This document shows, one piece after another, positions 1-64,000 of a stretch of 64,000 bases of DNA. The translations under genes were made by a program, and so were the position numbers. This stretch comes from Archangium violaceum. GTDB taxonomy: Bacteria; Myxococcota; Myxococcia; Myxococcales; Myxococcaceae. The DNA lies in NCBI RefSeq assembly GCF_016887565.1, contig NZ_CP069396.1, positions 10,150,001-10,214,000 of the forward strand, given 5' to 3'. Within the stretch, counting starts at the first letter, position 1. Every line of letters begins with the position of its first letter. The notes under the pieces were generated by a model. The model was given only the letters and a program-made list of their open reading frames with translations. It ran no database searches and was not told where the DNA came from.

Positions 1-1361
1 ACCTCGCAGATGAGGAAGGTGCTGTGGCCGCGGCGGTTGAGGAAGAGGATGACCTGCTGGCCGCGGCCGATGGTCTCCGCCATGGCGTCGAGCAGCGGCG
101 GGGAGAGGATGGGAGCCTCCTCCTGGGCGAGCGGCTCGCGGGGGCGCTCCTGGCGCAGGTCCACCAGTTGGATGGTGGGCATGGGCCGGTCGTCGACGCG
201 GTTCTTGAGCTCCAGCTTGCGGTAGCGGCCGCGGCGGGTGTTCTCCAGCGTCTCGAGCGAGGGCGTGGCCGAGCCGAGCACCACCACGGCCCCGGCCTGC
301 TTGGCGCGCACCACGGCCAGGTCGCGCGCCTGGTAGCGCAACTTGTCCTCCTGCTTGAAGGAGGGGTCGTGCTCCTCGTCCACCACGACGAGGCCGAGAT
401 TCTCCACGGGGGCGAACACGGCCGAGCGTACGCCCACGGCGATGCGCACCGAGCCCTTGCGCAGGGCCTGCCAGTGGAAGAGGCGCTCGCGGTCCTTGAG
501 GGCCGAGTGCAGCACGGCCACGTCGGCGCCGAAGCGGCTGCGGAAGCGGCCCACGAGCTGGGGCGTGAGGGCGATCTCGGGTACCAACACGAGGCTGCCC
601 TTGCCGTGCTCGAGCGCGCGCTCCACGGCGCGCAGGTACACCTCGGTCTTGCCGCTGCCGGTGACACCGTGGAGGAGGAAGGGCTGGAAGCCGCCAAGGT
701 CAACGGCGGTGTGGAGCTCCGTCACCGCGGCGGCCTGCTCGGGAGTGAGCTGGTCGGGACGGCCCTGGGCGAGCCCCTCCTTCACCCCCGGGGCGATGAC
801 CTCCTCCTCGATGCGGACGAAGCCACGATCGACCAGCTTGCGCAGCGTCTCGCGGGCGCCGGGGATGGCATGGGCCACCTCCTCGATGGGGGCGCGGCCG
901 CCCACCGCGAGGAGATAGGCGAGCGCGGCGGACTGCGCGGGGGCGCGGCGGAGGACGGCGGGCGCCTCGGGGACGAGCGCCACGGCGAACTCCTGCACGT
1001 CGGGCTTCGCCTGCTTCTCCTCCTCGGCCTTGGTGAGCCCGGGGGGAAGCGCGCTCTTGATGACCTCACCGAGCGGGTAGCGGTAGTGCTCGGCGGCGAA
1101 ACGCAGGAGCGCGATGAGGTCCGGAGGGAGGGACGGCGAGTCCTCCAGCACCTTCATGATGGGCTTGAGCTTGACGCTCTCGCTCTCGGGAGGAGGCGTG
1201 GCGGGCCCGAGGAAGAAGCCGAGCGACATGCTGCGGCCGAAGGGCACGAGGATGCGCTGGCCCGGCGACAGACGGCCGGAGAGACCGTCGGGGACGACGT
1301 AGGTGAACTCGCCCCGGACAGGACGGCCGACGGCAACGGAGGCGAGGTTCGAGGGGCTCAA
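1..1361 (-). CDS. priA: Primosomal protein N' / replication restart helicase PriA (3' part outside window)
   Basis: This is a superfamily 2 DNA helicase that reloads the replisome at stalled forks. The reverse-strand translation gives the PriA DNA-binding N-terminal domain (GEFTYVVP, VPFGRS), then Walker A GVTGSGKTEVY, a DEEH box (VVVDEEHDPSFKQ), GSATPSLE, and the start of helicase lobe 2 ending at LFLNRRGHSTFLICE. The zinc-cysteine cluster and C-terminus lie beyond base 1. The identity is secure. The start is not: the frame has no ATG or GTG near the conserved N-terminus, so TTG at 1361 (protein starting LSPSNLASVAVG) is my choice, and it has no clear ribosome binding site. Confidence 0.93.
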   Translation of the reverse strand, partial: MSPSNLASVAVGRPVRGEFTYVVPDGLSGRLSPGQRILVPFGRSMSLGFFLGPATPPPESESVKLKPIMKVLEDSPSLPPDLIALLRFAAEHYRYPLGEVIKSALPPGLTKAEEEKQAKPDVQEFAVALVPEAPAVLRRAPAQSAALAYLLAVGGRAPIEEVAHAIPGARETLRKLVDRGFVRIEEEVIAPGVKEGLAQGRPDQLTPEQAAAVTELHTAVDLGGFQPFLLHGVTGSGKTEVYLRAVERALEHGKGSLVLVPEIALTPQLVGRFRSRFGADVAVLHSALKDRERLFHWQALRKGSVRIAVGVRSAVFAPVENLGLVVVDEEHDPSFKQEDKLRYQARDLAVVRAKQAGAVVVLGSATPSLETLENTRRGRYRKLELKNRVDDRPMPTIQLVDLRQERPREPLAQEEAPILSPPLLDAMAETIGRGQQVILFLNRRGHSTFLICE

Positions 1362-1482
1362 GGCGACAGGGGAGCACTGTAGCGGCGGCCTCTGACACCG
1401 GTAGTTTTCTGGCCACGGTGCACCCCGTGGACGCGCGCGATGTCCGGGAATGCACTGGGGGTGCTGGAGGCAGAAGGACGTC

Positions 1483-2175
1483 TTACGCGGAGCCCTGTTT
1501 CGTGGTGGTCAACGGGTGGGGTCCCCGAGGGTTCCACACGTACTCCTCGCTGAGCGTCAGCCGCATGTTGGTGAACCCGTGCCGCGCCACGAAGCGCTCG
1601 AAGCGCTCGGACACGGTCAGGACCCCCTGGAGCCCCCTGGGGTGGAAGATGTCCTCCCCCTGCCAGGTGCCCGACTCCAGGGTGAAGCCGTGAATGGCAT
1701 CAATGCCCTCACAGCGGCACTCCTCACAGGTGGGAGTCTTCCCGTAACGAATGCGGCTGCGCGAAAGGTCCACCGCCGCGCGACCGAGGCAGGGCCTGAC
1801 GGTGAAGTACTGAGGGACATTTGATGGCTTGGGGCTTCGCCGCTTCCTGCGCACCCGCATAACCTCCACTGGATGGAAGCCCTCGAGTCCCGTGAGGCCC
1901 TCGTCGCGCAAGGCCTGGGCCAACCGCTTGGACACAAGCAGGTCATCCCCGGAAAGATGAAGGAAATCCCCAAGTTCCTCACCGTGCAGCACCAGATCGA
2001 CGCGATAGGGCGGCAGCCACGTCAGCATCCCGATAGGATCGCCGCACCGCGAGCAACGGGGGGCCTCTCCGAGGTTGATGGGCTCGACCGTATTGGCATC
2101 GGTATCGAAACGGGAGCCGTGGGCGTCTTCTTCCAGGTAGAAGAAGCGCGGTGGGACAGAGGGCTCAGAACCCAT
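1483..2175 (-). CDS. Double-CxxCG motif protein, SitI6-like immunity family
   Basis: 230 residues. Two cysteine knuckles are visible: C41-S-R-C44-G and C150-E-E-C153-R-C155, with FFYLEED near the N-terminus. This is the layout of the myxobacterial double-CxxCG family, some members of which (SitI6) protect against TraA-delivered SitA6 lipoprotein toxins. No SitA6-like toxin gene is adjacent, so this copy looks like an orphan. It is the last gene of a same-strand run (DUF2381 gene, kinase remnant, this gene) and starts 25 bp after the remnant's stop, with GAGG upstream of the ATG. The family assignment is from memory of the pattern. The immunity role is inferred. Confidence 0.7.
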   Translation of the reverse strand: MGSEPSVPPRFFYLEEDAHGSRFDTDANTVEPINLGEAPRCSRCGDPIGMLTWLPPYRVDLVLHGEELGDFLHLSGDDLLVSKRLAQALRDEGLTGLEGFHPVEVMRVRRKRRSPKPSNVPQYFTVRPCLGRAAVDLSRSRIRYGKTPTCEECRCEGIDAIHGFTLESGTWQGEDIFHPRGLQGVLTVSERFERFVARHGFTNMRLTLSEEYVWNPRGPHPLTTTKQGSA

Positions 2176-2200
2176 GAGGGAACCTCGCGCGAATCGCGCG

Positions 2201-2956
2201 TTACTCGGGCCGCTCGAAGCGGCGCGTCACCGTCATGGGGGCCTGCCTGCTGATGCTGAAGGTGCCCGGCTGCGTCCCCGGCTCCTTCCAGTATCCCCCC
2301 TGCTCGTCGAAGCCGAGCACCATGCACACCGGCATCTTCGCCCCGTTGGGCAACTCCGCCCGGGTCCAGTAGGTGTGGACCTTGTCTCCGCCCGTCCACA
2401 TGAACCCGTACAACTTCGTGCCCAGTGGCAGCAGGTCGACCGCATCCAACTCTCGGATGCTGCTCACGATGGGCCCCGCGCGGAAATCGTCGAACTGGCT
2501 CAGCGCACCCGGCCGGTTGATGTCGAGCGTGACATAGCCCTGAGTGCCCGGTCCGAAGCCCCTGATGCTCATGGCGGCGAGCGCCTCCTGGGGACAATCC
2601 TGGGGCCAGGAGGGACTCACCGGCACGCTGGCGCACCCGGCCGACACCAGACACACAGCCGCCGCGAGCGACTTCATGAAGTCCATGTCCAGCGTGGGGG
2701 GCTCTACCTCGGGAGCCGGCGAGGAACTGGCAAGAGTCTTCGATTCACACATGAGGGAGTCTTCCTGTGTCAGGTGATTGGACTCGGAGGGTAGAGCAAC
2801 CCGGCCCCCCTCCGCAGGCTGCCCTCCGCGAGAGCAGGTGACGAGCCCCGTACCAAACACGACCAACGGGACCGCGACCAGGACGAACGCCCCCCGATAA
2901 CCCACCAGCCACCGGCGCACGAGCGCTCCGCTCTTCCATTCCGCGTGGGCATCCAT
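2201..2956 (-). pseudogene. C-terminal remnant of a DUF2381-associated Ser/Thr kinase (kinase domain missing)
   Basis: 251 residues. It begins MDAHAEWKSG and runs straight into a transmembrane segment (about residues 15-37, ending in TC), an acidic linker with HLTQEDS, then a second hydrophobic stretch with a GCASVP lipobox-like motif and a globular C-terminus with CPQEALAAM. From memory, myxobacterial Ser/Thr kinases encoded just after DUF2381 genes carry this same tail (NHSTQEDSPM, a GC-x-VPV segment, CP-EAL-AM) behind a kinase domain of some 300 residues or more. Here no HRD, DFG or glycine loop exists. The ATG begins one base after the DUF2381 stop, so the reading frame and coupling are kept. 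It may be expressed as a short membrane protein. I call it an internal deletion derivative. Confidence 0.6.
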
Positions 2957-2957
2957 A

Positions 2958-3809
2958 TCAGCGCGACTCCTCCACCCGCACACTTCGGATTCCACCCGCC
3001 TCCCGCACCTCCAGGCGCACGGGCACCCCCGCCGCCTCCACCGACTCCAACACCACCAGGCCGGTGCTCCCTGGCTCGATGGGAGCCGCCATGCTCACCG
3101 TCCATCCACTGCCTTCCTCGCTCACCTCACCCGCCACCGGCAAACGCACGACCTCCGAGGCAAACCAGGGCCTCGCTCCCACATTGAGCACGATGAAAGT
3201 GATGGCCCGCCCATGAGCCGCCCGGTAGTCCCACGCGGTATTCGCGAGTACCCCGCGCCCAACGGTTCTGCCCCGGAACATGCCGGCGGTGATACCGGAC
3301 TTGCCCATCACGCCCGAGAACACCAAGCGGGAGAACGGGCCGTCTTCGCGCCGGGACGATGCAACTTCCTGCTCCAGTTCCGGCCGGACGGAGCGCGGGC
3401 GCAGTTCCACGTCCACCCGTGCGTCCACTTCACCGGGACGCGAGACGAGTTGGAAGACGACCCGGGTGCGCATCGGGCCCTGAGCGAGGACTACCTCCAG
3501 CGGTAGTTTCTCGTCGGAGGCCAATTCCCGCCGCGGTTCGAGCAAGAGGGAGTGTCCGGCCACGTCCACCCAGACGAGGCGCCCTGGCCCCTCGTGATTC
3601 ACCTCGACATGCACCACCTCCGCGTCGAAGCGCATGACGGTAGGGAGGCCTGGGGCAACCCTCAGCTCCGGCTCACTCCCAACGGGTACCCGGGCGAGCA
3701 CGAGATGCTGCTCGCGGCGCACACGGACCTCGGGCGGCTGCTGGGCCCTGACGACGGTGGCGCAGAGGAACAGGGCCATCACGGCGGCCCGTTCGAGACG
3801 GAGTGGCAT
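2958..3809 (-). CDS. DUF2381 family secreted protein
   Basis: 283 residues with a signal peptide (basic start MPLRLER, hydrophobic core, cleavage after VVRAQ). The body is beta-rich and has the DUF2381 look: an early REQHLVLA segment, a 'fixed' central VELRPRSVRPELEQEVAS, and a late DYRAAHGRAITFIVLN. The ATG at 3809 has GAAGG eight bases upstream. ATG at 3815 and GTG at 3824 are less well placed. DUF2381 is a myxobacterial paralogous family usually encoded immediately before a Ser/Thr kinase, as the remnant after it supports. Its biochemical function is unknown. A periplasmic or surface partner of the kinase's external region is a reasonable inference. Confidence 0.8.
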   Translation of the reverse strand: MPLRLERAAVMALFLCATVVRAQQPPEVRVRREQHLVLARVPVGSEPELRVAPGLPTVMRFDAEVVHVEVNHEGPGRLVWVDVAGHSLLLEPRRELASDEKLPLEVVLAQGPMRTRVVFQLVSRPGEVDARVDVELRPRSVRPELEQEVASSRREDGPFSRLVFSGVMGKSGITAGMFRGRTVGRGVLANTAWDYRAAHGRAITFIVLNVGARPWFASEVVRLPVAGEVSEEGSGWTVSMAAPIEPGSTGLVVLESVEAAGVPVRLEVREAGGIRSVRVEESR

Positions 3810-3890
3810 GCACATGACCTTCACGGTTCATGCGTATAACATGACCTGAGCCGTCCAGTACCAGCGCCGTCGAACACCTCTGTCGGGCGG

Positions 3891-3904
3891 ACCGCGCGCG
3901 CGGT
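3891..3904. terminator. GC palindrome just after the endonuclease gene
   Basis: ACCGCGCGCGCGGT is a perfect 14-base palindrome ending one base before the stop codon of the endonuclease gene that reads leftward. It can fold as a short GC hairpin. There is no U-tract, so a termination role is only a possibility. Confidence 0.35.
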
Positions 3905-3905
3905 G

Positions 3906-5036
3906 CTACGGAAGCGCGTAGGAGTACGTGATGGAAGCGATGTCGAGGGTGCCGCTATCCACATCCCAAGGATCGCTCACCCGCTCCGCCCCACCTTCGA
4001 CGATCATCTCTCCATTCACTTCACGAACCCGCATGGAGTGAAAGATATACAAGGCCATCTTGTTCTTGTTGTGCCTTGCGAATTCAACCTCCTTGCTGGT
4101 CAGGAAGACTCGGGAGCCGGCTGTTTGAGTGCCCTTCACCTCGACGAAGACCTCGCGCTCTCCGTCCCGCGCGTGAAGGTCAAAGGACCTCTGGCGCGAA
4201 ACATCATCAATCCGGGTGAAGCCTTTCTTCTGGAAGTGCTCTCGGGCCCGCTTCATGGCCTCAAGCTCAACGGCTTTGCGGATCCGAGGATCGGAAGAGA
4301 ACCCCTGTCCCATGGCGCTGCTGACATCAGCCGCCCATGGCACCTCCATGGGCTCGGCCACCAGCCTCACGGATGGAGGATGACTGGCTCCCTGAACCCA
4401 TGAACTCCACGCCTCGGGGGCTCCGCGCAGAGCTTCCTCTGGCGTCCCCGCCCATCTGCGTGAGTGGAGCCAGGACACAGGGATCGGAGCCGAACCGAGG
4501 ATGCGCAGCCGACAACGGTAGTTATCGACGAACCTTCCCTTCTCCTTGAAGCGGTCTGGCCACAGCGCCGTCATCTCGCAAAGACCCGTGAAGGTGACCC
4601 AGCCACTCTGATGCTTCACGAAATGCAGGATGGGTGGCAGCTCACTTCGCTTGCCAGCGTTGACGGCTGCCCAGATCTTCTCGAGGGTCCGGTTGCCAGG
4701 GAAGTCCGTGAAGCGCTTCCGTTGATGCAGCTTCGCGTCACCCCAATAAAGAACTGTCCCCTGCTCCAGATCGATGACGTCATCCCAGGGGTTGTAGCTA
4801 CCACCCGTGGTTGACTTCTTCGTCACCAGGACCAGGACGGAGGGGAGCTTCGTGAACGGTGGCTTCGCGAGATACCGGAGCGCTCGAATACCCGGGGCGT
4901 TCGCCATCCCGCTGCGCGGAAGATTGATCCAGCGCATGAACTGGTCGTCAGGGTCCTTCGGCGAACCCTTGTCCCGATAGTGCTGCTTCGGGATGAAGGA
5001 CTCCCGTCCCGGTTTGAAGAGCGCGTCCCTGGCCAT
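3906..5036 (-). CDS. Probable modification-dependent restriction endonuclease (AspBHI-like N-terminus, DUF3883 C-terminus)
   Basis: 376 residues. The N-terminal half carries YNPWDDVID (about 81-89), TVLYWGDAK (about 94-102), a F-G-R motif region, PPILHFVK, and WVTFTGLC, the pattern I associate with the AspBHI-type N-terminal domain of MspJI-like enzymes that read modified cytosine. The last 124 residues match DUF3883/NOV_C: RSFDL (about 283-287), then VFVEVKGT (about 297-304), giving a D...ExK nuclease core, and FLTSKEVEFAR. A longer form starting at GTG 5093 is open, but ATG 5036 fits the family start (LFKPGRESFIPKQ). No methyltransferase or second subunit is adjacent, as expected of type IV restriction. 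Base composition is lower in G+C than its neighbours, suggesting transfer. Specificity is unknown. Confidence 0.65.
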   Translation of the reverse strand: MARDALFKPGRESFIPKQHYRDKGSPKDPDDQFMRWINLPRSGMANAPGIRALRYLAKPPFTKLPSVLVLVTKKSTTGGSYNPWDDVIDLEQGTVLYWGDAKLHQRKRFTDFPGNRTLEKIWAAVNAGKRSELPPILHFVKHQSGWVTFTGLCEMTALWPDRFKEKGRFVDNYRCRLRILGSAPIPVSWLHSRRWAGTPEEALRGAPEAWSSWVQGASHPPSVRLVAEPMEVPWAADVSSAMGQGFSSDPRIRKAVELEAMKRAREHFQKKGFTRIDDVSRQRSFDLHARDGEREVFVEVKGTQTAGSRVFLTSKEVEFARHNKNKMALYIFHSMRVREVNGEMIVEGGAERVSDPWDVDSGTLDIASITYSYALP

Positions 5037-5190
5037 GTTCCTGGAGGAAATCGGGCATGACCTTAGCCCGACCCACCAGTGCCGCAAACCCACTCAGGAC
5101 CCAGAGGGTCCTCACAGGTTTCCCCTGGGGCAGAAAACGGCGGCGCGGCGAGCCAAGCCCCCGAGAAGGAGCCCGACCCGCCGCGCCGAG

Positions 5191-5210
5191 GCGGCCCGCG
5201 CACGGGCCGC
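5191..5210. terminator. GC hairpin downstream of small exported protein gene
   Basis: GCGGCCCG and CGGGCCGC flank CGCA, an eight-base-pair perfect stem with a four-base loop. It lies 12 bases beyond the stop of the leftward gene ending at 5223. No U-tract follows on that strand. Confidence 0.4.
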
Positions 5211-5222
5211 TCTGTCACTCCG

Positions 5223-5558
5223 TCATGCCCTCAGCGGCTTCACGTTCCGCGGGCACTCCCAGTAGGTGTACTCGCAGGTGGCCGCCGTGGGGTCGCACGG
5301 CACCTGCATCACGGTGATGAGCTCGCACGGGTGCTTCGGCTCGTCCGACATGTGGCTCGCCGGAACCACCGGCACCTCGACCGGCGAGAGCCGCTCGAAC
5401 CCGTGCCCCTCGAACGGCCGTCCCGCCTGCCGCGAGACGCCGCCCCGCTGCTCCTCCTGCTTCCGCTCTTGTGTCGGAGCCTCCACCGGCGTGCACACCA
5501 CCGGCAGCACCGACGCCGTCCCCAACACCGCCCCCAACACGCACAGCTTCGTTCGCAT
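5223..5558 (-). CDS. Small exported Cys-containing protein
   Basis: 111 residues. The start MRTKLCVLGAVLGTASVLP is a signal peptide followed by VVC, possibly a weak lipobox. ATG 5558 is preceded by AAGGGGG at a good spacing, which decides against the longer frame. The mature part has a charged linker (QERKQEEQRGG) and a C-terminal half with four cysteines in CELITVMQVPC and CEYTYWEC, probably two disulfides, which fits a periplasmic or surface location. I do not recognise the family. Confidence 0.65.
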   Translation of the reverse strand: MRTKLCVLGAVLGTASVLPVVCTPVEAPTQERKQEEQRGGVSRQAGRPFEGHGFERLSPVEVPVVPASHMSDEPKHPCELITVMQVPCDPTAATCEYTYWECPRNVKPLRA

Positions 5559-5841
5559 GGAACCCCCTTGCGGCTGACACACTCCTCCACGCCGATGGCG
5601 CGTCGGTTCCGGTTCAGCAGCAAGGACGCAAACTACCCCAGGGGTCTGACATGCCCCGGGGCATCCCCGACGGTGGACCCCACCCCTCCCCTCACGGAGA
5701 ACGGTTCCGGAGTCCAATCATTCCAGGCATTTACGAGCCCATCCCAGGCGGTGGGATCCCGGATATACGACCCCCGGAGTCATCTGTTCGTCCAGTGTCG
5801 GACGGTGCTCGATAGCACACGGACCTCGCGGTCCTCGGCCC

Positions 5842-6759
5842 TCATCCCCGGAGCATCGCCAGGGCCCGCTGGAAGTCCTCGGGCAGCGGAGCCTCGACGC
5901 TCACCGGCTCGCCCGTGAGGGGGCTCGGCAGCGAAAGCCGGAGCGCGTGCAGCGCATGGCGTTCCAGTGCCTTCGCCGCCGGGTGCGCTCGCGTCTCCTC
6001 CGGGCCGTACAGGGAGTCCGCGAGCACCGGGTGTCCCGCCTCCGCCATCTGCACGCGAATCTGGTGCGTGCGCCCCGTCTCCAGCTTCACCTCCACCAGC
6101 GTCGCCCCCTTCAGCCGCTCGCGCACCTCGTACGAGAGCGCCGCTCGCCGCGCCGAGCGCACCTTCGTCGTGAACCGTCTCGGGTCCTTCGGATCCCTCC
6201 CGTACGGCGCCTCGAGCCTGCCACTCTCGGGCGTCTCTCCCAGCACGAGCGCCCAATAGCGCTTGTCCACCCGCTTCTCCTGGAACGCCCGGTCGAGCGC
6301 CGCCACGGCCTCATCCGTGCGCGCGAGCGCCAGACACCCGCTCGTCTCGCGGTCCAACCGGTGCACCACTCCCGGCTGCGCCAGCCCCTCCACGTCGAAC
6401 GGCGGCAGCCTCGCCGCCAGCAGCTCCACCACCGAGGGCACGTTCCCCGACGGCTCCACCACCAGGCCCGCCGGCTTGTTCACGATGACCAGCGCCGCGT
6501 CATCGTGGAGCACGGGCAGCTCGGGCCCCTCCACCGAGCGTCTCGCCGGGGCTTTCGGCGGGGGCCGGCTGACTTCAATCTCCTCGCCACCCCAGAGCTT
6601 GCGCGAGGCCTGGCACTTCTTGCCGCGGATGCGCACGTGGCCCTGCTCGATGAGCACACGCGCCCGCTCCAACGAGAGTCCGGGCACGTGCGCCGAGAGG
6701 TACTTGTCGAGCCGCTCGCCGGCGGACTCGCGAGGGACGGAGATCTTCTGGAGCGACAT
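5842..6759 (-). CDS. RluA-family 23S rRNA pseudouridine synthase with S4 domain
   Basis: 305 residues. An N-terminal S4 RNA-binding domain (ERLDKYLSAHVPGLSLERAR, VRIRGKK; about 14-50) is followed by the RluA catalytic domain: VNKPAGLVVEPS, then the signature HRLDRETSGCLALA with the catalytic Asp, LETGRTHQIRVQM and PVLADSLYG. This enzyme class converts specific uridines in large-subunit rRNA to pseudouridine. The target site cannot be told from sequence. It is one of two RluA-type genes in this window (the other ends at 17998), and they are only distantly alike. It is a single gene with no clear partners. Confidence 0.93.
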   Translation of the reverse strand: MSLQKISVPRESAGERLDKYLSAHVPGLSLERARVLIEQGHVRIRGKKCQASRKLWGGEEIEVSRPPPKAPARRSVEGPELPVLHDDAALVIVNKPAGLVVEPSGNVPSVVELLAARLPPFDVEGLAQPGVVHRLDRETSGCLALARTDEAVAALDRAFQEKRVDKRYWALVLGETPESGRLEAPYGRDPKDPRRFTTKVRSARRAALSYEVRERLKGATLVEVKLETGRTHQIRVQMAEAGHPVLADSLYGPEETRAHPAAKALERHALHALRLSLPSPLTGEPVSVEAPLPEDFQRALAMLRG

Positions 6760-6806
6760 GGCGCCCCTCTTCTACGGCGGGGCTCTCCGAGAAACCACCC
6801 CGTGGG

Positions 6807-7505
6807 CTACCGCACCACGAGATCCGAGGGCTGCCGGGGCGCCACCTCGTAGGTGCTCTCGTACTGCGCCGACAAGCCCGTCACCTCGATGCGCTGCCCC
6901 ACGGACAGGGCGCGCAACGTCTCCGAATCGAAGCCGGCCGAGCCGTGGACGTACACCTGCACCTCTCCCGAGCCATCATCGACATACAGCTCGTAGCCGT
7001 AGGGCAGCTCTTCGTGGACGGCCCGGGTCACGTTGGCGGAGATGCGCACCAGCAGGCCCTCGGTGGACTCCTTGACGTCGCCGGTGCGTACCTCCTTGGG
7101 CGTCACCAGTTGCGTGCCCTCCAGCTTCTCGACGGAGGCCGACTCGCTCTCGAGGATGCGCAGATTGGCCTCGTCGTTGAGCTTGCCCGTCACGCGGACA
7201 CGGGTGCCCAGCCCGAAGTCGAGCTTCTCCGCCAGCTTCACGTAGATGCCCCCGGTGTTGTCCTGGAGGGCGAAGCCCTCGTTGCCCAGGGCCGACGAGA
7301 AGTTCCCAGGCACCACCGTGACGTAGCCCTCCACGGTCACCGTGGAGCCATTCTCCTGGGTGCGCGCCTGGGTGATGGGCGTGGACTTGGACGGCTCGGA
7401 GCCGGGGTCATCACAGGCGACGAACACCGCGAGCGACAGGCAGCCGAGGAGAACGCGCAGCCCGGTGGCCGCGCGCGAGGAAAACTCCATGCGGGAAGGG
7501 ATCAT
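6807..7505 (-). CDS. OB-fold lipoprotein
   Basis: About 232 residues from ATG 7505. ATG 7490 is an alternative and neither has a strong ribosome site. A lipoprotein signal (LLGCLSLAVFVAC, Cys at about 32) leads into two OB-fold-like repeats: NGSTVTVEGYVTVVPGNFSS...FALQDNTGGIYVKL...GTRVRVTGKL, and LLVRISANVTRAV...LYVDDGSGEVQVYV...VGQRIEVTGLS. This is the pattern of the 'nucleic-acid-binding OB-fold' domains often found in secreted nucleases and DNA-uptake-associated proteins. Here there is no nuclease domain. It is probably anchored in the outer membrane and may bind DNA or another polymer in the periplasm or at the surface. Confidence 0.75.
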   Translation of the reverse strand: MIPSRMEFSSRAATGLRVLLGCLSLAVFVACDDPGSEPSKSTPITQARTQENGSTVTVEGYVTVVPGNFSSALGNEGFALQDNTGGIYVKLAEKLDFGLGTRVRVTGKLNDEANLRILESESASVEKLEGTQLVTPKEVRTGDVKESTEGLLVRISANVTRAVHEELPYGYELYVDDGSGEVQVYVHGSAGFDSETLRALSVGQRIEVTGLSAQYESTYEVAPRQPSDLVVR

Positions 7506-7598
7506 GCGGCGCATTGTTGACGCCACGACTCCCCGCTCAAGCACCCGATGCGTCGAGCGTCGAAAACCCTTCAACCCGGAGCCGCGCCCCCCTGAAAC

Positions 7599-8219
7599 TC
7601 AGGCCGAGGGCCTGGTGGCCGGCGCCGCGGGCACCTGCCGGCGCTCCCAGCGATAGATGGCGGCGACCAGCGCCAGAACGCAGACGAGCCCTCCCAGGAA
7701 GAAGGGCCGGCCGCTCACGAGGGCCGCGATGGCGCAGAACCCCGCCACCTCGAGCTTCCGCGCCCGGCTCACCGCCATGACCGTGCCGCGGTCGTAGCGC
7801 AGGCTGACGATCGCCGCCTCGGGCACCCGCAGCATCCGGCGGAAGAGCGCGAGGTTCTGCAGGTGGATGGAGATGACCGCGAAGCGCGTCATCACGAGGC
7901 CTCCACACAGGGCCTCCACCAGGTCCCTCGTCACGGACCACCCCAGGGAGTCCTCCACCCAGAGGAAGTACGCCGCGGCCCCGGGAAACACGAGCGCCCC
8001 GAGCACCAGCGTCACGATGAAACGCCGCGACAGCCACTGCCCCTTGTCCACCACCTGCTGGAAGATGGGATTGAGCTCGATGCTTCCCCCGGACTGCACT
8101 CGCTCCACCAGGTTTCCCCGCCTCTTCAGCCTCGCCGTCGCGACGGTGAGCAGATAGTCGGCGGAGTGCAGGACGAGCCACAGCACACAGATACCACCCG
8201 GACTCCAGAGCCACTCCAT
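7599..8219 (-). CDS. Multi-pass inner-membrane protein of unknown function
   Basis: 206 residues. Hydrophobic segments are visible at about residues 5-25 (GGICVLWLVLHSADYLLTVA), 70-95 (IVTLVLGALVFPGAAAYFLWV), 107-125, and two near the C-terminus (AGFCAIAALVSG, FLGGLVCVLALVAAIY), giving about five helices. ATG 8219 has AAGGGAG upstream, which selects it over GTG 8234. The polar ERVQSGGSIELNPIFQ stretch and a second polar loop are probably cytoplasmic. I do not recognise the family. The methyltransferase gene upstream on the same strand ends 24 bp before this start and may be cotranscribed. Confidence 0.8.
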   Translation of the reverse strand: MEWLWSPGGICVLWLVLHSADYLLTVATARLKRRGNLVERVQSGGSIELNPIFQQVVDKGQWLSRRFIVTLVLGALVFPGAAAYFLWVEDSLGWSVTRDLVEALCGGLVMTRFAVISIHLQNLALFRRMLRVPEAAIVSLRYDRGTVMAVSRARKLEVAGFCAIAALVSGRPFFLGGLVCVLALVAAIYRWERRQVPAAPATRPSA

Positions 8220-8243
8220 GGGAACTCCCTTCACCTGCGTCCT

Positions 8244-8807
8244 TCATCGTGCGCGGCGCGCCACCAGTCTCGCTTCGTGCCGGTCCTCCCCGGTCCACGC
8301 CTCGGTGTACGAGACGACCTCCAGGTACTGGATCAGCCGGGGCAGCTCGCCATCCTCCAACAGGAAGCGCGCCGAGGGATGCGGGTTCTTCTGAAGGTTG
8401 CTCCGGGTGGGCTGTGCGAAGACGAGCAGCCCGCCCGGCGCGAGCACCTTCGCGAACCCGGCGAACAGCGGCCTGAAGAGGAAGTTCAGGCACAGCACGA
8501 CGTCGAAGGGGCCGGAAGGAAGCGGCTCCACCTCCACGTCCAACCGCTGCACCCGGAGGGCCACCCGCGACTCGCGCGCCTCCTCCGCGGCCCGCTCGAG
8601 CGCGACGTCCGAGACGTCCACCAGGGTCACCTCCAGGCCACGCCTCGCCAGCCAGAGCGCGTCATGCCCGGAGCCTCCCGCCACGTCGAGCGCACGGCCC
8701 GTGCTCGGCAGTTGGTCCGCCAGCGAGCGCAGGAACACGGAAGGCTCCTGCCTTTTCTCCTGCTCCCGGTAGCGGGTGTTCCACTTGCGCCGATCTTCCT
8801 CGGACAT
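8244..8807 (-). CDS. Class I SAM-dependent methyltransferase (TehB-like)
   Basis: 187 residues. It has the Rossmann methyltransferase motifs in order: ALDVAGGSGHDALWLA (motif I, about 39-54), VTLVDVSDVALERA (acidic end of strand 2), RVQRLDVE, and FDVVLCLNFLFRPLF (motif IV), then LAPGGLLVFAQPT. The short length and the W-N-x-RY-REQ start resemble TehB/thiopurine-type methyltransferases. The substrate is unknown. It lies upstream of, and close to, the membrane protein gene on the same strand. Confidence 0.88.
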   Translation of the reverse strand: MSEEDRRKWNTRYREQEKRQEPSVFLRSLADQLPSTGRALDVAGGSGHDALWLARRGLEVTLVDVSDVALERAAEEARESRVALRVQRLDVEVEPLPSGPFDVVLCLNFLFRPLFAGFAKVLAPGGLLVFAQPTRSNLQKNPHPSARFLLEDGELPRLIQYLEVVSYTEAWTGEDRHEARLVARRAR

Positions 8808-8879
8808 GGCTCCTCCCGGGCGAGCCTCTCTCGCCTCCTCCCACCCAGGATGCCACCTTCCTCCGGCTCGGCGATCTTC

Positions 8880-9047
8880 TCAGCGCCGGGTGTCTCGCCG
8901 CTTCTGCTGCCGGGCCTGCTCCGCTCGCAGCGCCCCGCCAATCCGACGCCCCGCCACCAGGGTCATCTTCGATACCGGGTTCCCCATCTTCTTGGGCTTG
9001 GCCGGACGCCAGGTCGGCTGGGTGCTCGGAAAGCGATTGTCCCTCAT
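8880..9047 (-). CDS. Small basic protein, hypothetical
   Basis: 55 residues, strongly basic, beginning MRDNRFPSTQPTWRPAKPKK and ending QARQQKRRDTRR. The ATG at 9047 is preceded by GAGGA eight bases upstream, the main support for it being real. An upstream ATG at 9086 would add 13 acidic residues. There is no recognised domain. Its size and charge suggest a nucleic-acid- or ribosome-associated protein, which is speculation. It sits between the methyltransferase and a pair of REP-like repeats. Confidence 0.45.
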   Translation of the reverse strand: MRDNRFPSTQPTWRPAKPKKMGNPVSKMTLVAGRRIGGALRAEQARQQKRRDTRR

Positions 9048-9203
9048 GGGTGTGTCCTCATCGGCCTCGGGAGACGGCGTTGGCATGGGACGGGAACGCC
9101 CGTCAGCTCGTTCAGAGACAAAGCATCTATTTCTGCAACGTCGCTCGGCTTTTGCCGATGCCCCACGGGCCTGGAGTGCTTGCACAGCGGCCTGGCGGCC
9201 ATG

Positions 9204-9307
9204 ACCCTCACCCCAGCCCTCTCCCAGAGGGAGAGGGAGCAGACACGGGCTCGACCCTAGGAGCGCGATACCCTCACCCCGACCCTCTCCCGGTGGGAGA
9301 GGGAGGG
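9204..9307. repeat. REP-like palindromic repeat, locus A (two copies)
   Basis: Two copies, about 9204-9238 and 9270-9307, read ACCCTCACCCC followed by a CCCTCTCCC / GGGAGAGGG hairpin with a 3-4 base loop. Both are in the same orientation and about 31 bases apart. The same element recurs at 17797-17990, 24837-24872 and 59155-59257. It is just downstream of the leftward gene ending at 9318, so it may also act as a transcription terminator or mRNA stabiliser. Confidence 0.85.
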
Positions 9308-9317
9308 TTTGGCTCAC

Positions 9318-10151
9318 TCAGAAGAGCGTGTCCGCGAGTTTTGCCCTCGTGTCTCCCGTGAGCACCGTGTAGCGCATCACCCGCTCCCCTCCACGCCAGA
9401 CCTCGAGCGTCCGCGGCACCGTCTCGCCCGTCGCTGGCGAGCTGTAGTCCAGGAAGCGCACGTCCCAGGCCGTCCCCTTCCCGTCCTTGTAACGCACTCG
9501 CGCCGGACGGAAGCCCTCCTTGTAGACCCAGAACTGCGGCTTGCTCTCGGCGGCCCCTCCCAACACGTACGCCACCTCGCCTCCGAAGCGTCCCAGTGAC
9601 GTCGTCCGGGGCTCGATCCCCAGCGAGCGCAGGTACGTCTCCACCAGCTCGCGCCCCTCCACCGCTGATTCCGCCCTCACCGCCAGCAGCGCGCACACCT
9701 GCTGCACCGCCTCCGTCAGCGCCGGAATCTCCGTGCCCTCCACCCGCTTGCGGCCCCCGGACACCACCGTCGCCACCGTGTTCCCCTCCAGTGCCTTCGC
9801 CTCGAAACGGCAGCGCCCCGGCACCTTCAGGTACATCGTTCCGTCCGCCTGCAGCTCCGGTCGATCCGCCGGCAGGCCCAGCGCCGCCCCGGCCTCCTTC
9901 ACCCCAGGTCCGTAGAAACTCAACGAGCCGTCCGCCTTCACCGCCGAGAGATTCAGCTCCTCCCTCGCCCCCATCATCCGGCGCAGGATGGACCCTCCGG
10001 GCAGCACGTATGCGCCCGCGCTCACCGATGCCAGCACTCCCATCACGAGCAGCGCCCTCTTCACCGCTGCCCTGTCGAACAGCTCCTGGGAAAGGGCCTT
10101 GGTGGCCGACACGAAGCGCAACGCGGCTCTCGTCGTGGATGGGGTGGACAT
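9318..10151 (-). CDS. Membrane-anchored envelope protein of unknown function
   Basis: 277 residues. There is an N-terminal basic stretch, a hydrophobic segment (about 33-50, LLVMGVLASVSAGAYVLPGG), then a beta-rich domain with AVKADGSLSFYGPG, YLKVPGRCRFEA, CALLAVRAES, FGGEVAYVLGG, FWVYKEGFRPARVRYKDG and a final RTLEVWRGGERVMRYTVLTG. The alternating beta pattern and a sequence of the type 'Q-FWV-K-F-P-R' suggest an outer-membrane lipoprotein-sorting (LolA/LolB-like) fold. I see no motif that proves it. It is divergent from the beta-barrel gene at 10210, with 58 bp between starts, which suggests a shared promoter region. Confidence 0.75.
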   Translation of the reverse strand: MSTPSTTRAALRFVSATKALSQELFDRAAVKRALLVMGVLASVSAGAYVLPGGSILRRMMGAREELNLSAVKADGSLSFYGPGVKEAGAALGLPADRPELQADGTMYLKVPGRCRFEAKALEGNTVATVVSGGRKRVEGTEIPALTEAVQQVCALLAVRAESAVEGRELVETYLRSLGIEPRTTSLGRFGGEVAYVLGGAAESKPQFWVYKEGFRPARVRYKDGKGTAWDVRFLDYSSPATGETVPRTLEVWRGGERVMRYTVLTGDTRAKLADTLF

Positions 10152-10209
10152 GGGGCGCCGAATCTAGTGATGGCCCTCCCCTCCATCAAGGCAGTTAGGA
10201 TGCCCCCCC

Positions 10210-11088
10210 ATGTGGCACCGTTTGATGCTCCTCCTGTTGGCCCTCGCTCTGTCCGCCCCCGCCCATGCCCAGGAGGAGACCGCGCCTTCCCTCTACCGCC
10301 ATCCCCTCGCCGAGGACCTGCGCAACCTCCAGAGCGCTCGCGGCTACGGCCTGGGCGGCGCCTGGCGCGCCCTCGGGGTAGGTGCCGAGGCCGGTACCGG
10401 CAACCCCGCCGCCCTCGCCGCCTTCCACACCTACCGCATCGAGCTCACCGGCACCTGGGACTGGGTCGGCAAGGACGCCTCCGGCATGGTCGCCGTCGCG
10501 GACTCGTCCACCAGCGTGCTCGCCGGCGGCGTCACCTATCAGCTCGTCACCCTCGGCAAGGGCCCCCAGCGGGCCACCGCGCACATCAACACCGTGTCCA
10601 TGGCCCTGCCCCTCGCCGACAGTCTCCTCATCGGCGTCTCCACCCGCTACCTGCTGCTGCGCGGGGCCCGCCAGGCCAACGCCGTCACCGGCGACGCCGG
10701 CATCCTCTTCCGCCCCAGCGAGGCCTTCGCCCTCGGTGTCTCCGGTCACAACCTCATCGGCACCGGCAATCCCGAGCTCACCCGCTACTACTCCGCCCAT
10801 GCCGGAGTCCTCGCCGGCCTCCTCACCGTCGCCGCCGACGTGCGCGCCGACTTCGAGACGTACAAGCGCACCACGTTCACCTACAGCGGTGGCGTGGAGT
10901 ACGTCCTCGGGCAGAGCTTCCCCATCCGCGCCGGCTACACCTGGAATGGTTTCACCCGCGCCTCGGAGCTGGGCGTGGGCATCGGCCTGCTGACGCCAGG
11001 AGGTGGGCTCGACCTCGCCTACCACCACGACTTCGGTGGTGAGCGAGGACGGCTCATCGCCCTCACCTTCAAGGTGCAGGTCCGCTGA
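10210..11088 (+). CDS. Outer-membrane beta-barrel protein
   Basis: 292 residues. A clear signal peptide (MWHRLMLLLLALALSAPAHAQ) is followed by LGGAWRALGVGAEAGTGNPAAL, the start seen in PorV/FadL-like barrels of this kind. Amphipathic strands alternate through the rest (IELTGTWDWVG, TSVLAGGVTYQLV, LLIGVSTRYLLL, FALGVSGHNLIG, LTVAADVRADF, IRAGYTWNGF). The C-terminus (LIALTFKVQVR) ends in a final strand, although it closes with Arg rather than the usual aromatic. It is probably an outer-membrane protein. Transport or assembly roles cannot be distinguished. It converges on the TPR gene with only three bases between stops. Confidence 0.78.
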   Translation: MWHRLMLLLLALALSAPAHAQEETAPSLYRHPLAEDLRNLQSARGYGLGGAWRALGVGAEAGTGNPAALAAFHTYRIELTGTWDWVGKDASGMVAVADSSTSVLAGGVTYQLVTLGKGPQRATAHINTVSMALPLADSLLIGVSTRYLLLRGARQANAVTGDAGILFRPSEAFALGVSGHNLIGTGNPELTRYYSAHAGVLAGLLTVAADVRADFETYKRTTFTYSGGVEYVLGQSFPIRAGYTWNGFTRASELGVGIGLLTPGGGLDLAYHHDFGGERGRLIALTFKVQVR

Positions 11089-11091
11089 CGC

Positions 11092-14000
11092 TCAGCCGCG
11101 CAACGGGAGGTAGCGCTCCGAGGCCGCGAAGCGCACCAGCTCCACCAGCTCCTGCTCGCTGGACTTGAGGGCCCGCATCGCCGCCACGGCCGGTCCCGGG
11201 CCTCCACAGGCCACCAATCCCGCGCGGTTGGCCGAGTGGCGCGCCGCCTCCGCGAGCGCCGAGGCATCGAACTCTCGCTGGGCCGACTCCAGCAGCAGCA
11301 GCGCCCGCGAGCGCGCACTGGGGTGCAGCGCATCTCGCACCACGCGAGACTCGGGGCCGAGCTCCGAGCCTCCACGCAGCACCGAGGCCAGGATGGCCAC
11401 CGCGCGCAGCAACTGGTCCTTCTTCAAGCAGCGCAGCGCGAGCAGATCCGGCCCGAGGCTGGCCAGGGCCCGCCCGGCGAAGAAGCGCAGCTCCGGCTCC
11501 GGCAGCACCTGGCGCACCGCGCTCCGCCCCACCAACAAGCGCGGGGCCCCCGGGTGGACGAGCGTGAAGGGAGGGCCCTCGTCCTCGGAGAGGAAGACCT
11601 CCGGAATCTGCACGTCGAGGATGCGCGAGACGAACAGCAGCGCCTCCTGGGCGGCCCGTGCACCGGGGCCCGCATCCGAGCGAAGGGGCTCGGTGGAGCC
11701 CGCGGCCCGTCCGAAGGTGGGAAAGAGGCGGCAGAGGGCGAGGCCCACGGAGGCGAGCAGCTCTCCCGCCGGTTTGCGCAGGCCGGGATGGCGAAGGCCC
11801 GCGCGCTCCTCGGGGGTGAGCGTCCGGCGCGGAGGCCGGGGGACAATATCCTTCCCGCCCTCGAGCGCCGAGGCCACCTCCGCCATCAGCGAGCCACGCG
11901 CCGTGTCGCCCCGGCTCATGAAGAAGGCCGAGAGCTCCCGATAGCCGGCCGCCTCGAGCGGACGCTCGCGCACGCGCTCGATGGCCGCCGGCCGCGCCTC
12001 CACCGGGGCCGCGGCCGGCGCGGGCTTGACGGGCGCGGGAGGCACCGTGGGGACGGAGGGCTCGGCGGGGCCGGGTCCTCCCCGGACACGGCGGCGCACG
12101 GGGTCCATCTTCCCGGGAGGCGCCTCCCAGGCGATGACCCGGGTGATCTCCACGGGCACGGGTGCGTCGGGAGGCTCGAGCGCGGGAGCGGGAGCGGGCG
12201 CGGACGCCTTGGCGGGGGCCTCTGGCTTCCAGGTGCCCAGCAGCTCGCCGACCGCGGGCATCTCGAGGACCGTGCGCGCCGACTCCGGCTCGGCGGCGGG
12301 TGGCGGGGCCGCTGGCGCCGCTGGCGTGGGCGTGAGCTCCACCGCGCCGGGCGGAGGAATGAGGACGCCGGTGCGCGGACCGCTCGACTCGCGCTTGGGG
12401 GCGGCGCTGCGAGGCGGCTCGGGGTGCAGCGTGGGCGCCGTGCGCTCCGAGATGGCCTTGCGGAGGTTGTCCGCCCGGTTGGCGTACACCTGCGCTCGGG
12501 CCGCGTCCCCGAGCGTCTCGCGGCAGAAGCGCGCGAGGCGCTCCCACGTGCCCAGGCGCTCCTCATCATCCTCGGTGGCGGTGGCGGCGTGCTCCAGGGC
12601 CCACGCGGCCTCGCCGTGCTGTTTGAGCGCGATGAGCCGGTCCACCAGCAGCAGCCACGCCTCCTTGTGACCGGGCTCGAAGCGCACCGCCTGGCGCAGC
12701 TCGGCGAGCGCGGCCTCGCGGTCTCCCAGGGCCTCCAGCGTGGCCACCAGCTCCAGCCGGGCCTTGCGCGCCACCAGCCCGCGCGGCTCACGGTCGATGC
12801 GGGCACGCAGCAGGCGGCTGAATCCGGCCTTGTCCCCGAGCTGCCGCGCCAGCGCCAGGAGCTTGTCCTGGGCGTGCACGTCCTCGGGGCTCTCCGCGAG
12901 CACCTCCGTCCAGGCCCAGTACGCCAGCTTCGCGTTGACGAGGGGCCCTCCGGAAATCTCCGCGAGGCACCGCAATCCCTCCACGCGGTAGGGCGAGCGG
13001 CGGGGCACGGCGGCGAGCGCCACGCGCAGGCGCTCGCAGGCACGGGCCCGGTCCGCCTCGGGCGCGCATCGGGCGAGCCCCATCAGCGCCGGGAGCGAGC
13101 CGGGATTGATGGCCGCCGCCGCCTCGAAGTCCGCGCGCGCCCGGGCCACCTCGCCGGTGGACAGCAGCCGCTCGCCGCGAGCCAGGAAGGCGGCGGCACG
13201 GGCCCGGGGGTTGCTCGCGCGCTGCACCGCCTCGTCGAGTACGCGCAGCACCACCCACTCGTCGCCGTCACCGTGCTCGGACACCAGCCGGACCTGCTCC
13301 GCGAGCGCGGCCTTGTCTCCGGTGAGGGCGACGATCTGCCCGTACACCCGGGCGGCGCCCGCCGGATCCCTCAGCTCGTCCTCCAGCAGCTCGGCGAGCC
13401 GCGTGAGGATGTCGGTGCGGACCGCCAGGTCCTTCGCGCGATCCGCGCGGGCCAGGTAGAACTGCGCCAGCTCGCGCCACGCCCGGCGCGCGATAAGCTG
13501 GGCCTCCTGGCGCGCCTCCTCCGGATCCTCCTGCCGGGGCACCAGCTGGCGCGAGGGCTCCGTGTCCTCGTCACCACTCCAGGGAACGGGAGCGTTGGCC
13601 TTGAGCCCGGCGGGTGGCGGAATGAGCGGGGCCTTGAGCCGCGACACCGGAGCCTTGGTGGAGGGCTCCTCCGGCCGGACGGTAGGGACCTCCAGGGTCA
13701 GACGGCGGTGGCTGAAGGCCGCCCCGGCGGAGTCGTCCCGCGGGGGAGCAGAAGGAGCCACGGCGACCCCGAACGGCAGCTCGGACGCCCCGGCGGTGAC
13801 CTCGTCCTGCGACCAGACGGCCGGCATCTCGAGGACGGTGCGCGGCGACTCGGGGGATGGCTCCGCGGCGGCCCTGGCAGGGGGTTGGGGAGCGCGAGGC
13901 GCGAACCGCGCATCCGGCGGGCCCGAGGCCTCCACCGTGTGCTCGTCTTCCGTCCAGGGCGAGGAGAACTCGACGGTCTCGCTCCGATGGATCGGATCCT

Positions 14001-14547
14001 CGGTGGTGCGCTCCTCCTGGCGCCTGGGTGCCCGCGCTTCCAGGGGGGCGAAGGCGCTGGGAGGCGTGGTCTCGTGGCCGATGCGGCGGAAGAGGACATC
14101 GAGGAGCCGGCGGGCGTGACGGTCTCCGGGAGACTCGTCGACGAGCGCCTGGAGGGCCTCGATGGCGCGGGGGAGCTGGTTCACCCGGCGCAGCAAGCGC
14201 GCGAGCTGGAGCCGTACGGCGCGGCGGGTCTCTCCCCGGGTATTGCCGAGGGCGGAGGACAGCAGGGCGATGGCGGCGGCCTCGGTCCCCGCGCGCAGCG
14301 AGAAGGCGACGAGCACCGAGGCCAGGCGCGGCGTCATGGGCAGGGAGCGGCTGGCCCGCACCAGCTCACCGAAGGCCCGCGCCGCATGCCCCTCGTTCAA
14401 CAGGCGGGAGGCACTCTGGCGGTGGCGTTCCACGAGATCGGGCACGTCAGCACCCTCCCTGGACGGAGGCATGCCAGCGGGCGAGCGCTGGCGCGCATCG
14501 GCCGTTTCCGGCGAACCGGCATCCTTGCCGTTTCTCACGCCACCCAT
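11092..14547 (-). CDS. Large TPR-repeat protein, about 1151 residues
   Basis: The helical repeats are TPR/HAT-like: residues about 40-150 (SASRLLNEGHAARAFGELVRA, LARLLRRVNQLPRAIEALQALV), then two Pro/Ala/acidic linkers with repeated motif RTVLEMPAVW and RTVLEMPAVG, and a long central repeat block (RRAWRELAQFYLARADRAKD, YGQIVALTGDKAALAEQVR, VLDEAVQRASNPRARAAAFL, LRQAVRFEPGHKEAWLLLVDRL). The C-terminal third has a distinct hydrophobic domain (RHPGLRKPAGELLASVGLAL, VLPEPELRFFAGRALASLGPDLLALRC). No signal peptide or enzyme motif is visible. It is probably a cytoplasmic scaffold. The repeated RTVLEMPAV linker suggests a docking or phosphorylation segment. The start ATG 14547 lacks a ribosome site. 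ATG 14472 is an alternative. Confidence 0.8.
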   Translation of the reverse strand: MGGVRNGKDAGSPETADARQRSPAGMPPSREGADVPDLVERHRQSASRLLNEGHAARAFGELVRASRSLPMTPRLASVLVAFSLRAGTEAAAIALLSSALGNTRGETRRAVRLQLARLLRRVNQLPRAIEALQALVDESPGDRHARRLLDVLFRRIGHETTPPSAFAPLEARAPRRQEERTTEDPIHRSETVEFSSPWTEDEHTVEASGPPDARFAPRAPQPPARAAAEPSPESPRTVLEMPAVWSQDEVTAGASELPFGVAVAPSAPPRDDSAGAAFSHRRLTLEVPTVRPEEPSTKAPVSRLKAPLIPPPAGLKANAPVPWSGDEDTEPSRQLVPRQEDPEEARQEAQLIARRAWRELAQFYLARADRAKDLAVRTDILTRLAELLEDELRDPAGAARVYGQIVALTGDKAALAEQVRLVSEHGDGDEWVVLRVLDEAVQRASNPRARAAAFLARGERLLSTGEVARARADFEAAAAINPGSLPALMGLARCAPEADRARACERLRVALAAVPRRSPYRVEGLRCLAEISGGPLVNAKLAYWAWTEVLAESPEDVHAQDKLLALARQLGDKAGFSRLLRARIDREPRGLVARKARLELVATLEALGDREAALAELRQAVRFEPGHKEAWLLLVDRLIALKQHGEAAWALEHAATATEDDEERLGTWERLARFCRETLGDAARAQVYANRADNLRKAISERTAPTLHPEPPRSAAPKRESSGPRTGVLIPPPGAVELTPTPAAPAAPPPAAEPESARTVLEMPAVGELLGTWKPEAPAKASAPAPAPALEPPDAPVPVEITRVIAWEAPPGKMDPVRRRVRGGPGPAEPSVPTVPPAPVKPAPAAAPVEARPAAIERVRERPLEAAGYRELSAFFMSRGDTARGSLMAEVASALEGGKDIVPRPPRRTLTPEERAGLRHPGLRKPAGELLASVGLALCRLFPTFGRAAGSTEPLRSDAGPGARAAQEALLFVSRILDVQIPEVFLSEDEGPPFTLVHPGAPRLLVGRSAVRQVLPEPELRFFAGRALASLGPDLLALRCLKKDQLLRAVAILASVLRGGSELGPESRVVRDALHPSARSRALLLLESAQREFDASALAEAARHSANRAGLVACGGPGPAVAAMRALKSSEQELVELVRFAASERYLPLRG

Positions 14548-14568
14548 GGGTGGGGCAGTCTACACAGG

Positions 14569-15585
14569 ATGCCGCCTCCGGTCGTCACCGTCCTCCTGCC
14601 CGCCCGAAACGCCGAGCGCACCGTGGCACGCGCCGTGGAGAGCCTCCTCGGGGGGACGCTGCGTGAAATCCGGGTGCTGGCGGTGGACGACGGCTCCACG
14701 GACGGTACTCGAGAGGTGCTGCGGGGGCTGGCGGCGAGGGACTCCCGGGTGGCGGTGCTGGACGGAGGAGGCCGGGGGCTCGTCGCCGCGCTCAACCTCG
14801 CGCTGGCGCATGCCACCTCCCCCTACGTGGCGCGCATGGACGCGGATGACGAGGCGCTGCCCCGGCGGCTGGAGGCGAGCGTCGCGGCGCTGGAGGCGGA
14901 CCCGGGACTGGGCGGCGTGGGCACGGGCGTGGAGATGTTCCGGGAGGATCAGCCGGTGAGCCCGTCGATGAGGGACTACGCGACGTGGCTCAACGGCCTC
15001 ACCACCCCCGAGCGGCTCCACCGCGAGCGCTTCGTGGAGAGTCCCATCTGCCACCCCTCGGTGTGCCTGCGGCGGGAGGCGGTGGTGGCGGCCGGGGGCT
15101 GGGCGCACGGCGACTTCCCGGAGGACTATCACCTCTGGTTGAAGCTCATCGAAGCCGGCCTCCGGATGCACAACCTGCCCGAGGTGCTGCTGCGCTGGAG
15201 GGACAGCTCGGGGAGGCTGACGCGTACGGATCCGAGGTACGCGCACAAGCGCTTCATCTGGGTGAAGGCGCACTACCTGGCGCGCAGCCCGGAGGTGGCG
15301 GGACGGCCGCTGACGGTATGGGGCACGGGCCCGGGAGGGCTCGTCCTCACGCGCTTCCTGCTCGCGGAGGGAGCCCGGGTGGAGCGCTTCATCGACGTGC
15401 ACCCGCGCAAGGTGGGCACGCGCATCCACGGGATTCCGGTGGAGCCGCCGGAGTCCCTGGGCGCACCGCGGGAGGACACGCACCTGGTCGCGGCGGTGGG
15501 CGTGCGCGGAATCCGGGAGGAGATTCGCGGCGCCCTGACGGCGCTCGGCTGGGTCGAGGGCGTACACTTCACCTGCGCCGCGTGA
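14569..15585 (+). CDS. Family 2 glycosyltransferase
   Basis: 338 residues. A GT-A fold nucleotide-sugar transferase of family 2: VTVLLPARNAERTVARAVESLL at the start, VLAVDDGSTDGTREVL (first Asp pair), YVARMDADDEALPRRLEASV (DxD metal motif), then CHPSVCLRREAVVAAGGW and FPEDYHLWLKLIEAGLRM, which carries the ED catalytic base region. The C-terminal 100 residues (RPLTVWGTGPGGLVLTRFLL...GIPVEPPESLGAPREDTHLVAAVG) look like a small Rossmann (PglD N-terminal-like) domain, an uncommon extension. It starts 21 bp from the divergent TPR gene. A 25-bp tandem duplication covers its stop codon (see repeat). Confidence 0.9.
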   Translation: MPPPVVTVLLPARNAERTVARAVESLLGGTLREIRVLAVDDGSTDGTREVLRGLAARDSRVAVLDGGGRGLVAALNLALAHATSPYVARMDADDEALPRRLEASVAALEADPGLGGVGTGVEMFREDQPVSPSMRDYATWLNGLTTPERLHRERFVESPICHPSVCLRREAVVAAGGWAHGDFPEDYHLWLKLIEAGLRMHNLPEVLLRWRDSSGRLTRTDPRYAHKRFIWVKAHYLARSPEVAGRPLTVWGTGPGGLVLTRFLLAEGARVERFIDVHPRKVGTRIHGIPVEPPESLGAPREDTHLVAAVGVRGIREEIRGALTALGWVEGVHFTCAA

Positions 15586-15614
15586 CCCGCACTTCACCTG
15601 TGCCGCGTGACCCC
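15565..15614. repeat. 25-bp tandem direct duplication over the glycosyltransferase stop
   Basis: CACTTCACCTGCGCCGCGTG (then ACCCG) at 15565-15589 is repeated at 15590-15614 with one internal C-to-T change and a difference in the last base. The TGA stop of the glycosyltransferase is in the first unit, so the second is untranslated 3' sequence. This looks like a slippage or unequal-crossover duplication. Confidence 0.9.
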
Positions 15615-15652
15615 TGGTGTAACCTCCCGGGCCTCAGACTGGAGCAGACCGA

Positions 15653-16426
15653 GTGAATCCATCCACCACAGCCCGCCCCGACCTGACCGACGCCCCCCGT
15701 CTCCCCGAGGAGCTGCGCCCCTTCCTGGAGGAGCTCCAACAGGACCTGACCCGCGCCGCCGGTGACAACCTGGCCGGGCTCATCGTCTTCGGGAGCGCGA
15801 TCCGGGGTGGCTACCGGAAGGGCACCAGCGACGTGAACCTGGTGGTGCTGCTCCGGGACACCTCGGCTCCGAAGCTGCGGGACATCGCCCCCGCCATCAA
15901 GCGGGCCTGGCGGGCCCTGCGGGTGGAGCCACTGCTGCTCAAACCCTCCGAGGTGGCTGAAGCCACCGACGTCTTCCCGACCCGCTTCCTGGACATCCAG
16001 CGCCACCACCTCGTGCTCACCGGAGAGGACCCGTTCCACGACCTGCGCGTCTCGCCCGAGCACATCCGGCTGCGCGTGGAGCAGGAGCTGCGCAACCTGC
16101 TGCTGCGCCTGCGCCGCCGCTACATCGCGCTCGTGGAGGAGCCCGCCACCCTCTCCGCCCAGCTCGTGAGCATCACTTCGCCCCTCCTCGTCGAGTTGGA
16201 GACGCTGCTGCGCCTCACGAACCAACCCATCCCCCCGGGCGGCGAGGCCGCGCTGATCCAGGCCGCGGCACAAGCGTTCACGCTGGACGGCCCCGCGCTG
16301 CTCCAACTCCTGTCCCTCAAGGCGGGCACCGCCGAGCTGGACGAACCCGAGGTGCTCATCGAGCGCGTGCTCGCCAGCCTGGACAACGCCGCACGCGTCG
16401 CCCATGAGCTGGAGGGCCGGCTGTGA
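15653..16426 (+). CDS. Nucleotidyltransferase-fold protein with altered metal motif
   Basis: 257 residues, GTG start. The Pol-beta-like nucleotidyltransferase signature is present: FGSAIRGGYRKGTSDVNLVV (about 44-63). The usual pair of metal-binding Asp residues in SDxDL appears as SDVNL, with Asn at the second position. The remainder is helical (RVEQELRNLLLRLRRRYIALVEEP...LLVELETLLRLTN). Families with SDxNL occur in small nucleotidyltransferase-like proteins and may be poor catalysts or bind nucleotides only. Its stop overlaps the next gene's GTG by four bases (GTGA), so the two are translationally coupled. Confidence 0.8.
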   Translation: MNPSTTARPDLTDAPRLPEELRPFLEELQQDLTRAAGDNLAGLIVFGSAIRGGYRKGTSDVNLVVLLRDTSAPKLRDIAPAIKRAWRALRVEPLLLKPSEVAEATDVFPTRFLDIQRHHLVLTGEDPFHDLRVSPEHIRLRVEQELRNLLLRLRRRYIALVEEPATLSAQLVSITSPLLVELETLLRLTNQPIPPGGEAALIQAAAQAFTLDGPALLQLLSLKAGTAELDEPEVLIERVLASLDNAARVAHELEGRL

Positions 16427-17280
16427 ACCCCTTCGACCTTCCGGGACCGGAGTTCCTCGCCTTCTACGCCGTGCTGGCGATTTCGGCCGGGCTCGGCGCG
16501 TGGTGGCTGCGCAAGTACATGCTCGGGCCGGACGGACCGGTGGACGCGCGCATCACCGACCTCCACCCGTACGAGGTCTCCTTCCTCTCTGGCGGAATGG
16601 AGCGGGCCGTCGAGGCCGCTGTCGCCAACCTCGTCCGGCAGGAGTACCTCCAGGTGCTCCCGGAGAAGCGGGAGCTGACGATCCACAAGAAGCTGCACGC
16701 CCATCCCCATCCCCTGGAGGCGATGATCCATTCCACGGCCAACGGCGCGACGGTCGAGGAGCTGGTGAAGACCGCCCAGCCCCTGCGGGCGCGGCTGGAG
16801 CACCCGCTCCTCCGATTGGAGCTGATTCCCGATCGCGCCGCCGCCGGGAGGATCGCGCTCTACTCCTGCTTGCTCATGCTCGGAGTATTCGCCGTGGGCA
16901 TGACCAAGGTGGTGATCGGCATGATGAGGGATCGGCCGGTCGGCTTCCTGTTCTTGATGTGCCTCTTCGTCCTGGGCACGGCGCTGTTCTTCGGCGCGCG
17001 GAGACCCCACCGGAACCAGCGGGGCGACATCGCTCTCGAGAAGCTGACCCGACGCAACGAAGCGCTGCGCACCAGTGTCTGCGCGAACGCCTCGGTGCTC
17101 GCGGGCAGTGACGTGGCGCTCGCGGTGGGGCTCTTCGGCGTCACCGCGCTGACGGGGACGCAGTTCGATGACCTCCAGCGCGCCCTGATGCCGGCGCCCT
17201 CGTCGGGTGGAGACGGGGGAAGCAGTGGCAGCAGCTGTGGTGGCGGCTGTGGAGGAGGAGGTTGCGGCGGTTGCAGCTGA
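16423..17280 (+). CDS. TIGR04222-like membrane protein with Gly/Cys-rich tail
   Basis: 285 residues from GTG 16423. A first membrane helix (about 12-27, FYAVLAISAGLGAWWLRK), a winged-helix-like region (DLHPYEVSFLSGGMERAVEAAVANLVRQ...EYLQVLPEK), two further helices around 147-165 and 175-190 (LLMLGVFAVGMTKVVIGM, FLFLMCLFVLGTALFFG), then a cytoplasmic helical region. The tail is SSGGDGGSSGSSCGGGCG and continues with repeated Cys-Gly, carrying five Cys in about 15 residues. I associate this layout and tail with the TIGR04222 family, often encoded near DUF692 (MNIO) proteins. No DUF692 gene is here. The ORF is coupled to the genes either side. Confidence 0.72.
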   Translation: MNPFDLPGPEFLAFYAVLAISAGLGAWWLRKYMLGPDGPVDARITDLHPYEVSFLSGGMERAVEAAVANLVRQEYLQVLPEKRELTIHKKLHAHPHPLEAMIHSTANGATVEELVKTAQPLRARLEHPLLRLELIPDRAAAGRIALYSCLLMLGVFAVGMTKVVIGMMRDRPVGFLFLMCLFVLGTALFFGARRPHRNQRGDIALEKLTRRNEALRTSVCANASVLAGSDVALAVGLFGVTALTGTQFDDLQRALMPAPSSGGDGGSSGSSCGGGCGGGGCGGCS

Positions 17281-17292
17281 GGAAGGTGGCCC

Positions 17293-17796
17293 ATGGCGGA
17301 TGAGGATCGCGAGGCCCTCGCCCGGGCCCAGGCCGCGCTGCTGGCCGCGTTGACGGGCCACGAGGAGCTGCCTCCCGGATTCGATCCCGAGCGGGTGCGC
17401 GCGGCGACGGAGGCCCTGGCGCACAAGCGCGAGCACTCGGTGGTGGCCACCTGGCCGGAGCTGGCGCGCGCGCTCGGAACCGAGCTGCATCCGCTGTTCG
17501 ATCGATATGCCGCGGAGGAGCCACTGCCACACGAGGGAGGCCCCCTGGCGGACGGCTGGCGGTTCGCGCGGTGGCTGGAGGCCCAAGGCCACTTCCCAGC
17601 GGCGGCGACACTGGAGTCCCTGCGCGTGAGCCTGCGCTTCCGCCCGACGCCCGAGGGACTGGAGCCGCGACACGGGCCGGTGTTGCGCCTGCGGTGGTTG
17701 CGGCCACAACGGACACTGGTGCTGGCCATCCGTTGGAAGCCCGGCCGGGAGACCTGGTGGCGGTTGCGCCTTCCGTTACGAGCGCGCAAGCCCTAA
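17293..17796 (+). CDS. SCO6045-like C-terminal-domain protein
   Basis: 167 residues, ATG with GGAAGG upstream, 12 bp after the TIGR04222-like gene. The N-terminal two thirds (RAQAALLAALTGHEELPPGFDP, VRAATEALAHKREHSVVATWP, LGTELHPLFDRYA, GGPLADGWRFARWLEAQGHFP) resemble the domain that follows DUF692 in Streptomyces SCO6045-type proteins, a DNA-binding-like helical module related to the DUF2063 partner of bufferin systems. Here it stands alone without the DUF692 enzyme domain. The C-terminus is Arg-rich beta sequence (LRLRWLRPQRTLVLAIRWKPG). The function is inferred only from domain association. Confidence 0.6.
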   Translation: MADEDREALARAQAALLAALTGHEELPPGFDPERVRAATEALAHKREHSVVATWPELARALGTELHPLFDRYAAEEPLPHEGGPLADGWRFARWLEAQGHFPAAATLESLRVSLRFRPTPEGLEPRHGPVLRLRWLRPQRTLVLAIRWKPGRETWWRLRLPLRARKP

Positions 17797-17990
17797 TCCC
17801 CTCTCCCCCTGGGAGAGGGTCAGGGTGAGGGTATGTGTTCCAGTGCCCTCAACCGAGTGACAGAGCACGGGGGGAACCCGAGTGCTCCCGATACCCTCAC
17901 CCCGTCCCTCTCCCAGGGGGAGAGGGTCCAACCAGGTTGGCCACTGTGTAGGTCCCCTCTCCCTCTGGGAGAGGGCTAGGGTGAGGGTAT
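17797..17990. repeat. REP-like palindromic repeat, locus B (three copies)
   Basis: Copies at about 17797-17833 (+ orientation), 17891-17927 (inverted) and 17951-17990 (+). The + form reads CCCTCTCCC, short loop, GGGAGAGGG, then GGTGAGGGTA. They fill the space between the converging genes ending at 17796 and 17998 and are placed as hairpin terminators would be. CCAGGTTG lies between copies 2 and 3 and also follows the element at locus C and lies between copies at locus D, so the repeat unit probably extends beyond the hairpin. Confidence 0.88.
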
Positions 17991-17997
17991 TGAGGTT

Positions 17998-18951
17998 CTA
18001 CCCGCGGGCCGCCACATCGAGCGGACGAATGGGCCCAGAGGGAACCACGACCCCCGCCGCCGCGAAGAAGCGGGAGAGATCCTCCGGTACGGGCGCCTCG
18101 AATCGCACGGGCGCGCCAGTCCGGGGATGCGCCAGTTCCAGCGCCTGCGCGTGCAACAAACACCGGGGAGCCTCAAGCCCCCCGGCCTTCGCCGCGCCTC
18201 CGTAACGCTTGTCCCCGAGAATGGGCGCCCCGAGCGCCGTCAGGTGCGCGCGCAGCTGGTGCGTCCGCCCGGTCTGGGGGAGCAATTCCACCAGACAGAA
18301 GTCCCTGCCCGCGTGCAGCACGCGGTACTCCGTGAAAGCGGGAATCCCATTGGCGGCGCGGGTCGCGCGCCAGCGTCCCGGCCGGGAGGGGTCCTTCGAC
18401 AGTGGCAGGTCGATGGTGCCCTGGGACGGCAGCTCCACCGGGCCCACCGCGGCCAGGTAGCGCTTGCGAGCCCGGCCCTCGCGGAACTCCTCCGCGAGCG
18501 CGGTCGTCGCCTGGGGCGTCTTGCCGAACACCGTCACCCCGGACGTCTCCCGGTCCAATCGGTGCACCAGCCCCGCGGGCCTCTTCAAGTACTCGCCCAC
18601 CCGGTCCACCAGACTGTCCCCCACCCGCCCTTCCGTGGGCTGCGCCGTCATCCCCTCCGGCTTGTCCACCGCGATGACGTCTTCGTCCTCATGAAGCACC
18701 CGGAGGCTCGGAGCCGGCGCCGGAGCTTCCGCGAGCGAGCTCTCCCCGCCCTCCTCCAACACCGCCGTCACCACCTGCCCCTGGGCCAGCCGCGCCTTCG
18801 CGTCCCGGCATCGGCGCCCGGCCACGTACACCGCGCCCACGCCCACCAGGCGCTCCGCCGCCTCGTGAGACAGGCCCAGCTCCGCCGCCAGGGCTTCGCT
18901 CACGGTGCGGCCCGTGAGGGTGGATTCGACTCGGAAGGTTCGGCGCTTCAT
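17998..18951 (-). CDS. RluA-family pseudouridine synthase, second copy type
   Basis: 317 residues. The ATG at 18951 starts MKRRTFRVESTLTGRTVSEAL, an S4-like N-terminus (LAAELGLSHEAAERLV, GRRCRDAKARLAQGQVV; about 15-60). The catalytic domain has VIAVDKPEGMTAQPT, HRLDRETSGVTVFG with the Asp nucleophile, LLPQTGRTHQLRAHL, and APILGDKRYGG. It is the second RluA-type enzyme in the window and only modestly similar to the one at 5842, so they probably act on different rRNA or tRNA sites. No operon partner is evident. Confidence 0.92.
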   Translation of the reverse strand: MKRRTFRVESTLTGRTVSEALAAELGLSHEAAERLVGVGAVYVAGRRCRDAKARLAQGQVVTAVLEEGGESSLAEAPAPAPSLRVLHEDEDVIAVDKPEGMTAQPTEGRVGDSLVDRVGEYLKRPAGLVHRLDRETSGVTVFGKTPQATTALAEEFREGRARKRYLAAVGPVELPSQGTIDLPLSKDPSRPGRWRATRAANGIPAFTEYRVLHAGRDFCLVELLPQTGRTHQLRAHLTALGAPILGDKRYGGAAKAGGLEAPRCLLHAQALELAHPRTGAPVRFEAPVPEDLSRFFAAAGVVVPSGPIRPLDVAARG

Positions 18952-19101
18952 CCGTCCGGACGTTACCAGCCCTTCACGTCCCTGATTCGCTCCGTGTGGA
19001 CAGCCATCTCCCACCGAAGACGGTCGGGCCCCCGACTCCGCACGGTTTCCCCTCGGGAGGGGTTCCTGGCCATCCCCTTGCATTGGGCGCCGCCGCGTGT
19101 G

Positions 19102-19121
19102 GGAGGGCAACGACGCCCTCC
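19102..19121. promoter_or_regulatory. Leader hairpin directly before a ribosome binding site
   Basis: GGAGGGC and GCCCTCC form a perfect seven-base-pair stem around AACGAC. The hairpin ends one base before AAAGGAG, the ribosome site of the transposase remnant at 19135, so it could limit or shield translation initiation. It may be a relic of the parent element's left-end leader. Confidence 0.5.
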
Positions 19122-19134
19122 AAAGGAGACGACG

Positions 19135-19740
19135 ATGGAGCGCGTGGGAGTGAATGAGGAAGTGAATGAGATGTTGGAGCGTGTGCTGGGACTGGAGGGC
19201 CTGCGCGTGCGCGGTGCCAGCCTCCAACCCCACGGCCTGGTGGTGAACGTCCGGTTACGACTGCCCGCGCGCCGGTGCGGAATCTGTAACGAGTTCTGGA
19301 GTGGCTACGACACGCAGCCGGTGCGCCGGTGGCGCCATCTCACGCTGGAGCGTACGCCCGTGTGGCTGAGCTACGCGCCACGCCGCACGCAGTGCCCCGC
19401 GCATGGGGTCCGCGTGGAGCGCGTCACCTGGGCGGCGCACGACGCCCTCTTCACCACCGAGGTCGAGCAGATGGCGCCCTGGCTGTGGCACCGCCTCGGC
19501 GTCTCCGCCGCCTGCCAGATGACGGGTCTGTCCTGGCCCACCCTCAAGCGACTCATCCTCCGGCCCGTCGTTCCCATGCCGGACCTGAAGCGCATCGAGG
19601 AGCGCTACATCATCGGTACGGACACGCTGTCCCTCCGGCAGCATTCCCAGGACTTCGCGGCGGTGCTGGAGCAACTCGGCGGGCACGTGCCCTCCGCGCT
19701 CGGGGCTCCGCCACGGCCTCTGCCCGCGAGTGCCCTCTGA
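19135..19740 (+). pseudogene. ISL3-family transposase remnant (N-terminal part)
   Basis: 201 residues. The zinc-ribbon N-terminus of ISL3 transposases is visible (RRCGICNEFW, RRTQCPAHGV with PVRRWRHLTLERTPVW between), then the HTH-like WPTLKRLILRP. Intact ISL3 transposases are 400-550 residues with a DDE domain and a terminal DHHR-like region; this frame ends after about 200, and the end (GTDTLSLRQHSQDFAAVLEQL...ALGAPPRPLPASAL) no longer matches the family. RBS AAAGGAG is intact. No terminal inverted repeats or target duplication were identified nearby. Confidence 0.7.
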
Positions 19741-19848
19741 GGTATTCCAAGGACGAACGAGACCCTGGGGCCGTTGCTCGCCTGCTGCCCGGGAAACCTC
19801 GAAGGGGTGAGCTCTCGAGCCCCGGACTTGTAGCAGGCCCCACTCCGT

Positions 19849-19864
19849 TCTACGTTTTCGTAGA
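19849..19864. promoter_or_regulatory. Palindromic operator upstream of the toxin-antitoxin genes
   Basis: TCTACG TTTT CGTAGA is a perfect inverted repeat with six-base arms, ending 11 bases before the antitoxin ATG at 19876 and overlapping the ribosome-site region. This is the position expected of the operator at which an RHH antitoxin-toxin complex represses its own promoter. Confidence 0.7.
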
Positions 19865-19875
19865 GAGGCATCACC

Positions 19876-20151
19876 ATGGCCGACACCCAGATTTCCGCAT
19901 ACGTCTCCGACACCACCAAGGAGCTCGTCGAGCGCTATGTGGAAGCCCATGGCGTGAAGAAGGGCCGCCTCATCGAGGAGGCGCTGCTGCACCACCTTCA
20001 GGCGCTGCGCGAGTTGCCGGCCGACTTGATCATCCCGCCTCGAATCGTGGTGGAGCAGAAGACGTTCGAGCGCGTGGCCGCTCTGGCCAGGCGCCCTCGC
20101 AAGCCAACGAAGGCGCTCCGCGCGCTGATGGGTGGCAAGAAGGCGCGGTAG
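19876..20151 (+). CDS. Ribbon-helix-helix antitoxin of a GNAT-type toxin-antitoxin pair
   Basis: 91 residues. The N-terminal half is a RHH motif: TQISAYVSDTTKELVERYVEAHGVKKGRLIEEALLHHLQALRE (strand plus two helices). The basic C-terminus (LARRPRKPTKALRALMGGKKAR) would wrap the toxin's active site and neutralise it. GAGAGG lies before the ATG, and the palindrome at 19849-19864 is its likely operator. The toxin gene starts six bases after its stop, the usual antitoxin-first order of TacAT/AtaRT-like pairs. The pairing and the domain types are good. The exact family is inferred. Confidence 0.82.
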   Translation: MADTQISAYVSDTTKELVERYVEAHGVKKGRLIEEALLHHLQALRELPADLIIPPRIVVEQKTFERVAALARRPRKPTKALRALMGGKKAR

Positions 20152-20157
20152 CCTGTC

Positions 20158-20682
20158 GTGGCCCTCGAAATCCGTAGGCTGCTCCAGGAAGACGACCGCT
20201 CGGGATTCCGCTCGGGCAACGTCGATCTCGACCGGTTCTTCCATCGCTACGCCGGACAGAACCAATTCCGCCATCACATCGGTACGACGTACGTCGCGGT
20301 CGAGGACGGAACGATCGTCGGCTTCGTGACTGTCGCACCTTCCGAGATCGCCGTCGCGGACCTCCCCGGGTCGCGGCGCAAGAAGTTGCCGCAATACCCG
20401 CTCCCCGTACTCCGCCTGGCACGGCTCGCCGTCGATGAACGGGCACAGGGGCGCGGTGTCGGAAGCGGCCTTCTTCGCGCCGTGTTCGTGCTCGCCCACC
20501 GCCTGGCCGATGAGTTGGGTTGCCTCGGGGTCGTCGTCGACGCGAAACCGGAAGCCGTCCCGTTCTACGAGAAACTCGGGTTCATCGACCTCGGAGCCAG
20601 GGCCGGCCATCTCGGCGACAGACCCGAACCACGGCCGATGTTCCTCGAGCTGGGGGCCATTCCGAAACCCGCTGCCTCGTGA
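20158..20682 (+). CDS. GNAT-family acetyltransferase toxin
   Basis: 174 residues, GTG start six bases after the antitoxin stop. The GNAT core is typical of TacT/AtaT toxins: FRSGNVDLDRFFHRYAGQNQFRHHIGTTYVAV at the start, then LARLAVDERAQGRGVGSGLLRAVF with the acetyl-CoA-binding Q/R-x-x-G-x-G/A motif, and CLGVVVDAKPEAVPFYEKLGF with the catalytic-region Tyr. Toxins of this type acetylate the amino group of charged aminoacyl-tRNA and block translation. The amino acid target cannot be predicted. It is translationally linked to the antitoxin. Confidence 0.85.
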   Translation: MALEIRRLLQEDDRSGFRSGNVDLDRFFHRYAGQNQFRHHIGTTYVAVEDGTIVGFVTVAPSEIAVADLPGSRRKKLPQYPLPVLRLARLAVDERAQGRGVGSGLLRAVFVLAHRLADELGCLGVVVDAKPEAVPFYEKLGFIDLGARAGHLGDRPEPRPMFLELGAIPKPAAS

Positions 20683-20757
20683 ACCGGGCCTTTCCCAGGG
20701 ACGGAGGGTCCACCGCGCCACGCTCGGCTCGCTCGGGCCTTTTCCCCGGGGGACGAA

Positions 20758-22299
20758 GTGTCTACCTTGCGGCCCCCCATGGACCGTCCCCTCCCCTCCC
20801 TGCGCGCGAGCCTGGACGACTTCCTCGCCCAGCTGGCCACCCTCCATTACCGCCACGCCGCCGGCCTCTCCCCGGACCTCCCCCTCCGCGAGCTCTACGA
20901 GGACTCGCCCGAAATCGCCTCCGCCGAGGCCTTCGCCGCCGCCACCGAGGCCGTCCCCAAGGCCCAGGCCAAGGGCGACCTGCTCGGTGTCCGCCGCCTC
21001 CGCCTCCTGCGCGACTTCATCGCCACCCAGGTCGAGGAGGCCCTCGCAGCCCCCGAGGCCGAGGCCGTGGCCCAGCTCGAGGCCCGCGCCCGCCTCTCCG
21101 TGGACGACCAGACCCTCTCCTTCGGCGAGGCGCTCGGCCAGCTGCCCCATGAGCCCAACCGCGGCCGGCGCGCCCTGCTCGAGAGCGCCACGGGCGGCTT
21201 CCTCTGGGACAACCGGGGCCGCTACGGCACCCGCCGCGAGGCCGCCTTCCGCGTCACCGAGCGGCTCCGCGCCCCCAGCTACGTCGCCCTGCGCGAGGAC
21301 GTCTCCGGCATCGACCTGAACAAGCTGGCCGAGGCCGCCCAGGAGACGCTGCGCCTCACCGAGGACGCCTACCGCGACGTGCTCGGCTACATGCTCAAGA
21401 AGGTGGAGCCCACGCTGCGCCCCCTGCCCTCGGGCAACGCGCGCAGGCACGACCTGCAGGCGGCCACCCAGGTCCCGTGGATGAGCGGCTTCTTCAAGCG
21501 CGAGGACGAGCTGCCCGCCGTCATCCGCTGGCTCGGCGAGTGGGGCTTCCACCCGGCCGCCCAGGGCCGCATCCGCATCGACGACGAGGAGCGCCCCGGC
21601 AAGGCCTCGCGTCCCATCACCGCTTCCGTGCGCGTCCCGGGCGAGGTGCGCCTCGTCCTCCAGCGACGCGCGGGCCTGGACGCCCTGGGCAGCCTCCTGC
21701 ACGAGTACGGCCACGCCCTGCACCACGCCCACGTGAAGGAGGAGCTGCCGCTGGAGCTGCGGCGGCTCGGGGACGCCTCCGTCACCGAGGCCTTCGCCAC
21801 CCTCTTCGAGCGGCTCCTCACGGAGGAGGAGTGGCTCAAGCGCTACCTGCGCCTGCCCTCGGCCACCGCGCGCGACGTCACCCGCCTGGCCGCCTTCCAG
21901 GGGCTCACCGTGCTGCGCCGCCACTGCGCGAAGCTGCCCTATGAGCTGTCCCTCTACACGCGCGGCCCCTCGCCCGAGCGGGCCGAGGAGTACGCCGACG
22001 CCCAGCGCCGCGCGCTCTTCGTCGAGCCGCACCCGGGCTTCTTCCTCTTCGACGTGGACCCGCAGCTCTACGTGACGCGCTACCTGCGCGGCTGGGCCCT
22101 GGAGGCGCGTCTCACCGCGCAGCTCACCGGGCGCTTCAACGAGGACTGGTGGCGCAACCCCGCCGCGGGCCGCTGGCTCCAGGGGCTCTTCGGGCGCGGG
22201 GGAACCGACGACGCCGAAGCGCTCTCCACGGAGATTTCGGCAAAAGGACTAGCGCTCCCCGAGGCGGGTGCCCGCCTCGTGGCTCTGCTCGACCGCTGA
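20758..22299 (+). CDS. M3-like zinc metallopeptidase
   Basis: 513 residues from GTG 20758 with GGGGGA upstream; ATG 20779 is an alternative. The zinc motif HEYGHALHH (about 316-324, HExxH) sits in a helical protein, with a second-ligand Glu expected downstream in ASVTEAFATLFERLLTEE. The overall length, the helical architecture and that TEAFATLFE follow-on resemble M3 oligopeptidases such as PepF, but the family's other motifs are weak. It probably cleaves short peptides in the cytoplasm. It has no signal peptide and stands alone. Confidence 0.85.
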   Translation: MSTLRPPMDRPLPSLRASLDDFLAQLATLHYRHAAGLSPDLPLRELYEDSPEIASAEAFAAATEAVPKAQAKGDLLGVRRLRLLRDFIATQVEEALAAPEAEAVAQLEARARLSVDDQTLSFGEALGQLPHEPNRGRRALLESATGGFLWDNRGRYGTRREAAFRVTERLRAPSYVALREDVSGIDLNKLAEAAQETLRLTEDAYRDVLGYMLKKVEPTLRPLPSGNARRHDLQAATQVPWMSGFFKREDELPAVIRWLGEWGFHPAAQGRIRIDDEERPGKASRPITASVRVPGEVRLVLQRRAGLDALGSLLHEYGHALHHAHVKEELPLELRRLGDASVTEAFATLFERLLTEEEWLKRYLRLPSATARDVTRLAAFQGLTVLRRHCAKLPYELSLYTRGPSPERAEEYADAQRRALFVEPHPGFFLFDVDPQLYVTRYLRGWALEARLTAQLTGRFNEDWWRNPAAGRWLQGLFGRGGTDDAEALSTEISAKGLALPEAGARLVALLDR

Positions 22300-22305
22300 G
22301 CGCCA

Positions 22306-22321
22306 GCCCCGGGAACGGGGC
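22306..22321. terminator. Bidirectional GC hairpin between convergent genes
   Basis: GCCCCG GGAA CGGGGC is a perfect six-base-pair stem with a GNRA-type tetraloop, between the stops of the rightward metallopeptidase (22299) and the leftward small protein (22330). There is no U-tract on either side. Confidence 0.6.
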
Positions 22322-22329
22322 CGTGGTGG

Positions 22330-22656
22330 CTACTTCTTCTTGCGCAGCGCGCGGACGATCTTGTCCTTCGTCGCGCTGGCGGCGGTGGCCACCTTGGGCT
22401 TGCTGGCCGACTTCGTCTGGCCGGTGCGCTCGCGCATGGCCTTCATGAGTTGCATCTCGATGAGGAGCAGCTCGTCACCCAGCTCCTCGTTGTTTCCAGC
22501 GGCACGAGGGAGCGGTGCGCTCTTGCTGGAGGTCCCGGCCCCGTGCCGCAGGCGAAGGACCTTCTCCTCCTCGGACGTCAGGGTGTGCGCCTTCTCCAGC
22601 GACGCCTTGACCTCCTTGGACGTCACCGTCGTGCTGCTACCGACCTTGCGCTCCAT
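22330..22656 (-). CDS. Small basic protein with sigma-region-4-like patch
   Basis: 108 residues from ATG 22656, which has AAGGGAG upstream; the longer frame does not. The N-terminus MERKVGSSTTVTSKEVKASLEKAHTLTSEEEKVLRLRHG ends in LTSEEEKVLRLRHG, which resembles the start of sigma-70 region 4 (LTxREREVLRLRxG), but no helix-turn-helix follows. The rest is a helix (NNEELGDELLLIEMQLMKAMRER) and a Lys-rich tail ending VRALRKKK. I do not know the family. It may be a nucleic-acid- or RNA-polymerase-associated protein. Confidence 0.65.
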   Translation of the reverse strand: MERKVGSSTTVTSKEVKASLEKAHTLTSEEEKVLRLRHGAGTSSKSAPLPRAAGNNEELGDELLLIEMQLMKAMRERTGQTKSASKPKVATAASATKDKIVRALRKKK

Positions 22657-22818
22657 CTCCGCTCCCTTGCTCGTGGGCCCCTGAACATCCATTCATGTCG
22701 GACGCGCCTGGGCCGCAACCGTCGAGGATTCTAGAGAACGCAAGTATCGGGTCAAATTTTCTTCCAACAGGCCGCTGCCTCCCTGTAGCGGCCTGCCTCC
22801 CGCGCGACACCTGGCGGG

Positions 22819-23862
22819 TCAGTTTCCCTCCTCGTCCCCGGGCTCGTCCGTGGGGGTGCCGGTGCTGGGAGTTCCCTCTGCGCCCTCGGGCTTGTTGCGG
22901 GGAATTCCGAAGCGATCCAGCGCGTCCGCGATGCCCTGCGGCTTGTCCGCGTCGGGCAGGAAGCTCTCCGGCGGCTTCAACTGGGGGTCCTTCCCGATTT
23001 CACTCAGGGCGGAATCCAGCACCACCCGCAGCTCGGCGGCGCCGGCGGCGTCATTGGCGGGCACGGTGATGCGGCCGTCCAGGCGCACCTTGAGGACGAC
23101 GGACGTCTGGGCATCCACCACCACCTCGCCACTGAGGGACTTGGGGGTGCGGTGCTCGAAGAAGGCCAGGCGGCGCTTCGTGGTCTCGTCGCGGCCGCCC
23201 TTGGGCTCCACGAGCGCGGGCAGCACCTGGGGCGTGGTGCCGGTGTCGCCTTCCGGACCGAGCTCCACGGCGTAGTTCCAGGCGGTGCGGCCCTCGTAGG
23301 TGACGGTGCCGCGGGGCGCCAGGTGCAACCGGCCCCGGAAGAGCGCGTCCACGTCACGGATGGCGCCGGTGAGCTCGGCGCGGGTGCGCTCGGCCATGCC
23401 GCGGTCGCGCAGACGCTGGCGGAAGGTGCCGTAGCGGTTGCGGGCGAACACCTGGCCGCCCACGCGCATCACCTCCAGGCCCTGGTCCCGGCTGTTCTCC
23501 AGCAGACCATGGAAGTCCCCGCTGACACCGCCCGGGCCGGCCCGGAAGGTGCGCGTCTCCGTCAGCTTGACGGGGACGGTGCCCTGCGCGCCGGCCCACT
23601 CGTAGCTGACGGTGGCCTTGTAGGAGTGGGGGCCGAGACGCTCGGTCACCTCGGCGGCATCCATGGAGAGGATGCGGCGGGCCACCCGGGGGTTGTCGGC
23701 GACGTCCTCGGGGGGCAGTTTCTCGGCGGCCGAGGCCACCACCTTGGGCGGGTCCTCGGGGGAGAAGATGCGCGCCTTGGCCGCCTTGTCGACGGGGTCC
23801 TGGCAGGCGACGGTGGCGAAGGCCAGAACGGCGGCGACGGTGAACTTCTGAAAACGGGTCAC
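22819..23862 (-). CDS. Lipoprotein of unknown function
   Basis: 347 residues from GTG 23862, with GGAGGAG two bases before it. The signal is FQKFTVAAVLAFATVACQ, a lipobox with Cys at about 20. The mature protein is beta-rich with repeated strands (ATVSYEWAGAQGTVPVKLTETRTF, LEVMRVGGQVFARNRYGTF, TAWNYAVELG, SVVLKVRLDGRITV), and it ends in an acidic Pro-rich tail (KPEGAEGTPSTGTPTDEPGDEEGN). The order of beta motifs recalls LolA/LppX-like folds, but I see no decisive motif. It is probably on the periplasmic face of a membrane. Confidence 0.78.
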   Translation of the reverse strand: MTRFQKFTVAAVLAFATVACQDPVDKAAKARIFSPEDPPKVVASAAEKLPPEDVADNPRVARRILSMDAAEVTERLGPHSYKATVSYEWAGAQGTVPVKLTETRTFRAGPGGVSGDFHGLLENSRDQGLEVMRVGGQVFARNRYGTFRQRLRDRGMAERTRAELTGAIRDVDALFRGRLHLAPRGTVTYEGRTAWNYAVELGPEGDTGTTPQVLPALVEPKGGRDETTKRRLAFFEHRTPKSLSGEVVVDAQTSVVLKVRLDGRITVPANDAAGAAELRVVLDSALSEIGKDPQLKPPESFLPDADKPQGIADALDRFGIPRNKPEGAEGTPSTGTPTDEPGDEEGN

Positions 23863-23963
23863 AACTCCTCCGGCTCCAGCAGGGGTTGCCCAAATTACGG
23901 GGCGTGCGCTGGAGCGGCAAGGGACGGCTTGCGCGCGCCAATGTACGGGATACAACCCCACTC

Positions 23964-24809
23964 ATGCAGAACCTGCGTGACAAGCTCTTGAAGGCCGGCC
24001 TGGTCTCCGAGGACCAGGCGAAGAAGGCGGAGACGGCAGCCCCGAAGGCCGCACGCCCCGCTTCCTCCCAGGCACCCAGGCGTGAGGGACCTCCGCCGCA
24101 CCGTGAGCACGAAGATCGGCCGCCGCGAGAGCAGCGCGGGCGCGACGACCGTCCGCCCCGTCGCGAGGGCCGTGACGGAGGCCGTCCGCAGGGCGGTGGC
24201 CGTCCACAGGGAGGTGGGCCACAGGGAGGTGGGCGTCCACAGGCTGGGCGGCCCCAGGGTGGACGTCCACAGGGCGGGCGGCCGAGCGGGGAGTCGGCTG
24301 GCGGCATCGTCCCCAAGCTTCCGCCGCTGCCGGGCTCGAAGGCGGCCCAGCGGATGGAGTCGAAGAAGCAGGTGGAGCAGGACCGGAAGCTGCGCGAGCT
24401 GGTGCTGGGTGCGCAGGTGCCGGTGGACGTAGGCGCCACCGTCTTCTACTTCATGACGCGCAAGGGCAAGCTGCGGCGCCTGGAGCTGACGGAGGCGCAG
24501 GCCAAGCAGCTGGAGAACGGCGAGCTGGGCGTGGTGGAGCGGCCGGAGCCGGCGCAGATCGAACACTCGCTGGTGCCCGCGGCGGTGGCCGAGCAGATGT
24601 ACGCCCTCTCCAAGAAGGCGGTGCGTTTCCTGAACCGGAAGGAGTTGCCCATCGGCTTCATGAGCGACGACCAGGTGAAGGAGAAGCAGGCGGCGGAAGC
24701 GCGAGGCGAGGAGCCGGTGGCGGAGGAGGACGACGAGTCCCCCGAGACCGAAGCGGCCGCCGAGGGAACGCCGAGCCCCGAGGGCAGCACCGAGCCGACG
24801 CAGTCCTGA
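23964..24809 (+). CDS. DUF2058 family protein with Arg/Gly/Pro/Gln low-complexity insert
   Basis: 281 residues from ATG 23964 (MQNLRDKLLKAGLVSEDQAKK, the typical DUF2058/YaiL start). The linker from about residue 40 to 110 is extremely biased (REHEDRPPREQRGRDDRPPRREG, then GRPQGG-type units encoded by near-identical tandem DNA repeats around 24180-24300). The C-terminal half (KLRELVLGAQVPVDVGATVFYFMTRKGKLRRLELTE, RPEPAQIEHSLVPAAVAEQMYAL) carries the conserved DUF2058 core, and an acidic tail ends it. E. coli YaiL is a small ribosome/RNA-associated protein of the same family; RG-rich linkers often bind RNA. No operon partner. Confidence 0.85.
   Translation: MQNLRDKLLKAGLVSEDQAKKAETAAPKAARPASSQAPRREGPPPHREHEDRPPREQRGRDDRPPRREGRDGGRPQGGGRPQGGGPQGGGRPQAGRPQGGRPQGGRPSGESAGGIVPKLPPLPGSKAAQRMESKKQVEQDRKLRELVLGAQVPVDVGATVFYFMTRKGKLRRLELTEAQAKQLENGELGVVERPEPAQIEHSLVPAAVAEQMYALSKKAVRFLNRKELPIGFMSDDQVKEKQAAEARGEEPVAEEDDESPETEAAAEGTPSPEGSTEPTQS
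24170..24300 (+). repeat. In-frame tandem repeats encoding GRPQGG-like units
   Basis: Short units such as GGCCGTCCACAGGG and GGGCGTCCACAGG recur about every 15-21 bases inside the DUF2058 gene, encoding Gly-Arg-Pro-Gln-Gly-Gly repeats. Such repeats can change number by slippage and vary the protein length between strains. Confidence 0.8.
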
Positions 24810-24836
24810 GACAACCCAACCCCCATCCCCCACTCC

Positions 24837-24872
24837 TCCCTCTCCCACTGGGAGAGGGTCGGGGTGAGGGTC
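24837..24872 (+). repeat. REP-like palindromic repeat, locus C
   Basis: A single copy: CCCTCTCCCactGGGAGAGGG then TCGGGGTGAGGGTCT. It lies between the converging DUF2058 (24809) and M20 peptidase (24907) stops, where it may end transcription from both sides. CCAGGTTG follows a few bases later, as at loci B and D. Confidence 0.85.
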
Positions 24873-24906
24873 TGGAGTGCCCCAGGTTGCCCCTGTCGGA
24901 GAGCGC

Positions 24907-26352
<1,446 letters not shown>

Positions 26353-26652
26353 GGACGGGCTCCGGGTTGATCGGAAGACGCTTCCCCCCATCTACACCAC
26401 CCCGGGCCCCGATGTGTGGGTCGTGGAGGGCCGCAGGGCCGCTCTGCCAGCGAGCCCACATCGCCACCACCCAACCGGTAGGCGCCGTGATTCCCAACCC
26501 GGAGCAATCCTTTTCTCACCCCGGGTCACGCGCCTGCCCTCTTTGTCACCGGAGCGTGGAATCTCGCGCCTCCAACGGACCTTCGTGACGGAACTCCCCG
26601 GGCACATCGGGTGCACCCGGCGCCGCGCGGCACAACCAGCCCCGGAGGAACG
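26353..26652. other. Divergent intergenic region with no recognisable gene
   Basis: The 300 bases between the divergent M20 peptidase (ATG 26352, leftward) and the DNRLRE lipoprotein (ATG 26653, rightward) should hold both promoters. I see no convincing -10/-35 pair, no palindrome, and no small coding frame with a ribosome site. Confidence 0.6.
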
Positions 26653-29184
26653 ATGAAGCGCGAGCGGTCATGGGGAAGAAAATTCGCGGGAGGGTGCGCG
26701 GCACTGATGCTGCTGACGCACTGCGGTGACAGGGAAGTGGAGGAGCAGCGGACCGGAGAGCCCGTTCCCCAGTCTCCCTCGGTCTTGAAGCAGGCACTGG
26801 CCACGAACCTCGTCTACCCCGCGAGCGCCGATGCGCGCGTGGATGTGACGTCCCCCTCGGCGAACTTCGGCGGCGACACGAAGCTGGTGGCGGATCTCTC
26901 GCCCAGGCAGGAGAGCTTCCTGCGCTTCACCGTCAACGCGTTGCCGGGCGCGGTGATGCGCGCGACGCTGCGGGTGTACGCCAGCGATGGCAGCTCGGAC
27001 GGGCCGCGCGTGTTCAGCACCCATGGCGACTGGACGGAGAGCGGCGTCACCTGGACCAACCGCCCCTGGGCTCTCGGCGATGCCCTGGATGACAAGGGCG
27101 CCATCACGGGCGGCTGGGTGGAGTTCGACGTGACGAGCGCGGTGCGCGGCGCCGGCGAACACAACTTCCTGGTGGAGGGCACCTCGAACGACGGGTTGGA
27201 CTTCCACTCGCGCGAGCACGGCCGGACGGACCTGCGGCCCCAGCTCGTCATCACCGTGAGCACGGGGTCCGAGTGCATGCCGCGCACGAACACCCAGTTC
27301 GTCGACGTCGAGCCGTACACCGACGCGTATTCCTCCCAGAGCGAGCCCACGCGCACGTTCGGCCGCGAGCCGGTGCTGCTGGTGGACGGCTCGCCCCGGC
27401 TGGAGAGCTTCCTGCAGTTCTACGTCACCATCGCCCAGGGCTGGCACCTGCGGGGCGCGAAGCTGAGGCTGTACGCCACGGACTACACCCCGGACGGACC
27501 GCTGCTCTATCGCACCACCGAGGATGTGTCCTCCGCTGGCCCTCTCTGGAACAACCGGCCCACCCCGATTGGCGCTCCGGTGGGCAACCTCGGCGCCATC
27601 GACGTCAACACCTGGGCGGAGTACGACGTGACGAGCACGGTGACGGGGGCCGGTAGCTACAGCTTCGGCCTCCTTCCCGAGTCCACCAACGGGGTGGACT
27701 TCGTCTCGCGGGACTCGCTCACGAGCGAGCTGCGCCCGACGCTGCGCCTCACCCTGGAGTCCGAGCCCTACTGCACCTACCGGGGCACGGGCGGAGGCCT
27801 CACCGGGTGGACGCGGCAGTACGGAGGCGCGGGCCCCGAGCGGCTCCAGGCCCTGGCCAGCGACGCCACGGGTGGCTTCGTGGCCGCCGGCCACTTCGGC
27901 GAGGCGTCCTTCCCGACCGGCACCGGCTTCGCCCTGGCGCGCTACGGCGCGGACGGCACGGCCGTGTGGAGCCGCCAGGTGACGACGGGTGACGTGCGGG
28001 TGCGCGCCCTCACCCTGACGTCCGAGGGCAACGTCCTCGTGGTGGGCAGCTACGGCGGCTCGCCGGACCTGGGCACGGGTCCGCTGCCCGCGGCGCCCGC
28101 GAGCTACGACAACCGCTTCTTCGACGCGTTCTTCGTGGCGAAGTTCTCGCCCACCGGCCAGCCCGTCTGGAGCCACGGCTTCGTGGCCAGCTACGACTAT
28201 GGAGACGGCCCCGAGCCCCTGCCCGTCTTCGTGCAGGCGGTGGCCACGGATGGCACGGGCAGCCTCATCGTCGGCGGCGGCTTCCATGGCAAACTGGACC
28301 TCGGCGGGGGGACGCTCTTCGCGGGCTACTCGAGCGTCGAATTCACCGGAGGCGACGCGGTGCCCGGTGGCTTCCTGGCGAAGTTCTCCTGGGACGGCCA
28401 GCACGTCTGGTCCAAGGTCTTCCCCACGGCCCCGTCCATCGACGCGACCTCGGTCCGGACGGTGGCCGCGGACGCCTCCGGCAACGTGCTCGTCGGCGTG
28501 GAGGCGAGCCGCGACGACTACCTCTATTATCCGGCGAACGCCCCGTATCCGTTCATCGTGAAGTACGACGCCTCCGGCAACGAGCTGTGGCGACGGGTCT
28601 TCACCGGCACCAAGGGCTCCATCGTGGACGTGAGCCCGGTGGGCACCGACGGGGTGGCCTTCGTGGCCGACCTCGTGCTCACCTTCACCTTCGCTGGCAA
28701 CACGTACACCGCGGGCGGAGGCGAGCCGGAGCTGCCCAATGGCAGCGACCGGAGCGTCTACCTCGGCACGTTGAGCGGCTCGGGGCAGGACGGGTGGATC
28801 CGCCTGCTGTCGCGCAGCACCCGCTCGGGTGCCAACTTCCGGGAGCTCGTCACGGGGGACGACGGCACGTTCTCCCTCACCGGCTTCGGAGACATCATGG
28901 ACCTGGGCGGTGGCTTCCTGGGCAACCCGCGCCCCAACAGCTTCGGCAAGTACTCGCCCTTCGTGGCGCGCTACTCGGCCTCGGGTGGCTACCTGTGGGC
29001 GCGCACCTTCGACAGCAACCTCGAGGGCGAGGTGTTCTGGCCCGAGACCCGGCTCCACGTGGCGCCGCAGCCGGGAGGCAGCCTGGTGCTGGGCAGTGAC
29101 TTCGAGTCCCCCGTCCTGCTCGACGGGCGCACTCATACGTCACGAGGCTCCGTCGACCTGCTCTACTTCCAGCTGAAGCCGTAG
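26653..29184 (+). CDS. Lipoprotein with two DNRLRE domains and a beta-propeller
   Basis: 843 residues, ATG after GGAGGAA. The lipobox is LLTHC (about 20-24). DNRLRE-like domains span about residues 45-200 and 210-375: each has the DARVD.../QFVDVEPYTDAY... start, ESFLRF/ESFLQF, TLRVYASDGSSDGP / KLRLYATDYTPDGP, TWTNRP / LWNNRP, WVEFDVTSAVRGAG / WAEYDVTSTVTGAG. From about 380 on are repeated blades beginning SDATGGFVAAGHFG, TSEGNVLVVGSYGG, DGTGSLIVGGGFHG, and DASGNVLVGVEAS, which is the SBBP/PQQ-like propeller pattern. It is probably a surface lipoprotein binding carbohydrate or matrix. Enzyme activity is not evident. Confidence 0.88.
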   Translation: MKRERSWGRKFAGGCAALMLLTHCGDREVEEQRTGEPVPQSPSVLKQALATNLVYPASADARVDVTSPSANFGGDTKLVADLSPRQESFLRFTVNALPGAVMRATLRVYASDGSSDGPRVFSTHGDWTESGVTWTNRPWALGDALDDKGAITGGWVEFDVTSAVRGAGEHNFLVEGTSNDGLDFHSREHGRTDLRPQLVITVSTGSECMPRTNTQFVDVEPYTDAYSSQSEPTRTFGREPVLLVDGSPRLESFLQFYVTIAQGWHLRGAKLRLYATDYTPDGPLLYRTTEDVSSAGPLWNNRPTPIGAPVGNLGAIDVNTWAEYDVTSTVTGAGSYSFGLLPESTNGVDFVSRDSLTSELRPTLRLTLESEPYCTYRGTGGGLTGWTRQYGGAGPERLQALASDATGGFVAAGHFGEASFPTGTGFALARYGADGTAVWSRQVTTGDVRVRALTLTSEGNVLVVGSYGGSPDLGTGPLPAAPASYDNRFFDAFFVAKFSPTGQPVWSHGFVASYDYGDGPEPLPVFVQAVATDGTGSLIVGGGFHGKLDLGGGTLFAGYSSVEFTGGDAVPGGFLAKFSWDGQHVWSKVFPTAPSIDATSVRTVAADASGNVLVGVEASRDDYLYYPANAPYPFIVKYDASGNELWRRVFTGTKGSIVDVSPVGTDGVAFVADLVLTFTFAGNTYTAGGGEPELPNGSDRSVYLGTLSGSGQDGWIRLLSRSTRSGANFRELVTGDDGTFSLTGFGDIMDLGGGFLGNPRPNSFGKYSPFVARYSASGGYLWARTFDSNLEGEVFWPETRLHVAPQPGGSLVLGSDFESPVLLDGRTHTSRGSVDLLYFQLKP

Positions 29185-29205
29185 GGCAGTCCGCTTCCCA
29201 CGTCA

Positions 29206-29236
29206 GAGGGGCTCGTCGACTCCCGACGGGCCCCTC
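29206..29236. terminator. Strong bidirectional hairpin between convergent genes
   Basis: GAGGGGC-T-CGTCG, loop ACTCC, CGACG-G-GCCCCTC gives a 13-base-pair stem (one U:G pair) 22 bases after the DNRLRE gene stop, followed by CGCATTT. On the opposite strand it lies beyond the histidine kinase stop at 29308. It is the best terminator-like structure I found. Confidence 0.75.
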
Positions 29237-29307
29237 CGCATTTGGCCACCCCGGCCACGACGCGTCGACTGGGCATGCGGTTCGGTGTTGCTCGACAGGA
29301 ACCGGGC

Positions 29308-31182
29308 TCAGGGCCCGGCCACCGGCAGGGTGAAGAAGAAGGTGCTGCCGGCCCCCACCTGGGACTCCGCCCAGAGGGTGCCGCCGTGTGCATCCACGAT
29401 GCTCTTGACGATGCTCAGCCCGAGCCCCGTCCCCCGCTCACTCACACTGGACGCCCGCCAGAAGCGCTCGAAGAGATGCGGCAGGTCCTCGGACGAGATG
29501 CCCGGCCCGTTGTCCTTCACCGAGATGCGCACCGACCCATCCACCTGCCGGGCCCGCAGGGAGATGGTACCTCCCTTGGCGGTGAACTTGATGGCATTGC
29601 CCACCAGGTTGGAGAGCACCTGGAGGATGCGCTCCCGGTCGGCGCGCACGCGCGGCAGCCCCGGGCACACCTCCACCTTCAATTCCTGGGACTTCTCCAG
29701 GACGAGCGGCTGGAGCACCTCGAGCGCCTGCCGGAAGAGCTCGTCCACCGTCCACGGCTGGGGCGCCAGCGGCATGGGCATCCCCTGTAGACGCGCCCGG
29801 TCGAGGAGACCCGCGATGAGGTCGCGCATCTGCCCTGTCGCCAGGAGGATGCTCTCCAGGTGGCGGCGGCCACGGTGCCGGCGCTCCTCGTCGGGAGGCC
29901 GCGCGGCCCTGAGGAGCATCTCGGCGTTCAACCTCACCACCAGCAGCGGCGTCTTGATGTCGTGGGAGACGACCGCGAGCATCTCCTCGCGCCAACGCAC
30001 CGCCTCCTGCGCCTGCTGGAAGAGCTGCGCGGTGTCCACCGCCGTCGCGATGCGCTGGGCGAGCACTTCGAAGAGGGCGATGTCGGCCGGACCATAGCGC
30101 CCCGGTTGGGCGGCGATGAGGCTCAGCGTCCCGAGCGTACGGCCCCGCACCTGGATGAGCAGGCGGACGTTGGAGGGCAGACCCTCCCACTCGGCCCGCT
30201 CCACCGGCACGTGCCCCTCCGGTAGGCCCTCGGCGCTCGCCGGGGAGGCCACCCAGGGATGGGAGGCGAGGAGCCGGGCCACGAAGGACTCGCTCCCGGG
30301 AGGGGACCCGGTCGGCTCGACGGCCATCATGGCGATACGCTCGGTACCGCTGGGGCCCGACTGCAGGAGATCAATGACGCAGCAGTCGGCCCACGAGGGC
30401 ACCAGCAGGCGCGCGATGCCAGGAAGCGAGGCGCGGTAGTCCAGTGAGGCGGCGAGCACGGCGCCAGCCTCGGCCATGAAGGCCTGGCGCCGGTGGGCCG
30501 TCTCGGCCTCCAGGTGTGCCTGGCGCTCGCGCTGCAGGAGCTCCCACTGGACACGCTCGAGCGCCTCCGCGCGCTCGCGCAGGTGCACCTCGCGCCGCAG
30601 GGCATGGTGCCGGTCCAGGGCCACCGCGAGCTGGCTGGCGACCGCATCGAGGAAGGCAAGCCCCTCCTCGACGAGCACCTGGGCCGCCTCCACCTGGAGC
30701 GTGCCGAAGACGCGCCCCTTGGCCACCAACGGGAGGGTGATGAAGGTCGGCGAGGCCCGCGCGGGAGACTCCGGGACGAACCACCCCCCCGGTCCTTTCC
30801 GCCCGACCACCGCCTCGCCCTGGGGCTCCACCTCCTTCACCCCCACCAGCCAGGCATACGTGGATGCTGCCTGCTCTGCCGCCAGGGAGAGCTGCGCGGC
30901 CGTCACCTCCCGCACGTGCCAGACGGTCAGGAGCGGGCGGTCCGGGTGGGGTTCGCCGCCCGGGTCCCTCCCCACGAGCAGGAGGGCGGTGCGCAGGAGC
31001 AGCGCCTGGGAGGTGAGCGCCATCACCTCGGGGAAGGTGCGCTCCGTTCCCTCGAAGCCGGCGAGCAGCTTGCTGATCTCATACAGGTAGTCGAGGTGAC
31101 GCCAGGCATGCTCGAGCGCGCGGAAGGCCTGGGGAGGGCTCACCCGCGGTGCCTCGACATTCGACAGGCTCCCCTCGTCCAC
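29308..31182 (-). CDS. GAF-domain sensor histidine kinase
   Basis: 624 residues from GTG 31182. The N-terminus holds a GAF-like domain (about 30-200, PEVMALTSQALLLRTALLLVGRD...GRVFGTLQVEA), a coiled-coil linker (REVHLRERAEALERVQWELLQRERQAHLEAE), a second GAF-like domain (about 245-400, LPGIARLLVPSWADCCVIDLL...GTLSLIAAQPGRYGPADIALFEVLA), HisKA with phospho-His in VVSHDIKTPLLVV (about 420), and a HATPase (VLSNLVGNAIKFTA, VKDNGPGIS, GTGLGLSIVKSIV). There is no transmembrane segment, so it senses an intracellular signal. It is the third gene of an operon with the KaiC-like ATPase, 39 bp upstream, and no response regulator is adjacent. Confidence 0.93.
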   Translation of the reverse strand: MDEGSLSNVEAPRVSPPQAFRALEHAWRHLDYLYEISKLLAGFEGTERTFPEVMALTSQALLLRTALLLVGRDPGGEPHPDRPLLTVWHVREVTAAQLSLAAEQAASTYAWLVGVKEVEPQGEAVVGRKGPGGWFVPESPARASPTFITLPLVAKGRVFGTLQVEAAQVLVEEGLAFLDAVASQLAVALDRHHALRREVHLRERAEALERVQWELLQRERQAHLEAETAHRRQAFMAEAGAVLAASLDYRASLPGIARLLVPSWADCCVIDLLQSGPSGTERIAMMAVEPTGSPPGSESFVARLLASHPWVASPASAEGLPEGHVPVERAEWEGLPSNVRLLIQVRGRTLGTLSLIAAQPGRYGPADIALFEVLAQRIATAVDTAQLFQQAQEAVRWREEMLAVVSHDIKTPLLVVRLNAEMLLRAARPPDEERRHRGRRHLESILLATGQMRDLIAGLLDRARLQGMPMPLAPQPWTVDELFRQALEVLQPLVLEKSQELKVEVCPGLPRVRADRERILQVLSNLVGNAIKFTAKGGTISLRARQVDGSVRISVKDNGPGISSEDLPHLFERFWRASSVSERGTGLGLSIVKSIVDAHGGTLWAESQVGAGSTFFFTLPVAGP

Positions 31183-31221
31183 GAGATGACCCCCTGACGG
31201 TGGCCACCTCGCCGTCCGCCT

Positions 31222-33441
31222 CTACTTCCTGCGCTTCTGGCCGGGCGCCGGACCCCGTCTCTTCTTCACTTCCTTCTTCGCTTCACTGGAAGGTGGGGGC
31301 GCTCCCCCGAACCGGCTACCCAGCCGCAGTCCCCCAGCCCCGAGGAGGAGGCAATGGCTCCCCCTGTCGTGTATACTGCCACGGGTCTTCACCACGGTCA
31401 GCACCGGGACGAGCAGGCCGTTCTCCTGGGCGTAACGGCACATGAGGATGTTGTCGGCGAGTGGAGACAGCCCGTGCTCGCTGAGGGTGTCGGCGAGGAA
31501 GAGAGAGCGCGCTTCCAGGGTGAAGAGGCTCGTCACTCCCAGGCCACGCAGGCGGATGACCAGTCCGTAGAACAACCACCGCAGCTCCTCGGAAACCCTG
31601 CCCTGGAGCTCGATGTCGCTGACGCTGTCGAGCACCAACCGGGAGGGAGCCAGGCTGGAGACCCGCTCCTCCACGGCGTTGAGGAAGCGCGCCGCGTGCA
31701 GCTGCTCGCGCGGCAGGTAGAGGATCTCCACCGTCCCGGCCTCGAGCGCCTCCCGCAGCGGCAGCCCCATCTCCTCGGCCCCCTGGAGGAGCTGGGTGGG
31801 GCCTTCCTCCAGGGTGATGTAGAGGGCGCGCTCGCTGGTGCGCGCCGCCTCGAGCGCGAACTGCAGGCCGAGGGTGCTCTTGCCTGTCCCAGGGCTACCC
31901 GAGACCAAGGTCACGCTGCCGTCGAGCAGCCCGCCGCCCACCAGCGCATCGAGTTGCGGCACGCCAGAGGAGAGCCGCCCCCGGCGAGGCGCGAGCGGGA
32001 TGCGCGGCTCTCGGGCCAACGACTCGTCGAGCCGCGGGAAGATGCGGACGCCCCCATGCGCGATGCTCATCGCGTGCCGGCCCCTGGCATGTGCGGTGTT
32101 GCGCAGCTTGTTCACCTCGATATAGCGGCGGCGCTCGAGGCCCTCCTGCTCCCACGAGAGGAGGACGAGCCCGTCCATCACCGTCTCCTCCACACCGAAG
32201 CGGGTGTACTGCGCCGTACCGGCGGGGACGTCGTTGGTGAAGAGGCCCACCGCCTCCTGGTTCTGCACGATGTTGGCCAGCCAGAACGCCTTGTCGCGCA
32301 CGAGGCGCTTGTCGTCGATCTTGTGGAGGAAGACCGACATCGAGTCGAGCACCACGCGCCGGGCCCCGAAGGACTCGACGTGACGCTGCATCTCCAGGAT
32401 GTGCCGATCCACCAGGATGTCCGGCTGGGGGATGAAGACGATCCGCACCAGCCCTCGTTCGATCTCCCGCTCCAGCTCCCAGCCCAGCCCCCGGGCGGTG
32501 GAGCACAGGCGCTCCTCGGTCTCCTCGAAGGAGAAGAAGATGCCCTTCTCGCCATGGTCCCGGGCACCCCGGTAGATGAACTCCAGCCCCAGCACCGTCT
32601 TGCCGGAGCCCGACACGCCCGAGACGATGATGCTCGAGCCGGGGGGGATGCCCTCGCCGAGGAGCTCATCGAACCTGGAGACGCCGGTCCGCAAGCGGCT
32701 GGCCTCCACCGGGCTCTGTCCGGTGCGGCGCTTGCGCCGCAGGGTGAGGCTCGGCGCGTAGACCTCGATGCCGGCTTGGGTGATGATGAACGGGTGCTTG
32801 TCGCGGCTGTGCCCGGTGCCGCGCATCTTGATGATCTGCAGCAACCGCTGCTGCTCCCCGGACAGCGAGCTCTGCGTGACGGTGATGATGCCGTCGATGG
32901 CGGAGAAGGCCGGGTGCTCGAAGTGGTCGGTGCTGTACTCCCCGAGCAGGAAGGTGGTGCACTCCCAGGCCATCAGCCGGACGATGAGCTCGTAGGTGAA
33001 CTTGCGCAGCTCCTCGGCCGACTGGGAGAGGTCATCGAAGACCTTGTAGCTGTCGATGACCACCATCGAGGGCTTGAACTGCTTGAGCTGCTCCATCAGC
33101 AGGTTGGCCGTCAGCTCGAGCCCCTTGGTCCGGAGCATCAGTCCGAGGTCGATGAAGCGGATGCGTTCCTCGAGCAGCTTCGGATCGAAGAAGGAGAAGG
33201 GCCGCAGGTAGAGCAGCGTCTTGGCGGTCGGCTCGGAGAGGGTGTTGAAGTAGAGGACCCGGCCACCCTGGGTGGCGTGGTGGAAGCACACCTGCTGGGT
33301 GAGGATGGTCTTGCCCGAGCCCGGAGGGCCGGCGATGACCGCCGTCATTCCCTTGGGCAGGCCTCCTTGGAGGATGGCATCCAGGTTGGGAATGCCCGTC
33401 TCCAGCCGGTCGATCGGTGGCTTCTCACCTGGACCGCTCAT
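31222..33441 (-). CDS. KaiC-like ATPase with three RecA domains
   Basis: 739 residues. Three KaiC/RecA-type domains are in tandem: Walker A GPPGSGKT (38-45), GVSGSGKT (about 275), and GSPGTGKS (about 515), with Walker B strands SMVVIDSYK, RRVVLDSMS and SRLVLDSVS. The paired catalytic Glu after Walker A is EE in domains 2 (SFEETEE) and 3 (TLEEGPT) but a single Glu in domain 1 (TLSEPT). Cyanobacterial KaiC has two domains. Three is unusual. The C-terminus is Lys/Arg-rich (VKKRRGPAPGQKRRK). The small protein upstream ends with ATGA overlap at this start; the histidine kinase follows 39 bp downstream. No kaiA or kaiB is present. ATP-driven scaffold or signalling switch is inferred. Confidence 0.9.
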   Translation of the reverse strand: MSGPGEKPPIDRLETGIPNLDAILQGGLPKGMTAVIAGPPGSGKTILTQQVCFHHATQGGRVLYFNTLSEPTAKTLLYLRPFSFFDPKLLEERIRFIDLGLMLRTKGLELTANLLMEQLKQFKPSMVVIDSYKVFDDLSQSAEELRKFTYELIVRLMAWECTTFLLGEYSTDHFEHPAFSAIDGIITVTQSSLSGEQQRLLQIIKMRGTGHSRDKHPFIITQAGIEVYAPSLTLRRKRRTGQSPVEASRLRTGVSRFDELLGEGIPPGSSIIVSGVSGSGKTVLGLEFIYRGARDHGEKGIFFSFEETEERLCSTARGLGWELEREIERGLVRIVFIPQPDILVDRHILEMQRHVESFGARRVVLDSMSVFLHKIDDKRLVRDKAFWLANIVQNQEAVGLFTNDVPAGTAQYTRFGVEETVMDGLVLLSWEQEGLERRRYIEVNKLRNTAHARGRHAMSIAHGGVRIFPRLDESLAREPRIPLAPRRGRLSSGVPQLDALVGGGLLDGSVTLVSGSPGTGKSTLGLQFALEAARTSERALYITLEEGPTQLLQGAEEMGLPLREALEAGTVEILYLPREQLHAARFLNAVEERVSSLAPSRLVLDSVSDIELQGRVSEELRWLFYGLVIRLRGLGVTSLFTLEARSLFLADTLSEHGLSPLADNILMCRYAQENGLLVPVLTVVKTRGSIHDRGSHCLLLGAGGLRLGSRFGGAPPPSSEAKKEVKKRRGPAPGQKRRK

Positions 33442-33866
33442 GCCTTTCCACCCTTCTCTTCCGCTGGCTGGACCCGCACCTTGTGCAACTCCGCATGGAG
33501 GCCCGGCGTGAGGATCTCTCCGGTAAGAGCCCCGAGCACCCGCAGCAGTTCGACGACCAGGAACGCGAGGGACTCATCGAGCAACGCCAGCTCGAGGCCC
33601 GCGACGGCCGGGCCCAGTGGCCCGAGGTGCACGCCGCTCGTCTCGACCTTGAGCGCCGCGAGGTGCGGGAACTTCTCGGTCCCATGGTGGAGCACCCGGT
33701 CCACGATGGCCATGAGGGTGATCTCCCCCAGACTCAGGTGGGTCCGGCGCCAGAGCGCATCCAAGGCGCGGTCGTAGAGGTCGATCAGCTCTTGCGGCGA
33801 CAGGGTCCCCGCCCAGCCCTCGCGCCAGGCCCTCACCGTCTCGCTGTGGATGTTCCGCTCGGACAT
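33438..33866 (-). CDS. Small helical protein coupled to the KaiC-like ATPase
   Basis: 142 residues from ATG 33866. Mostly alpha-helical: SERNIHSETVRAWREGWAGTLSPQELIDLYDRALDALWRRTHLSLGEITLMAIVDRVLHHGTEKFPHLAALKVE, then LGPAVAGLELALLDESLAFLVVELLRVLGALTGEI, and a charged tail (VQPAEEKGGKA). It lacks known catalytic motifs. The stop overlaps the KaiC-like ATG by four bases (ATGA), so the two are made together. It is likely a binding partner or regulator of the KaiC-like protein. I do not recognise the family. Confidence 0.8.
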   Translation of the reverse strand: MSERNIHSETVRAWREGWAGTLSPQELIDLYDRALDALWRRTHLSLGEITLMAIVDRVLHHGTEKFPHLAALKVETSGVHLGPLGPAVAGLELALLDESLAFLVVELLRVLGALTGEILTPGLHAELHKVRVQPAEEKGGKA

Positions 33867-34004
33867 CTCTGGGTTTCCACGGGCCGCAGTGGGGACTCGA
33901 AGCCGCTTGATGAGCCCTAAATCAGGAGTGACCGGGGAAGTCCACTCCCGAGAAGCGTGCCTGTCGGGTAGAGGCAATGCCCGAGCGAGAGCGAGCTCTC
34001 CTTC

Positions 34005-35183
34005 TCAGCTGAAGGCGTCGTAACCGGTGATGGCCTTGCCGAGCACCAGCGTATGCACCTCGTGGGTGCCCTCGTAGGTGAAGACGCTCTCCAGGTTGAG
34101 CATGTGACGGATGGGCGGGTAGGCATCGGTGACGCCGTTGGCGCCGTAGATGCTCCGGGCCACGCGGGCGATCTCCAGCGCGGCCTTCACGTTGTTGCGC
34201 TTGGCGAGGCTCACCATGACGGGCGTGGCCTTGCCCTCGTCCTTGAGGCGCGCCAGACGCAGCGAGAGCAGCTGCGCCTTGACGATCTCCTGCAGCATGT
34301 CCGCCAGCTTCTCCTGGGTGAGCTGGTAGCCGGCGATCGGCTTGTCGAACTGGCCGCGGGAGAGCGAGTACTCGCGAGCGCCTTCGAAGCAGGCGATGGC
34401 GGCGCCGGTGACGGCGAAGGCGATCGTCATGCGCGCGTTGTTGAGACAGGACAAGGGCCCGCGCAGGCCCGTGACGCCGGGCAGCACGTTGCCGTCCGGC
34501 ACGCGGACGTCCTGGAAGGACAGCTCGCTGGTGGTGGAGGCGCGCAGGGAGAACTTCCCGGGAATCTCGCGAGCGGTGAAGCCGGGCATGCCCTTCTCCA
34601 CGAGGAAGCCGCGGATGGACTCGGGACCACCGTCATCGGTCTTGGCCCAGACGACGGCCACGTTGGCGATGGTGCCGTTGGTGATCCAGGCCTTGGAGCC
34701 GTTGAGCACCCAGGAGTCGCCGTCCCGGCGGGCGCGAGTGCGCATGCCGCCGGGGTTGGAGCCGAAGTCGGCCTCGGTGAGCCCGAAACAGCCGATGATT
34801 TCGCCCCGGGCCATGCCGGGCAGGAAGCGCTGCTTCTGCTCCTCGCTGCCGTAGGCGTGGATGGGGAACATGCAGAGCGAGCCCTGCACGGAGGCGAAGG
34901 AGCGCAGCCCCGAGTCCCCGCGCTCCAGTTCCTGGAGACAGAGGCCGTAGCTGACGGTGTTCATTCCGGCACAGCCGTAGCCCTGGAGGTTGGCGCCGAG
35001 CACGCCCAGCTCGGCGATGCGGGGCACGAGGTGGGCGGGGAAGGTGCCCTCGCGGAAGTGCGTGCCGATGATGGGGAGCACCTCGGTGTCGACGAAGCGG
35101 GCGACGGTGTCGCGAGCGGCCTTCTCCTCGGGAGAGAGCAGGTCGTCGATGCGGAAGAGGTCGGTGATGTCCGCGCGGGGCAT
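34005..35183 (-). CDS. gcdH: Glutaryl-CoA dehydrogenase (acyl-CoA dehydrogenase family)
   Basis: 392 residues. Acyl-CoA dehydrogenase family, with the subclass features of GcdH: GYGCAGMNTVSYGLCLQELERGDSGLRSF, FGLTEADFGSNPGGMRTRARR, WITNGTIANVAVVWAK, FLVEKGMPGFTAREIPGKFSLRAS, and catalytic-Glu motif TYEGTHEVHTLVLG near the C-terminus. It oxidatively decarboxylates glutaryl-CoA to crotonyl-CoA in lysine and tryptophan breakdown, passing electrons to ETF through FAD. It is a single gene here. Confidence 0.93.
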   Translation of the reverse strand: MPRADITDLFRIDDLLSPEEKAARDTVARFVDTEVLPIIGTHFREGTFPAHLVPRIAELGVLGANLQGYGCAGMNTVSYGLCLQELERGDSGLRSFASVQGSLCMFPIHAYGSEEQKQRFLPGMARGEIIGCFGLTEADFGSNPGGMRTRARRDGDSWVLNGSKAWITNGTIANVAVVWAKTDDGGPESIRGFLVEKGMPGFTAREIPGKFSLRASTTSELSFQDVRVPDGNVLPGVTGLRGPLSCLNNARMTIAFAVTGAAIACFEGAREYSLSRGQFDKPIAGYQLTQEKLADMLQEIVKAQLLSLRLARLKDEGKATPVMVSLAKRNNVKAALEIARVARSIYGANGVTDAYPPIRHMLNLESVFTYEGTHEVHTLVLGKAITGYDAFS

Positions 35184-35228
35184 GGGGGAGTCCTCCGGGG
35201 GGTGAACGGATGGTGGCTTGTATCACCA

Positions 35229-35600
35229 TCAGAGGGGTTTGAAGGTGCCCTCCCTCCATTTCTCCAGTGTCCACTCCGCGGAAAACCCCACCAGACCTTC
35301 AGCGTGTTTGGCGAGTTCGATCAGCACACGTTCCCCTTCGTCCGGCGCGAACTCCAAGACCGCCGCGGCAGCCCAGCAACGAGTGCCTGGGTCTGGATCG
35401 TCGAGCAACTTCAATAACTGACGCTGCGCATCCATGCCTCTTGCCCGCAGCTCCCGATGAATCGCAACGAGAAGATCGAACATGCGGTTTCCCTCCTTCG
35501 GCTTGCCCGCATAGATGGCACGCCACCTCTCGGCGGAAAGGGACCTGGTATTCTCAATCAACTCTCCCGTTGGAAGCTTCTTGAGGTCCGTCTTCTTCAT
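35229..35600 (-). CDS. DUF2019 family protein
   Basis: 123 residues. It matches the DUF2019 pattern as I recall it: a charged start (KKTDLKKLPTGELIENTRSL), a helical pair around NRMFDLLVAIHRELRARG, then LLKLLDDPDPGTRCWAAAAVLEFAPDEGERVLIELAKH and FSAEWTLEKWREG. The family is HEAT-like, seen next to many unrelated genes and sometimes beside toxin or nuclease genes, without a defined activity. No toxin is next to it. Base composition and codon use are less GC-biased than in flanking genes. Confidence 0.72.
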   Translation of the reverse strand: MKKTDLKKLPTGELIENTRSLSAERWRAIYAGKPKEGNRMFDLLVAIHRELRARGMDAQRQLLKLLDDPDPGTRCWAAAAVLEFAPDEGERVLIELAKHAEGLVGFSAEWTLEKWREGTFKPL

Positions 35601-35702
35601 GGGATGAGTCCAAACCGCCGCAGGATCCTCAATCCAAAAGCGCGTTGTTTCTCATATCATCGGGCGAGCCACACGAACGAGGGCCGGGTATTCTCCGGGG
35701 TC

Positions 35703-36464
35703 ATGAAGACTTCCAAGAAGATGGCGGTGGTGACGGGCGCGAGCCGCGGTATCGGGCGCGCCCTGGTGCAGGCCTTCGCGAAGGAGGGCTACGAGGTGTG
35801 GGCCCTGGCGCGGGCCGCGGACGCGCTGGAGTCCCTCCAGCGCGAGACGGGCGACGCGGTGCGCCCGCTGGCGGTGGACGTGGCGGACGAGGCGGCGGTG
35901 CTCGCGGCGAGCAAGCGCATCCTGGAAGCGGGAACGCCCCGGGTGCTGGTGAACAACGCGGGCATCACCGTGTCGGCGCCGTTGAACAAGACGACGACGC
36001 AGGACTTCCAGAAGGTGATGGCGGTGAACGTGACCGCGCCCTTCCTCTTCAGCCGCGAGCTGATTCCGGCCATGGCGGCGGCGGGCGGCGGGCGGATCAT
36101 CAACATCGGCAGCATCGCGGCCACCCGAGGGGTGAAGTACACCTCGGCCTACTGTGCCTCGAAGCACGCGCTGCTGGGGCTGACGAAGTCGCTCGCGGTG
36201 GAGTGGGCACGCAAGAACGTGACGGTGAACATCGTCAACCCCGGCTGGGTGGAGACGGACATGTTCTCCAACGCGAAGGCGGCCATCTCCAAGACGACGG
36301 GCCGCTCGGAGCAGGAGGCGCACGCCGCGCTGGCGAACATGAACGCGATGGGCCGGGTCATCCAGCCGGAGGAGGTGGCCGCGCTGTGCGTCTTCCTGGC
36401 CTCGGACGCGGCGGCCACCATCACCGGCGCGGCCTACAACATCGACGGTGGCGAAGCGGGCTGA
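35703..36464 (+). CDS. Short-chain dehydrogenase/reductase (FabG-like)
   Basis: 253 residues. Classical SDR: cofactor motif VTGASRGIGRAL (about 10-21), NNAG (about 86-89), catalytic Ser in NIGSIAATRG, Tyr-xxx-Lys in TSAYCASKHAL, and a C-terminal GAAYNIDGGEAG. The sequence PGWVETDMFSNA in the helix region is typical of FabG/acetoacetyl-CoA-reductase-like members. NADP(H) preference is unclear. It is oriented away from the DUF2019 gene and is not evidently in an operon. Confidence 0.93.
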   Translation: MKTSKKMAVVTGASRGIGRALVQAFAKEGYEVWALARAADALESLQRETGDAVRPLAVDVADEAAVLAASKRILEAGTPRVLVNNAGITVSAPLNKTTTQDFQKVMAVNVTAPFLFSRELIPAMAAAGGGRIINIGSIAATRGVKYTSAYCASKHALLGLTKSLAVEWARKNVTVNIVNPGWVETDMFSNAKAAISKTTGRSEQEAHAALANMNAMGRVIQPEEVAALCVFLASDAAATITGAAYNIDGGEAG

Positions 36465-36488
36465 AGCAGGGGCCGCATCGGGCGGACA

Positions 36489-36980
36489 TCAGCTTCCCAC
36501 GGAGTAGATCGCCTTGATTTCATAGTCATGGCGATCGTGGTTCTCGTCGCGGCTATGTGCCGACACACTCCAACGGTCCCCCACCTTCCCGTACGAGGCG
36601 GGGATCATCGGCGTGAGCGGAAGATCCTCGCCGAGTCGTTGCCGGACGATCCTCTGGAACTGGTCGTGGCCCGTGAGCGGTCCCTCGAAGAAATGGACCA
36701 CACCGCTCTCGACGACCTTGTCCTGGAGCCAGGAGGTCACGTGGATCTCGGCCATCGCCCCCCACTCCATCTTCCTGACGGGGTGGACCGGAGTGCGAGC
36801 GGCTCGAGCGTAGAAGGCTCGCGCTTCCTGGATGCTCTCGAAGAGAGACCTGTTTCCACTTCCCAGCCGCTCCCACGCCTCTTCCTCGAAGAGGTCCGTG
36901 GCCTTTTGTAGAACGGAGATCAGCTGAGGCAGCCGACTCGAGAGAGAGCCAGAGCCATTCCTGGTTTTTCGTTTGGTCAT
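36489..36980 (-). CDS. Hypothetical protein in an operon with LysR
   Basis: 163 residues. ATG 36980 lies 10 bases after the truncated LysR stop, and its ribosome site (GAGGA) overlaps that stop, so the pair is cotranscribed. The N-terminus is helical and charged (TKRKTRNGSGSLSSRLPQLISVLQKATDLFEEEAWERL), and the second half is beta-like (VHPVRKMEWGAMAEIHVTSWLQDKVVESGVVHFFEG, YEIKAIYSVGS). Composition is lower in G+C than flanking genes. There is no recognised domain, and an immunity or stress role would be a guess. Confidence 0.62.
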   Translation of the reverse strand: MTKRKTRNGSGSLSSRLPQLISVLQKATDLFEEEAWERLGSGNRSLFESIQEARAFYARAARTPVHPVRKMEWGAMAEIHVTSWLQDKVVESGVVHFFEGPLTGHDQFQRIVRQRLGEDLPLTPMIPASYGKVGDRWSVSAHSRDENHDRHDYEIKAIYSVGS

Positions 36981-36990
36981 GGAAGATTCC

Positions 36991-37863
36991 TCAGCGCGGC
37001 CAGCGCCACGCGGGCTTCGAGAGACGGTCAGCGAGAAAATCGGCCAGCACCTCGACCTTGGCCGGGCGCACCCGAGCCTCGGGCGTGACGAAGTAGAGGC
37101 CGCCCTTCGTCAGCGTCCAATCCGTCAGGATCGCCTCCATCCTTCCATCGCGGAGGTATTCGCTCGCGATGAACTCGGGCAGTTCCGCGATGGCGAGGCC
37201 CGCCAGGACGGTCGGCACCAAGGCATCCGCGTTGGTGACGCGAAGCCGTCCGCTGGGCGTGATGACCGCCTCGTCGCCAGCGGCATTGGCGAGCCTCCAG
37301 ACGTCGCTCCGCGCACGATAGGCATATCCAAGGCAGTCACCCCCGTTCAGGTCGCGAGGGTGCTTCGGCCGGCCATGCCGCTCCAGGTAGCTCGGTGCCG
37401 CGACGATGAAGCGTGAGACCTGACAGAGGCGTCGCGCGACCAGCGATGGATCCAGGGACACCGCGATCCGCAGCGCCGCGTCGAAGCCCTGCCCCACCAC
37501 ATCCACGGTCGCATCCGAAAGATGAAGGTCGATCGACACTTCCGGATAGGCACGGAAGAACTCCGGCAACAGAGGTGTCACCCAGCGCAAGCCGAAGGAC
37601 ATCGGCACCGCCAGGCGGATGAGGCCGCGAGGCCGGGCGGACAGCTCCCGCGCCGCGCCCTCCACCTCCTCGGCGTCACGATAGATGCGGCTCGCGCTCT
37701 CAGCGATCGTCCGCCCGAACGCCGTCAGCGCCAGCTTGCGCGAGGTGCGGTTGAAGAGCCGCGCTCCGAGCCGCTCCTCCAGCCGGCTGACGCCACGCGA
37801 GACCGTCGCCACGGACAGACCCATGGCTCGCGCGGCCGCCGCGAACGACCGCTCCTCCACCAC
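36991..37863 (-). pseudogene. LysR-family regulator with lost N-terminus
   Basis: About 290 residues from GTG 37863. The HTH (RSFAAAARAMGLSVATVSRGVSRLEERLGARLFNRTSRKLALTAFG) is complete except that the first 8-12 residues, normally MDRLxxMxLFxxV, are missing and the frame instead runs upstream into unrelated sequence. The effector-binding region is present to the end (RLCQVSRFIVAAPSYLERHG, LAIAELPEFIASEYLRDG, EVLADFLADRL). The homologous sequence stops at about 37870-37875, exactly where the rightward hydrolase fragment begins, indicating a deletion that cut both divergent genes. It may be inactive or may start at GTG 37863. Confidence 0.7.
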
Positions 37864-37866
37864 CTC

Positions 37867-38205
37867 GAACAGGAATGGTTCTTCCGCTACCTGCTCAAGG
37901 ACGAGAGCGCCATCGATGCGCGTGATCGCGCCGTCTATGCCGCCGCCTATGCCAGCCGCGATGCGATCCGCGCGGGCAACGCCTGGTACCAGGCCTTTCC
38001 GCAGGACATCGTCGATGACGGGACCTACGCCAGGCTGACGATGCCGGTGCTCGGCCTTGGCGGCCCGGGCTACGGGTGGTTGAAGGCCACCCTGTCGGGC
38101 AAGGCCTCGGATCTGCGCGTGATCAAGGTCGAGGGCAGCGGACACTTCATCGCCGAGGAGAAGCCGGAGGCCACCCTCGGCTACCTCGCCGACTTCCTGA
38201 AATAG
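37867..38205 (+). pseudogene. Alpha/beta hydrolase, C-terminal fragment
   Basis: The last about 110 residues of an epoxide-hydrolase-like protein: WFFRYLLKDESAIDARDRAVYAAAYASRDAIRAGNAWYQAFPQDIVDD, then TMPVLGLGGPGYGW and IKVEGSGHFIAEEKPEATLGYLADFLK, which carries the catalytic His. The nucleophile region is missing. The open frame extends leftward only through sequence antisense to the truncated LysR. Start codon absent, so not expressed from its own promoter. Confidence 0.78.
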
Positions 38206-38249
38206 CCACCGCGCTCCACCGCCCTCCACGCTCAGGACCGGAGCAGATC

Positions 38250-39536
38250 ATGAACGACACCAAGAACCATCCGAGCCAGCCCTCCCGCCGCCAGCTCCTG
38301 GGGATGATGGCGGGGGCGTCGGCCCTCGCCGCGGTGGGTGGCGAGACGCTCGCCGCGGCGGCGACGCGCCCCCTGCCCTCCGCCACCCCGAAGGTGACAC
38401 CCTTTCGCGTCTCGATTCCCCAAGCGGCGCTCAACGACCTCGAGCGCCGGCTGGCGGCGACACGGTGGCCCGAGCGCGAGACGGTGAACGACTGGTCACA
38501 GGGTGTCCCGCTCGCCAAGGCGCAGGCGCTGATCGCCTACTGGCGTGACCAATACGACTGGCGGAAGTTCGAGACGCGGCTGAATGCCTTCCCCCAGTTC
38601 CGGACCCAGCTCGACGGACTCGGCATCCACTTCCTGCACGTCAAATCCTCCCATCCCGACGCGCTGCCGCTCCTCCTCACCCATGGCTGGCCCGGTTCGA
38701 TCGTCGAGTTCCTGAAGGTCATCGGCCCGCTCACCGAGCCCACCCGCTACGGAGGAAAGGCCGAGGATGCCTTCCACGTGGTGATTCCCTCGCTCCCTGG
38801 ATTTGGCTTCTCCGACAAGCCCGCGGAGACGGGCTGGGATGTCACGCGCATCGCCAGGGCCTGGGGCGTGCTGATGCAGCGGCTGGGTTACACGAAGTGG
38901 GTGGCCCAGGGCGGCGATTGGGGCTCCGGTGTCACCCATGCGCTCGGGCATCTCCGCCCGGACGGACTGGTCGCCGCGCACGTCAACTGGCCGCTCGTGT
39001 TTCCAGAGAAGCTGCCGGACCAGCCGACGCCCGAGGAGAAGGCCGCGATCGACGCCGCCGGGCGTTTCGCGAACGAACAGTACGGCTACTTCAAGGAGCA
39101 GGCCACGCGCCCACAGACGATTGGCTATGCGCTGGCGGACTCCCCGTCAGGCCAGGCGCTGTGGATCTACGAGAAGTTCCAGGCCTGGACCGACAACCAG
39201 GGCAACCCCGAGGACGCCCTGACGATGGACGAGATGCTCGACAACATCACGCTGTACTGGCTGACCGACACGGCGGCCTCCTCGGCGCGTATCTACTGGC
39301 AGAACTCGCAGGGCAAACCCTCCGGCTTCTCGGCGGGGCGCATCGAGCTGCCCATGGCGGCGACGATCTTCCCGCGTGAGCTCTACCGCGCGCCCAGGAG
39401 CTGGGCCGAGGCGATGTGGCCCCACCTGCTCTACTGGGGCGAGGTGGACAAGGGCGGGCATTTCGCCGCCTTCGAGCAGCCAGCGTTGTTCGCGGACGAG
39501 CTGCGCAAGGCGTTCCGCGCCATCCGGCGGGGCTGA
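38250..39536 (+). CDS. Exported epoxide hydrolase with TAT signal
   Basis: 428 residues. The N-terminus has a TAT signal (SRRQLLGMMAGASALAAVG). The epoxide hydrolase N-terminal domain follows (PKVTPFRVSIPQAALNDLERRLAATRWPERE), then the alpha/beta hydrolase core: HGWPGSIVEF (oxyanion hole), VAQGGDWGSGVTHALG with nucleophile Asp, and a late His in DKGGHFAAFEQP. These enzymes hydrolyse epoxides to vicinal diols through a covalent Asp ester. It lies just after the hydrolase fragment and before the NTF2-like gene, so the three probably came from one detoxification cluster. Confidence 0.92.
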   Translation: MNDTKNHPSQPSRRQLLGMMAGASALAAVGGETLAAAATRPLPSATPKVTPFRVSIPQAALNDLERRLAATRWPERETVNDWSQGVPLAKAQALIAYWRDQYDWRKFETRLNAFPQFRTQLDGLGIHFLHVKSSHPDALPLLLTHGWPGSIVEFLKVIGPLTEPTRYGGKAEDAFHVVIPSLPGFGFSDKPAETGWDVTRIARAWGVLMQRLGYTKWVAQGGDWGSGVTHALGHLRPDGLVAAHVNWPLVFPEKLPDQPTPEEKAAIDAAGRFANEQYGYFKEQATRPQTIGYALADSPSGQALWIYEKFQAWTDNQGNPEDALTMDEMLDNITLYWLTDTAASSARIYWQNSQGKPSGFSAGRIELPMAATIFPRELYRAPRSWAEAMWPHLLYWGEVDKGGHFAAFEQPALFADELRKAFRAIRRG

Positions 39537-39584
39537 CGCCGCCGCCCCAAAACCTTCACCCATGAACTGACGAGGAGAATCGCA

Positions 39585-40037
39585 ATGGCTACGAACGAAC
39601 AGGTGATCCGCGCGCTCTACCAGGCCGCGGAAGTCCAGGACGTCAAGAAGTTCGTGTCGTTATTCGCGGACAGCGGCTATTTCTACGATGTGTCAGCGGG
39701 CCGCAAATATCATGGCAACGAGATTGGCCGCACGGTCGAGATTTATGCGACGGCATTCCCTGACATGCACCGGGAACTCCACGACTTCCATGTGAGCGGT
39801 GATGTCGTCGTCGTGGAGCTGTCATTGAACGGCACGCATCGGGGACCGTTGGAGCTGCCTGCTGGCACAATCCCCGCGACGGGCAGGGAGATACACGCGC
39901 CATGCTGTGACGTATTCAAATTGAAAGACGGCAAGGTCCAGTCGTTCCACTGCTATACGGCCGCGACAATCCTGTTGGGTCAGCTCGGGGTTCTCACGAA
40001 TCTCGAAGCCGCTTTGACGCACCCGCCCGTGAAGTGA
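39585..40037 (+). CDS. NTF2-like / SnoaL-like small protein
   Basis: 150 residues, ATG after GAGGAGA. It has the cone-shaped NTF2 fold pattern: EQVIRALYQAAEVQDVKKFVSLFAD, YDVSAGRKYHGNEIGRTVEIYATAFPDMHRELHDFHVSGDVVVVELSLNGTH, and a final strand-rich stretch (CDVFKLKDGKVQSFHCYTAATILLGQLGV). Such proteins act as isomerases, cyclases or binding modules; the substrate is unknown. It begins 48 bp after the epoxide hydrolase stop and is probably cotranscribed with it. Confidence 0.87.
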   Translation: MATNEQVIRALYQAAEVQDVKKFVSLFADSGYFYDVSAGRKYHGNEIGRTVEIYATAFPDMHRELHDFHVSGDVVVVELSLNGTHRGPLELPAGTIPATGREIHAPCCDVFKLKDGKVQSFHCYTAATILLGQLGVLTNLEAALTHPPVK

Positions 40038-40394
40038 GCCTGCCCCGGTTTTGTGGACACACCTCATAAGTCGGCTGCACGGGAGGTAGTGTTCATGGAG
40101 CGAAGAAAGAGGCGGAGTTTCACCCCGGAGTTCAGGGCCGAGGGGGTCCGAAAAAAAAGCGGCGGCCTTCTTCGCGAAGGAGACCTCGAAGTGAAGTTCG
40201 AGTTCATTGACGCGGAGAGGGCCTGTTTCCCCATCGACTTCATGTGCCAGCAGTTGGGCGTATCTCGCTCGGGCTACTACGCCTGGAAGCAGCGCCCGGC
40301 GTCCGAGCGGGACAAGTCGGACCGGGCCCTGGCCGAAGAGGAACAGGGTTTGGCTGCTCGCAAGAAGCGCCGCTGGAAGCGCAGCGCCAGCTGA
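40029..40394 (+). mobile_element. IS3-family insertion sequence remnant
   Basis: The left end GGTTTTGTGGACACACC (about 40034-40052) resembles an IS3 terminal repeat. OrfA starts at 40095 (MERRKRRSFTPEFRAEGVR) but its middle is deleted. The OrfA end KKAAAFFAKETSK-stop reads in another frame at 40153-40194, right after a run of eight A (40151-40158), the usual slippery site for -1 frameshifting. OrfB begins with GTG at 40191 (KFEFIDAERA...MCQQLGVSRSGYYAWKQRPASERDKSDRALAEE) and breaks off after about 50 residues. The right end is not found. It is joined directly to a kinase TPR remnant. Confidence 0.85.
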
Positions 40395-40708
40395 CTCGCG
40401 CTCTGGCGCTGCAAGAACAGCCGAAGGAGCACGCCGGGCTGGCGGAGCCGCTCACGGGGATGGGATTGCTCCAGCTGGCGCGCGGCAGGCCCGCGGCGGC
40501 CGTGCCGTTGCTCGAGCGTGCGTCAAGGCTTGCGCCAGAGCAGGCGGGCACGGAGGTCCGGTTCGTGCTGGCACAGGCCCTCTGGGAGTCGAAGCGGGAG
40601 CGCCCTCGTGCCCTCGAGCTGGCCACCCGCGTGCATGAGGAATGGTGCCGCCGTGGCCACACGTCCAGGGCGGCCGAGGTGTCTCAGTGGCTGGAAGCGC
40701 GGCGGTGA
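40360..40708 (+). pseudogene. C-terminal TPR remnant of a Ser/Thr kinase-like protein
   Basis: Readable from LEAQRQLTRALALQEQ through LTGMGLLQLARGRPAAAVPLLERASRLAPEQAGTEVRFVLAQALWESKRERPRALELATRVHEEW...EVSQWLEARR to a stop at 40708. This is the TPR tail seen at the C-terminus of large myxobacterial kinase-TPR proteins. All sequence 5' of it has been replaced by the IS3 remnant, with the junction at about 40340-40370. No start codon or kinase domain remains. Confidence 0.7.
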
Positions 40709-42325
40709 CTACTGAATCCGCTGCGGTCCAGAGCACGCCTTGACGCGATCCTTCGCGGTCGTGCCACTGTCCTTGGTGTACGAGTAGGGAACCGTGAACA
40801 CGCTGCCGCCGACGTCCCGGGTGCTGGACGCCGAGGTGCCGGTGTAGACGTTCCCGCTGTCGATGGCGATCGCGCCCGGCGCTTGGAGCCAGTGCGGCCT
40901 GCTCGCGTTCTCGAAGTAGTTGCTCTCGACGCGCGCTTGCGCATTCTCCGCGGCGGTGATGCAGAAGTAGGTCGTGTTGAGCCAGTAGTTGTTGTAGAGG
41001 TGGGCCTGCATCAGGGCGCCGCCGAGCTTCGGGTTTCTTCCCGAGCTGGTGTCGTACCAGTTGTGGTGCCAGGTCATCCTGGCGTTGTTGGCGAAGTTCA
41101 CGAAGCTGTGCTGACCGCCACACTGGTACGGAGTCCGCCCATCGATGTAGCTCCACGAGAGCGTGATGTAGTCGGGATGAATGCTGGTCTCGGCGGCCGT
41201 GGTGCCAACGTCGATGTAGCCATCGCTGATGAGCGCGAACGAGCAGTGATCGATCCACACGTGTTTCGACGAGGTGAGCGTGAATCCGTCACCCGCCTCG
41301 ATGAGGCCCGGGTTCACGTCGCGGATGTCGAGATTGCGGAAGATCAAATTCTCCTGACTCCCGAGGTTGAACGACACTCCGTAGAGGGTGACGCCGTCGC
41401 CCATGCCAATCACCGTCTTGTTCGATTTGACGTTGAGGGTGGTCTCGTTGCGCGTACGGGTGGACGTCACCTCGTCCGAATTGCAGGTGCTCGCGACCCG
41501 GAACTCCTTGATGGATCTGCCCTGGGAGTCACAGGAGGCCTTCTTCTCGCATCCCGACACGGTGCGCGCCGCGGTCCTGAAGTCCAGATCATTCATGATG
41601 TGGAGCACACGGGCCTGGCCATCCTCCAGGTACTGCTTGAGCTGGCTCGTCGTCGTGACCTGGATCGGAGTGGCACTTCCTCCACCCGTGGTGCCACCGC
41701 CTTCGGCGGCGAAGCCGTTGGGTTTGTCGGAGAGGGAGAGGGTGCAGGGATCGCCACCCCCACTCGTGCCGCTGGCCACCAGCTTGAACTTCTGGTTCGT
41801 CGATCCCCCCCAACCCCACTGCTGTAGCCCCGTCCCGTTGCTCGTCCCCCCGCCGATGACGTCAATCACCAGGCCGCTGTGACGAGCTGTCAGCTTCACC
41901 GTACCGCCGCCAGTGTCCTCGACCAGGAACTGCTGGTAGGCCCCGCCCGAGCAAGACCACTGCTTGATCAAGGCGCCGCTGCTCGTCGATGCATCCGTGA
42001 CGTCGAGGCACAGTCCACTGGAGACATTCTTGAGGCTGTAGTAGCCGCCCGACTGCGCGATGAACTGGAACTGCTGGGCAGCGCCCCCGCTGCAGGTGGA
42101 GATCACCGCCTCGGTACCAGCGCCCGTATTACCGCCCCTGGGTTGTACGCACTTGTCGCTTCCCACTCCGACGATGTTGTACGTCTTGCTGGTATCGACG
42201 GAGAGCGCCTCGACGGAGCCTCCGATGACCTCGTCCAACCCGCCATCAGAGGTGGCCACTCCGCAGCTCGGCGTGATGGCACCCACGAGGGACAGCAGAA
42301 ACAAACGAGAAGCGGCTCCACGCAT
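40709..42325 (-). CDS. Secreted pectate lyase (PL1) with ricin-type lectin domain
   Basis: 538 residues, ATG after AAAGGGG. A lipoprotein-like signal (LFLLSLVGAITPSCG, Cys at 21) precedes a ricin-B domain at about 45-185 (YNIVGVGSDKCVQPRGG, SGLCLDVTDASTSSGALIKQWSCSG, SGLVIDVIGGGTSNGTGLQQWGW, the QxW-type repeats). The PL1 beta-helix runs from about 200 (VTTTSQLKQYLEDGQARVLHIMNDLDF) with NKTVIGMGDGVTLYG, DIRDVNPGLIEAGDGFTLTSSKHVWIDHCSF, and RMTWHHNWYDTSSGRNPKLGG containing the catalytic Arg region. It cleaves polygalacturonate by beta-elimination. The lectin domain should dock on plant polymers. The 60 bases before the start are AT-rich. Confidence 0.93.
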   Translation of the reverse strand: MRGAASRLFLLSLVGAITPSCGVATSDGGLDEVIGGSVEALSVDTSKTYNIVGVGSDKCVQPRGGNTGAGTEAVISTCSGGAAQQFQFIAQSGGYYSLKNVSSGLCLDVTDASTSSGALIKQWSCSGGAYQQFLVEDTGGGTVKLTARHSGLVIDVIGGGTSNGTGLQQWGWGGSTNQKFKLVASGTSGGGDPCTLSLSDKPNGFAAEGGGTTGGGSATPIQVTTTSQLKQYLEDGQARVLHIMNDLDFRTAARTVSGCEKKASCDSQGRSIKEFRVASTCNSDEVTSTRTRNETTLNVKSNKTVIGMGDGVTLYGVSFNLGSQENLIFRNLDIRDVNPGLIEAGDGFTLTSSKHVWIDHCSFALISDGYIDVGTTAAETSIHPDYITLSWSYIDGRTPYQCGGQHSFVNFANNARMTWHHNWYDTSSGRNPKLGGALMQAHLYNNYWLNTTYFCITAAENAQARVESNYFENASRPHWLQAPGAIAIDSGNVYTGTSASSTRDVGGSVFTVPYSYTKDSGTTAKDRVKACSGPQRIQ

Positions 42326-42599
42326 TCAGGCACCCCTTTCAATACAGCAGCTGAATTGGTTGACCCGCGGACCATAATGCGCAAAACAAACAAATCAAGA
42401 CTAAGCAGGTGCCTGCATCCTGGAGAAGGCAGCCAGGAAGCGGCGCAATTCCTCTCGTTTTCTGGGAAAGGCTCGAGTCAGCGAGCCAGGATCACCAGGG
42501 TCAGTGCGGCCAGCGCGGGCACCGCCAGGAAGAAGAGCCTCGCCTGGAACCCCACTGGCTCGCTGGCGAACAGGCCCCAACAAGCGCTCCACGCGGGAG

Positions 42600-44726
42600 C
42601 TACGACCCGAACACCTCGTTGACCAGCGCGGTGCCGCCCGGCCGCCCGCGCAGCGCATCCGGGTTCTTCGTCTGCAGGTAGATGCTGATGGCCGGATCCC
42701 TCAGGATGATGGAGGCCCACTTCGCGTTGTCGAAGTTGCCGTTCATGTCCTTCCAGCTCAGGTTGGGGAAGGTGCTGGAGTTGTCCCCCATCAGCTCGAG
42801 CATCCGCTGACCCACCTGCTGCGGCGACTGGCCCGGGTACAGCTTCTCGAACGCCTTCTGCAGGGGGGACGGGTCCTTCGCCATGGCGTCGTAGACCTGG
42901 TTGCCGCCAATGCCCACCTGCCAGTTGCCCGAGCGCGGGGTGTAGGGCGCGAAGCCGTCCGGGGTGGCCGTCTCGTAGTTGGTCCGGTCCCCCTGGCGGT
43001 TGTCACCCAGGTTGCTCGCGCTGATGGGCGTCTGGGGCGAGCCGTCCGCCTGCTTGTAGCCGAGGTTGCCCACGTGCGTGAGCGCCTCGGTGACGGAGAA
43101 CTCGAGCACCTTCTTGATGTCCTCGCGGCTGACACCGGCCGCCTCCAGCTTGGGCACCACGTCGTTCTTCACGTAGTTGAGCCAGTAGCGGTCCATGTTG
43201 GGATCGCCCGGCCTGGGCGCGTTCCGGACCGCGGCCTGGAGGGCGGCCTCGTAGCTGCCCGCGGGTGCCGGCGAGCCCGTGGAGGGCGTCACGCCTCCGG
43301 GGCCACTGTTGCCGGAGACCTTGTCCAGGGCCTCGGTGAGCGCGTTCCGCGTCCGGGGCCCGTAGTGCTCGCCCCCATCCCCCACGATGCCGTAGTCGGC
43401 CTGCAGCCGCGCCACCGCCGCGCGCGTCTTGTCGCCGTAGTGGCCACCGCCTCCGGACAGCACCGAGGCGTCCATGTAGCCAGCCTTCACCAGCGCCTGC
43501 TGCAGCTTCACCACGTCGGCGCTGTAGGTGGTGCCCCCGTCGTAGGCCAGCTGCGCGGAGGGCGCGCTCACCCCACTCGCCGTGCTGTTCGTGCCCGTGT
43601 TGCTCGTGCCCGTACCGCTGGTGGTGCCGCTGCCCGGCACCGCGCCTCCGCTCGGGGGCGCGCGCAGGATGAGCACCTGGTTGTTGCCCCTCATGAACCA
43701 GGGGTTCTTCTCCACGGAGATGTTCTGGGTGGCCAGGACCTCGCCCGAGGCGCTGACCACGTTGTTGCTACCAATGGACTGCAGGTGGCCGTTGACGTTG
43801 CTCTCGACCAGCTCGGTGTGCTGGCCGCCGTTGATGATGATGACGTCGCCAGGACGCGCGTCCTTCGGGTCCACCGCCGTCCAGCCGGCCGCCTGCAGGT
43901 CCTTGCTCAGCTGGACGACGTTGGCGTCCGCGGGCTTGCCGTTGAACAGGCCCGCCTGCTTCAGGGCCGCGCACACCGCGTTGGCGCAGTTGTTGTCCGG
44001 GTCGTTGCGATGGAAGCCATTGAGCGGCGTGTCCATGGTGCGCTGGCCCAGGTACTGCTTCATGTAGTCCACCGCCGCCTGGCCCCTGGCCGCGGACGTG
44101 TCCGCCAATTCCGGGTGCTGGATGCGGAACTCGTCGCTGGCCATGATTCGCGAGCGGCAGTTGCGCGCGAAGTCGCCATCCACTTGCAGGCCCGAGCCCT
44201 TCAACCACGACTGCTGCTCGGACACGCTCAGCTCGCGGCCGAGCAGTTCCTTGAAGCTCTCGTTGATGGTGTTCAACGCCGCCTTCTCGGGGCTCCCGTC
44301 GATCATGCCGTCGACGAACTCCTGGATGGCCTCCTGCGAGGTGGCACCGGACGCATTCGCCTGGGCGAGAATCTCCTCCGGGTTGCCGCACGCGCGGCCG
44401 AGCTTCGCCTGGAACTGGGATTCGATGTACTGCTTCGCCTGCGCGTCCGGCGTGCTGGCCGTCTCCAGGTTGGCGCGCATCACGCCGCCGTAGCCCACGC
44501 GGAAGGAGGGCTGATCGGACGACGCCAGCGTCGGGTTGGAGCCGCCACCTCCCGTGGCGAGCGTGTTGCGCCGCGCGGGCTCCTGGAAGGCGTCGGCATT
44601 GCGCGACGCCTCGGTCGCCTTCCGCGCCGCCTCCGCTGCCTTCCGTGCCGCCTCTTCAGCGCCGCTGGTATCGCTCTTGCCGCTGACGTTGTTGCTCGAC
44701 CCGCTTCCGACGCTGGAGACCCCCAT
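42600..44726 (-). CDS. Multi-domain protein: DUF4214-like, Cys-His amidase-like and peptidoglycan-binding domains
   Basis: 708 residues, ATG after AAGGAG. The N-terminus is Ser/Gly/Ala-rich and helical with no signal peptide. At about 140-200 a DUF4214-like segment (LNTINESFKELLGRELSVSEQQSWLKG, IMASDEFRIQHP). At about 245-350 a CHAP/NlpC-like domain (NNCANAVCAALKQAGLF with Cys, PGDVIIINGGQHTELVES with His). Then a Gly/Ser/Thr linker and a peptidoglycan-binding-like repeat (TTYSADVVKLQQALVKAGYMD, KTRAAVARLQADYGI). The last 200 residues (MDRYWLNYVKNDVVPKLEAAGVSREDIKKVLEF onward) match nothing I know. Probably a cell-wall hydrolase delivered by a non-Sec route, or a lytic effector. Confidence 0.75.
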   Translation of the reverse strand: MGVSSVGSGSSNNVSGKSDTSGAEEAARKAAEAARKATEASRNADAFQEPARRNTLATGGGGSNPTLASSDQPSFRVGYGGVMRANLETASTPDAQAKQYIESQFQAKLGRACGNPEEILAQANASGATSQEAIQEFVDGMIDGSPEKAALNTINESFKELLGRELSVSEQQSWLKGSGLQVDGDFARNCRSRIMASDEFRIQHPELADTSAARGQAAVDYMKQYLGQRTMDTPLNGFHRNDPDNNCANAVCAALKQAGLFNGKPADANVVQLSKDLQAAGWTAVDPKDARPGDVIIINGGQHTELVESNVNGHLQSIGSNNVVSASGEVLATQNISVEKNPWFMRGNNQVLILRAPPSGGAVPGSGTTSGTGTSNTGTNSTASGVSAPSAQLAYDGGTTYSADVVKLQQALVKAGYMDASVLSGGGGHYGDKTRAAVARLQADYGIVGDGGEHYGPRTRNALTEALDKVSGNSGPGGVTPSTGSPAPAGSYEAALQAAVRNAPRPGDPNMDRYWLNYVKNDVVPKLEAAGVSREDIKKVLEFSVTEALTHVGNLGYKQADGSPQTPISASNLGDNRQGDRTNYETATPDGFAPYTPRSGNWQVGIGGNQVYDAMAKDPSPLQKAFEKLYPGQSPQQVGQRMLELMGDNSSTFPNLSWKDMNGNFDNAKWASIILRDPAISIYLQTKNPDALRGRPGGTALVNEVFGS

Positions 44727-44959
44727 GATGACGCTCCTTGCAGCTCACCCGTGGCCAGGAGGCGAGCGCTCTCGCCCGGGCCGCGCGATGTTGAGTTCAA
44801 GGAAATCATCGTCCATTTGATACAAAATGTTTCCTCCTCCCCGACGATTGGTGCGCCAAGGTCCAGAGGAAGAAGAGGGCTGAGGGGGATTGACATCGGC
44901 CCGCCTCGCGGCCCCGTCCCATTCGGGCACGTTGGTTTCCCGCTGTCCCAGCCGGACCC

Positions 44960-46915
44960 GTGAGCTGTTCAGTATCCGTAGAGCATCTACGACTCCAGTG
45001 CGGTTGCCCTGCCGGTCTGGTACGCAGCGTGGACAGTCTGGGAGAGCCATTGCCACTGGCGGTTCGAGGGAGCAGGAGTTGGGATCAGTCCCCGTTGCTG
45101 ACCCATGGCTTCGCCGTCCTGGTCACGACCGTGGCCCTGCTGATTCAGCTCCTTCTCTATCCCTACGTCAGGACCACGCCGTTCATCATCTTCTTCGGCG
45201 CGGTGATGCTCTCGGGGTGGAAGGGAGGATGGGGGCCCGGCCTGACGAGCACCGGCCTCTCCGCCCTGCTGGGCAGCTACTTCTTCCTGCCTCCGGGGCA
45301 CTCGCTGGCCCTGCGCCACCGAGAGGTGCTGTCGGTCATCCTCTTCATCACCGTCGCCACCCTCATCACCCGGCTGAACGTGCGCGCGCGAGCCGCTCGG
45401 GCTGAGGCCGAGGCGCAGCGCGCACGGCTCCACACCCTCTTCATGAGGGCCCCCGCCATCATCGCCATCCACCGGGGACCCGAGCACGTCTTCGAGCTCA
45501 GCAACCCCCTCCATGCGGAGCTGCTCGGCCATCGGGAGATATTGGGCAAGCCGGTGAGACAGGTGCAGCCCGAGCTGGAGGGCCTGGGATTGTTCGAGCA
45601 GCTGGACCGCGTGTACCGGACGGGTCAGCCCTATTCCGGCCAGGAAGTCTCCGCCCCGGTGGGAGACCCCAGGCATCCGCGCACGGGCTACTTCAATTTC
45701 GTCTACCAGCCCATGCCCGGGCCGGACGGAAAGCCGGACGGGGTGATGGTCTTCAGCTCCGAGGTGACCGAGCAGGTGCTGGCGCGGCGAGGGCTCGAGG
45801 CCGCCGAGCGGCGCCTGACCACCATCACCCAGAACGCCAGACTGGGACTCCTGCTGATGGACGCCCGCCAGCACTGCGTCTTCATGAACCCCGCGGCCGA
45901 GAAGATCACCGGCTTCACCCTGGAGGAGGTGCAGGGCAAGCCCCTGCATGAGCTCATCCACCACACCCGGCCCGATGGAACGCCCTACCCCATATCGGAG
46001 TGCCCCATCGACCGGGCCCTGCTGACCCGGGCCCAGGATCAGGGAGAAGACGTGTTCGTCCGCAAGGACGGAAGCTTCTACCCGGTCGCCTTCACGGCGA
46101 GTCCCATCCTCGAGCGGGGCAAGGCGGTGGGCACCGTCATCGAGCTGAGGGACACCACGGAGGACAAGCGACAGCAGGCCGAGCGCGAACGGCTCCTGGC
46201 GGAGCTTCAGGAGGCCGTGCGCCTGAGGGACGAGTTCCTCTCCGTCGCCAGCCACGAGCTGAACACGCCGCTCACCCCGCTGAGCCTCAGGCTCCAGTCG
46301 CTCGCGCGGGCCATCGAGGCCGACCCGGACTCCCCCATGGCCGAACGTCTCCGCAAGGAGGTGGAGGTGATGCGCCGGCAGGTGAAGCGCCTGTCGGACC
46401 TGGTGAACGAGCTCCTGGACGTGTCGCGGATCAGCACCGGACGTATGAAGTTGCAGCTCGAGGAGGTGGACCTCTCGGAGGTGGCACGCGAGGTCGCGGC
46501 CCGCTTCAACCCCGAAGCGGAGCGCGCCGGGAGCGGGCTCGAGCTCCACGTGGAGGGGCCCGTCGTCGGCCGGTGGGATCGGCTCCGGCTGGAGCAGGTC
46601 CTGACGAACCTGCTGTCCAACGCCATCAAGTACGGGGCCGGCAAGCCCATCCACGTCCTCGTCGAGCACGGGGACGACCGTGCCCGGCTCCAGGTCCGGG
46701 ATGAAGGCATTGGCATCCAACCCGAGGCGCTGGGGCGCATCTTCAATCGCTTCGAGCGCGCCGTGTCGGAGAGGCACTACGGAGGGCTCGGCCTGGGCCT
46801 GTATGTGACACGGCAGATCATCGATGCGATGGGCGGGACGGTGCGGGCCGAGAGCACGCCGGGCCAGGGAGCCACCTTCACCGTGGATCTGCCACGCCAG
46901 CGCGCGTCCAGCTGA
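44960..46915 (+). CDS. Membrane PAS sensor histidine kinase (DUF4118-like sensor)
   Basis: 651 residues from GTG 44960 (GTG 45029 is possible; neither has a strong ribosome site). Membrane helices at about 52-70, 75-92 and 100-140 form a DUF4118-like KdpD sensor (LLIQLLLYPYVRTTPFIIFFGAVMLSGWKGGWGPGLTSTGLSALLGSYFF, VLSVILFITVATLITRL). Two PAS domains follow (about 155-290 and 295-410), then HisKA with VASHELNTPLTPLSL (about 435) and HATPase (NLLSNAIKYGAG, VRDEGIGIQ, GGLGLGLYVTRQII). It signals to an unlinked response regulator. It converges on the Ser/Thr kinase gene, 9 bp away. Confidence 0.92.
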   Translation: MSCSVSVEHLRLQCGCPAGLVRSVDSLGEPLPLAVRGSRSWDQSPLLTHGFAVLVTTVALLIQLLLYPYVRTTPFIIFFGAVMLSGWKGGWGPGLTSTGLSALLGSYFFLPPGHSLALRHREVLSVILFITVATLITRLNVRARAARAEAEAQRARLHTLFMRAPAIIAIHRGPEHVFELSNPLHAELLGHREILGKPVRQVQPELEGLGLFEQLDRVYRTGQPYSGQEVSAPVGDPRHPRTGYFNFVYQPMPGPDGKPDGVMVFSSEVTEQVLARRGLEAAERRLTTITQNARLGLLLMDARQHCVFMNPAAEKITGFTLEEVQGKPLHELIHHTRPDGTPYPISECPIDRALLTRAQDQGEDVFVRKDGSFYPVAFTASPILERGKAVGTVIELRDTTEDKRQQAERERLLAELQEAVRLRDEFLSVASHELNTPLTPLSLRLQSLARAIEADPDSPMAERLRKEVEVMRRQVKRLSDLVNELLDVSRISTGRMKLQLEEVDLSEVAREVAARFNPEAERAGSGLELHVEGPVVGRWDRLRLEQVLTNLLSNAIKYGAGKPIHVLVEHGDDRARLQVRDEGIGIQPEALGRIFNRFERAVSERHYGGLGLGLYVTRQIIDAMGGTVRAESTPGQGATFTVDLPRQRASS

Positions 46916-46924
46916 CCGGCGGCC

Positions 46925-47866
46925 TCACGAGTCCTCCAGCACGGTCTCCTCGGCGCGGCCTCCCTCCCGCGCGGCGCCCAGGGTCTCGCGCACCCAGCGG
47001 GCCAGTTCCGGCGGCCCGGCCTCGGGGCGCGCGCGCCGCGGCGGGGAGAGCATCCGGCGCACTTCCTCGGCGGACCCCGGCCTGTCCTCCGGCCTCCGCG
47101 CCAGGCAGGCCCGGAGCACGGGACGGAGCTCCTCGTCCACGTCCTCGAGCGGCCCCACGTCCGCCTCGCGGATGCGCTCCATCGTCTCCAGCGGCGTCTC
47201 CCCATCGAAGGGGCGCCGCCCGGTGAGCAGCTCGTGGAGCGTGGTGCCCAGGGAGAAGAGATCGCTCGCGGGGCCCACCGCGCCACCGCGCACCTGCTCG
47301 GGGGACATGTACGCGTACGTCCCCTTGCGCACCCCGGAGCGCGTCTGGTCTCGCAGCAGCGTGGCCTTGGCGATGCCGAAGTCCGCCAGCTTCACCTCGC
47401 CCAGCCGGGACACCAGCACGTTGGAGGGCGTGACATCCCGGTGCACCAGCCCCAGGGGCCGCCCCGCCTCGTCCTCCAGGCCGTGCACCGCGGCGAGCGC
47501 CAGGGCCAGCTCGTCCGCCACGAAGAGGGCCAGCGGCACCCCGGGCGGCCCGCGCGCCAGGAGGCTCGCCAGGTCCGCGCCCTCCACGTAGTCCAGCCGC
47601 ACGTAGTAGGCGCCGTCCGCGTATCCCAGGTCGTGCACCCCCACGAGGTTGCGGTGGCTCAGCCTCGCGCCCAGCCGGCCCTCCTCGAGGAACATGCGCT
47701 CGTAGGTGGGATTGCCCTGGTGCTCGGGGCGGAGCACCTTGAGCACCACGCGCTTCTCGAAACCGCTGGCGCCGAAGGCCAGCGCGAGGAACACCTCGGC
47801 CATGCCCCCCGCGCCGAGCCGGCGCACGAGGCGGTAGGGGCCCAGCTGTCGCGGCAACTCCCTCAC
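46925..47866 (-). CDS. Ser/Thr protein kinase, soluble
   Basis: 313 residues from GTG 47866. Eukaryotic-type kinase: GPYRLVRRLGAGGMAEVFLA (glycine loop), VVLKVLRPEH (invariant Lys), DLGYADGAYYVRLDYV, LVHRDVTPSNVLV (catalytic HRD), ADFGIAKATLL (DFG), TYAYMSPEQVRGG (activation loop), and a C-terminus ending in acidic and Arg-rich helices. There is no transmembrane segment, unlike many myxobacterial kinases. It is divergent from the FHA-sigma54 activator with only 23 bp between starts, so they are likely co-controlled, and FHA binds phosphothreonine: this kinase probably phosphorylates that activator or a shared partner. Confidence 0.93.
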   Translation of the reverse strand: MRELPRQLGPYRLVRRLGAGGMAEVFLALAFGASGFEKRVVLKVLRPEHQGNPTYERMFLEEGRLGARLSHRNLVGVHDLGYADGAYYVRLDYVEGADLASLLARGPPGVPLALFVADELALALAAVHGLEDEAGRPLGLVHRDVTPSNVLVSRLGEVKLADFGIAKATLLRDQTRSGVRKGTYAYMSPEQVRGGAVGPASDLFSLGTTLHELLTGRRPFDGETPLETMERIREADVGPLEDVDEELRPVLRACLARRPEDRPGSAEEVRRMLSPPRRARPEAGPPELARWVRETLGAAREGGRAEETVLEDS

Positions 47867-47871
47867 CCGGC

Positions 47872-47880
47872 CTAGACTAG
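47872..47880. promoter_or_regulatory. CTAGACTAG palindrome between divergent regulators
   Basis: CTAG-A-CTAG occupies the centre of the 23-base gap between the divergent kinase and FHA activator starts. CTAG is rare in most bacterial genomes, so two in nine bases is notable and fits a protein-binding site. No promoter elements can fit in the gap itself, so both promoters must overlap coding sequence. Confidence 0.45.
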
Positions 47881-47889
47881 CGCAACCCC

Positions 47890-49230
<1,341 letters not shown>

Positions 49231-49298
49231 CGGGAAGTACCCCCTCCGCGCCGGGCCATCCGCAGTACAGTGCGCGGCGAACGGACAGGAGGGAATCG

Positions 49299-50606
<1,308 letters not shown>

Positions 50607-50626
50607 GCGAAGCGAAGGCAACCGAC

Positions 50627-51058
50627 ATGTCCGAAGCCGAGAGCACAGACCGCTACCGCTACTTCCTGCCCATCACCACCCGGTGGATGGACAATGACGT
50701 CTACGGCCACATCAACAACGTCACCTATTACAGCTACTTCGACACCGTCGCGAACCACTACCTCATCCACGAGGGCGGCCTGGACATCGTCGCCAGCCCC
50801 ATCATCGGACTGGTCGTGGAGTCGCGGTGCACCTACCGCGCCCCGCTCGCGTATCCCGACCGCCTCCGGGCGGGCCTGCGCGTGGACAAGCTCGGCAACC
50901 GCTCGGTGACCTACGGCATCGGAATCTTCAAGGAGGGCGAGGAGCAGGCCGCGGCCCACGGGTACTTCGTGCATGTCTTCGTGGACCGCCAGTCGCGAAA
51001 GGCGGTGGCGATGCCCGAGCGCCTGCGTGAGGCGCTCGCGCGAATCTCCGTGACCTGA
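50627..51058 (+). CDS. Hot-dog acyl-CoA thioesterase
   Basis: 143 residues. Hot-dog fold: [34 protein letters not shown] carries the catalytic Asp/His/Asn pattern of 4-hydroxybenzoyl-CoA-type thioesterases (D-x-D-x-x-G-H-x-N-N), then [22 protein letters not shown] and [34 protein letters not shown]. It hydrolyses acyl-CoA. Its preferred acyl chain is unknown. The position after the transhydrogenase gene suggests a shared small metabolic operon. Confidence 0.92.
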
Positions 51059-51064
51059 CCGGCC

Positions 51065-51811
51065 CTACCCCGCCCGCACGTCCACCACCACCGCGGTGAT
51101 GTTGTCGTGCCCCCCGGCCGCGTAGGCCTCCTCCACGAGGGTCTCCGCGACACCGGCGGCGCTCCCCTGCCCCAACCGCGCGGCGAGGCGCTTGGGCCCG
51201 AGCGGCTCGTACAAGCCATCCGAGCACAGCAGGTACACATCCCCCGCGCGCACCTCGAGCCGCTGCACGGTGGGCTCGGCGGCGTCCGTCCCGAGCGCAC
51301 GGGTGATGAGGTGCCCGTAGGGACTCTCCCTCCGCTCGGGCGTCTCGACTCCCGCCTGGCGCATCTCCTCCAGGATGGAGTGGTCCCGGGTCAGTGCCTC
51401 CAGCTGCCCGTCCCTCAACCTGTACAACCGGCTATCTCCCACGTGCGCCACGGCAGCGCTCCGGGCCCCGAAGGCGAGCGCCACCACCGTCGAGCCCATC
51501 TCGCGCAGCTTCCCCACGCGCCGCGAGAGCACCGCGCGCTGGGCGAGCCACGTGCAGTTGAAGAGCAGGTCCTCCTCGCGGCTGCGGCTCGGCCGGAGCC
51601 GGTGGGGCCAGGTGGCGTCGGGGTCGTGGGTCACGCGCTCGCAGAAGCCAGAGAAGGTGTCCACCACGCAGCGGCTGGCCACCTCACCGCCCTCGTATCC
51701 CCCCAGACCATCGGCCACCACGAACAGGCCCAGGTCCGCCCGCACCGCCCAGGCATCCTCGTTGTGGGAGCGGCGTCCCACGTGCGTCCATCCCGCGCTG
51801 TCGATTCGCAT
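51065..51811 (-). CDS. PP2C-family Ser/Thr protein phosphatase
   Basis: 248 residues from ATG 51811 with AGGAGG upstream; a longer frame is open but lacks a ribosome site. PP2C motifs in order: VGRRSHNEDAWAV (metal-binding Asp), LGLFVVADGLGGYEGGE, MGSTVVALAFGARSAAVAHVGDSRLYRLRDGQL, LTRDHS, ITRALG, GDVYLLCSDGLYE, and GHDNITAVVVDV. It is soluble and likely reverses the neighbouring Ser/Thr kinases in this signalling block. Confidence 0.95.
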   Translation of the reverse strand: MRIDSAGWTHVGRRSHNEDAWAVRADLGLFVVADGLGGYEGGEVASRCVVDTFSGFCERVTHDPDATWPHRLRPSRSREEDLLFNCTWLAQRAVLSRRVGKLREMGSTVVALAFGARSAAVAHVGDSRLYRLRDGQLEALTRDHSILEEMRQAGVETPERRESPYGHLITRALGTDAAEPTVQRLEVRAGDVYLLCSDGLYEPLGPKRLAARLGQGSAAGVAETLVEEAYAAGGHDNITAVVVDVRAG

Positions 51812-51966
51812 CGGCTGTTCCTCCTGGCCCCCGACAGGAGCAAGGGGGAGGCCGACGCCAACCCCGCGAAAAGACAGGACATCCTGGGGTCCGCACACTC
51901 CAGGGGCCCGGCCGGGGCGTCCACGCGGTGGGGACTCCAGACCCCAATCCGTTAGCGTGGCCCTCC

Positions 51967-52602
51967 ATGGCCCAACCTCCCGCCTATCTCATCCGCACCG
52001 AGCGACTCGCCCTCCGCTGTCCCTCGCCGGAGCTGGCCGCCCTCCGTCAGGCCGCCGTCGAGGCCAGCCGCGAGGCGCTCCTCCCGTGGTTCACCTGGGC
52101 GAAGGACGAGCCCCGTCCCGTGGCCGAGCACGTCCAGGTGCTGCGCCGCCTGCGCGGCAGGTTCGACCTGGACGAGGACCGCATCTACTCGGTGCTCGAT
52201 GCCGACGAGCGGGAGTTTCTCGGCGAGCTGGCGCTCTTCAAGCGCGCGGGAGAAGGCGCTCGGGAGCTGGGGTACTGGGTGAGCTCGCGGCACGCGGGAA
52301 AGGGAGTGGCCACCGAGATGCTCTCGGTGCTGAGCCGGCTGGCCTTCGAGGTGGATGGATTGAAGCGCCTGGACATCCAGGTGGCGGTGGGCAACGAGCC
52401 CAGTGCCGCGGTGGCACGCAAGCTGGGCTTCACGCTGGAGGGGACGCTGCGGCAGCGGCCCCGGAACGATGGGGGTCCCCCGGAGGACACGTGGCTCTTC
52501 ACCCTGCTGGCCAGCGAGTACCCCACGAGCCCCGCCGCGCGCATGCCCGTGAAGGCCTACGACATCACGGGCGCGCTCCTCTTCGAGTCCGGCCGCCCGT
52601 AG
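51967..52602 (+). CDS. GNAT acetyltransferase (RimJ/RimL-like)
   Basis: 211 residues. RIRTERLALRCPSPELAALR is the RimJ/RimL-like start (here YLIRTERLALRCPS), followed by ELGYWVSSRHAGKGVATEMLSVLSRLAFE (acetyl-CoA motif A) and RLDIQVAVGNEPSAAVARKLGFTLEGTLRQ (motif B). These enzymes N-acetylate protein N-termini or small molecules. The C-terminal extension (ARMPVKAYDITGALLFESG) is unusual but short. It is divergent from the PP2C gene and convergent with the kinase gene at 52606, so not in an operon. Confidence 0.92.
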   Translation: MAQPPAYLIRTERLALRCPSPELAALRQAAVEASREALLPWFTWAKDEPRPVAEHVQVLRRLRGRFDLDEDRIYSVLDADEREFLGELALFKRAGEGARELGYWVSSRHAGKGVATEMLSVLSRLAFEVDGLKRLDIQVAVGNEPSAAVARKLGFTLEGTLRQRPRNDGGPPEDTWLFTLLASEYPTSPAARMPVKAYDITGALLFESGRP

Positions 52603-52605
52603 GCC

Positions 52606-53634
52606 CTACACGGACGGCGCCTTCGGGGGCAGCGCGAGCGGCCAGAGCCGGGCCAGGTCCGCCCGCAGCGCTGCGGCGCTCGGGTACCGGTCGTCCGGCT
52701 TCTTCTGCATCAGCTTCAACACCATGCGCTCGAAGGGCTCGGGCAGGCCCGGGCTGAGCGTGCGCGGCGGCGTGGGCGGCTGCTGCACGTGCAGAATCAT
52801 GAGCGGCACCGGCTGCGGGTGGCGGAAGGGCAGCTGCCCCGTGAGCACCTCGTAGGCCACCACCCCCAGCGAGTAGAGGTCCGTCGCGGGCGACACCGCG
52901 AACGCACCGGAGATCTGCTCGGGAGCCATGTACTCGGGAGTACCGAGCACCGCGCCCTGCGCCGTCACGCCCGCCACGTGCGCGCTCTTGGCGAGCCCGA
53001 AATCCATCAGCTTGAGCACGCCCGGCTTCGTGACGAAGAGGTTGCCCGGCTTCACGTCGCGGTGCAGCACGCCACGCCCATGGGCATGCTCCAGCGCGGC
53101 CGCCGCGTGCGTGAGCCACCGCAGCGCCTCCGCCAGCGTCGGACGGGGGCCCAGGAGGCGGTGCTTGAGATCCTGCCCCACCAGCAGCTCCGTGGTGAGG
53201 AAGTGCCGCTCCCCATCCGTCCCCACGTCATGGACACGCACGATGTTGGGATGCTCCAGCCCCCGCGCGTGCTCCACCTCCTGGCGGAAGCGGGCGATCT
53301 GCGAGGCATCCGCGCTCGGCAAGGCGAGCACCTTGAGGGCCAGGTGCTCACCGGTGGTGAGGTCCGTCACCTCGTGCACCATGGCGCTGCCGCCGGAGCC
53401 CAGCCAGCGCTCCACCCGGTAGCGCTCGGCCACCACCTGCCCCGGGATGAGCCCCCGCACCGAGACGGGGTGGGTGCCAGAATGAGGATGATCGCTGCTC
53501 CCCAGCAGCAGCGTGCGCGCCGGGCCGCTCCCGCGCGAACGGGGCACGGCGGCCTGGGCCTGGACCGGTGCCGGCACCGCGCTCTCCTCGGGGTTGAGAT
53601 ACGCCACCCCGCTGTCGTGCTCCTCGTCCGTCAC
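52606..53634 (-). CDS. Ser/Thr protein kinase with low-complexity N-terminus
   Basis: 342 residues. Before the kinase domain lies a 65-residue Ser/Pro/Ala-rich N-terminal extension (EEHDSGVAYLNPEESAVPAPVQAQAAVPRS). The kinase domain has RYRVERWLGSGGSAMVHEV (glycine loop), LALKVLALP (Lys), GVLHRDVKPGNLFV (HRD), LKLMDFGLAKSAHVAG (DFG), LGTPEYMAPEQISG. No membrane helix is visible, and the C-terminus is short after PEPFERMVLKLMQKKPDDRYPSAAALRADLARL. The MBL-fold protein gene starts just upstream on the same strand (its stop at 53662, 27 bp before this start), so cotranscription is likely. Confidence 0.94.
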   Translation of the reverse strand: MTDEEHDSGVAYLNPEESAVPAPVQAQAAVPRSRGSGPARTLLLGSSDHPHSGTHPVSVRGLIPGQVVAERYRVERWLGSGGSAMVHEVTDLTTGEHLALKVLALPSADASQIARFRQEVEHARGLEHPNIVRVHDVGTDGERHFLTTELLVGQDLKHRLLGPRPTLAEALRWLTHAAAALEHAHGRGVLHRDVKPGNLFVTKPGVLKLMDFGLAKSAHVAGVTAQGAVLGTPEYMAPEQISGAFAVSPATDLYSLGVVAYEVLTGQLPFRHPQPVPLMILHVQQPPTPPRTLSPGLPEPFERMVLKLMQKKPDDRYPSAAALRADLARLWPLALPPKAPSV

Positions 53635-53661
53635 GGCAGCACCCCTCCCTCTCCCATGGCG

Positions 53662-54849
53662 TCAGCCGACGAGCAGCGACACGTTCGAGGCCACGCCATT
53701 GCCCTCGATGTCCAGGTGCGGCGTGGGCAGGTTGTACTCGGCCGCGGCCGTGGTGGCCTCCATCATGATGGGGCCGGAGATCTCCGGCGGCTCGCCGTGG
53801 CACAGCAGCGCCACCACGTGCTCCACCGTCCACCGCCCCAGCCGCTGGATGGACACCTGGCCGTTCTGCATCCGGGCCGTCTCCGCCAGCTCCGTGCTGC
53901 CCAGCAGCTTCTCGTCCACCGAGCCACCCAGGTAGCCACGCGCCAGCGTCAGCACCCGCTCCAGCACCGCGTTCCACGCCTGCAGGTGCGAGCGGTCCTG
54001 GGCCTCGTCCATGATGTCCAGGCCCACCGGCAGCTTCTCCATCCGGTCCATGAACGTCTGGATGAGCGGCCCGCGGATGAGGCGCCCGTGCTGCGGCGCG
54101 ATGATCTCCACCGCCGGCTCCAGCTGGCGGATGGTGGCCACCACGCGCTGCAGCGCCAGGTTCACCGGCATGTAGATTTGATGGAAGGCGCGGATGCCAT
54201 TCCAGTCGGACTCATCCGCCCACAGGCCCTGCGCATTGACGTCCGTGACGCCGCCGAACAGGTCGCCCGTGAAGAGCACGCGCGTCTCCGGATCGTAGAG
54301 CATCACCGCGCCGCGGAAGTGGCAGAAGGGCGAGGGCACCGGCAGCAACCGGTGGCCGGTGGGCACGTTGAGCCCGTGGCTGAACTTCTCCGTGGCGATG
54401 AAGCGCCCGCGCGGCAGGTTCTGGTGGACGATGAGCCGCCAGGTGTCCTCGGAGCAGAGGATGCCGGCCTTGGGCGCGTAGCGCGCCGAGATGATGCTCG
54501 CCGACGAGCCCACGTCCGGGTCCTGGTGGTTGATGAAGACGGCGCTCAGCCTGTCCAGCCCACCGATGAGCGACGTCACCTTGGTGGACACCTGGGCGAA
54601 GTCACTGCTCGAGCCCGGGTCGATGAGCAGGTTGAACTCGTTGGGCCGACCCGTCTTGGGGTCCGTGCCCCGGAAGCGGCGCAGGTACGGGTTGGCGTAG
54701 AAGATGTTGCCCGGCTCGCGCTTGCCCACCCAGAAGGTATCGGGGGCGATCTCCACGGGGACGAGCCTCAGGTCATTCGCCTGGCTGTCGGAGGGACGAA
54801 CGTTGCTCGGGGGCGTGTTTCGGTTCGGAAAGGCCTGGCTGCTGCTCAT
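53662..54849 (-). CDS. MBL-fold (ODP-like) metallo-hydrolase with C-terminal extension
   Basis: 395 residues from ATG 54849. Metallo-beta-lactamase fold of the flavo-diiron/ODP type: VGKREPGNIFYANPYLRRF start, INHQDPDVGSS in the first metal motif (H-x-[DE]-x-D), FCHFRGAVMLYDPETRVLFTGDLFGG (second His, bridging Asp), and a late HGR in IIAPQHGRLIRG. ODP proteins bind oxygen at a diiron site rather than reducing it. The last 100 residues (SVDEKLLGSTELAETARMQNGQVSIQRLGRWTVEHVVALL...IEGNGVASNVSLLVG) are an extra domain I do not know. It is probably cotranscribed with the adjacent Ser/Thr kinase, suggesting an oxygen- or redox-responsive signalling role. Confidence 0.8.
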   Translation of the reverse strand: MSSSQAFPNRNTPPSNVRPSDSQANDLRLVPVEIAPDTFWVGKREPGNIFYANPYLRRFRGTDPKTGRPNEFNLLIDPGSSSDFAQVSTKVTSLIGGLDRLSAVFINHQDPDVGSSASIISARYAPKAGILCSEDTWRLIVHQNLPRGRFIATEKFSHGLNVPTGHRLLPVPSPFCHFRGAVMLYDPETRVLFTGDLFGGVTDVNAQGLWADESDWNGIRAFHQIYMPVNLALQRVVATIRQLEPAVEIIAPQHGRLIRGPLIQTFMDRMEKLPVGLDIMDEAQDRSHLQAWNAVLERVLTLARGYLGGSVDEKLLGSTELAETARMQNGQVSIQRLGRWTVEHVVALLCHGEPPEISGPIMMEATTAAAEYNLPTPHLDIEGNGVASNVSLLVG

Positions 54850-55074
54850 ACGAGCACTCGGTGCTGGGGTGGGGCCCCTGGGGGAGGGGCGGGAACACCT
54901 CAGCCCATAGCAAGGCATGGGCCGAACCCTTCAGCCCCTCCGCCCCTCGCAATCACCCCAAAATCCAGGGTCTTCGCCCACCCGCGGACGCAACCGCTGC
55001 GCGGCCTCGCACCGGGCCGCAAATCATGCGCTCCCCGACATGAAGCGAAACCACCCGTTCCATGAGTCCCGCTT

Positions 55075-56373
55075 TCAGGGAGCCCGAACGGGACCCTTCC
55101 CTCCGCCCAGCTCGTCCACCTGCTCCTGGGCCTCGTTCACGTCCTTGGAGTACTCGTCCAGGTAGCGCTGGCGCTCCTCGCTCGTCCACTCGTCCGGAGA
55201 GAATCTGTCCGGGGTGTACTCCTGGGTGGCGTGCACGTAGCCGGCGAGCGCCTTCACCAGCGAGCGATCCGGATCTCCCTGCTCCCGCAGGAGGAAGCCC
55301 TCCACGTCCCGCAGCTTGAGGGGGAAGGCGGGAGCGGCATCGCGGATGAGCTTGCCGAAGACGGTGAGCTTCACCTCGCGCGCCCCGGCCTCCAACTCCT
55401 CGTTGAAGGACACATAAGCGAAGGGAATGCCCGCCTCGTCATCCACCCGCCCCGCCATCACGTAGCGGCCCGGCTTGCGGACCTGGAGGCCGACATAGAG
55501 CTGCAGGGAACCGTTCTCCACCACCTCGCGCACCTTGCCGGTGAAGGTGGCGGGAGGCGCCGGGGTGAACTGGATGTCGAAGAAGGCACCGCCCTCGGCA
55601 CCGTTGCCGCCGCGCACGCGGAACTCGACGCGCAGCGTGCCCTCGAACATGGCGAAGCCCTGGCGGGCCGGCTGGAAGCTCCCCGTCCACGTGCCATCGC
55701 CGGCCACCTCGTCGCCGTTGCGCCCGGAGTCGTTGAAGTCCAGCGGCACCGAGCTGACCTTCTCGGCCGCCACCATGTGCGGCGCCTCGTGGGCGAGGGC
55801 CGAGTGCACCTCGCACGGCAGGGGATCGCCGGTGTGAGCGTTCTCGCAACCCACGAAGAAGCGCACCACCTCGTCGCCCACGACGAAGACCTTCTCCTGC
55901 TTGAGCTTCAGCGAGATGTCCCGCTGCTCCTTGCCCAGGGGCTGCTTGCGCTCGGGCGAGGCTGGGTAGATCTGATCCGGGTGCTCCTGGATGGGCCGCG
56001 ACTCGTGCGGATAGCGCGTGGCCTGGCGATAGGACTCGAGCGTGAAGCGCGCCCGCTCCAGCCGCTTCTCCCAGAGCTGCCGCTGGGCCTCGCGCTCGGC
56101 CTCCTCGGGCGAGAGGGACGTCTGGGCCACGGGGGCCGGTGAAGCGGGCCGCGCGGACCCGCGAGGGGGCGGCCCGGCCGGCTCGGGAGCCGACGGGAGC
56201 GGCTCCTGACCGGGCGCGGATGTCTCCACCGCCCCCGGCCGGATGAGCCCCACGGATAGCAGCACCCCTCCAACTCCCAACACGAGAGGAACGAGCAGGA
56301 GGAGCCACCGGCCACGGCGCGGGGGACGCTCGGACCGGGGAGGAGTGACGGAGGGGCTGCCATTCGGAGTCAT
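55075..56373 (-). CDS. Membrane-anchored choice-of-anchor X-like protein
   Basis: 432 residues. N-terminal cytoplasmic Pro/Arg-rich stretch, transmembrane helix at about 23-43 (WLLLLVPLVLGVGGVLLSVGL), Pro/Ala-rich periplasmic linker, then a helical region (SPEEAEREAQRQLWEKRLERARFTLESYRQ) and a beta-rich domain from about 165 (KQEKVFVVGDEVVRFFVGCENAHTGDPLPCEVHSALAH, DFNDSGRNGDEVAGDGTWTGSFQPARQGFAMFEGTLRVEFRVRGG). The 'DGxWTGSF' and 'GxYxAxxR' units are those of choice-of-anchor X domains. The C-terminal helix ends in EYSKDVNEAQEQVDEL. Function unknown; a structural surface or envelope role is likely. Confidence 0.78.
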   Translation of the reverse strand: MTPNGSPSVTPPRSERPPRRGRWLLLLVPLVLGVGGVLLSVGLIRPGAVETSAPGQEPLPSAPEPAGPPPRGSARPASPAPVAQTSLSPEEAEREAQRQLWEKRLERARFTLESYRQATRYPHESRPIQEHPDQIYPASPERKQPLGKEQRDISLKLKQEKVFVVGDEVVRFFVGCENAHTGDPLPCEVHSALAHEAPHMVAAEKVSSVPLDFNDSGRNGDEVAGDGTWTGSFQPARQGFAMFEGTLRVEFRVRGGNGAEGGAFFDIQFTPAPPATFTGKVREVVENGSLQLYVGLQVRKPGRYVMAGRVDDEAGIPFAYVSFNEELEAGAREVKLTVFGKLIRDAAPAFPLKLRDVEGFLLREQGDPDRSLVKALAGYVHATQEYTPDRFSPDEWTSEERQRYLDEYSKDVNEAQEQVDELGGGKGPVRAP

Positions 56374-56403
56374 GGGGATACGTCCAATGCTGCCAGAAGC
56401 GGC

Positions 56404-57288
56404 TCAGTAGGCGTAGGTGGCCATGTCGGCGCGCACGGGCCCGACGATGCCGCCCCAGGTGCCGTTGGAGTAGTGGTTGTAGGCCTCGCCATCATCGCGC
56501 AGCTCCACCGTGTGGTAGGACCACTTGGCCCGGCCGTCGCTGCACGCGCTGGTGCCCGTGTTCAGCGTGCCGCCGCAGAACAGGTCACCGGGGTTGCAGT
56601 AGGAGCCGCCGGAGGAGCCGGAGACCCCCCCCGTGGAGTGATAGGCCACGGCCTCGTCGTCCTGGCCGGGGAGGATGCCGGAGTAGGCCGTGCCCTTCGA
56701 ACCGGCGAAGTGGTAGAACCACTTCGCGGTCGTGGTGTTGTGGTTGTACATGGCGCGCGCCGTGGTGGTGACCAGGTCGCTCACGAGCGGCTCGCTCATG
56801 GCCCAGTCACCGTGGTCGGCCAGCTCGCTGCCGCCGCCGGCGCCCGAGGCCACGTCCACCCACTTGATGTTCCAGCCCGTCTGGGTGGTGCCGTCGGTGT
56901 TGCCACACACGCCGCTGGAGTTGGGGACGGCGTTCTTCTTGTAGCGCGCCGAGGTGCCGTACAGGGACAGGGCGTAGCCGATCTGCAGATCGCCCGCGCT
57001 GTGCGCGGCGATGTAGCACCAGTTGGCGCCGGTGCAGAAGCAGTCGAGCGCGTCGCGGACGCGGAAGTTCTCGACGGAGATCTTCTGCGTGCCGTTCCAG
57101 TTGACGGCCTTCTTGTTCACGCCGGCCGCGGTGGTGCTCGAGCCCCAGTAGCTGAAGTCAGCGTAGTTGCCACGCTGGGTGCTGCCGCCGTTACGACCGT
57201 GGATCCACAGCGAGTAATTGGTGGCCGACGCCTCCGCGCCCACCAGGGCGGTAGCGGCGATGATGGCCGTGCTGAACAGCTTCTTCAT
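56404..57288 (-). CDS. Secreted alpha/beta-hydrolase-like protein
   Basis: 294 residues from ATG 57288, with AGGAGG upstream. Signal peptide KKLFSTAIIAATALVGAEASA is followed by mature protein with NYSLWIHGRNGGSTQRG near the start and CYIAAHSAGDLQIGYALS at about 95-112, a nucleophile elbow (H-S-A-G) of an alpha/beta hydrolase. Cysteines (CFCTGANWCYI, GVCGNT, SYCNPGDLFCGGTL, ACSDG) suggest disulfides. A His for the catalytic triad is likely in WSYHTVELRDDGEAYNHYS near the end. Substrate unknown; secretion suggests a lipase or esterase. It is divergent from the peroxiredoxin-like gene. Confidence 0.8.
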   Translation of the reverse strand: MKKLFSTAIIAATALVGAEASATNYSLWIHGRNGGSTQRGNYADFSYWGSSTTAAGVNKKAVNWNGTQKISVENFRVRDALDCFCTGANWCYIAAHSAGDLQIGYALSLYGTSARYKKNAVPNSSGVCGNTDGTTQTGWNIKWVDVASGAGGGSELADHGDWAMSEPLVSDLVTTTARAMYNHNTTTAKWFYHFAGSKGTAYSGILPGQDDEAVAYHSTGGVSGSSGGSYCNPGDLFCGGTLNTGTSACSDGRAKWSYHTVELRDDGEAYNHYSNGTWGGIVGPVRADMATYAY

Positions 57289-57414
57289 GGGAACGCCTCC
57301 TGCTCGAACTTCCATGGGGGAGCCCGCCCGGCTGCCTGCCGGACGGACGGAGGCGACTGTACTGCCAACTTCTCAAAAACTGAAAACCTTCCATTCCCAT
57401 CAAACGAGAATCTC

Positions 57415-57431
57415 CTGACACAACGTGTCAG
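57415..57431. promoter_or_regulatory. Palindromic operator copy 1
   Basis: CTGACAC-AAC-GTGTCAG is a perfect inverted repeat with seven-base arms. A near copy follows 28 bases later, so the two half-turns lie on nearly the same face of the helix (28 bp is about 2.7 turns). Confidence 0.7.
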
Positions 57432-57442
57432 AAGGGGATTCC

Positions 57443-57459
57443 TTGACGCCGCGTGTCAG
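57443..57459. promoter_or_regulatory. Palindromic operator copy 2
   Basis: TTGACGC-CGC-GTGTCAG repeats copy 1 with two changes in the left arm and an identical right arm. The matching 7-3-7 layout in both copies argues for a real dimer-binding site. Confidence 0.65.
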
Positions 57460-57597
57460 GCGTCCAGACACGGGGAGGGCGACGCCCCGCCCGCCGCGTG
57501 GGGAGGGGGCGGGCGAGGGGCTGGGGAGGGATGTGTGAGGCGGATGCATAGCTTGAGTCGCGTCATCTCCATTCCGCTGCAGGAGGAGGCCCTGCCC

Positions 57598-58080
57598 ATG
57601 TCCTCGCTCGACGTTCCCTTGACGCTGTTGGATCCCGAAGGCGGTTGGATCAATGCGCCCGTGCACGTGCACGACCTGCGTGGCCGGCCGACGCTGCTGT
57701 ACTTCTGGTCCGAGCTCAGCAAGACGAACCAGGAGCAACTGCCGAAGATCAAGACGCTGCTGGACGAGTTCATCCCGAAGGGCCTGCAGGTGGTCGGCGT
57801 GCACGTGCCCATGGACGGAGAGGATCTGGGCCACGCGCTGGACACCAACGACATCGAAGCCATCGTGAAGAAGATGGGCTTCCGCCACCCGGTGGCGGTG
57901 GATGACGGCTCGATGGAGCGGGCGTACGGGGTGGAGGATGTGCCCACGTTCCTGGTGTACGACGCCTTCGGCATCCTGCGCTTGAGGGTGACGGGAGAGG
58001 ACGCGACGAACCTCGAGCTGAGACGGCTGCTGGAGCGGCTCACCGGACCCGAGGCCACCACGGGTGCGTTCGCGCCCTGA
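57598..58080 (+). CDS. Thioredoxin-fold peroxiredoxin-like protein lacking catalytic Cys
   Basis: 160 residues. The layout is that of TlpA/peroxiredoxin-like thioredoxin-fold proteins: PLTLLDPEGGWINAPVHVHDLRGRPTLLYFWSELSKTNQEQLPKIKTLLDEF, VVGVHVPMDGED, and VEDVPTFLVYDAFGILRLR with the cis-Pro. At the place of the redox motif (WCxxC) it reads WSELSKT with no cysteine. In the whole protein I see no Cys. It therefore cannot do dithiol chemistry; a binding or scaffold role is likely. ATG 57598 has GGAGGA upstream; ATG 57544 is possible. The SDR gene follows 22 bp later on the same strand. Confidence 0.85.
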   Translation: MSSLDVPLTLLDPEGGWINAPVHVHDLRGRPTLLYFWSELSKTNQEQLPKIKTLLDEFIPKGLQVVGVHVPMDGEDLGHALDTNDIEAIVKKMGFRHPVAVDDGSMERAYGVEDVPTFLVYDAFGILRLRVTGEDATNLELRRLLERLTGPEATTGAFAP

Positions 58081-58102
58081 AGAGAGAACAGCGAGGAGCG
58101 AC

Positions 58103-59143
58103 ATGGCAGGCCGGAACAAGAAGGAGGCCTCCCGACTGTCGCTGGGAGCCCTGACCGCCGCGGGAGTGGGAGCGGTGATGGGGCTCCGGGCGCTGCTGCG
58201 GGAGAAGGTGAGCTTCGAGGGCCGAACGGTGCTGTTGACGGGCGGCTCGAGGGGATTGGGCCTGGTGCTGGCCCGCCAGTTCCTGAAGGAGGGAGCGCGA
58301 GTCATCCTCAGCGCGCGGGAGGAGGTGGAGCTGACGCGGGCGCGCGACGAGCTGGAGAAGGACGGGGCGGGCGAGGTGCTGGCGATCCCCTGCGACGTGA
58401 GTGACCGGGTGCAGGTGGAGGCGATGGTGGCGCAGGTGCACGAGCGCTTCGGGGCGGTGGACGTGCTGGTGAACAACGCCGGCACCATCCAGGTAGGCCC
58501 GCTGGAGTCGATGACGGAGGAGGACTTCGACGAGGCGATGGACGTGCACTTCTGGGCGCCGCTCTACACGACGCTGGCGGTGCTGCCGGAGATGAAGCGG
58601 CGGGGCTGGGGGCGGATCGTGAACATCTCGTCGATTGGCGGGAAGGTGAGCATCCCGCACCTGCTGCCCTACAGCGCGAGCAAGTTCGCCCTGGTGGGCC
58701 TGTCGGACGGGCTGAGGGCGGAGCTGGCGCAGGACGGCATCCTGGTGACGACGGTGTGCCCGGGGCTGATGAGGACGGGAAGCCCGCCCAACGCGTTCTT
58801 CAAGGGCAACCACGAGGCGGAGTACGCGTGGTTCGTGCTGGGAGACTCACTGCCGGGGATGTCGATGAACGCGGAGCGTGCGGCGAGGAAGATCGTCGAG
58901 GCGTGCCGGCGAGGGGACGCGGAAGCACTGATCGGCATGCCGGCGAAGGTAGCGGCGCTGGCACGGACACTGGCACCGGGCCTGACGGCGGCGTTCCTGG
59001 CGCACGTGAACCGGATGATGCCGCAAGACAGCAGCACGGACAGGCACCGGGGCCGGGACAGCGAAACACCCCTCACCCGCTCCTGGGTGACGCAGCTGAC
59101 GAGGCGAGCCGCGCAGAAGAACAACGAGGAGCTGCTGCACTAA
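58103..59143 (+). CDS. Short-chain dehydrogenase with N-terminal extension
   Basis: 346 residues from ATG 58103 (GAGGAG upstream). SDR motifs: TVLLTGGSRGLGLVLAR (cofactor loop, about 41-57), NNAG, Ser in VNISSIGG, YSASKFAL (Tyr-xxx-Lys), then VCPGLMRTG. The N-terminus (NKKEASRLSLGALTAAGVGAVMGLRALL) has a hydrophobic stretch before the catalytic domain, suggesting membrane attachment, and the C-terminal 80 residues after the SDR core (AARKIVEACRRGDAEALIGMPAKVAALARTLAPG) are seen in steroid/retinol-type SDRs. It is probably cotranscribed with the peroxiredoxin-like gene. Confidence 0.92.
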   Translation: MAGRNKKEASRLSLGALTAAGVGAVMGLRALLREKVSFEGRTVLLTGGSRGLGLVLARQFLKEGARVILSAREEVELTRARDELEKDGAGEVLAIPCDVSDRVQVEAMVAQVHERFGAVDVLVNNAGTIQVGPLESMTEEDFDEAMDVHFWAPLYTTLAVLPEMKRRGWGRIVNISSIGGKVSIPHLLPYSASKFALVGLSDGLRAELAQDGILVTTVCPGLMRTGSPPNAFFKGNHEAEYAWFVLGDSLPGMSMNAERAARKIVEACRRGDAEALIGMPAKVAALARTLAPGLTAAFLAHVNRMMPQDSSTDRHRGRDSETPLTRSWVTQLTRRAAQKNNEELLH

Positions 59144-59154
59144 ACAAACAAACA

Positions 59155-59257
59155 CCCCTCTCCCTCCGGGAGAGGGACGGGGTGAGGGTATCGAGCCTCC
59201 CAGGTTGTCACCGAGTCAACACCCTCTCCCTCTGGGAGAGGGCTGGGGTGAGGGTCT
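59155..59257 (+). repeat. REP-like palindromic repeat, locus D (two copies)
   Basis: Two + orientation copies, about 59155-59190 (CCCTCTCCC, loop, GGGAGAGGG, ACGGGGTGAGGGTA) and 59221-59257. The 30-base spacer contains CCAGGTTG, as at loci B and C. Placed 12 bases after the SDR stop, it is where a terminator would be, and it separates the SDR from the methyltransferase gene. Confidence 0.87.
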
Positions 59258-59362
59258 ACCAGGAGCGCTCCGAGTCACCCACCGCCCGAAATGAGAAGAC
59301 AGGGCACACTGCGCCCGCCAGAGGTGCCCCCGTGCGGGAGCACCCAGTCGGAGGGAGAGCAC

Positions 59363-60094
59363 ATGGCGGAGCAGTACGACAACGTGGGAAGCAAGTACGA
59401 GCAGTTCAAGAACACGGCCCCGCTGCCGATCCCGGAGAGGCACACCTTCCTGAAGCTCGTGGGGGATCTGCGAGGCAAGAGCGTGCTGGACCTTGCGTGC
59501 GGAGCGGGCCACTACACGCGGATGTTGAAGGAGCACGGAGCGGAGCGGGTGGAGGGAGTGGACATCTCGCCGGAGATGGTCCAGCTCGCGCGAGGCAAGG
59601 AGCAGGAGCAGCGCCAGGGAATCCAGTACCACGTCTCGGACGCGGCGGCGCTGCCCCGGCTCGGCGGCTTCGACCTGGTGACGGCCGTCTACCTGCTGAA
59701 CTACGCGAGCACGAGGGACGAGCTGTTGCGAATGTGCCGGAGCGCGCATACCAACCTCGAGGCGGGAGGCCGCTTCATCGCCGTCACCATCGATCCGCAG
59801 TTCGACCTGAGCCGTTCGAACTGGGCGAAGTACGGCTTCGAGGTCCTGAGCGAGCGATACGAGAATGGGCGCCACGTCTGCCAGGCGAGGTTCCTGACGG
59901 AGCCCCCGGCGCCCATCGAGTACTTCCGCTGGCCCGCCGCCACCTACGAATCGGTGCTGGCGGAGGCGGGCTTCCGGGAGCTCACCTGGCATCCCTTCGA
60001 GATTCCCGCCGAGGCGCTCGCCAGGTTCGGCGAGGCGTTCTGGCGGGAGTACCAGGAGAACCCGCTGCTCATCGCCCTGAGCTGCCGCAAGTAG
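59363..60094 (+). CDS. Class I SAM-dependent methyltransferase
   Basis: 243 residues from ATG 59363 (GGAGGG upstream). Motif I is SVLDLACGAGHYTRMLKEHG (about 40-59), followed by VEGVDISPEMVQLARG, YHVSDAAALPRLGGFDLVTAVYLLNYAS, and LEAGGRFIAVTID. The start AEQYDNVGSKYEQFKNTAPLP is typical of small-molecule methyltransferases of the Methyltransf_25 kind. No partner to predict the substrate is adjacent. It is separated from the upstream SDR by REP repeats. Confidence 0.91.
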   Translation: MAEQYDNVGSKYEQFKNTAPLPIPERHTFLKLVGDLRGKSVLDLACGAGHYTRMLKEHGAERVEGVDISPEMVQLARGKEQEQRQGIQYHVSDAAALPRLGGFDLVTAVYLLNYASTRDELLRMCRSAHTNLEAGGRFIAVTIDPQFDLSRSNWAKYGFEVLSERYENGRHVCQARFLTEPPAPIEYFRWPAATYESVLAEAGFRELTWHPFEIPAEALARFGEAFWREYQENPLLIALSCRK

Positions 60095-60103
60095 GGAGAC
60101 AGG

Positions 60104-61216
60104 TCACGCCTTGGAGGGGTCGCCCTGCTCGACCTCCTCCCACCAGCGGCCCTTGTACTCGGCGGCGCGGGAGAGCTGCTCGCGCAGGGCCTCGATCATC
60201 TTCACGTTACCGTCCTGCTGGTAACCCTTCAGCGCTTCCTGACACCGGGGGACGCGCTGGAGGAACTCGCGGAGCCCGTCGAGGGTGAGCTCGGGCGCGT
60301 ACATGCCGTAGCCCAGCTTCTCCAGGTAGAGGGCGTTGAGGACCTGTTCGAACTGGCCGCCGACGGGCAGGGAGAGCATGGGCTTGTGGAGGTAGACGGC
60401 CTCGCTCATGAGCGTGTAGCCGCCACCGGCGACGACGGCGCGGGAGGTGCGCAGGTCGTCGATGAAGCCCTTCTCGCTGAAGGGGCGGTAGGTGAGGTTG
60501 CCGTCCTGGAGGTCCTCGGTGATATCGCGGCGCAGGCCGTAGACACGGCAGGGGATGCCGCTCTTCTTGAGGATCTCCGGCAGGGCGGTGTTGGTGGTGG
60601 AGGTCTGGTAGACGAGCAGGTGCTCGCCGGGCTCGGACTTCGCGGAGAGGATCTCCGGCCGGAGGATGGAGGGCAGGAGCGTGGTGCGCTCCTTGCGGAC
60701 GGGCGGGTAGAAGAAGGTGGTGACGAGGTAGTGGAAGCACCCGGGCAGCTTGGACTTCACGATGGCGCGCGTGCCCTCGAAGGCGTCCTCCCAGCCGGAG
60801 AGCAGCGCGGGATCATGCTTGCAGCGGTTGATGATCTGCATGTTGTCCACGCTGACGACGGGCAGGCGGTGGTTGCGGGCGAAGAGGTAGCTGAAGCTCT
60901 CGAAGTCGCTCACCACGACGTCCGGCTTGAAGTCCTCCACGAGCTCGAAGTACTGGCGGATGTTGTGCGGCCAGCCCTTGACGGCCCCGGAGACGTTCTG
61001 GAGCACCGTCTGCCACTTCTTCACCGAGTTGCCCTCGTAGGCCAGGGTGAAGCCCCAGATGCCGTGCACGTTCTCGAAGCGCTTGGCCAGGTACTCCTTG
61101 GCGCGCCCGGAGACCACGATGTGAACCTCGTGCTCCTTGATGAGCTCCTCGAGCAGCACGCGGGAGCGGGTGGCGTGCCCCATGCCTTCGCCGACGACTC
61201 CGTAGAGGATTCGCAT
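60104..61216 (-). CDS. MJ1255-like (GT1/GT28-fold) glycosyltransferase
   Basis: 370 residues from ATG 61216. GT-B fold: RILYGVVGEGMGHATRSRVLLEELI at the N-terminus (glycine-rich loop with a G-H-A-T motif typical of MJ1255/VC2487-like enzymes), HEVHIVVSGRAKEYLA, DFKPDVVVSDFESFSYLFAR, LPVVSVDNMQI, then a C-terminal donor domain GGGYTLMSEAVYLHKPMLSLPVGGQFEQVLNALYLEKLG. This resembles MurG in topology. The donor and acceptor are unknown. No partner gene; it converges on the methyltransferase gene by nine bases. Confidence 0.9.
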   Translation of the reverse strand: MRILYGVVGEGMGHATRSRVLLEELIKEHEVHIVVSGRAKEYLAKRFENVHGIWGFTLAYEGNSVKKWQTVLQNVSGAVKGWPHNIRQYFELVEDFKPDVVVSDFESFSYLFARNHRLPVVSVDNMQIINRCKHDPALLSGWEDAFEGTRAIVKSKLPGCFHYLVTTFFYPPVRKERTTLLPSILRPEILSAKSEPGEHLLVYQTSTTNTALPEILKKSGIPCRVYGLRRDITEDLQDGNLTYRPFSEKGFIDDLRTSRAVVAGGGYTLMSEAVYLHKPMLSLPVGGQFEQVLNALYLEKLGYGMYAPELTLDGLREFLQRVPRCQEALKGYQQDGNVKMIEALREQLSRAAEYKGRWWEEVEQGDPSKA

Positions 61217-61275
61217 GGGGGCGAGCATACGCGGGATGTGGCGCATTGGCCCACGCGGCGGTAGCGTCGCCCCCC

Positions 61276-61569
61276 ATGCAACCAGGGACGGACCCCAAGA
61301 CCCAGGGGGCGCGTGGCGGAGTGAGCCGGGCGGCCCTGCTGGGGCTGTGCGGCGGCATGATGCTGGGCGGACTCTTCTTGCTGATCCAAGGATTGAGGAC
61401 GCGCCTGGCCCCGGCGGACTGCGCCGACCTCTCGGAGATGGAGTGCGGCTTCATGCGGGACACGGCCATCGAGGTCGGCCGCACCCAGAGTGTCGTGGGG
61501 GCGGCACTGCTGGCGCTCGCGGTGGCCGTGGTGGTGCTGATGCGCTCGCGCACGCGCCCGGACGCCTAG
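61276..61569 (+). CDS. Small two-helix membrane protein
   Basis: 97 residues, ATG 61276. Helices at about 18-38 (RAALLGLCGGMMLGGLFLLIQGL) and 71-89 (VVGAALLALAVAVVVLMRS) with a short periplasmic or cytoplasmic loop containing CADLSEMECGF, a Cys pair that could form a disulfide. No recognised family. Divergent from the glycosyltransferase gene with 59 bp between starts. Confidence 0.7.
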   Translation: MQPGTDPKTQGARGGVSRAALLGLCGGMMLGGLFLLIQGLRTRLAPADCADLSEMECGFMRDTAIEVGRTQSVVGAALLALAVAVVVLMRSRTRPDA

Positions 61570-61649
61570 CGAGGGCCGCTCTCCCCTCCTCCGTCAAGCA
61601 TCCGGACAGGCGAGCCGGGTTAGTGGTTTTGCCGACGTGGCGTAGACCG

Positions 61650-61659
61650 GCTAATTAGC
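61650..61659. promoter_or_regulatory. AT-rich palindrome upstream of the LysR gene
   Basis: GCTAATTAGC is a perfect ten-base palindrome about 45 bases before the LysR ATG at 61703, inside the only AT-rich stretch of the intergenic region (about 61645-61682). LysR proteins often autoregulate from such sites. The spacing and palindromic character support it. Confidence 0.5.
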
Positions 61660-61702
61660 TCTAGCCTCGACATAAGGCTTCGGTTAGGAGAGGCGCCCTC
61701 TT

Positions 61703-62602
61703 ATGCAGCTTGAATCCTTGAAGATGTTTTGTGACGTGGTGGAGACGGGCTCCTTCTCGCGGGCCGCGCAGCTCAACCACGTGACGCAGTCGGCGGTGAG
61801 CCAGCAGATCCGTGCGCTGGAGAACCGCTACGAGCAGAAGCTCTTGTCGCGCAGCGCGCGCCAGGTGACGCCGACGCCGGCGGGCGAGCGCCTGTTCCGG
61901 GGATGCAAGGAGATCCTCGCCCGCTTCGCCGAGGTGGAGAACGAGATCCGCGAGCAGTCCACGGAGGTGGCGGGCACCACGACGGTGTCGACCATCTACT
62001 CGGTGGGCCTGCACGAGCTGCGCAACGTGCAGAAGCAGCTCCTGAAGACGCACCCCAAGGTGAACATGCGCCTGAACTACCGGCGCAACGACCAGGTGTA
62101 CGACGACGTCATCCTGGGAGCGGCGGAGATTGGCATCGTGGCCTACCCGCAGCCGCGCGCGGGCGTGGACATCCACCCCTTCCGCGACGACAAGCTGGCG
62201 GTGGTGTGCTCGCCCAACCACCCGTTCGCCACCAAGGCGAAGGTGAGCCTCACGGCGCTCTCGGGCGTGCCCTTCATCGCCTTCGACCGCGAGGCCCCCA
62301 CGCGCAAGGCGCTGGACCGGCTCTTCCGCGAGAAGAACCTGGACCTCAACCCGGTGATGGAGATCGACAACGTCGAGACCATCAAGCGCGCGGTGGAGAT
62401 GGGCATCGGCGTGGCCATCCTCCCCTCGTCCACGGTGTCGGCCGAGGTGGCGCAAGGCACGCTGGCGTCCAAGCCCTTCGCCGAGGGTCCGGTGTCCCGG
62501 CCCATCGGCCTGCTCATCCGCAAGGGCAAGTACCTGGACCGCGCCTCGGCCGCGGTGCTCGAGGCCTTCAAGCTGGCCGAGGCCACGGGCGACGAGGGTT
62601 AG
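61703..62602 (+). CDS. LysR-family transcriptional regulator
   Basis: 299 residues. Complete LysR: HTH QLESLKMFCDVVETGSFSRAAQLNHVTQSAVSQQIRALENRY, then an effector-binding domain (STIYSVGLHELRNVQKQLLKTHPKVNMRLNYRRNDQVYDDVILGAAEIGIVAYPQP, PFIAFDREAPTRKALDRLFREKNLDL, VETIKRAVEMGIGVAILPSSTVSAEV). The GIGVAILP pattern recalls CysB/CbbR-type regulators, though no cysteine or Calvin genes are here. Its promoter region has a palindrome at 61650-61659. Its stop overlaps the converging hydrolase gene by four bases. Confidence 0.94.
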   Translation: MQLESLKMFCDVVETGSFSRAAQLNHVTQSAVSQQIRALENRYEQKLLSRSARQVTPTPAGERLFRGCKEILARFAEVENEIREQSTEVAGTTTVSTIYSVGLHELRNVQKQLLKTHPKVNMRLNYRRNDQVYDDVILGAAEIGIVAYPQPRAGVDIHPFRDDKLAVVCSPNHPFATKAKVSLTALSGVPFIAFDREAPTRKALDRLFREKNLDLNPVMEIDNVETIKRAVEMGIGVAILPSSTVSAEVAQGTLASKPFAEGPVSRPIGLLIRKGKYLDRASAAVLEAFKLAEATGDEG

Positions 62603-63360
62603 GCGGCCGTCTCGATGCCGCCGTGGGAGGGCGCCAGCGCGTCCAACCACGGCGTCAGCAGCCGCGCGCACTCCTCGGGGTGCGTGAAGTAGGGCACGTG
62701 GCCCGCCCCGCGCAGCAGGTGCCGGGGCGTGCCCGGAGGCAGCGAGGCCGCGAGCCGCTCCATCGTGGACGCGGGCACCAGCACGTCGCGGTCTCCCTGG
62801 ATGCACAGGCAGGAGACGGGCAGCCCGCGCAGCTCCGGCGGAGGCGGCTCGCCGCGGATGGCGAAGGCGCGGTGGAGCGTGGTCATCCGCTCCAGGGAGG
62901 TGGTGGGTACCACCTCGGGCACCCGCGCCGTCGGAATGCGCTTCCACGCGGCCAGGGCCGCCGTGAAGGGCCCGGGGCGTCCCAGGACGGCGATGGGCCC
63001 CATCAGGGCGATGACGTTGCCGCGCAGCCCCAGGTGCTCGGGCCGGGTGAAGGAGCCGAGGAAGGCCACCCCCCGCACGGCGCCGGCCGCGGCCAGATGC
63101 CCGGCCACCATGCCTCCGAAGGAGCTGGCCACCACCGCGTCCGCCTCGCCGGCCGCCATGAGCACCTGGCGGGCGAGCGCCCCCGCGCCACGGGCCGCGA
63201 GACGTCCTTCCGGGTACTCGACGAGAACGGGCCGGGCCACCTCCGCCAGCCGCTCGGCGAGCGCCTGGAAGCCCGCGCCCCGTGCTCCCAACCCGGGCAG
63301 CATCAGCACCCGGGGACCCATGCCTCGACCCAACTCCGTCAGCTCGACCACTCGACGCAT
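62599..63360 (-). CDS. Alpha/beta hydrolase
   Basis: 253 residues from ATG 63360. Alpha/beta hydrolase core: VLMLPGLGARGAGFQALAERLAEVA (oxyanion hole), DAVVASSFGGMVAGHLAAAGA with nucleophile Ser in SSFGGM, CIQGDRDVLVPASTM (acid region), and GAGHVPYFTHPEE with the catalytic His. An esterase- or thioesterase-like role is likely. It converges with the LysR gene by a four-base overlap (TAA and TAG sharing bases), suggesting tight packing. It lies downstream of the DUF2378 gene on the same strand (97 bp), and may be cotranscribed. Confidence 0.88.
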   Translation of the reverse strand: MRRVVELTELGRGMGPRVLMLPGLGARGAGFQALAERLAEVARPVLVEYPEGRLAARGAGALARQVLMAAGEADAVVASSFGGMVAGHLAAAGAVRGVAFLGSFTRPEHLGLRGNVIALMGPIAVLGRPGPFTAALAAWKRIPTARVPEVVPTTSLERMTTLHRAFAIRGEPPPPELRGLPVSCLCIQGDRDVLVPASTMERLAASLPPGTPRHLLRGAGHVPYFTHPEECARLLTPWLDALAPSHGGIETAA

Positions 63361-63457
63361 GTGACTCCTCGCGAAACGCGCTCCGAACACCGCCCGCGCG
63401 CCGCTTCTGCCCGCCCGCGCACGCCTCCCTGGAGAGCGGCCGGGCGGCCGTCAGCGC

Positions 63458-64000
63458 CTACCAGGAGAGCTCCATCTCCGAGTGGCTCAGGCTCACCCGC
63501 TTCCCGGACACCTTCACGTTCGCCATCCGCAGGGAGTCGAAGAGGCCCCGCGTCGCGCCCTCGACGTACTCCATGGGGAGGGTGTTGCCCTCGAGCACGA
63601 GGGCGCACGCGTTCGAGCCGCTCCACCGCACCGAGCACCCGCCGTGCTGCACCGACGTCCGGTAGACCGAGGGGAGACTGTGGAGCAGCTGCTTCGGCCC
63701 GCGTCCGGCCAGCTTCACCAACACCCGCCCCGCCGAGGACTCCAGGTAGTCCGACACCACCTGGGTGCCCAGGTGCCGCATCGCCGCGTCGAAGCCTCCG
63801 TGCTTCTCGTCCAGGGCCCATGCCGCGGCGTAGAGCAACCGATTCAACGAGCTGACGGGGTAGGAGAAGAAGGCCCTGAACCTGTCGCCTCCAGCGGCCT
63901 GGATGCACTGGCTCAACACCACCGCGTCCCCCAGGCCTCGCACCACCTTCAACGCGCCGTTGAAGAAGAAACCGTGCAGGGTGTCCCCGGGCCCGGCCAG
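63458..64000 (-). CDS. DUF2378 family protein (5' end outside window)
   Basis: The frame is open to the window edge; the visible 180 codons are LAGPGDTLHGFFFNGALKVV, then VLSQCIQAAGGDRFRAFFSYPVSSLNRLLYAAAWALDEKHGG, FDAAMRHLGTQVVSDYLESSAGRVLVKLAGRGPKQLLHSLPSVYRTSVQHGGCSVRWSGSN, and a closing MELSW. This matches the DUF2378 (TIGR02265) family I recall as a large myxobacterial paralogous group (FFNG, FFSYPVS, GRVLVKLAG, LPS-YR, D-SEYDLSW-like end). Its function is unknown. Only a few residues appear missing at the start. Confidence 0.83.
   Translation of the reverse strand: MAGPGDTLHGFFFNGALKVVRGLGDAVVLSQCIQAAGGDRFRAFFSYPVSSLNRLLYAAAWALDEKHGGFDAAMRHLGTQVVSDYLESSAGRVLVKLAGRGPKQLLHSLPSVYRTSVQHGGCSVRWSGSNACALVLEGNTLPMEYVEGATRGLFDSLRMANVKVSGKRVSLSHSEMELSW

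Follow-up and report, generated by a model that had tools for sequence, protein, structure and literature searches.

How does KaiC communicate with a histidine kinase outside the cyanobacteria? The matter is puzzling because SasA homologues outside this phylum lack the KaiB-like docking domain, according to the accessible part of PMC5520375. The question is raised anew by a small operon from the myxobacterium Archangium violaceum, located in the 64,000-nt stretch of DNA analyzed here (NZ_CP069396.1, positions 10,150,001 to 10,214,000; referred to as the window). It encodes a helical protein (HEL), a three-domain relative of KaiC (domains D1 to D3) and a histidine kinase (HK), as summarized in Table 1. 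KaiC relatives are widespread, and HEL is a candidate for the link between KaiC and kinase outside the cyanobacteria, as it is encoded beside KaiC, is retained with the kinase after KaiC loss and in one case forms a single frame with the kinase.

Table 1. Features of the HEL-KaiC-HK locus, with positions in the window.
Feature	Position	Strand	Remarks
HEL, 142-aa helical protein	33438..33866	-	member of a KaiC-associated family; AlphaFold pLDDT 86.9; no Pfam match
HEL motif TPxLH, residues 120-124	33495..33509	-	tied to KaiC presence
ATGA, HEL stop / KaiC start	33438..33441	-	4-nt overlap; ATGA shared by the order's 16 other loci with KaiC
KaiC-like protein, 739 aa	31222..33441	-	three KaiC domains
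KaiC D1, residues 8-236	32734..33420	-	groups with N-domains of two-component-linked KaiCs
S69-E70 of D1	33232..33237	-	place of the Glu pair
KaiC D2, residues 247-480	32002..32703	-	nearest CI
KaiC D3, residues 487-712	31306..31983	-	CII side
S659-P660 of D3	31462..31467	-	aligned with Ser431-Thr432 of clock KaiC
GAF histidine kinase (HK), 624 aa	29308..31182	-	GTG start
HisKA of HK, residues 398-466	29785..29991	-	His407
HATPase_c of HK, residues 515-622	29317..29640	-	

All three parts of the original prediction for this locus, i.e. a coupled helical protein, a KaiC-like ATPase and a GAF histidine kinase, were found, including the ATGA overlap between HEL and KaiC. The KaiC-like protein matches PF06745 in three stretches with 404 bits (Pfam cut-off 26.6), and the three Walker A sites that had been claimed for it start at residues 38, 275 and 515. 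The HK gene follows after a gap of 39 bases; Pfam assigns to its product GAF in two stretches, HisKA and HATPase_c and no KaiB domain, the KaiB match of the same genome being located elsewhere. HEL is matched by neither Pfam nor NCBIfam. Structural searches with HEL gave 36 PDB matches with Foldseek at E values up to 10 (best 1.7, none at 0.001) and a best Z of 4.9 with VIA-align (none at 5). The rows listed, for silk repeats, globins and designed proteins, were rejected as kin, KaiA was absent among the Foldseek and VIA rows, and the HEL profile had no match among PDB sequences at an E value of 1.

The claim that kaiA and kaiB are missing stands for the operon, where neither gene is present, and for kaiA also genome-wide, as the 13.2-Mb genome (one contig) gave no KaiA match. 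For kaiB it holds for the operon only, because the sole KaiB domain of the genome is found in a REC-KaiB protein encoded beside a different KaiC, approximately 7 Mb away. With kaiA missing and the lone KaiB domain adjoining another KaiC, the gene content departs from that of a KaiABC clock. In total, eight KaiC proteins are encoded (22 domain matches, grouped by us), of which only that of the window has three domains, and the HEL profile (A2, see below) found no HEL at any of the seven other KaiC loci. At the KaiB locus (G000:C1 ~3177836-3180042; L117:5837-8043, minus strand), the receiver-KaiB gene overlaps kaiC by 4 nt, and this KaiC groups with the clock type and carries an altered Walker A in its first domain. 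Three further loci of the genome (L119, L122 and L123) harbor a two-domain KaiC followed by a single receiver-domain gene, two of them also being preceded by an HK.

The succession of kaiC and a histidine kinase gene without kaiB was described in 2011 for Rta_04330/Rta_04340 of Ramlibacter tataouinensis and relatives (PMC3164672), so this part of the operon was already known. As in the window, the HK directly follows kaiC in these operons, and kaiA and kaiB are absent from them. In contrast, the text on the Ramlibacter-type operons names neither an upstream helical partner nor a three-domain KaiC, and their kinases share a common KaiB/SasA-like N-terminal region, whereas the sensor of the window HK is GAF. 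The cyanobacterial KaiABC-SasA clock has the KaiC fold in common with the window, with D2 and D3 aligning with CI and CII; it differs in that the window system contains an additional N-terminal KaiC domain, only one of two phosphosites and HEL within the operon, and lacks KaiA as well as a KaiB-like domain in the HK. Myxobacteria, i. e. the same order, reportedly encode one to seven KaiC homologues per genome, of unknown function and commonly with single or no phosphosites; the accessible part of that study describes neither a three-domain KaiC nor a helical partner (PMC11832031). Archaeal signaling hubs likewise feature KaiC domains that are wired to two-component proteins, some of them inactivated, but they are archaeal, and the accessible portion of PMC5847659 does not mention a HEL partner. 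In the open-licence literature searched, no account of a three-domain KaiC or of a helical, KaiC-associated partner was found. Hence, the HEL family and the hybrid three-domain KaiC look new, in contrast to the KaiC-HK operon without kaiB.

The original prediction further stated that D1 lacks one of the paired catalytic Glu residues. D1 indeed reads S69-E70 where other KaiC domains read Glu-Glu, and among 25 D1 rows (window included, L115 left out) the first place is occupied by Ser in 24 and by Thr in one, with the second Glu kept in 25/25. This register is based on a D1-D3 profile alignment, the predicted helix start and paralogues; a D1-D2 profile alignment disagrees and sets E70 on the first Glu rather than the Ser. 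In a predicted KaiC structure (pTM 0.42, used for secondary structure alone), the distance to the following helix is three residues for Ser69, Glu306 and Glu545 alike, the D1 loop being one residue longer. The catalytic Glu of KaiC is the first of each pair, E77 and E318, according to the accessible parts of PMC2777353 and PMC6549140. D2 displays Glu-Glu in 24/24 rows, and D3 combines Glu (21) or Asp (1) at the first place with the second Glu in 22/22 rows. Walker A of D1 is retained in all rows examined, as is the second Glu, so that the suggested non-hydrolyzing nature of D1 is conjectural. The loss is not special to the three-domain KaiC, since it is shared by the N-domains of six of the seven other KaiC proteins of the genome, the seventh reading Glu-Glu.

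A domain tree of 47 rows, in which one designed KaiC (PDB 8zn6) serves as the clock-type reference, joins D1 of 11 KaiCs with N-domains from the window’s genome, namely those of six further KaiC proteins (100/100), most of which adjoin kinases or receiver proteins. D2 is placed with CI (94/73), and D3 falls with the C-type domains as a whole (100/97) and with CII itself (92/70); the 100/100 and 100/97 joins are strong, the 94/73 and 92/70 values below the level of starred branches. With D1 falling among N-domains and D2-D3 near CI-CII, the protein therefore looks like a hybrid in which an N-type domain precedes a clock-like pair, support for the D2-D3/CI-CII relation being moderate. Of the two phosphosites of clock KaiC, the counterpart of Ser431 in D3 is kept in 22/22 rows, and that of Thr432 is Pro in 20 and Ala in two, so Thr occurs in 0/22; the window thus reads Ser-Pro, and the 22 rows together give 20 Ser-Pro and two Ser-Ala instead of Ser-Thr. 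Three domains take the place of the circadian CI-CII pair, and the scores for the circadian KaiC models stay under the NCBIfam cut-offs (274 versus 546 bits for TIGR02655, 375 versus 408 bits for PRK09302). The absence of KaiA, an operon without KaiB and the single phosphosite fit the predicted non-circadian role.

Anatomy and conservation of the locus are firm. The original prediction had pointed to gene order in the Myxococcales as a means of verification, and a conserved unit emerged there. A HEL query detected 30 loci in 29 of 145 genomes of the order. KaiC is encoded directly 3’ of HEL in 17 of these loci (window included), and 13 are without KaiC. The HK comes next in 28/30; of the remaining two, L053 stops at a contig end and L063 contains HEL and KaiC without an HK core downstream. 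In all 13 KaiC-less loci HEL adjoins the HK. The HEL gene ends in ATGA in 17/17 KaiC-bearing loci and in ATGA, GTGA or TTGA in the 13 KaiC-less ones. Conversely, a KaiC query (E value 1e-90) gave 18 matches in 17/145 genomes, 17 of which are the HEL loci and the 18th of which (in G012) starts at a contig end; the genomes of the 13 KaiC-less HEL loci contained no KaiC match at 1e-90 or better. Both genes occur in 16 genomes of the order, KaiC alone in one (that with the contig end), HEL alone in 13 and neither in 115, a co-occurrence with a Fisher p value of 1.4e-12 (145 genomes, relatedness uncorrected).

When 84,980 species genomes were scanned, a subset profile picked up 18 loci, of which seven repeat genomes of the order. 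The 11 others come from records of Deltaproteobacteria, Myxococcales, Proteobacteria, Gammaproteobacteria, Gemmatimonadetes and Cyanobacteria. The genes could have failed to co-occur in relatives, which would have spoken against the proposed unit; this was not the case, and outside the order KaiC is encoded beside HEL in 10 of the 11 loci, the exception being L102. Among these 10, L101 is frame-broken, L110 is partly inverted, and L103 and L111 are cut by contig ends. In L101, L106 and L115, KaiC carries just two domains.

The family reaches further. A weak match in the phylum Gemmatimonadota (genome G413) comprises a HEL-like gene followed by genes for a two-domain KaiC and an HK. Used as a query, it gave 33 matches in 32 of 298 genomes of its phylum, and KaiC is encoded directly downstream in all 30 loci that were available for these 33 matches, the query’s own included; by a rough estimate from the window’s genome, a random 3.3-kb stretch has a chance of about 0.3% of meeting a KaiC gene. 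A profile of the G413-derived set (A5) is homologous to the HEL family alignment (A2; 26 members in the Pfam search), as indicated by an hhalign E value of 4.7e-9 over 109 columns. Without L115, the E value is 1.8e-8 and the score 53.5, whereas 30 column shuffles never exceeded 17.8. A5 also matches HEL of L054 directly at 1.8e-5. In the window’s genome it found nothing, the HEL of the window included, and the two subfamilies are therefore far apart. Because 10-20 candidates were scored per genome, the phylum counts with A5 are lower bounds. They amount to at least 15 of 195 genomes in the window’s phylum, with 17 matches, 13 of them next to KaiC; the other four are the single frame L116, one match at the edge of a contig and, within long frames, the short matches L192 and L193. 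At least four of 369 genomes in the phylum of L103 contributed five matches, two clearly next to KaiC, and at least one of 319 genomes was found in the phylum of L112, namely a cyanobacterial member (L196) without KaiC within 1.5 kb. In the latter, the 144-aa HEL-family frame (L196:1465-1899, plus strand) stands on its own, flanked by genes that look like ilvC and purC on visual inspection.

Several candidates were discarded, i. e. weak matches without KaiC support (G451 C122, corresponding to L146, as well as L199 and L200), the two short matches in long frames, which likewise lack KaiC support, and L201, where the match lies in a frame that overlaps a KaiC frame. Three matches of A5 to the PDB (E values 0.24-0.66), scattered single Pfam matches of the 26 A2 members (0.024-0.27), the Pfam matches of A5 and its one NCBIfam match at 0.068 were taken as chance. 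The HEL family has no accepted Pfam or NCBIfam match and lies beside KaiC in several phyla. It appears undescribed in the open-licence literature searched. In 13 longer loci of our choice, KaiC is followed by an HK in nine, a GGDEF-EAL protein in one, a contig end in one and neither kind of protein in two (L212 and L215, whose KaiC is not directly followed by an HK in the same orientation). The GGDEF-EAL protein (L210:7455-9002, plus strand) occupies the kinase’s place after HEL and KaiC. A 563-aa KaiC (L145:1217-2908, minus strand) exhibits an extra C-terminal stretch past its second domain. Of the 33 N-domain rows beside the wider family, 31 show the site, and in these the first Glu is replaced by Gly in 30 and by Ser in one.

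A near-identical pair of genomes with and without KaiC constitutes a ready-made natural experiment. G014 (locus L115) encodes HEL, a two-domain KaiC and an HK, and in G013 (L116) HEL and HK form one 542-aa frame. The flanks are 97.2% identical over 4225 bp and 96.0% over 8357 bp, and 1476 bp of L115, nearly the entire KaiC gene, face 10 bp of L116. Since the junction falls inside both neighboring genes, about 1.47 kb were probably lost in G013 rather than gained in G014. The HEL of this pair is far from that of the window (A2 profile E values 2.7e-7 and 1.3e-5, 675 frames searched) and fits the wider family at 3.6e-21. Outside the order, L102 lacks KaiC and joins HEL to the HK in a single reading frame, although translation of the HK might begin at an internal Met there; its 3.2-Mb genome contains no KaiC match at 1e-30.

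In an HK tree of 43 rows (KaiC state known for 39), nine KaiC-less kinases of the Myxococcus group nest in the window’s KaiC-bearing clade (98/98, 95/90), and L102 nests with the KaiC-bearing L097 and L100 (100/100). This tree needs five state changes, and starred branches force four of them where the KaiC-less label is concerned; its deep joins are unsure because long branches are joined there. The HEL tree needs four changes, two of them forced. The topology of the HK tree implies that KaiC was lost repeatedly, with HEL and HK being retained. Loss of KaiC is accompanied by changes in HEL. From 36 HEL columns that are at least 85% conserved in 27 KaiC-bearing rows, seven (H7, E64, F102, I118, T120, P121 and H124) are kept in less than 35% of 13 KaiC-less rows, the other 29 being better kept; as nine of these 13 rows belong to one clade, the result rests on three lineages. 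H124 is present in 27/27 KaiC-bearing versus 0/13 KaiC-less rows. This count omits L102 and L116, the latter not being alignable there with confidence. The KaiC-less L102 retains the motif as TPELH, so that TPxLH is altered in 13 of the 14 alignable KaiC-less loci.

Taken together, we favor with modest confidence that the operon encodes an input module through which KaiC drives a two-component kinase, and in which HEL would couple the nucleotide state of KaiC to the HK. By analogy to its family, KaiC would assemble into stacked rings. D1 could bind ATP without having the catalytic Glu and act chiefly as a platform that depends on nucleotide, D2 and D3 with both Glu residues kept would hydrolyze ATP, and D3 may autophosphorylate at its single retained Ser. 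HEL might then dock on the ring of D1-type N-domains and relay its state to the GAF kinase, thereby taking over what in cyanobacteria is done by KaiB and by SasA’s KaiB-like domain, and the HK would signal to an unlinked response regulator. Rings, binding, signal direction and output are what we infer here. Throughout the order, HEL lies beside 17 of the 18 matches to this type of KaiC, which is never HEL-less where the 5’ side is visible. Many KaiC-HK operons without HEL argue against the coupling model, as do L063, L210, L212 and L215, in which no HK takes the place after KaiC, the TPxLH motif kept in the KaiC-less L102 and the cyanobacterial family member with no KaiC nearby. The discordant D1-D2 profile alignment likewise counts against this view of D1. 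More tentatively, and with odds that we place somewhat under even, HEL may represent an ancient, so far unrecognized adaptor family of non-circadian KaiC proteins in several phyla that reads the nucleotide state of a ring of N-domains devoid of the catalytic Glu and signals to histidine kinases or c-di-GMP enzymes independently of KaiB and SasA.

The persistence of HEL beside the HK in all 13 KaiC-less loci of the order, together with the single HEL-HK frames of L116 and L102 (the latter with its possible internal start of the HK), could also mean that HEL regulates the HK alone and that KaiC, as a loosely associated sensor of energy or ATP, acts directly on the kinase. We consider this unlikely, as the constant pair in the wider family is HEL and KaiC (30/30) with a varying output gene (HK in 9/13, one GGDEF-EAL), and as the HEL motif changes after KaiC loss. 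The same persistence bears on a role of HEL as an assembly factor that builds or stabilizes the KaiC ring. Such a chaperone would accord with a small helical protein encoded directly 5’ of KaiC with translational overlap; yet HEL without KaiC still adjoins the HK, so it is not merely a KaiC chaperone, and its retention in 13/30 loci, in genomes without a KaiC match at 1e-90, as well as its single frame with the kinase in L116 make this reading improbable. Conceivably, the operon might instead be a KaiC-based timer of hourglass or clock-like type, with HEL in the position of KaiA or KaiB, given that D2-D3 resemble CI-CII, that the Ser431 counterpart is invariant and that hourglass ideas have been put forward for KaiC-HK operons (PMC3164672). 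We rate this slightly lower still, since Pro or Ala replaces the Thr432 counterpart throughout, the genome lacks KaiA and its only KaiB domain goes with another KaiC.

The label of a complete signaling unit, given in the original prediction, is unsupported because no response regulator is linked and because KaiC was dispensable in evolution, as seen in the 13 of 30 loci without it. In 42 loci and the window that were scanned, a receiver protein adjoins the HK only in L110. In this metagenome contig (L110:8001-13259), the part of KaiC comprising D2 and D3 and the start of the HK are inverted inside the operon, either by an assembly fault or by a real inversion, and are followed by the receiver protein.
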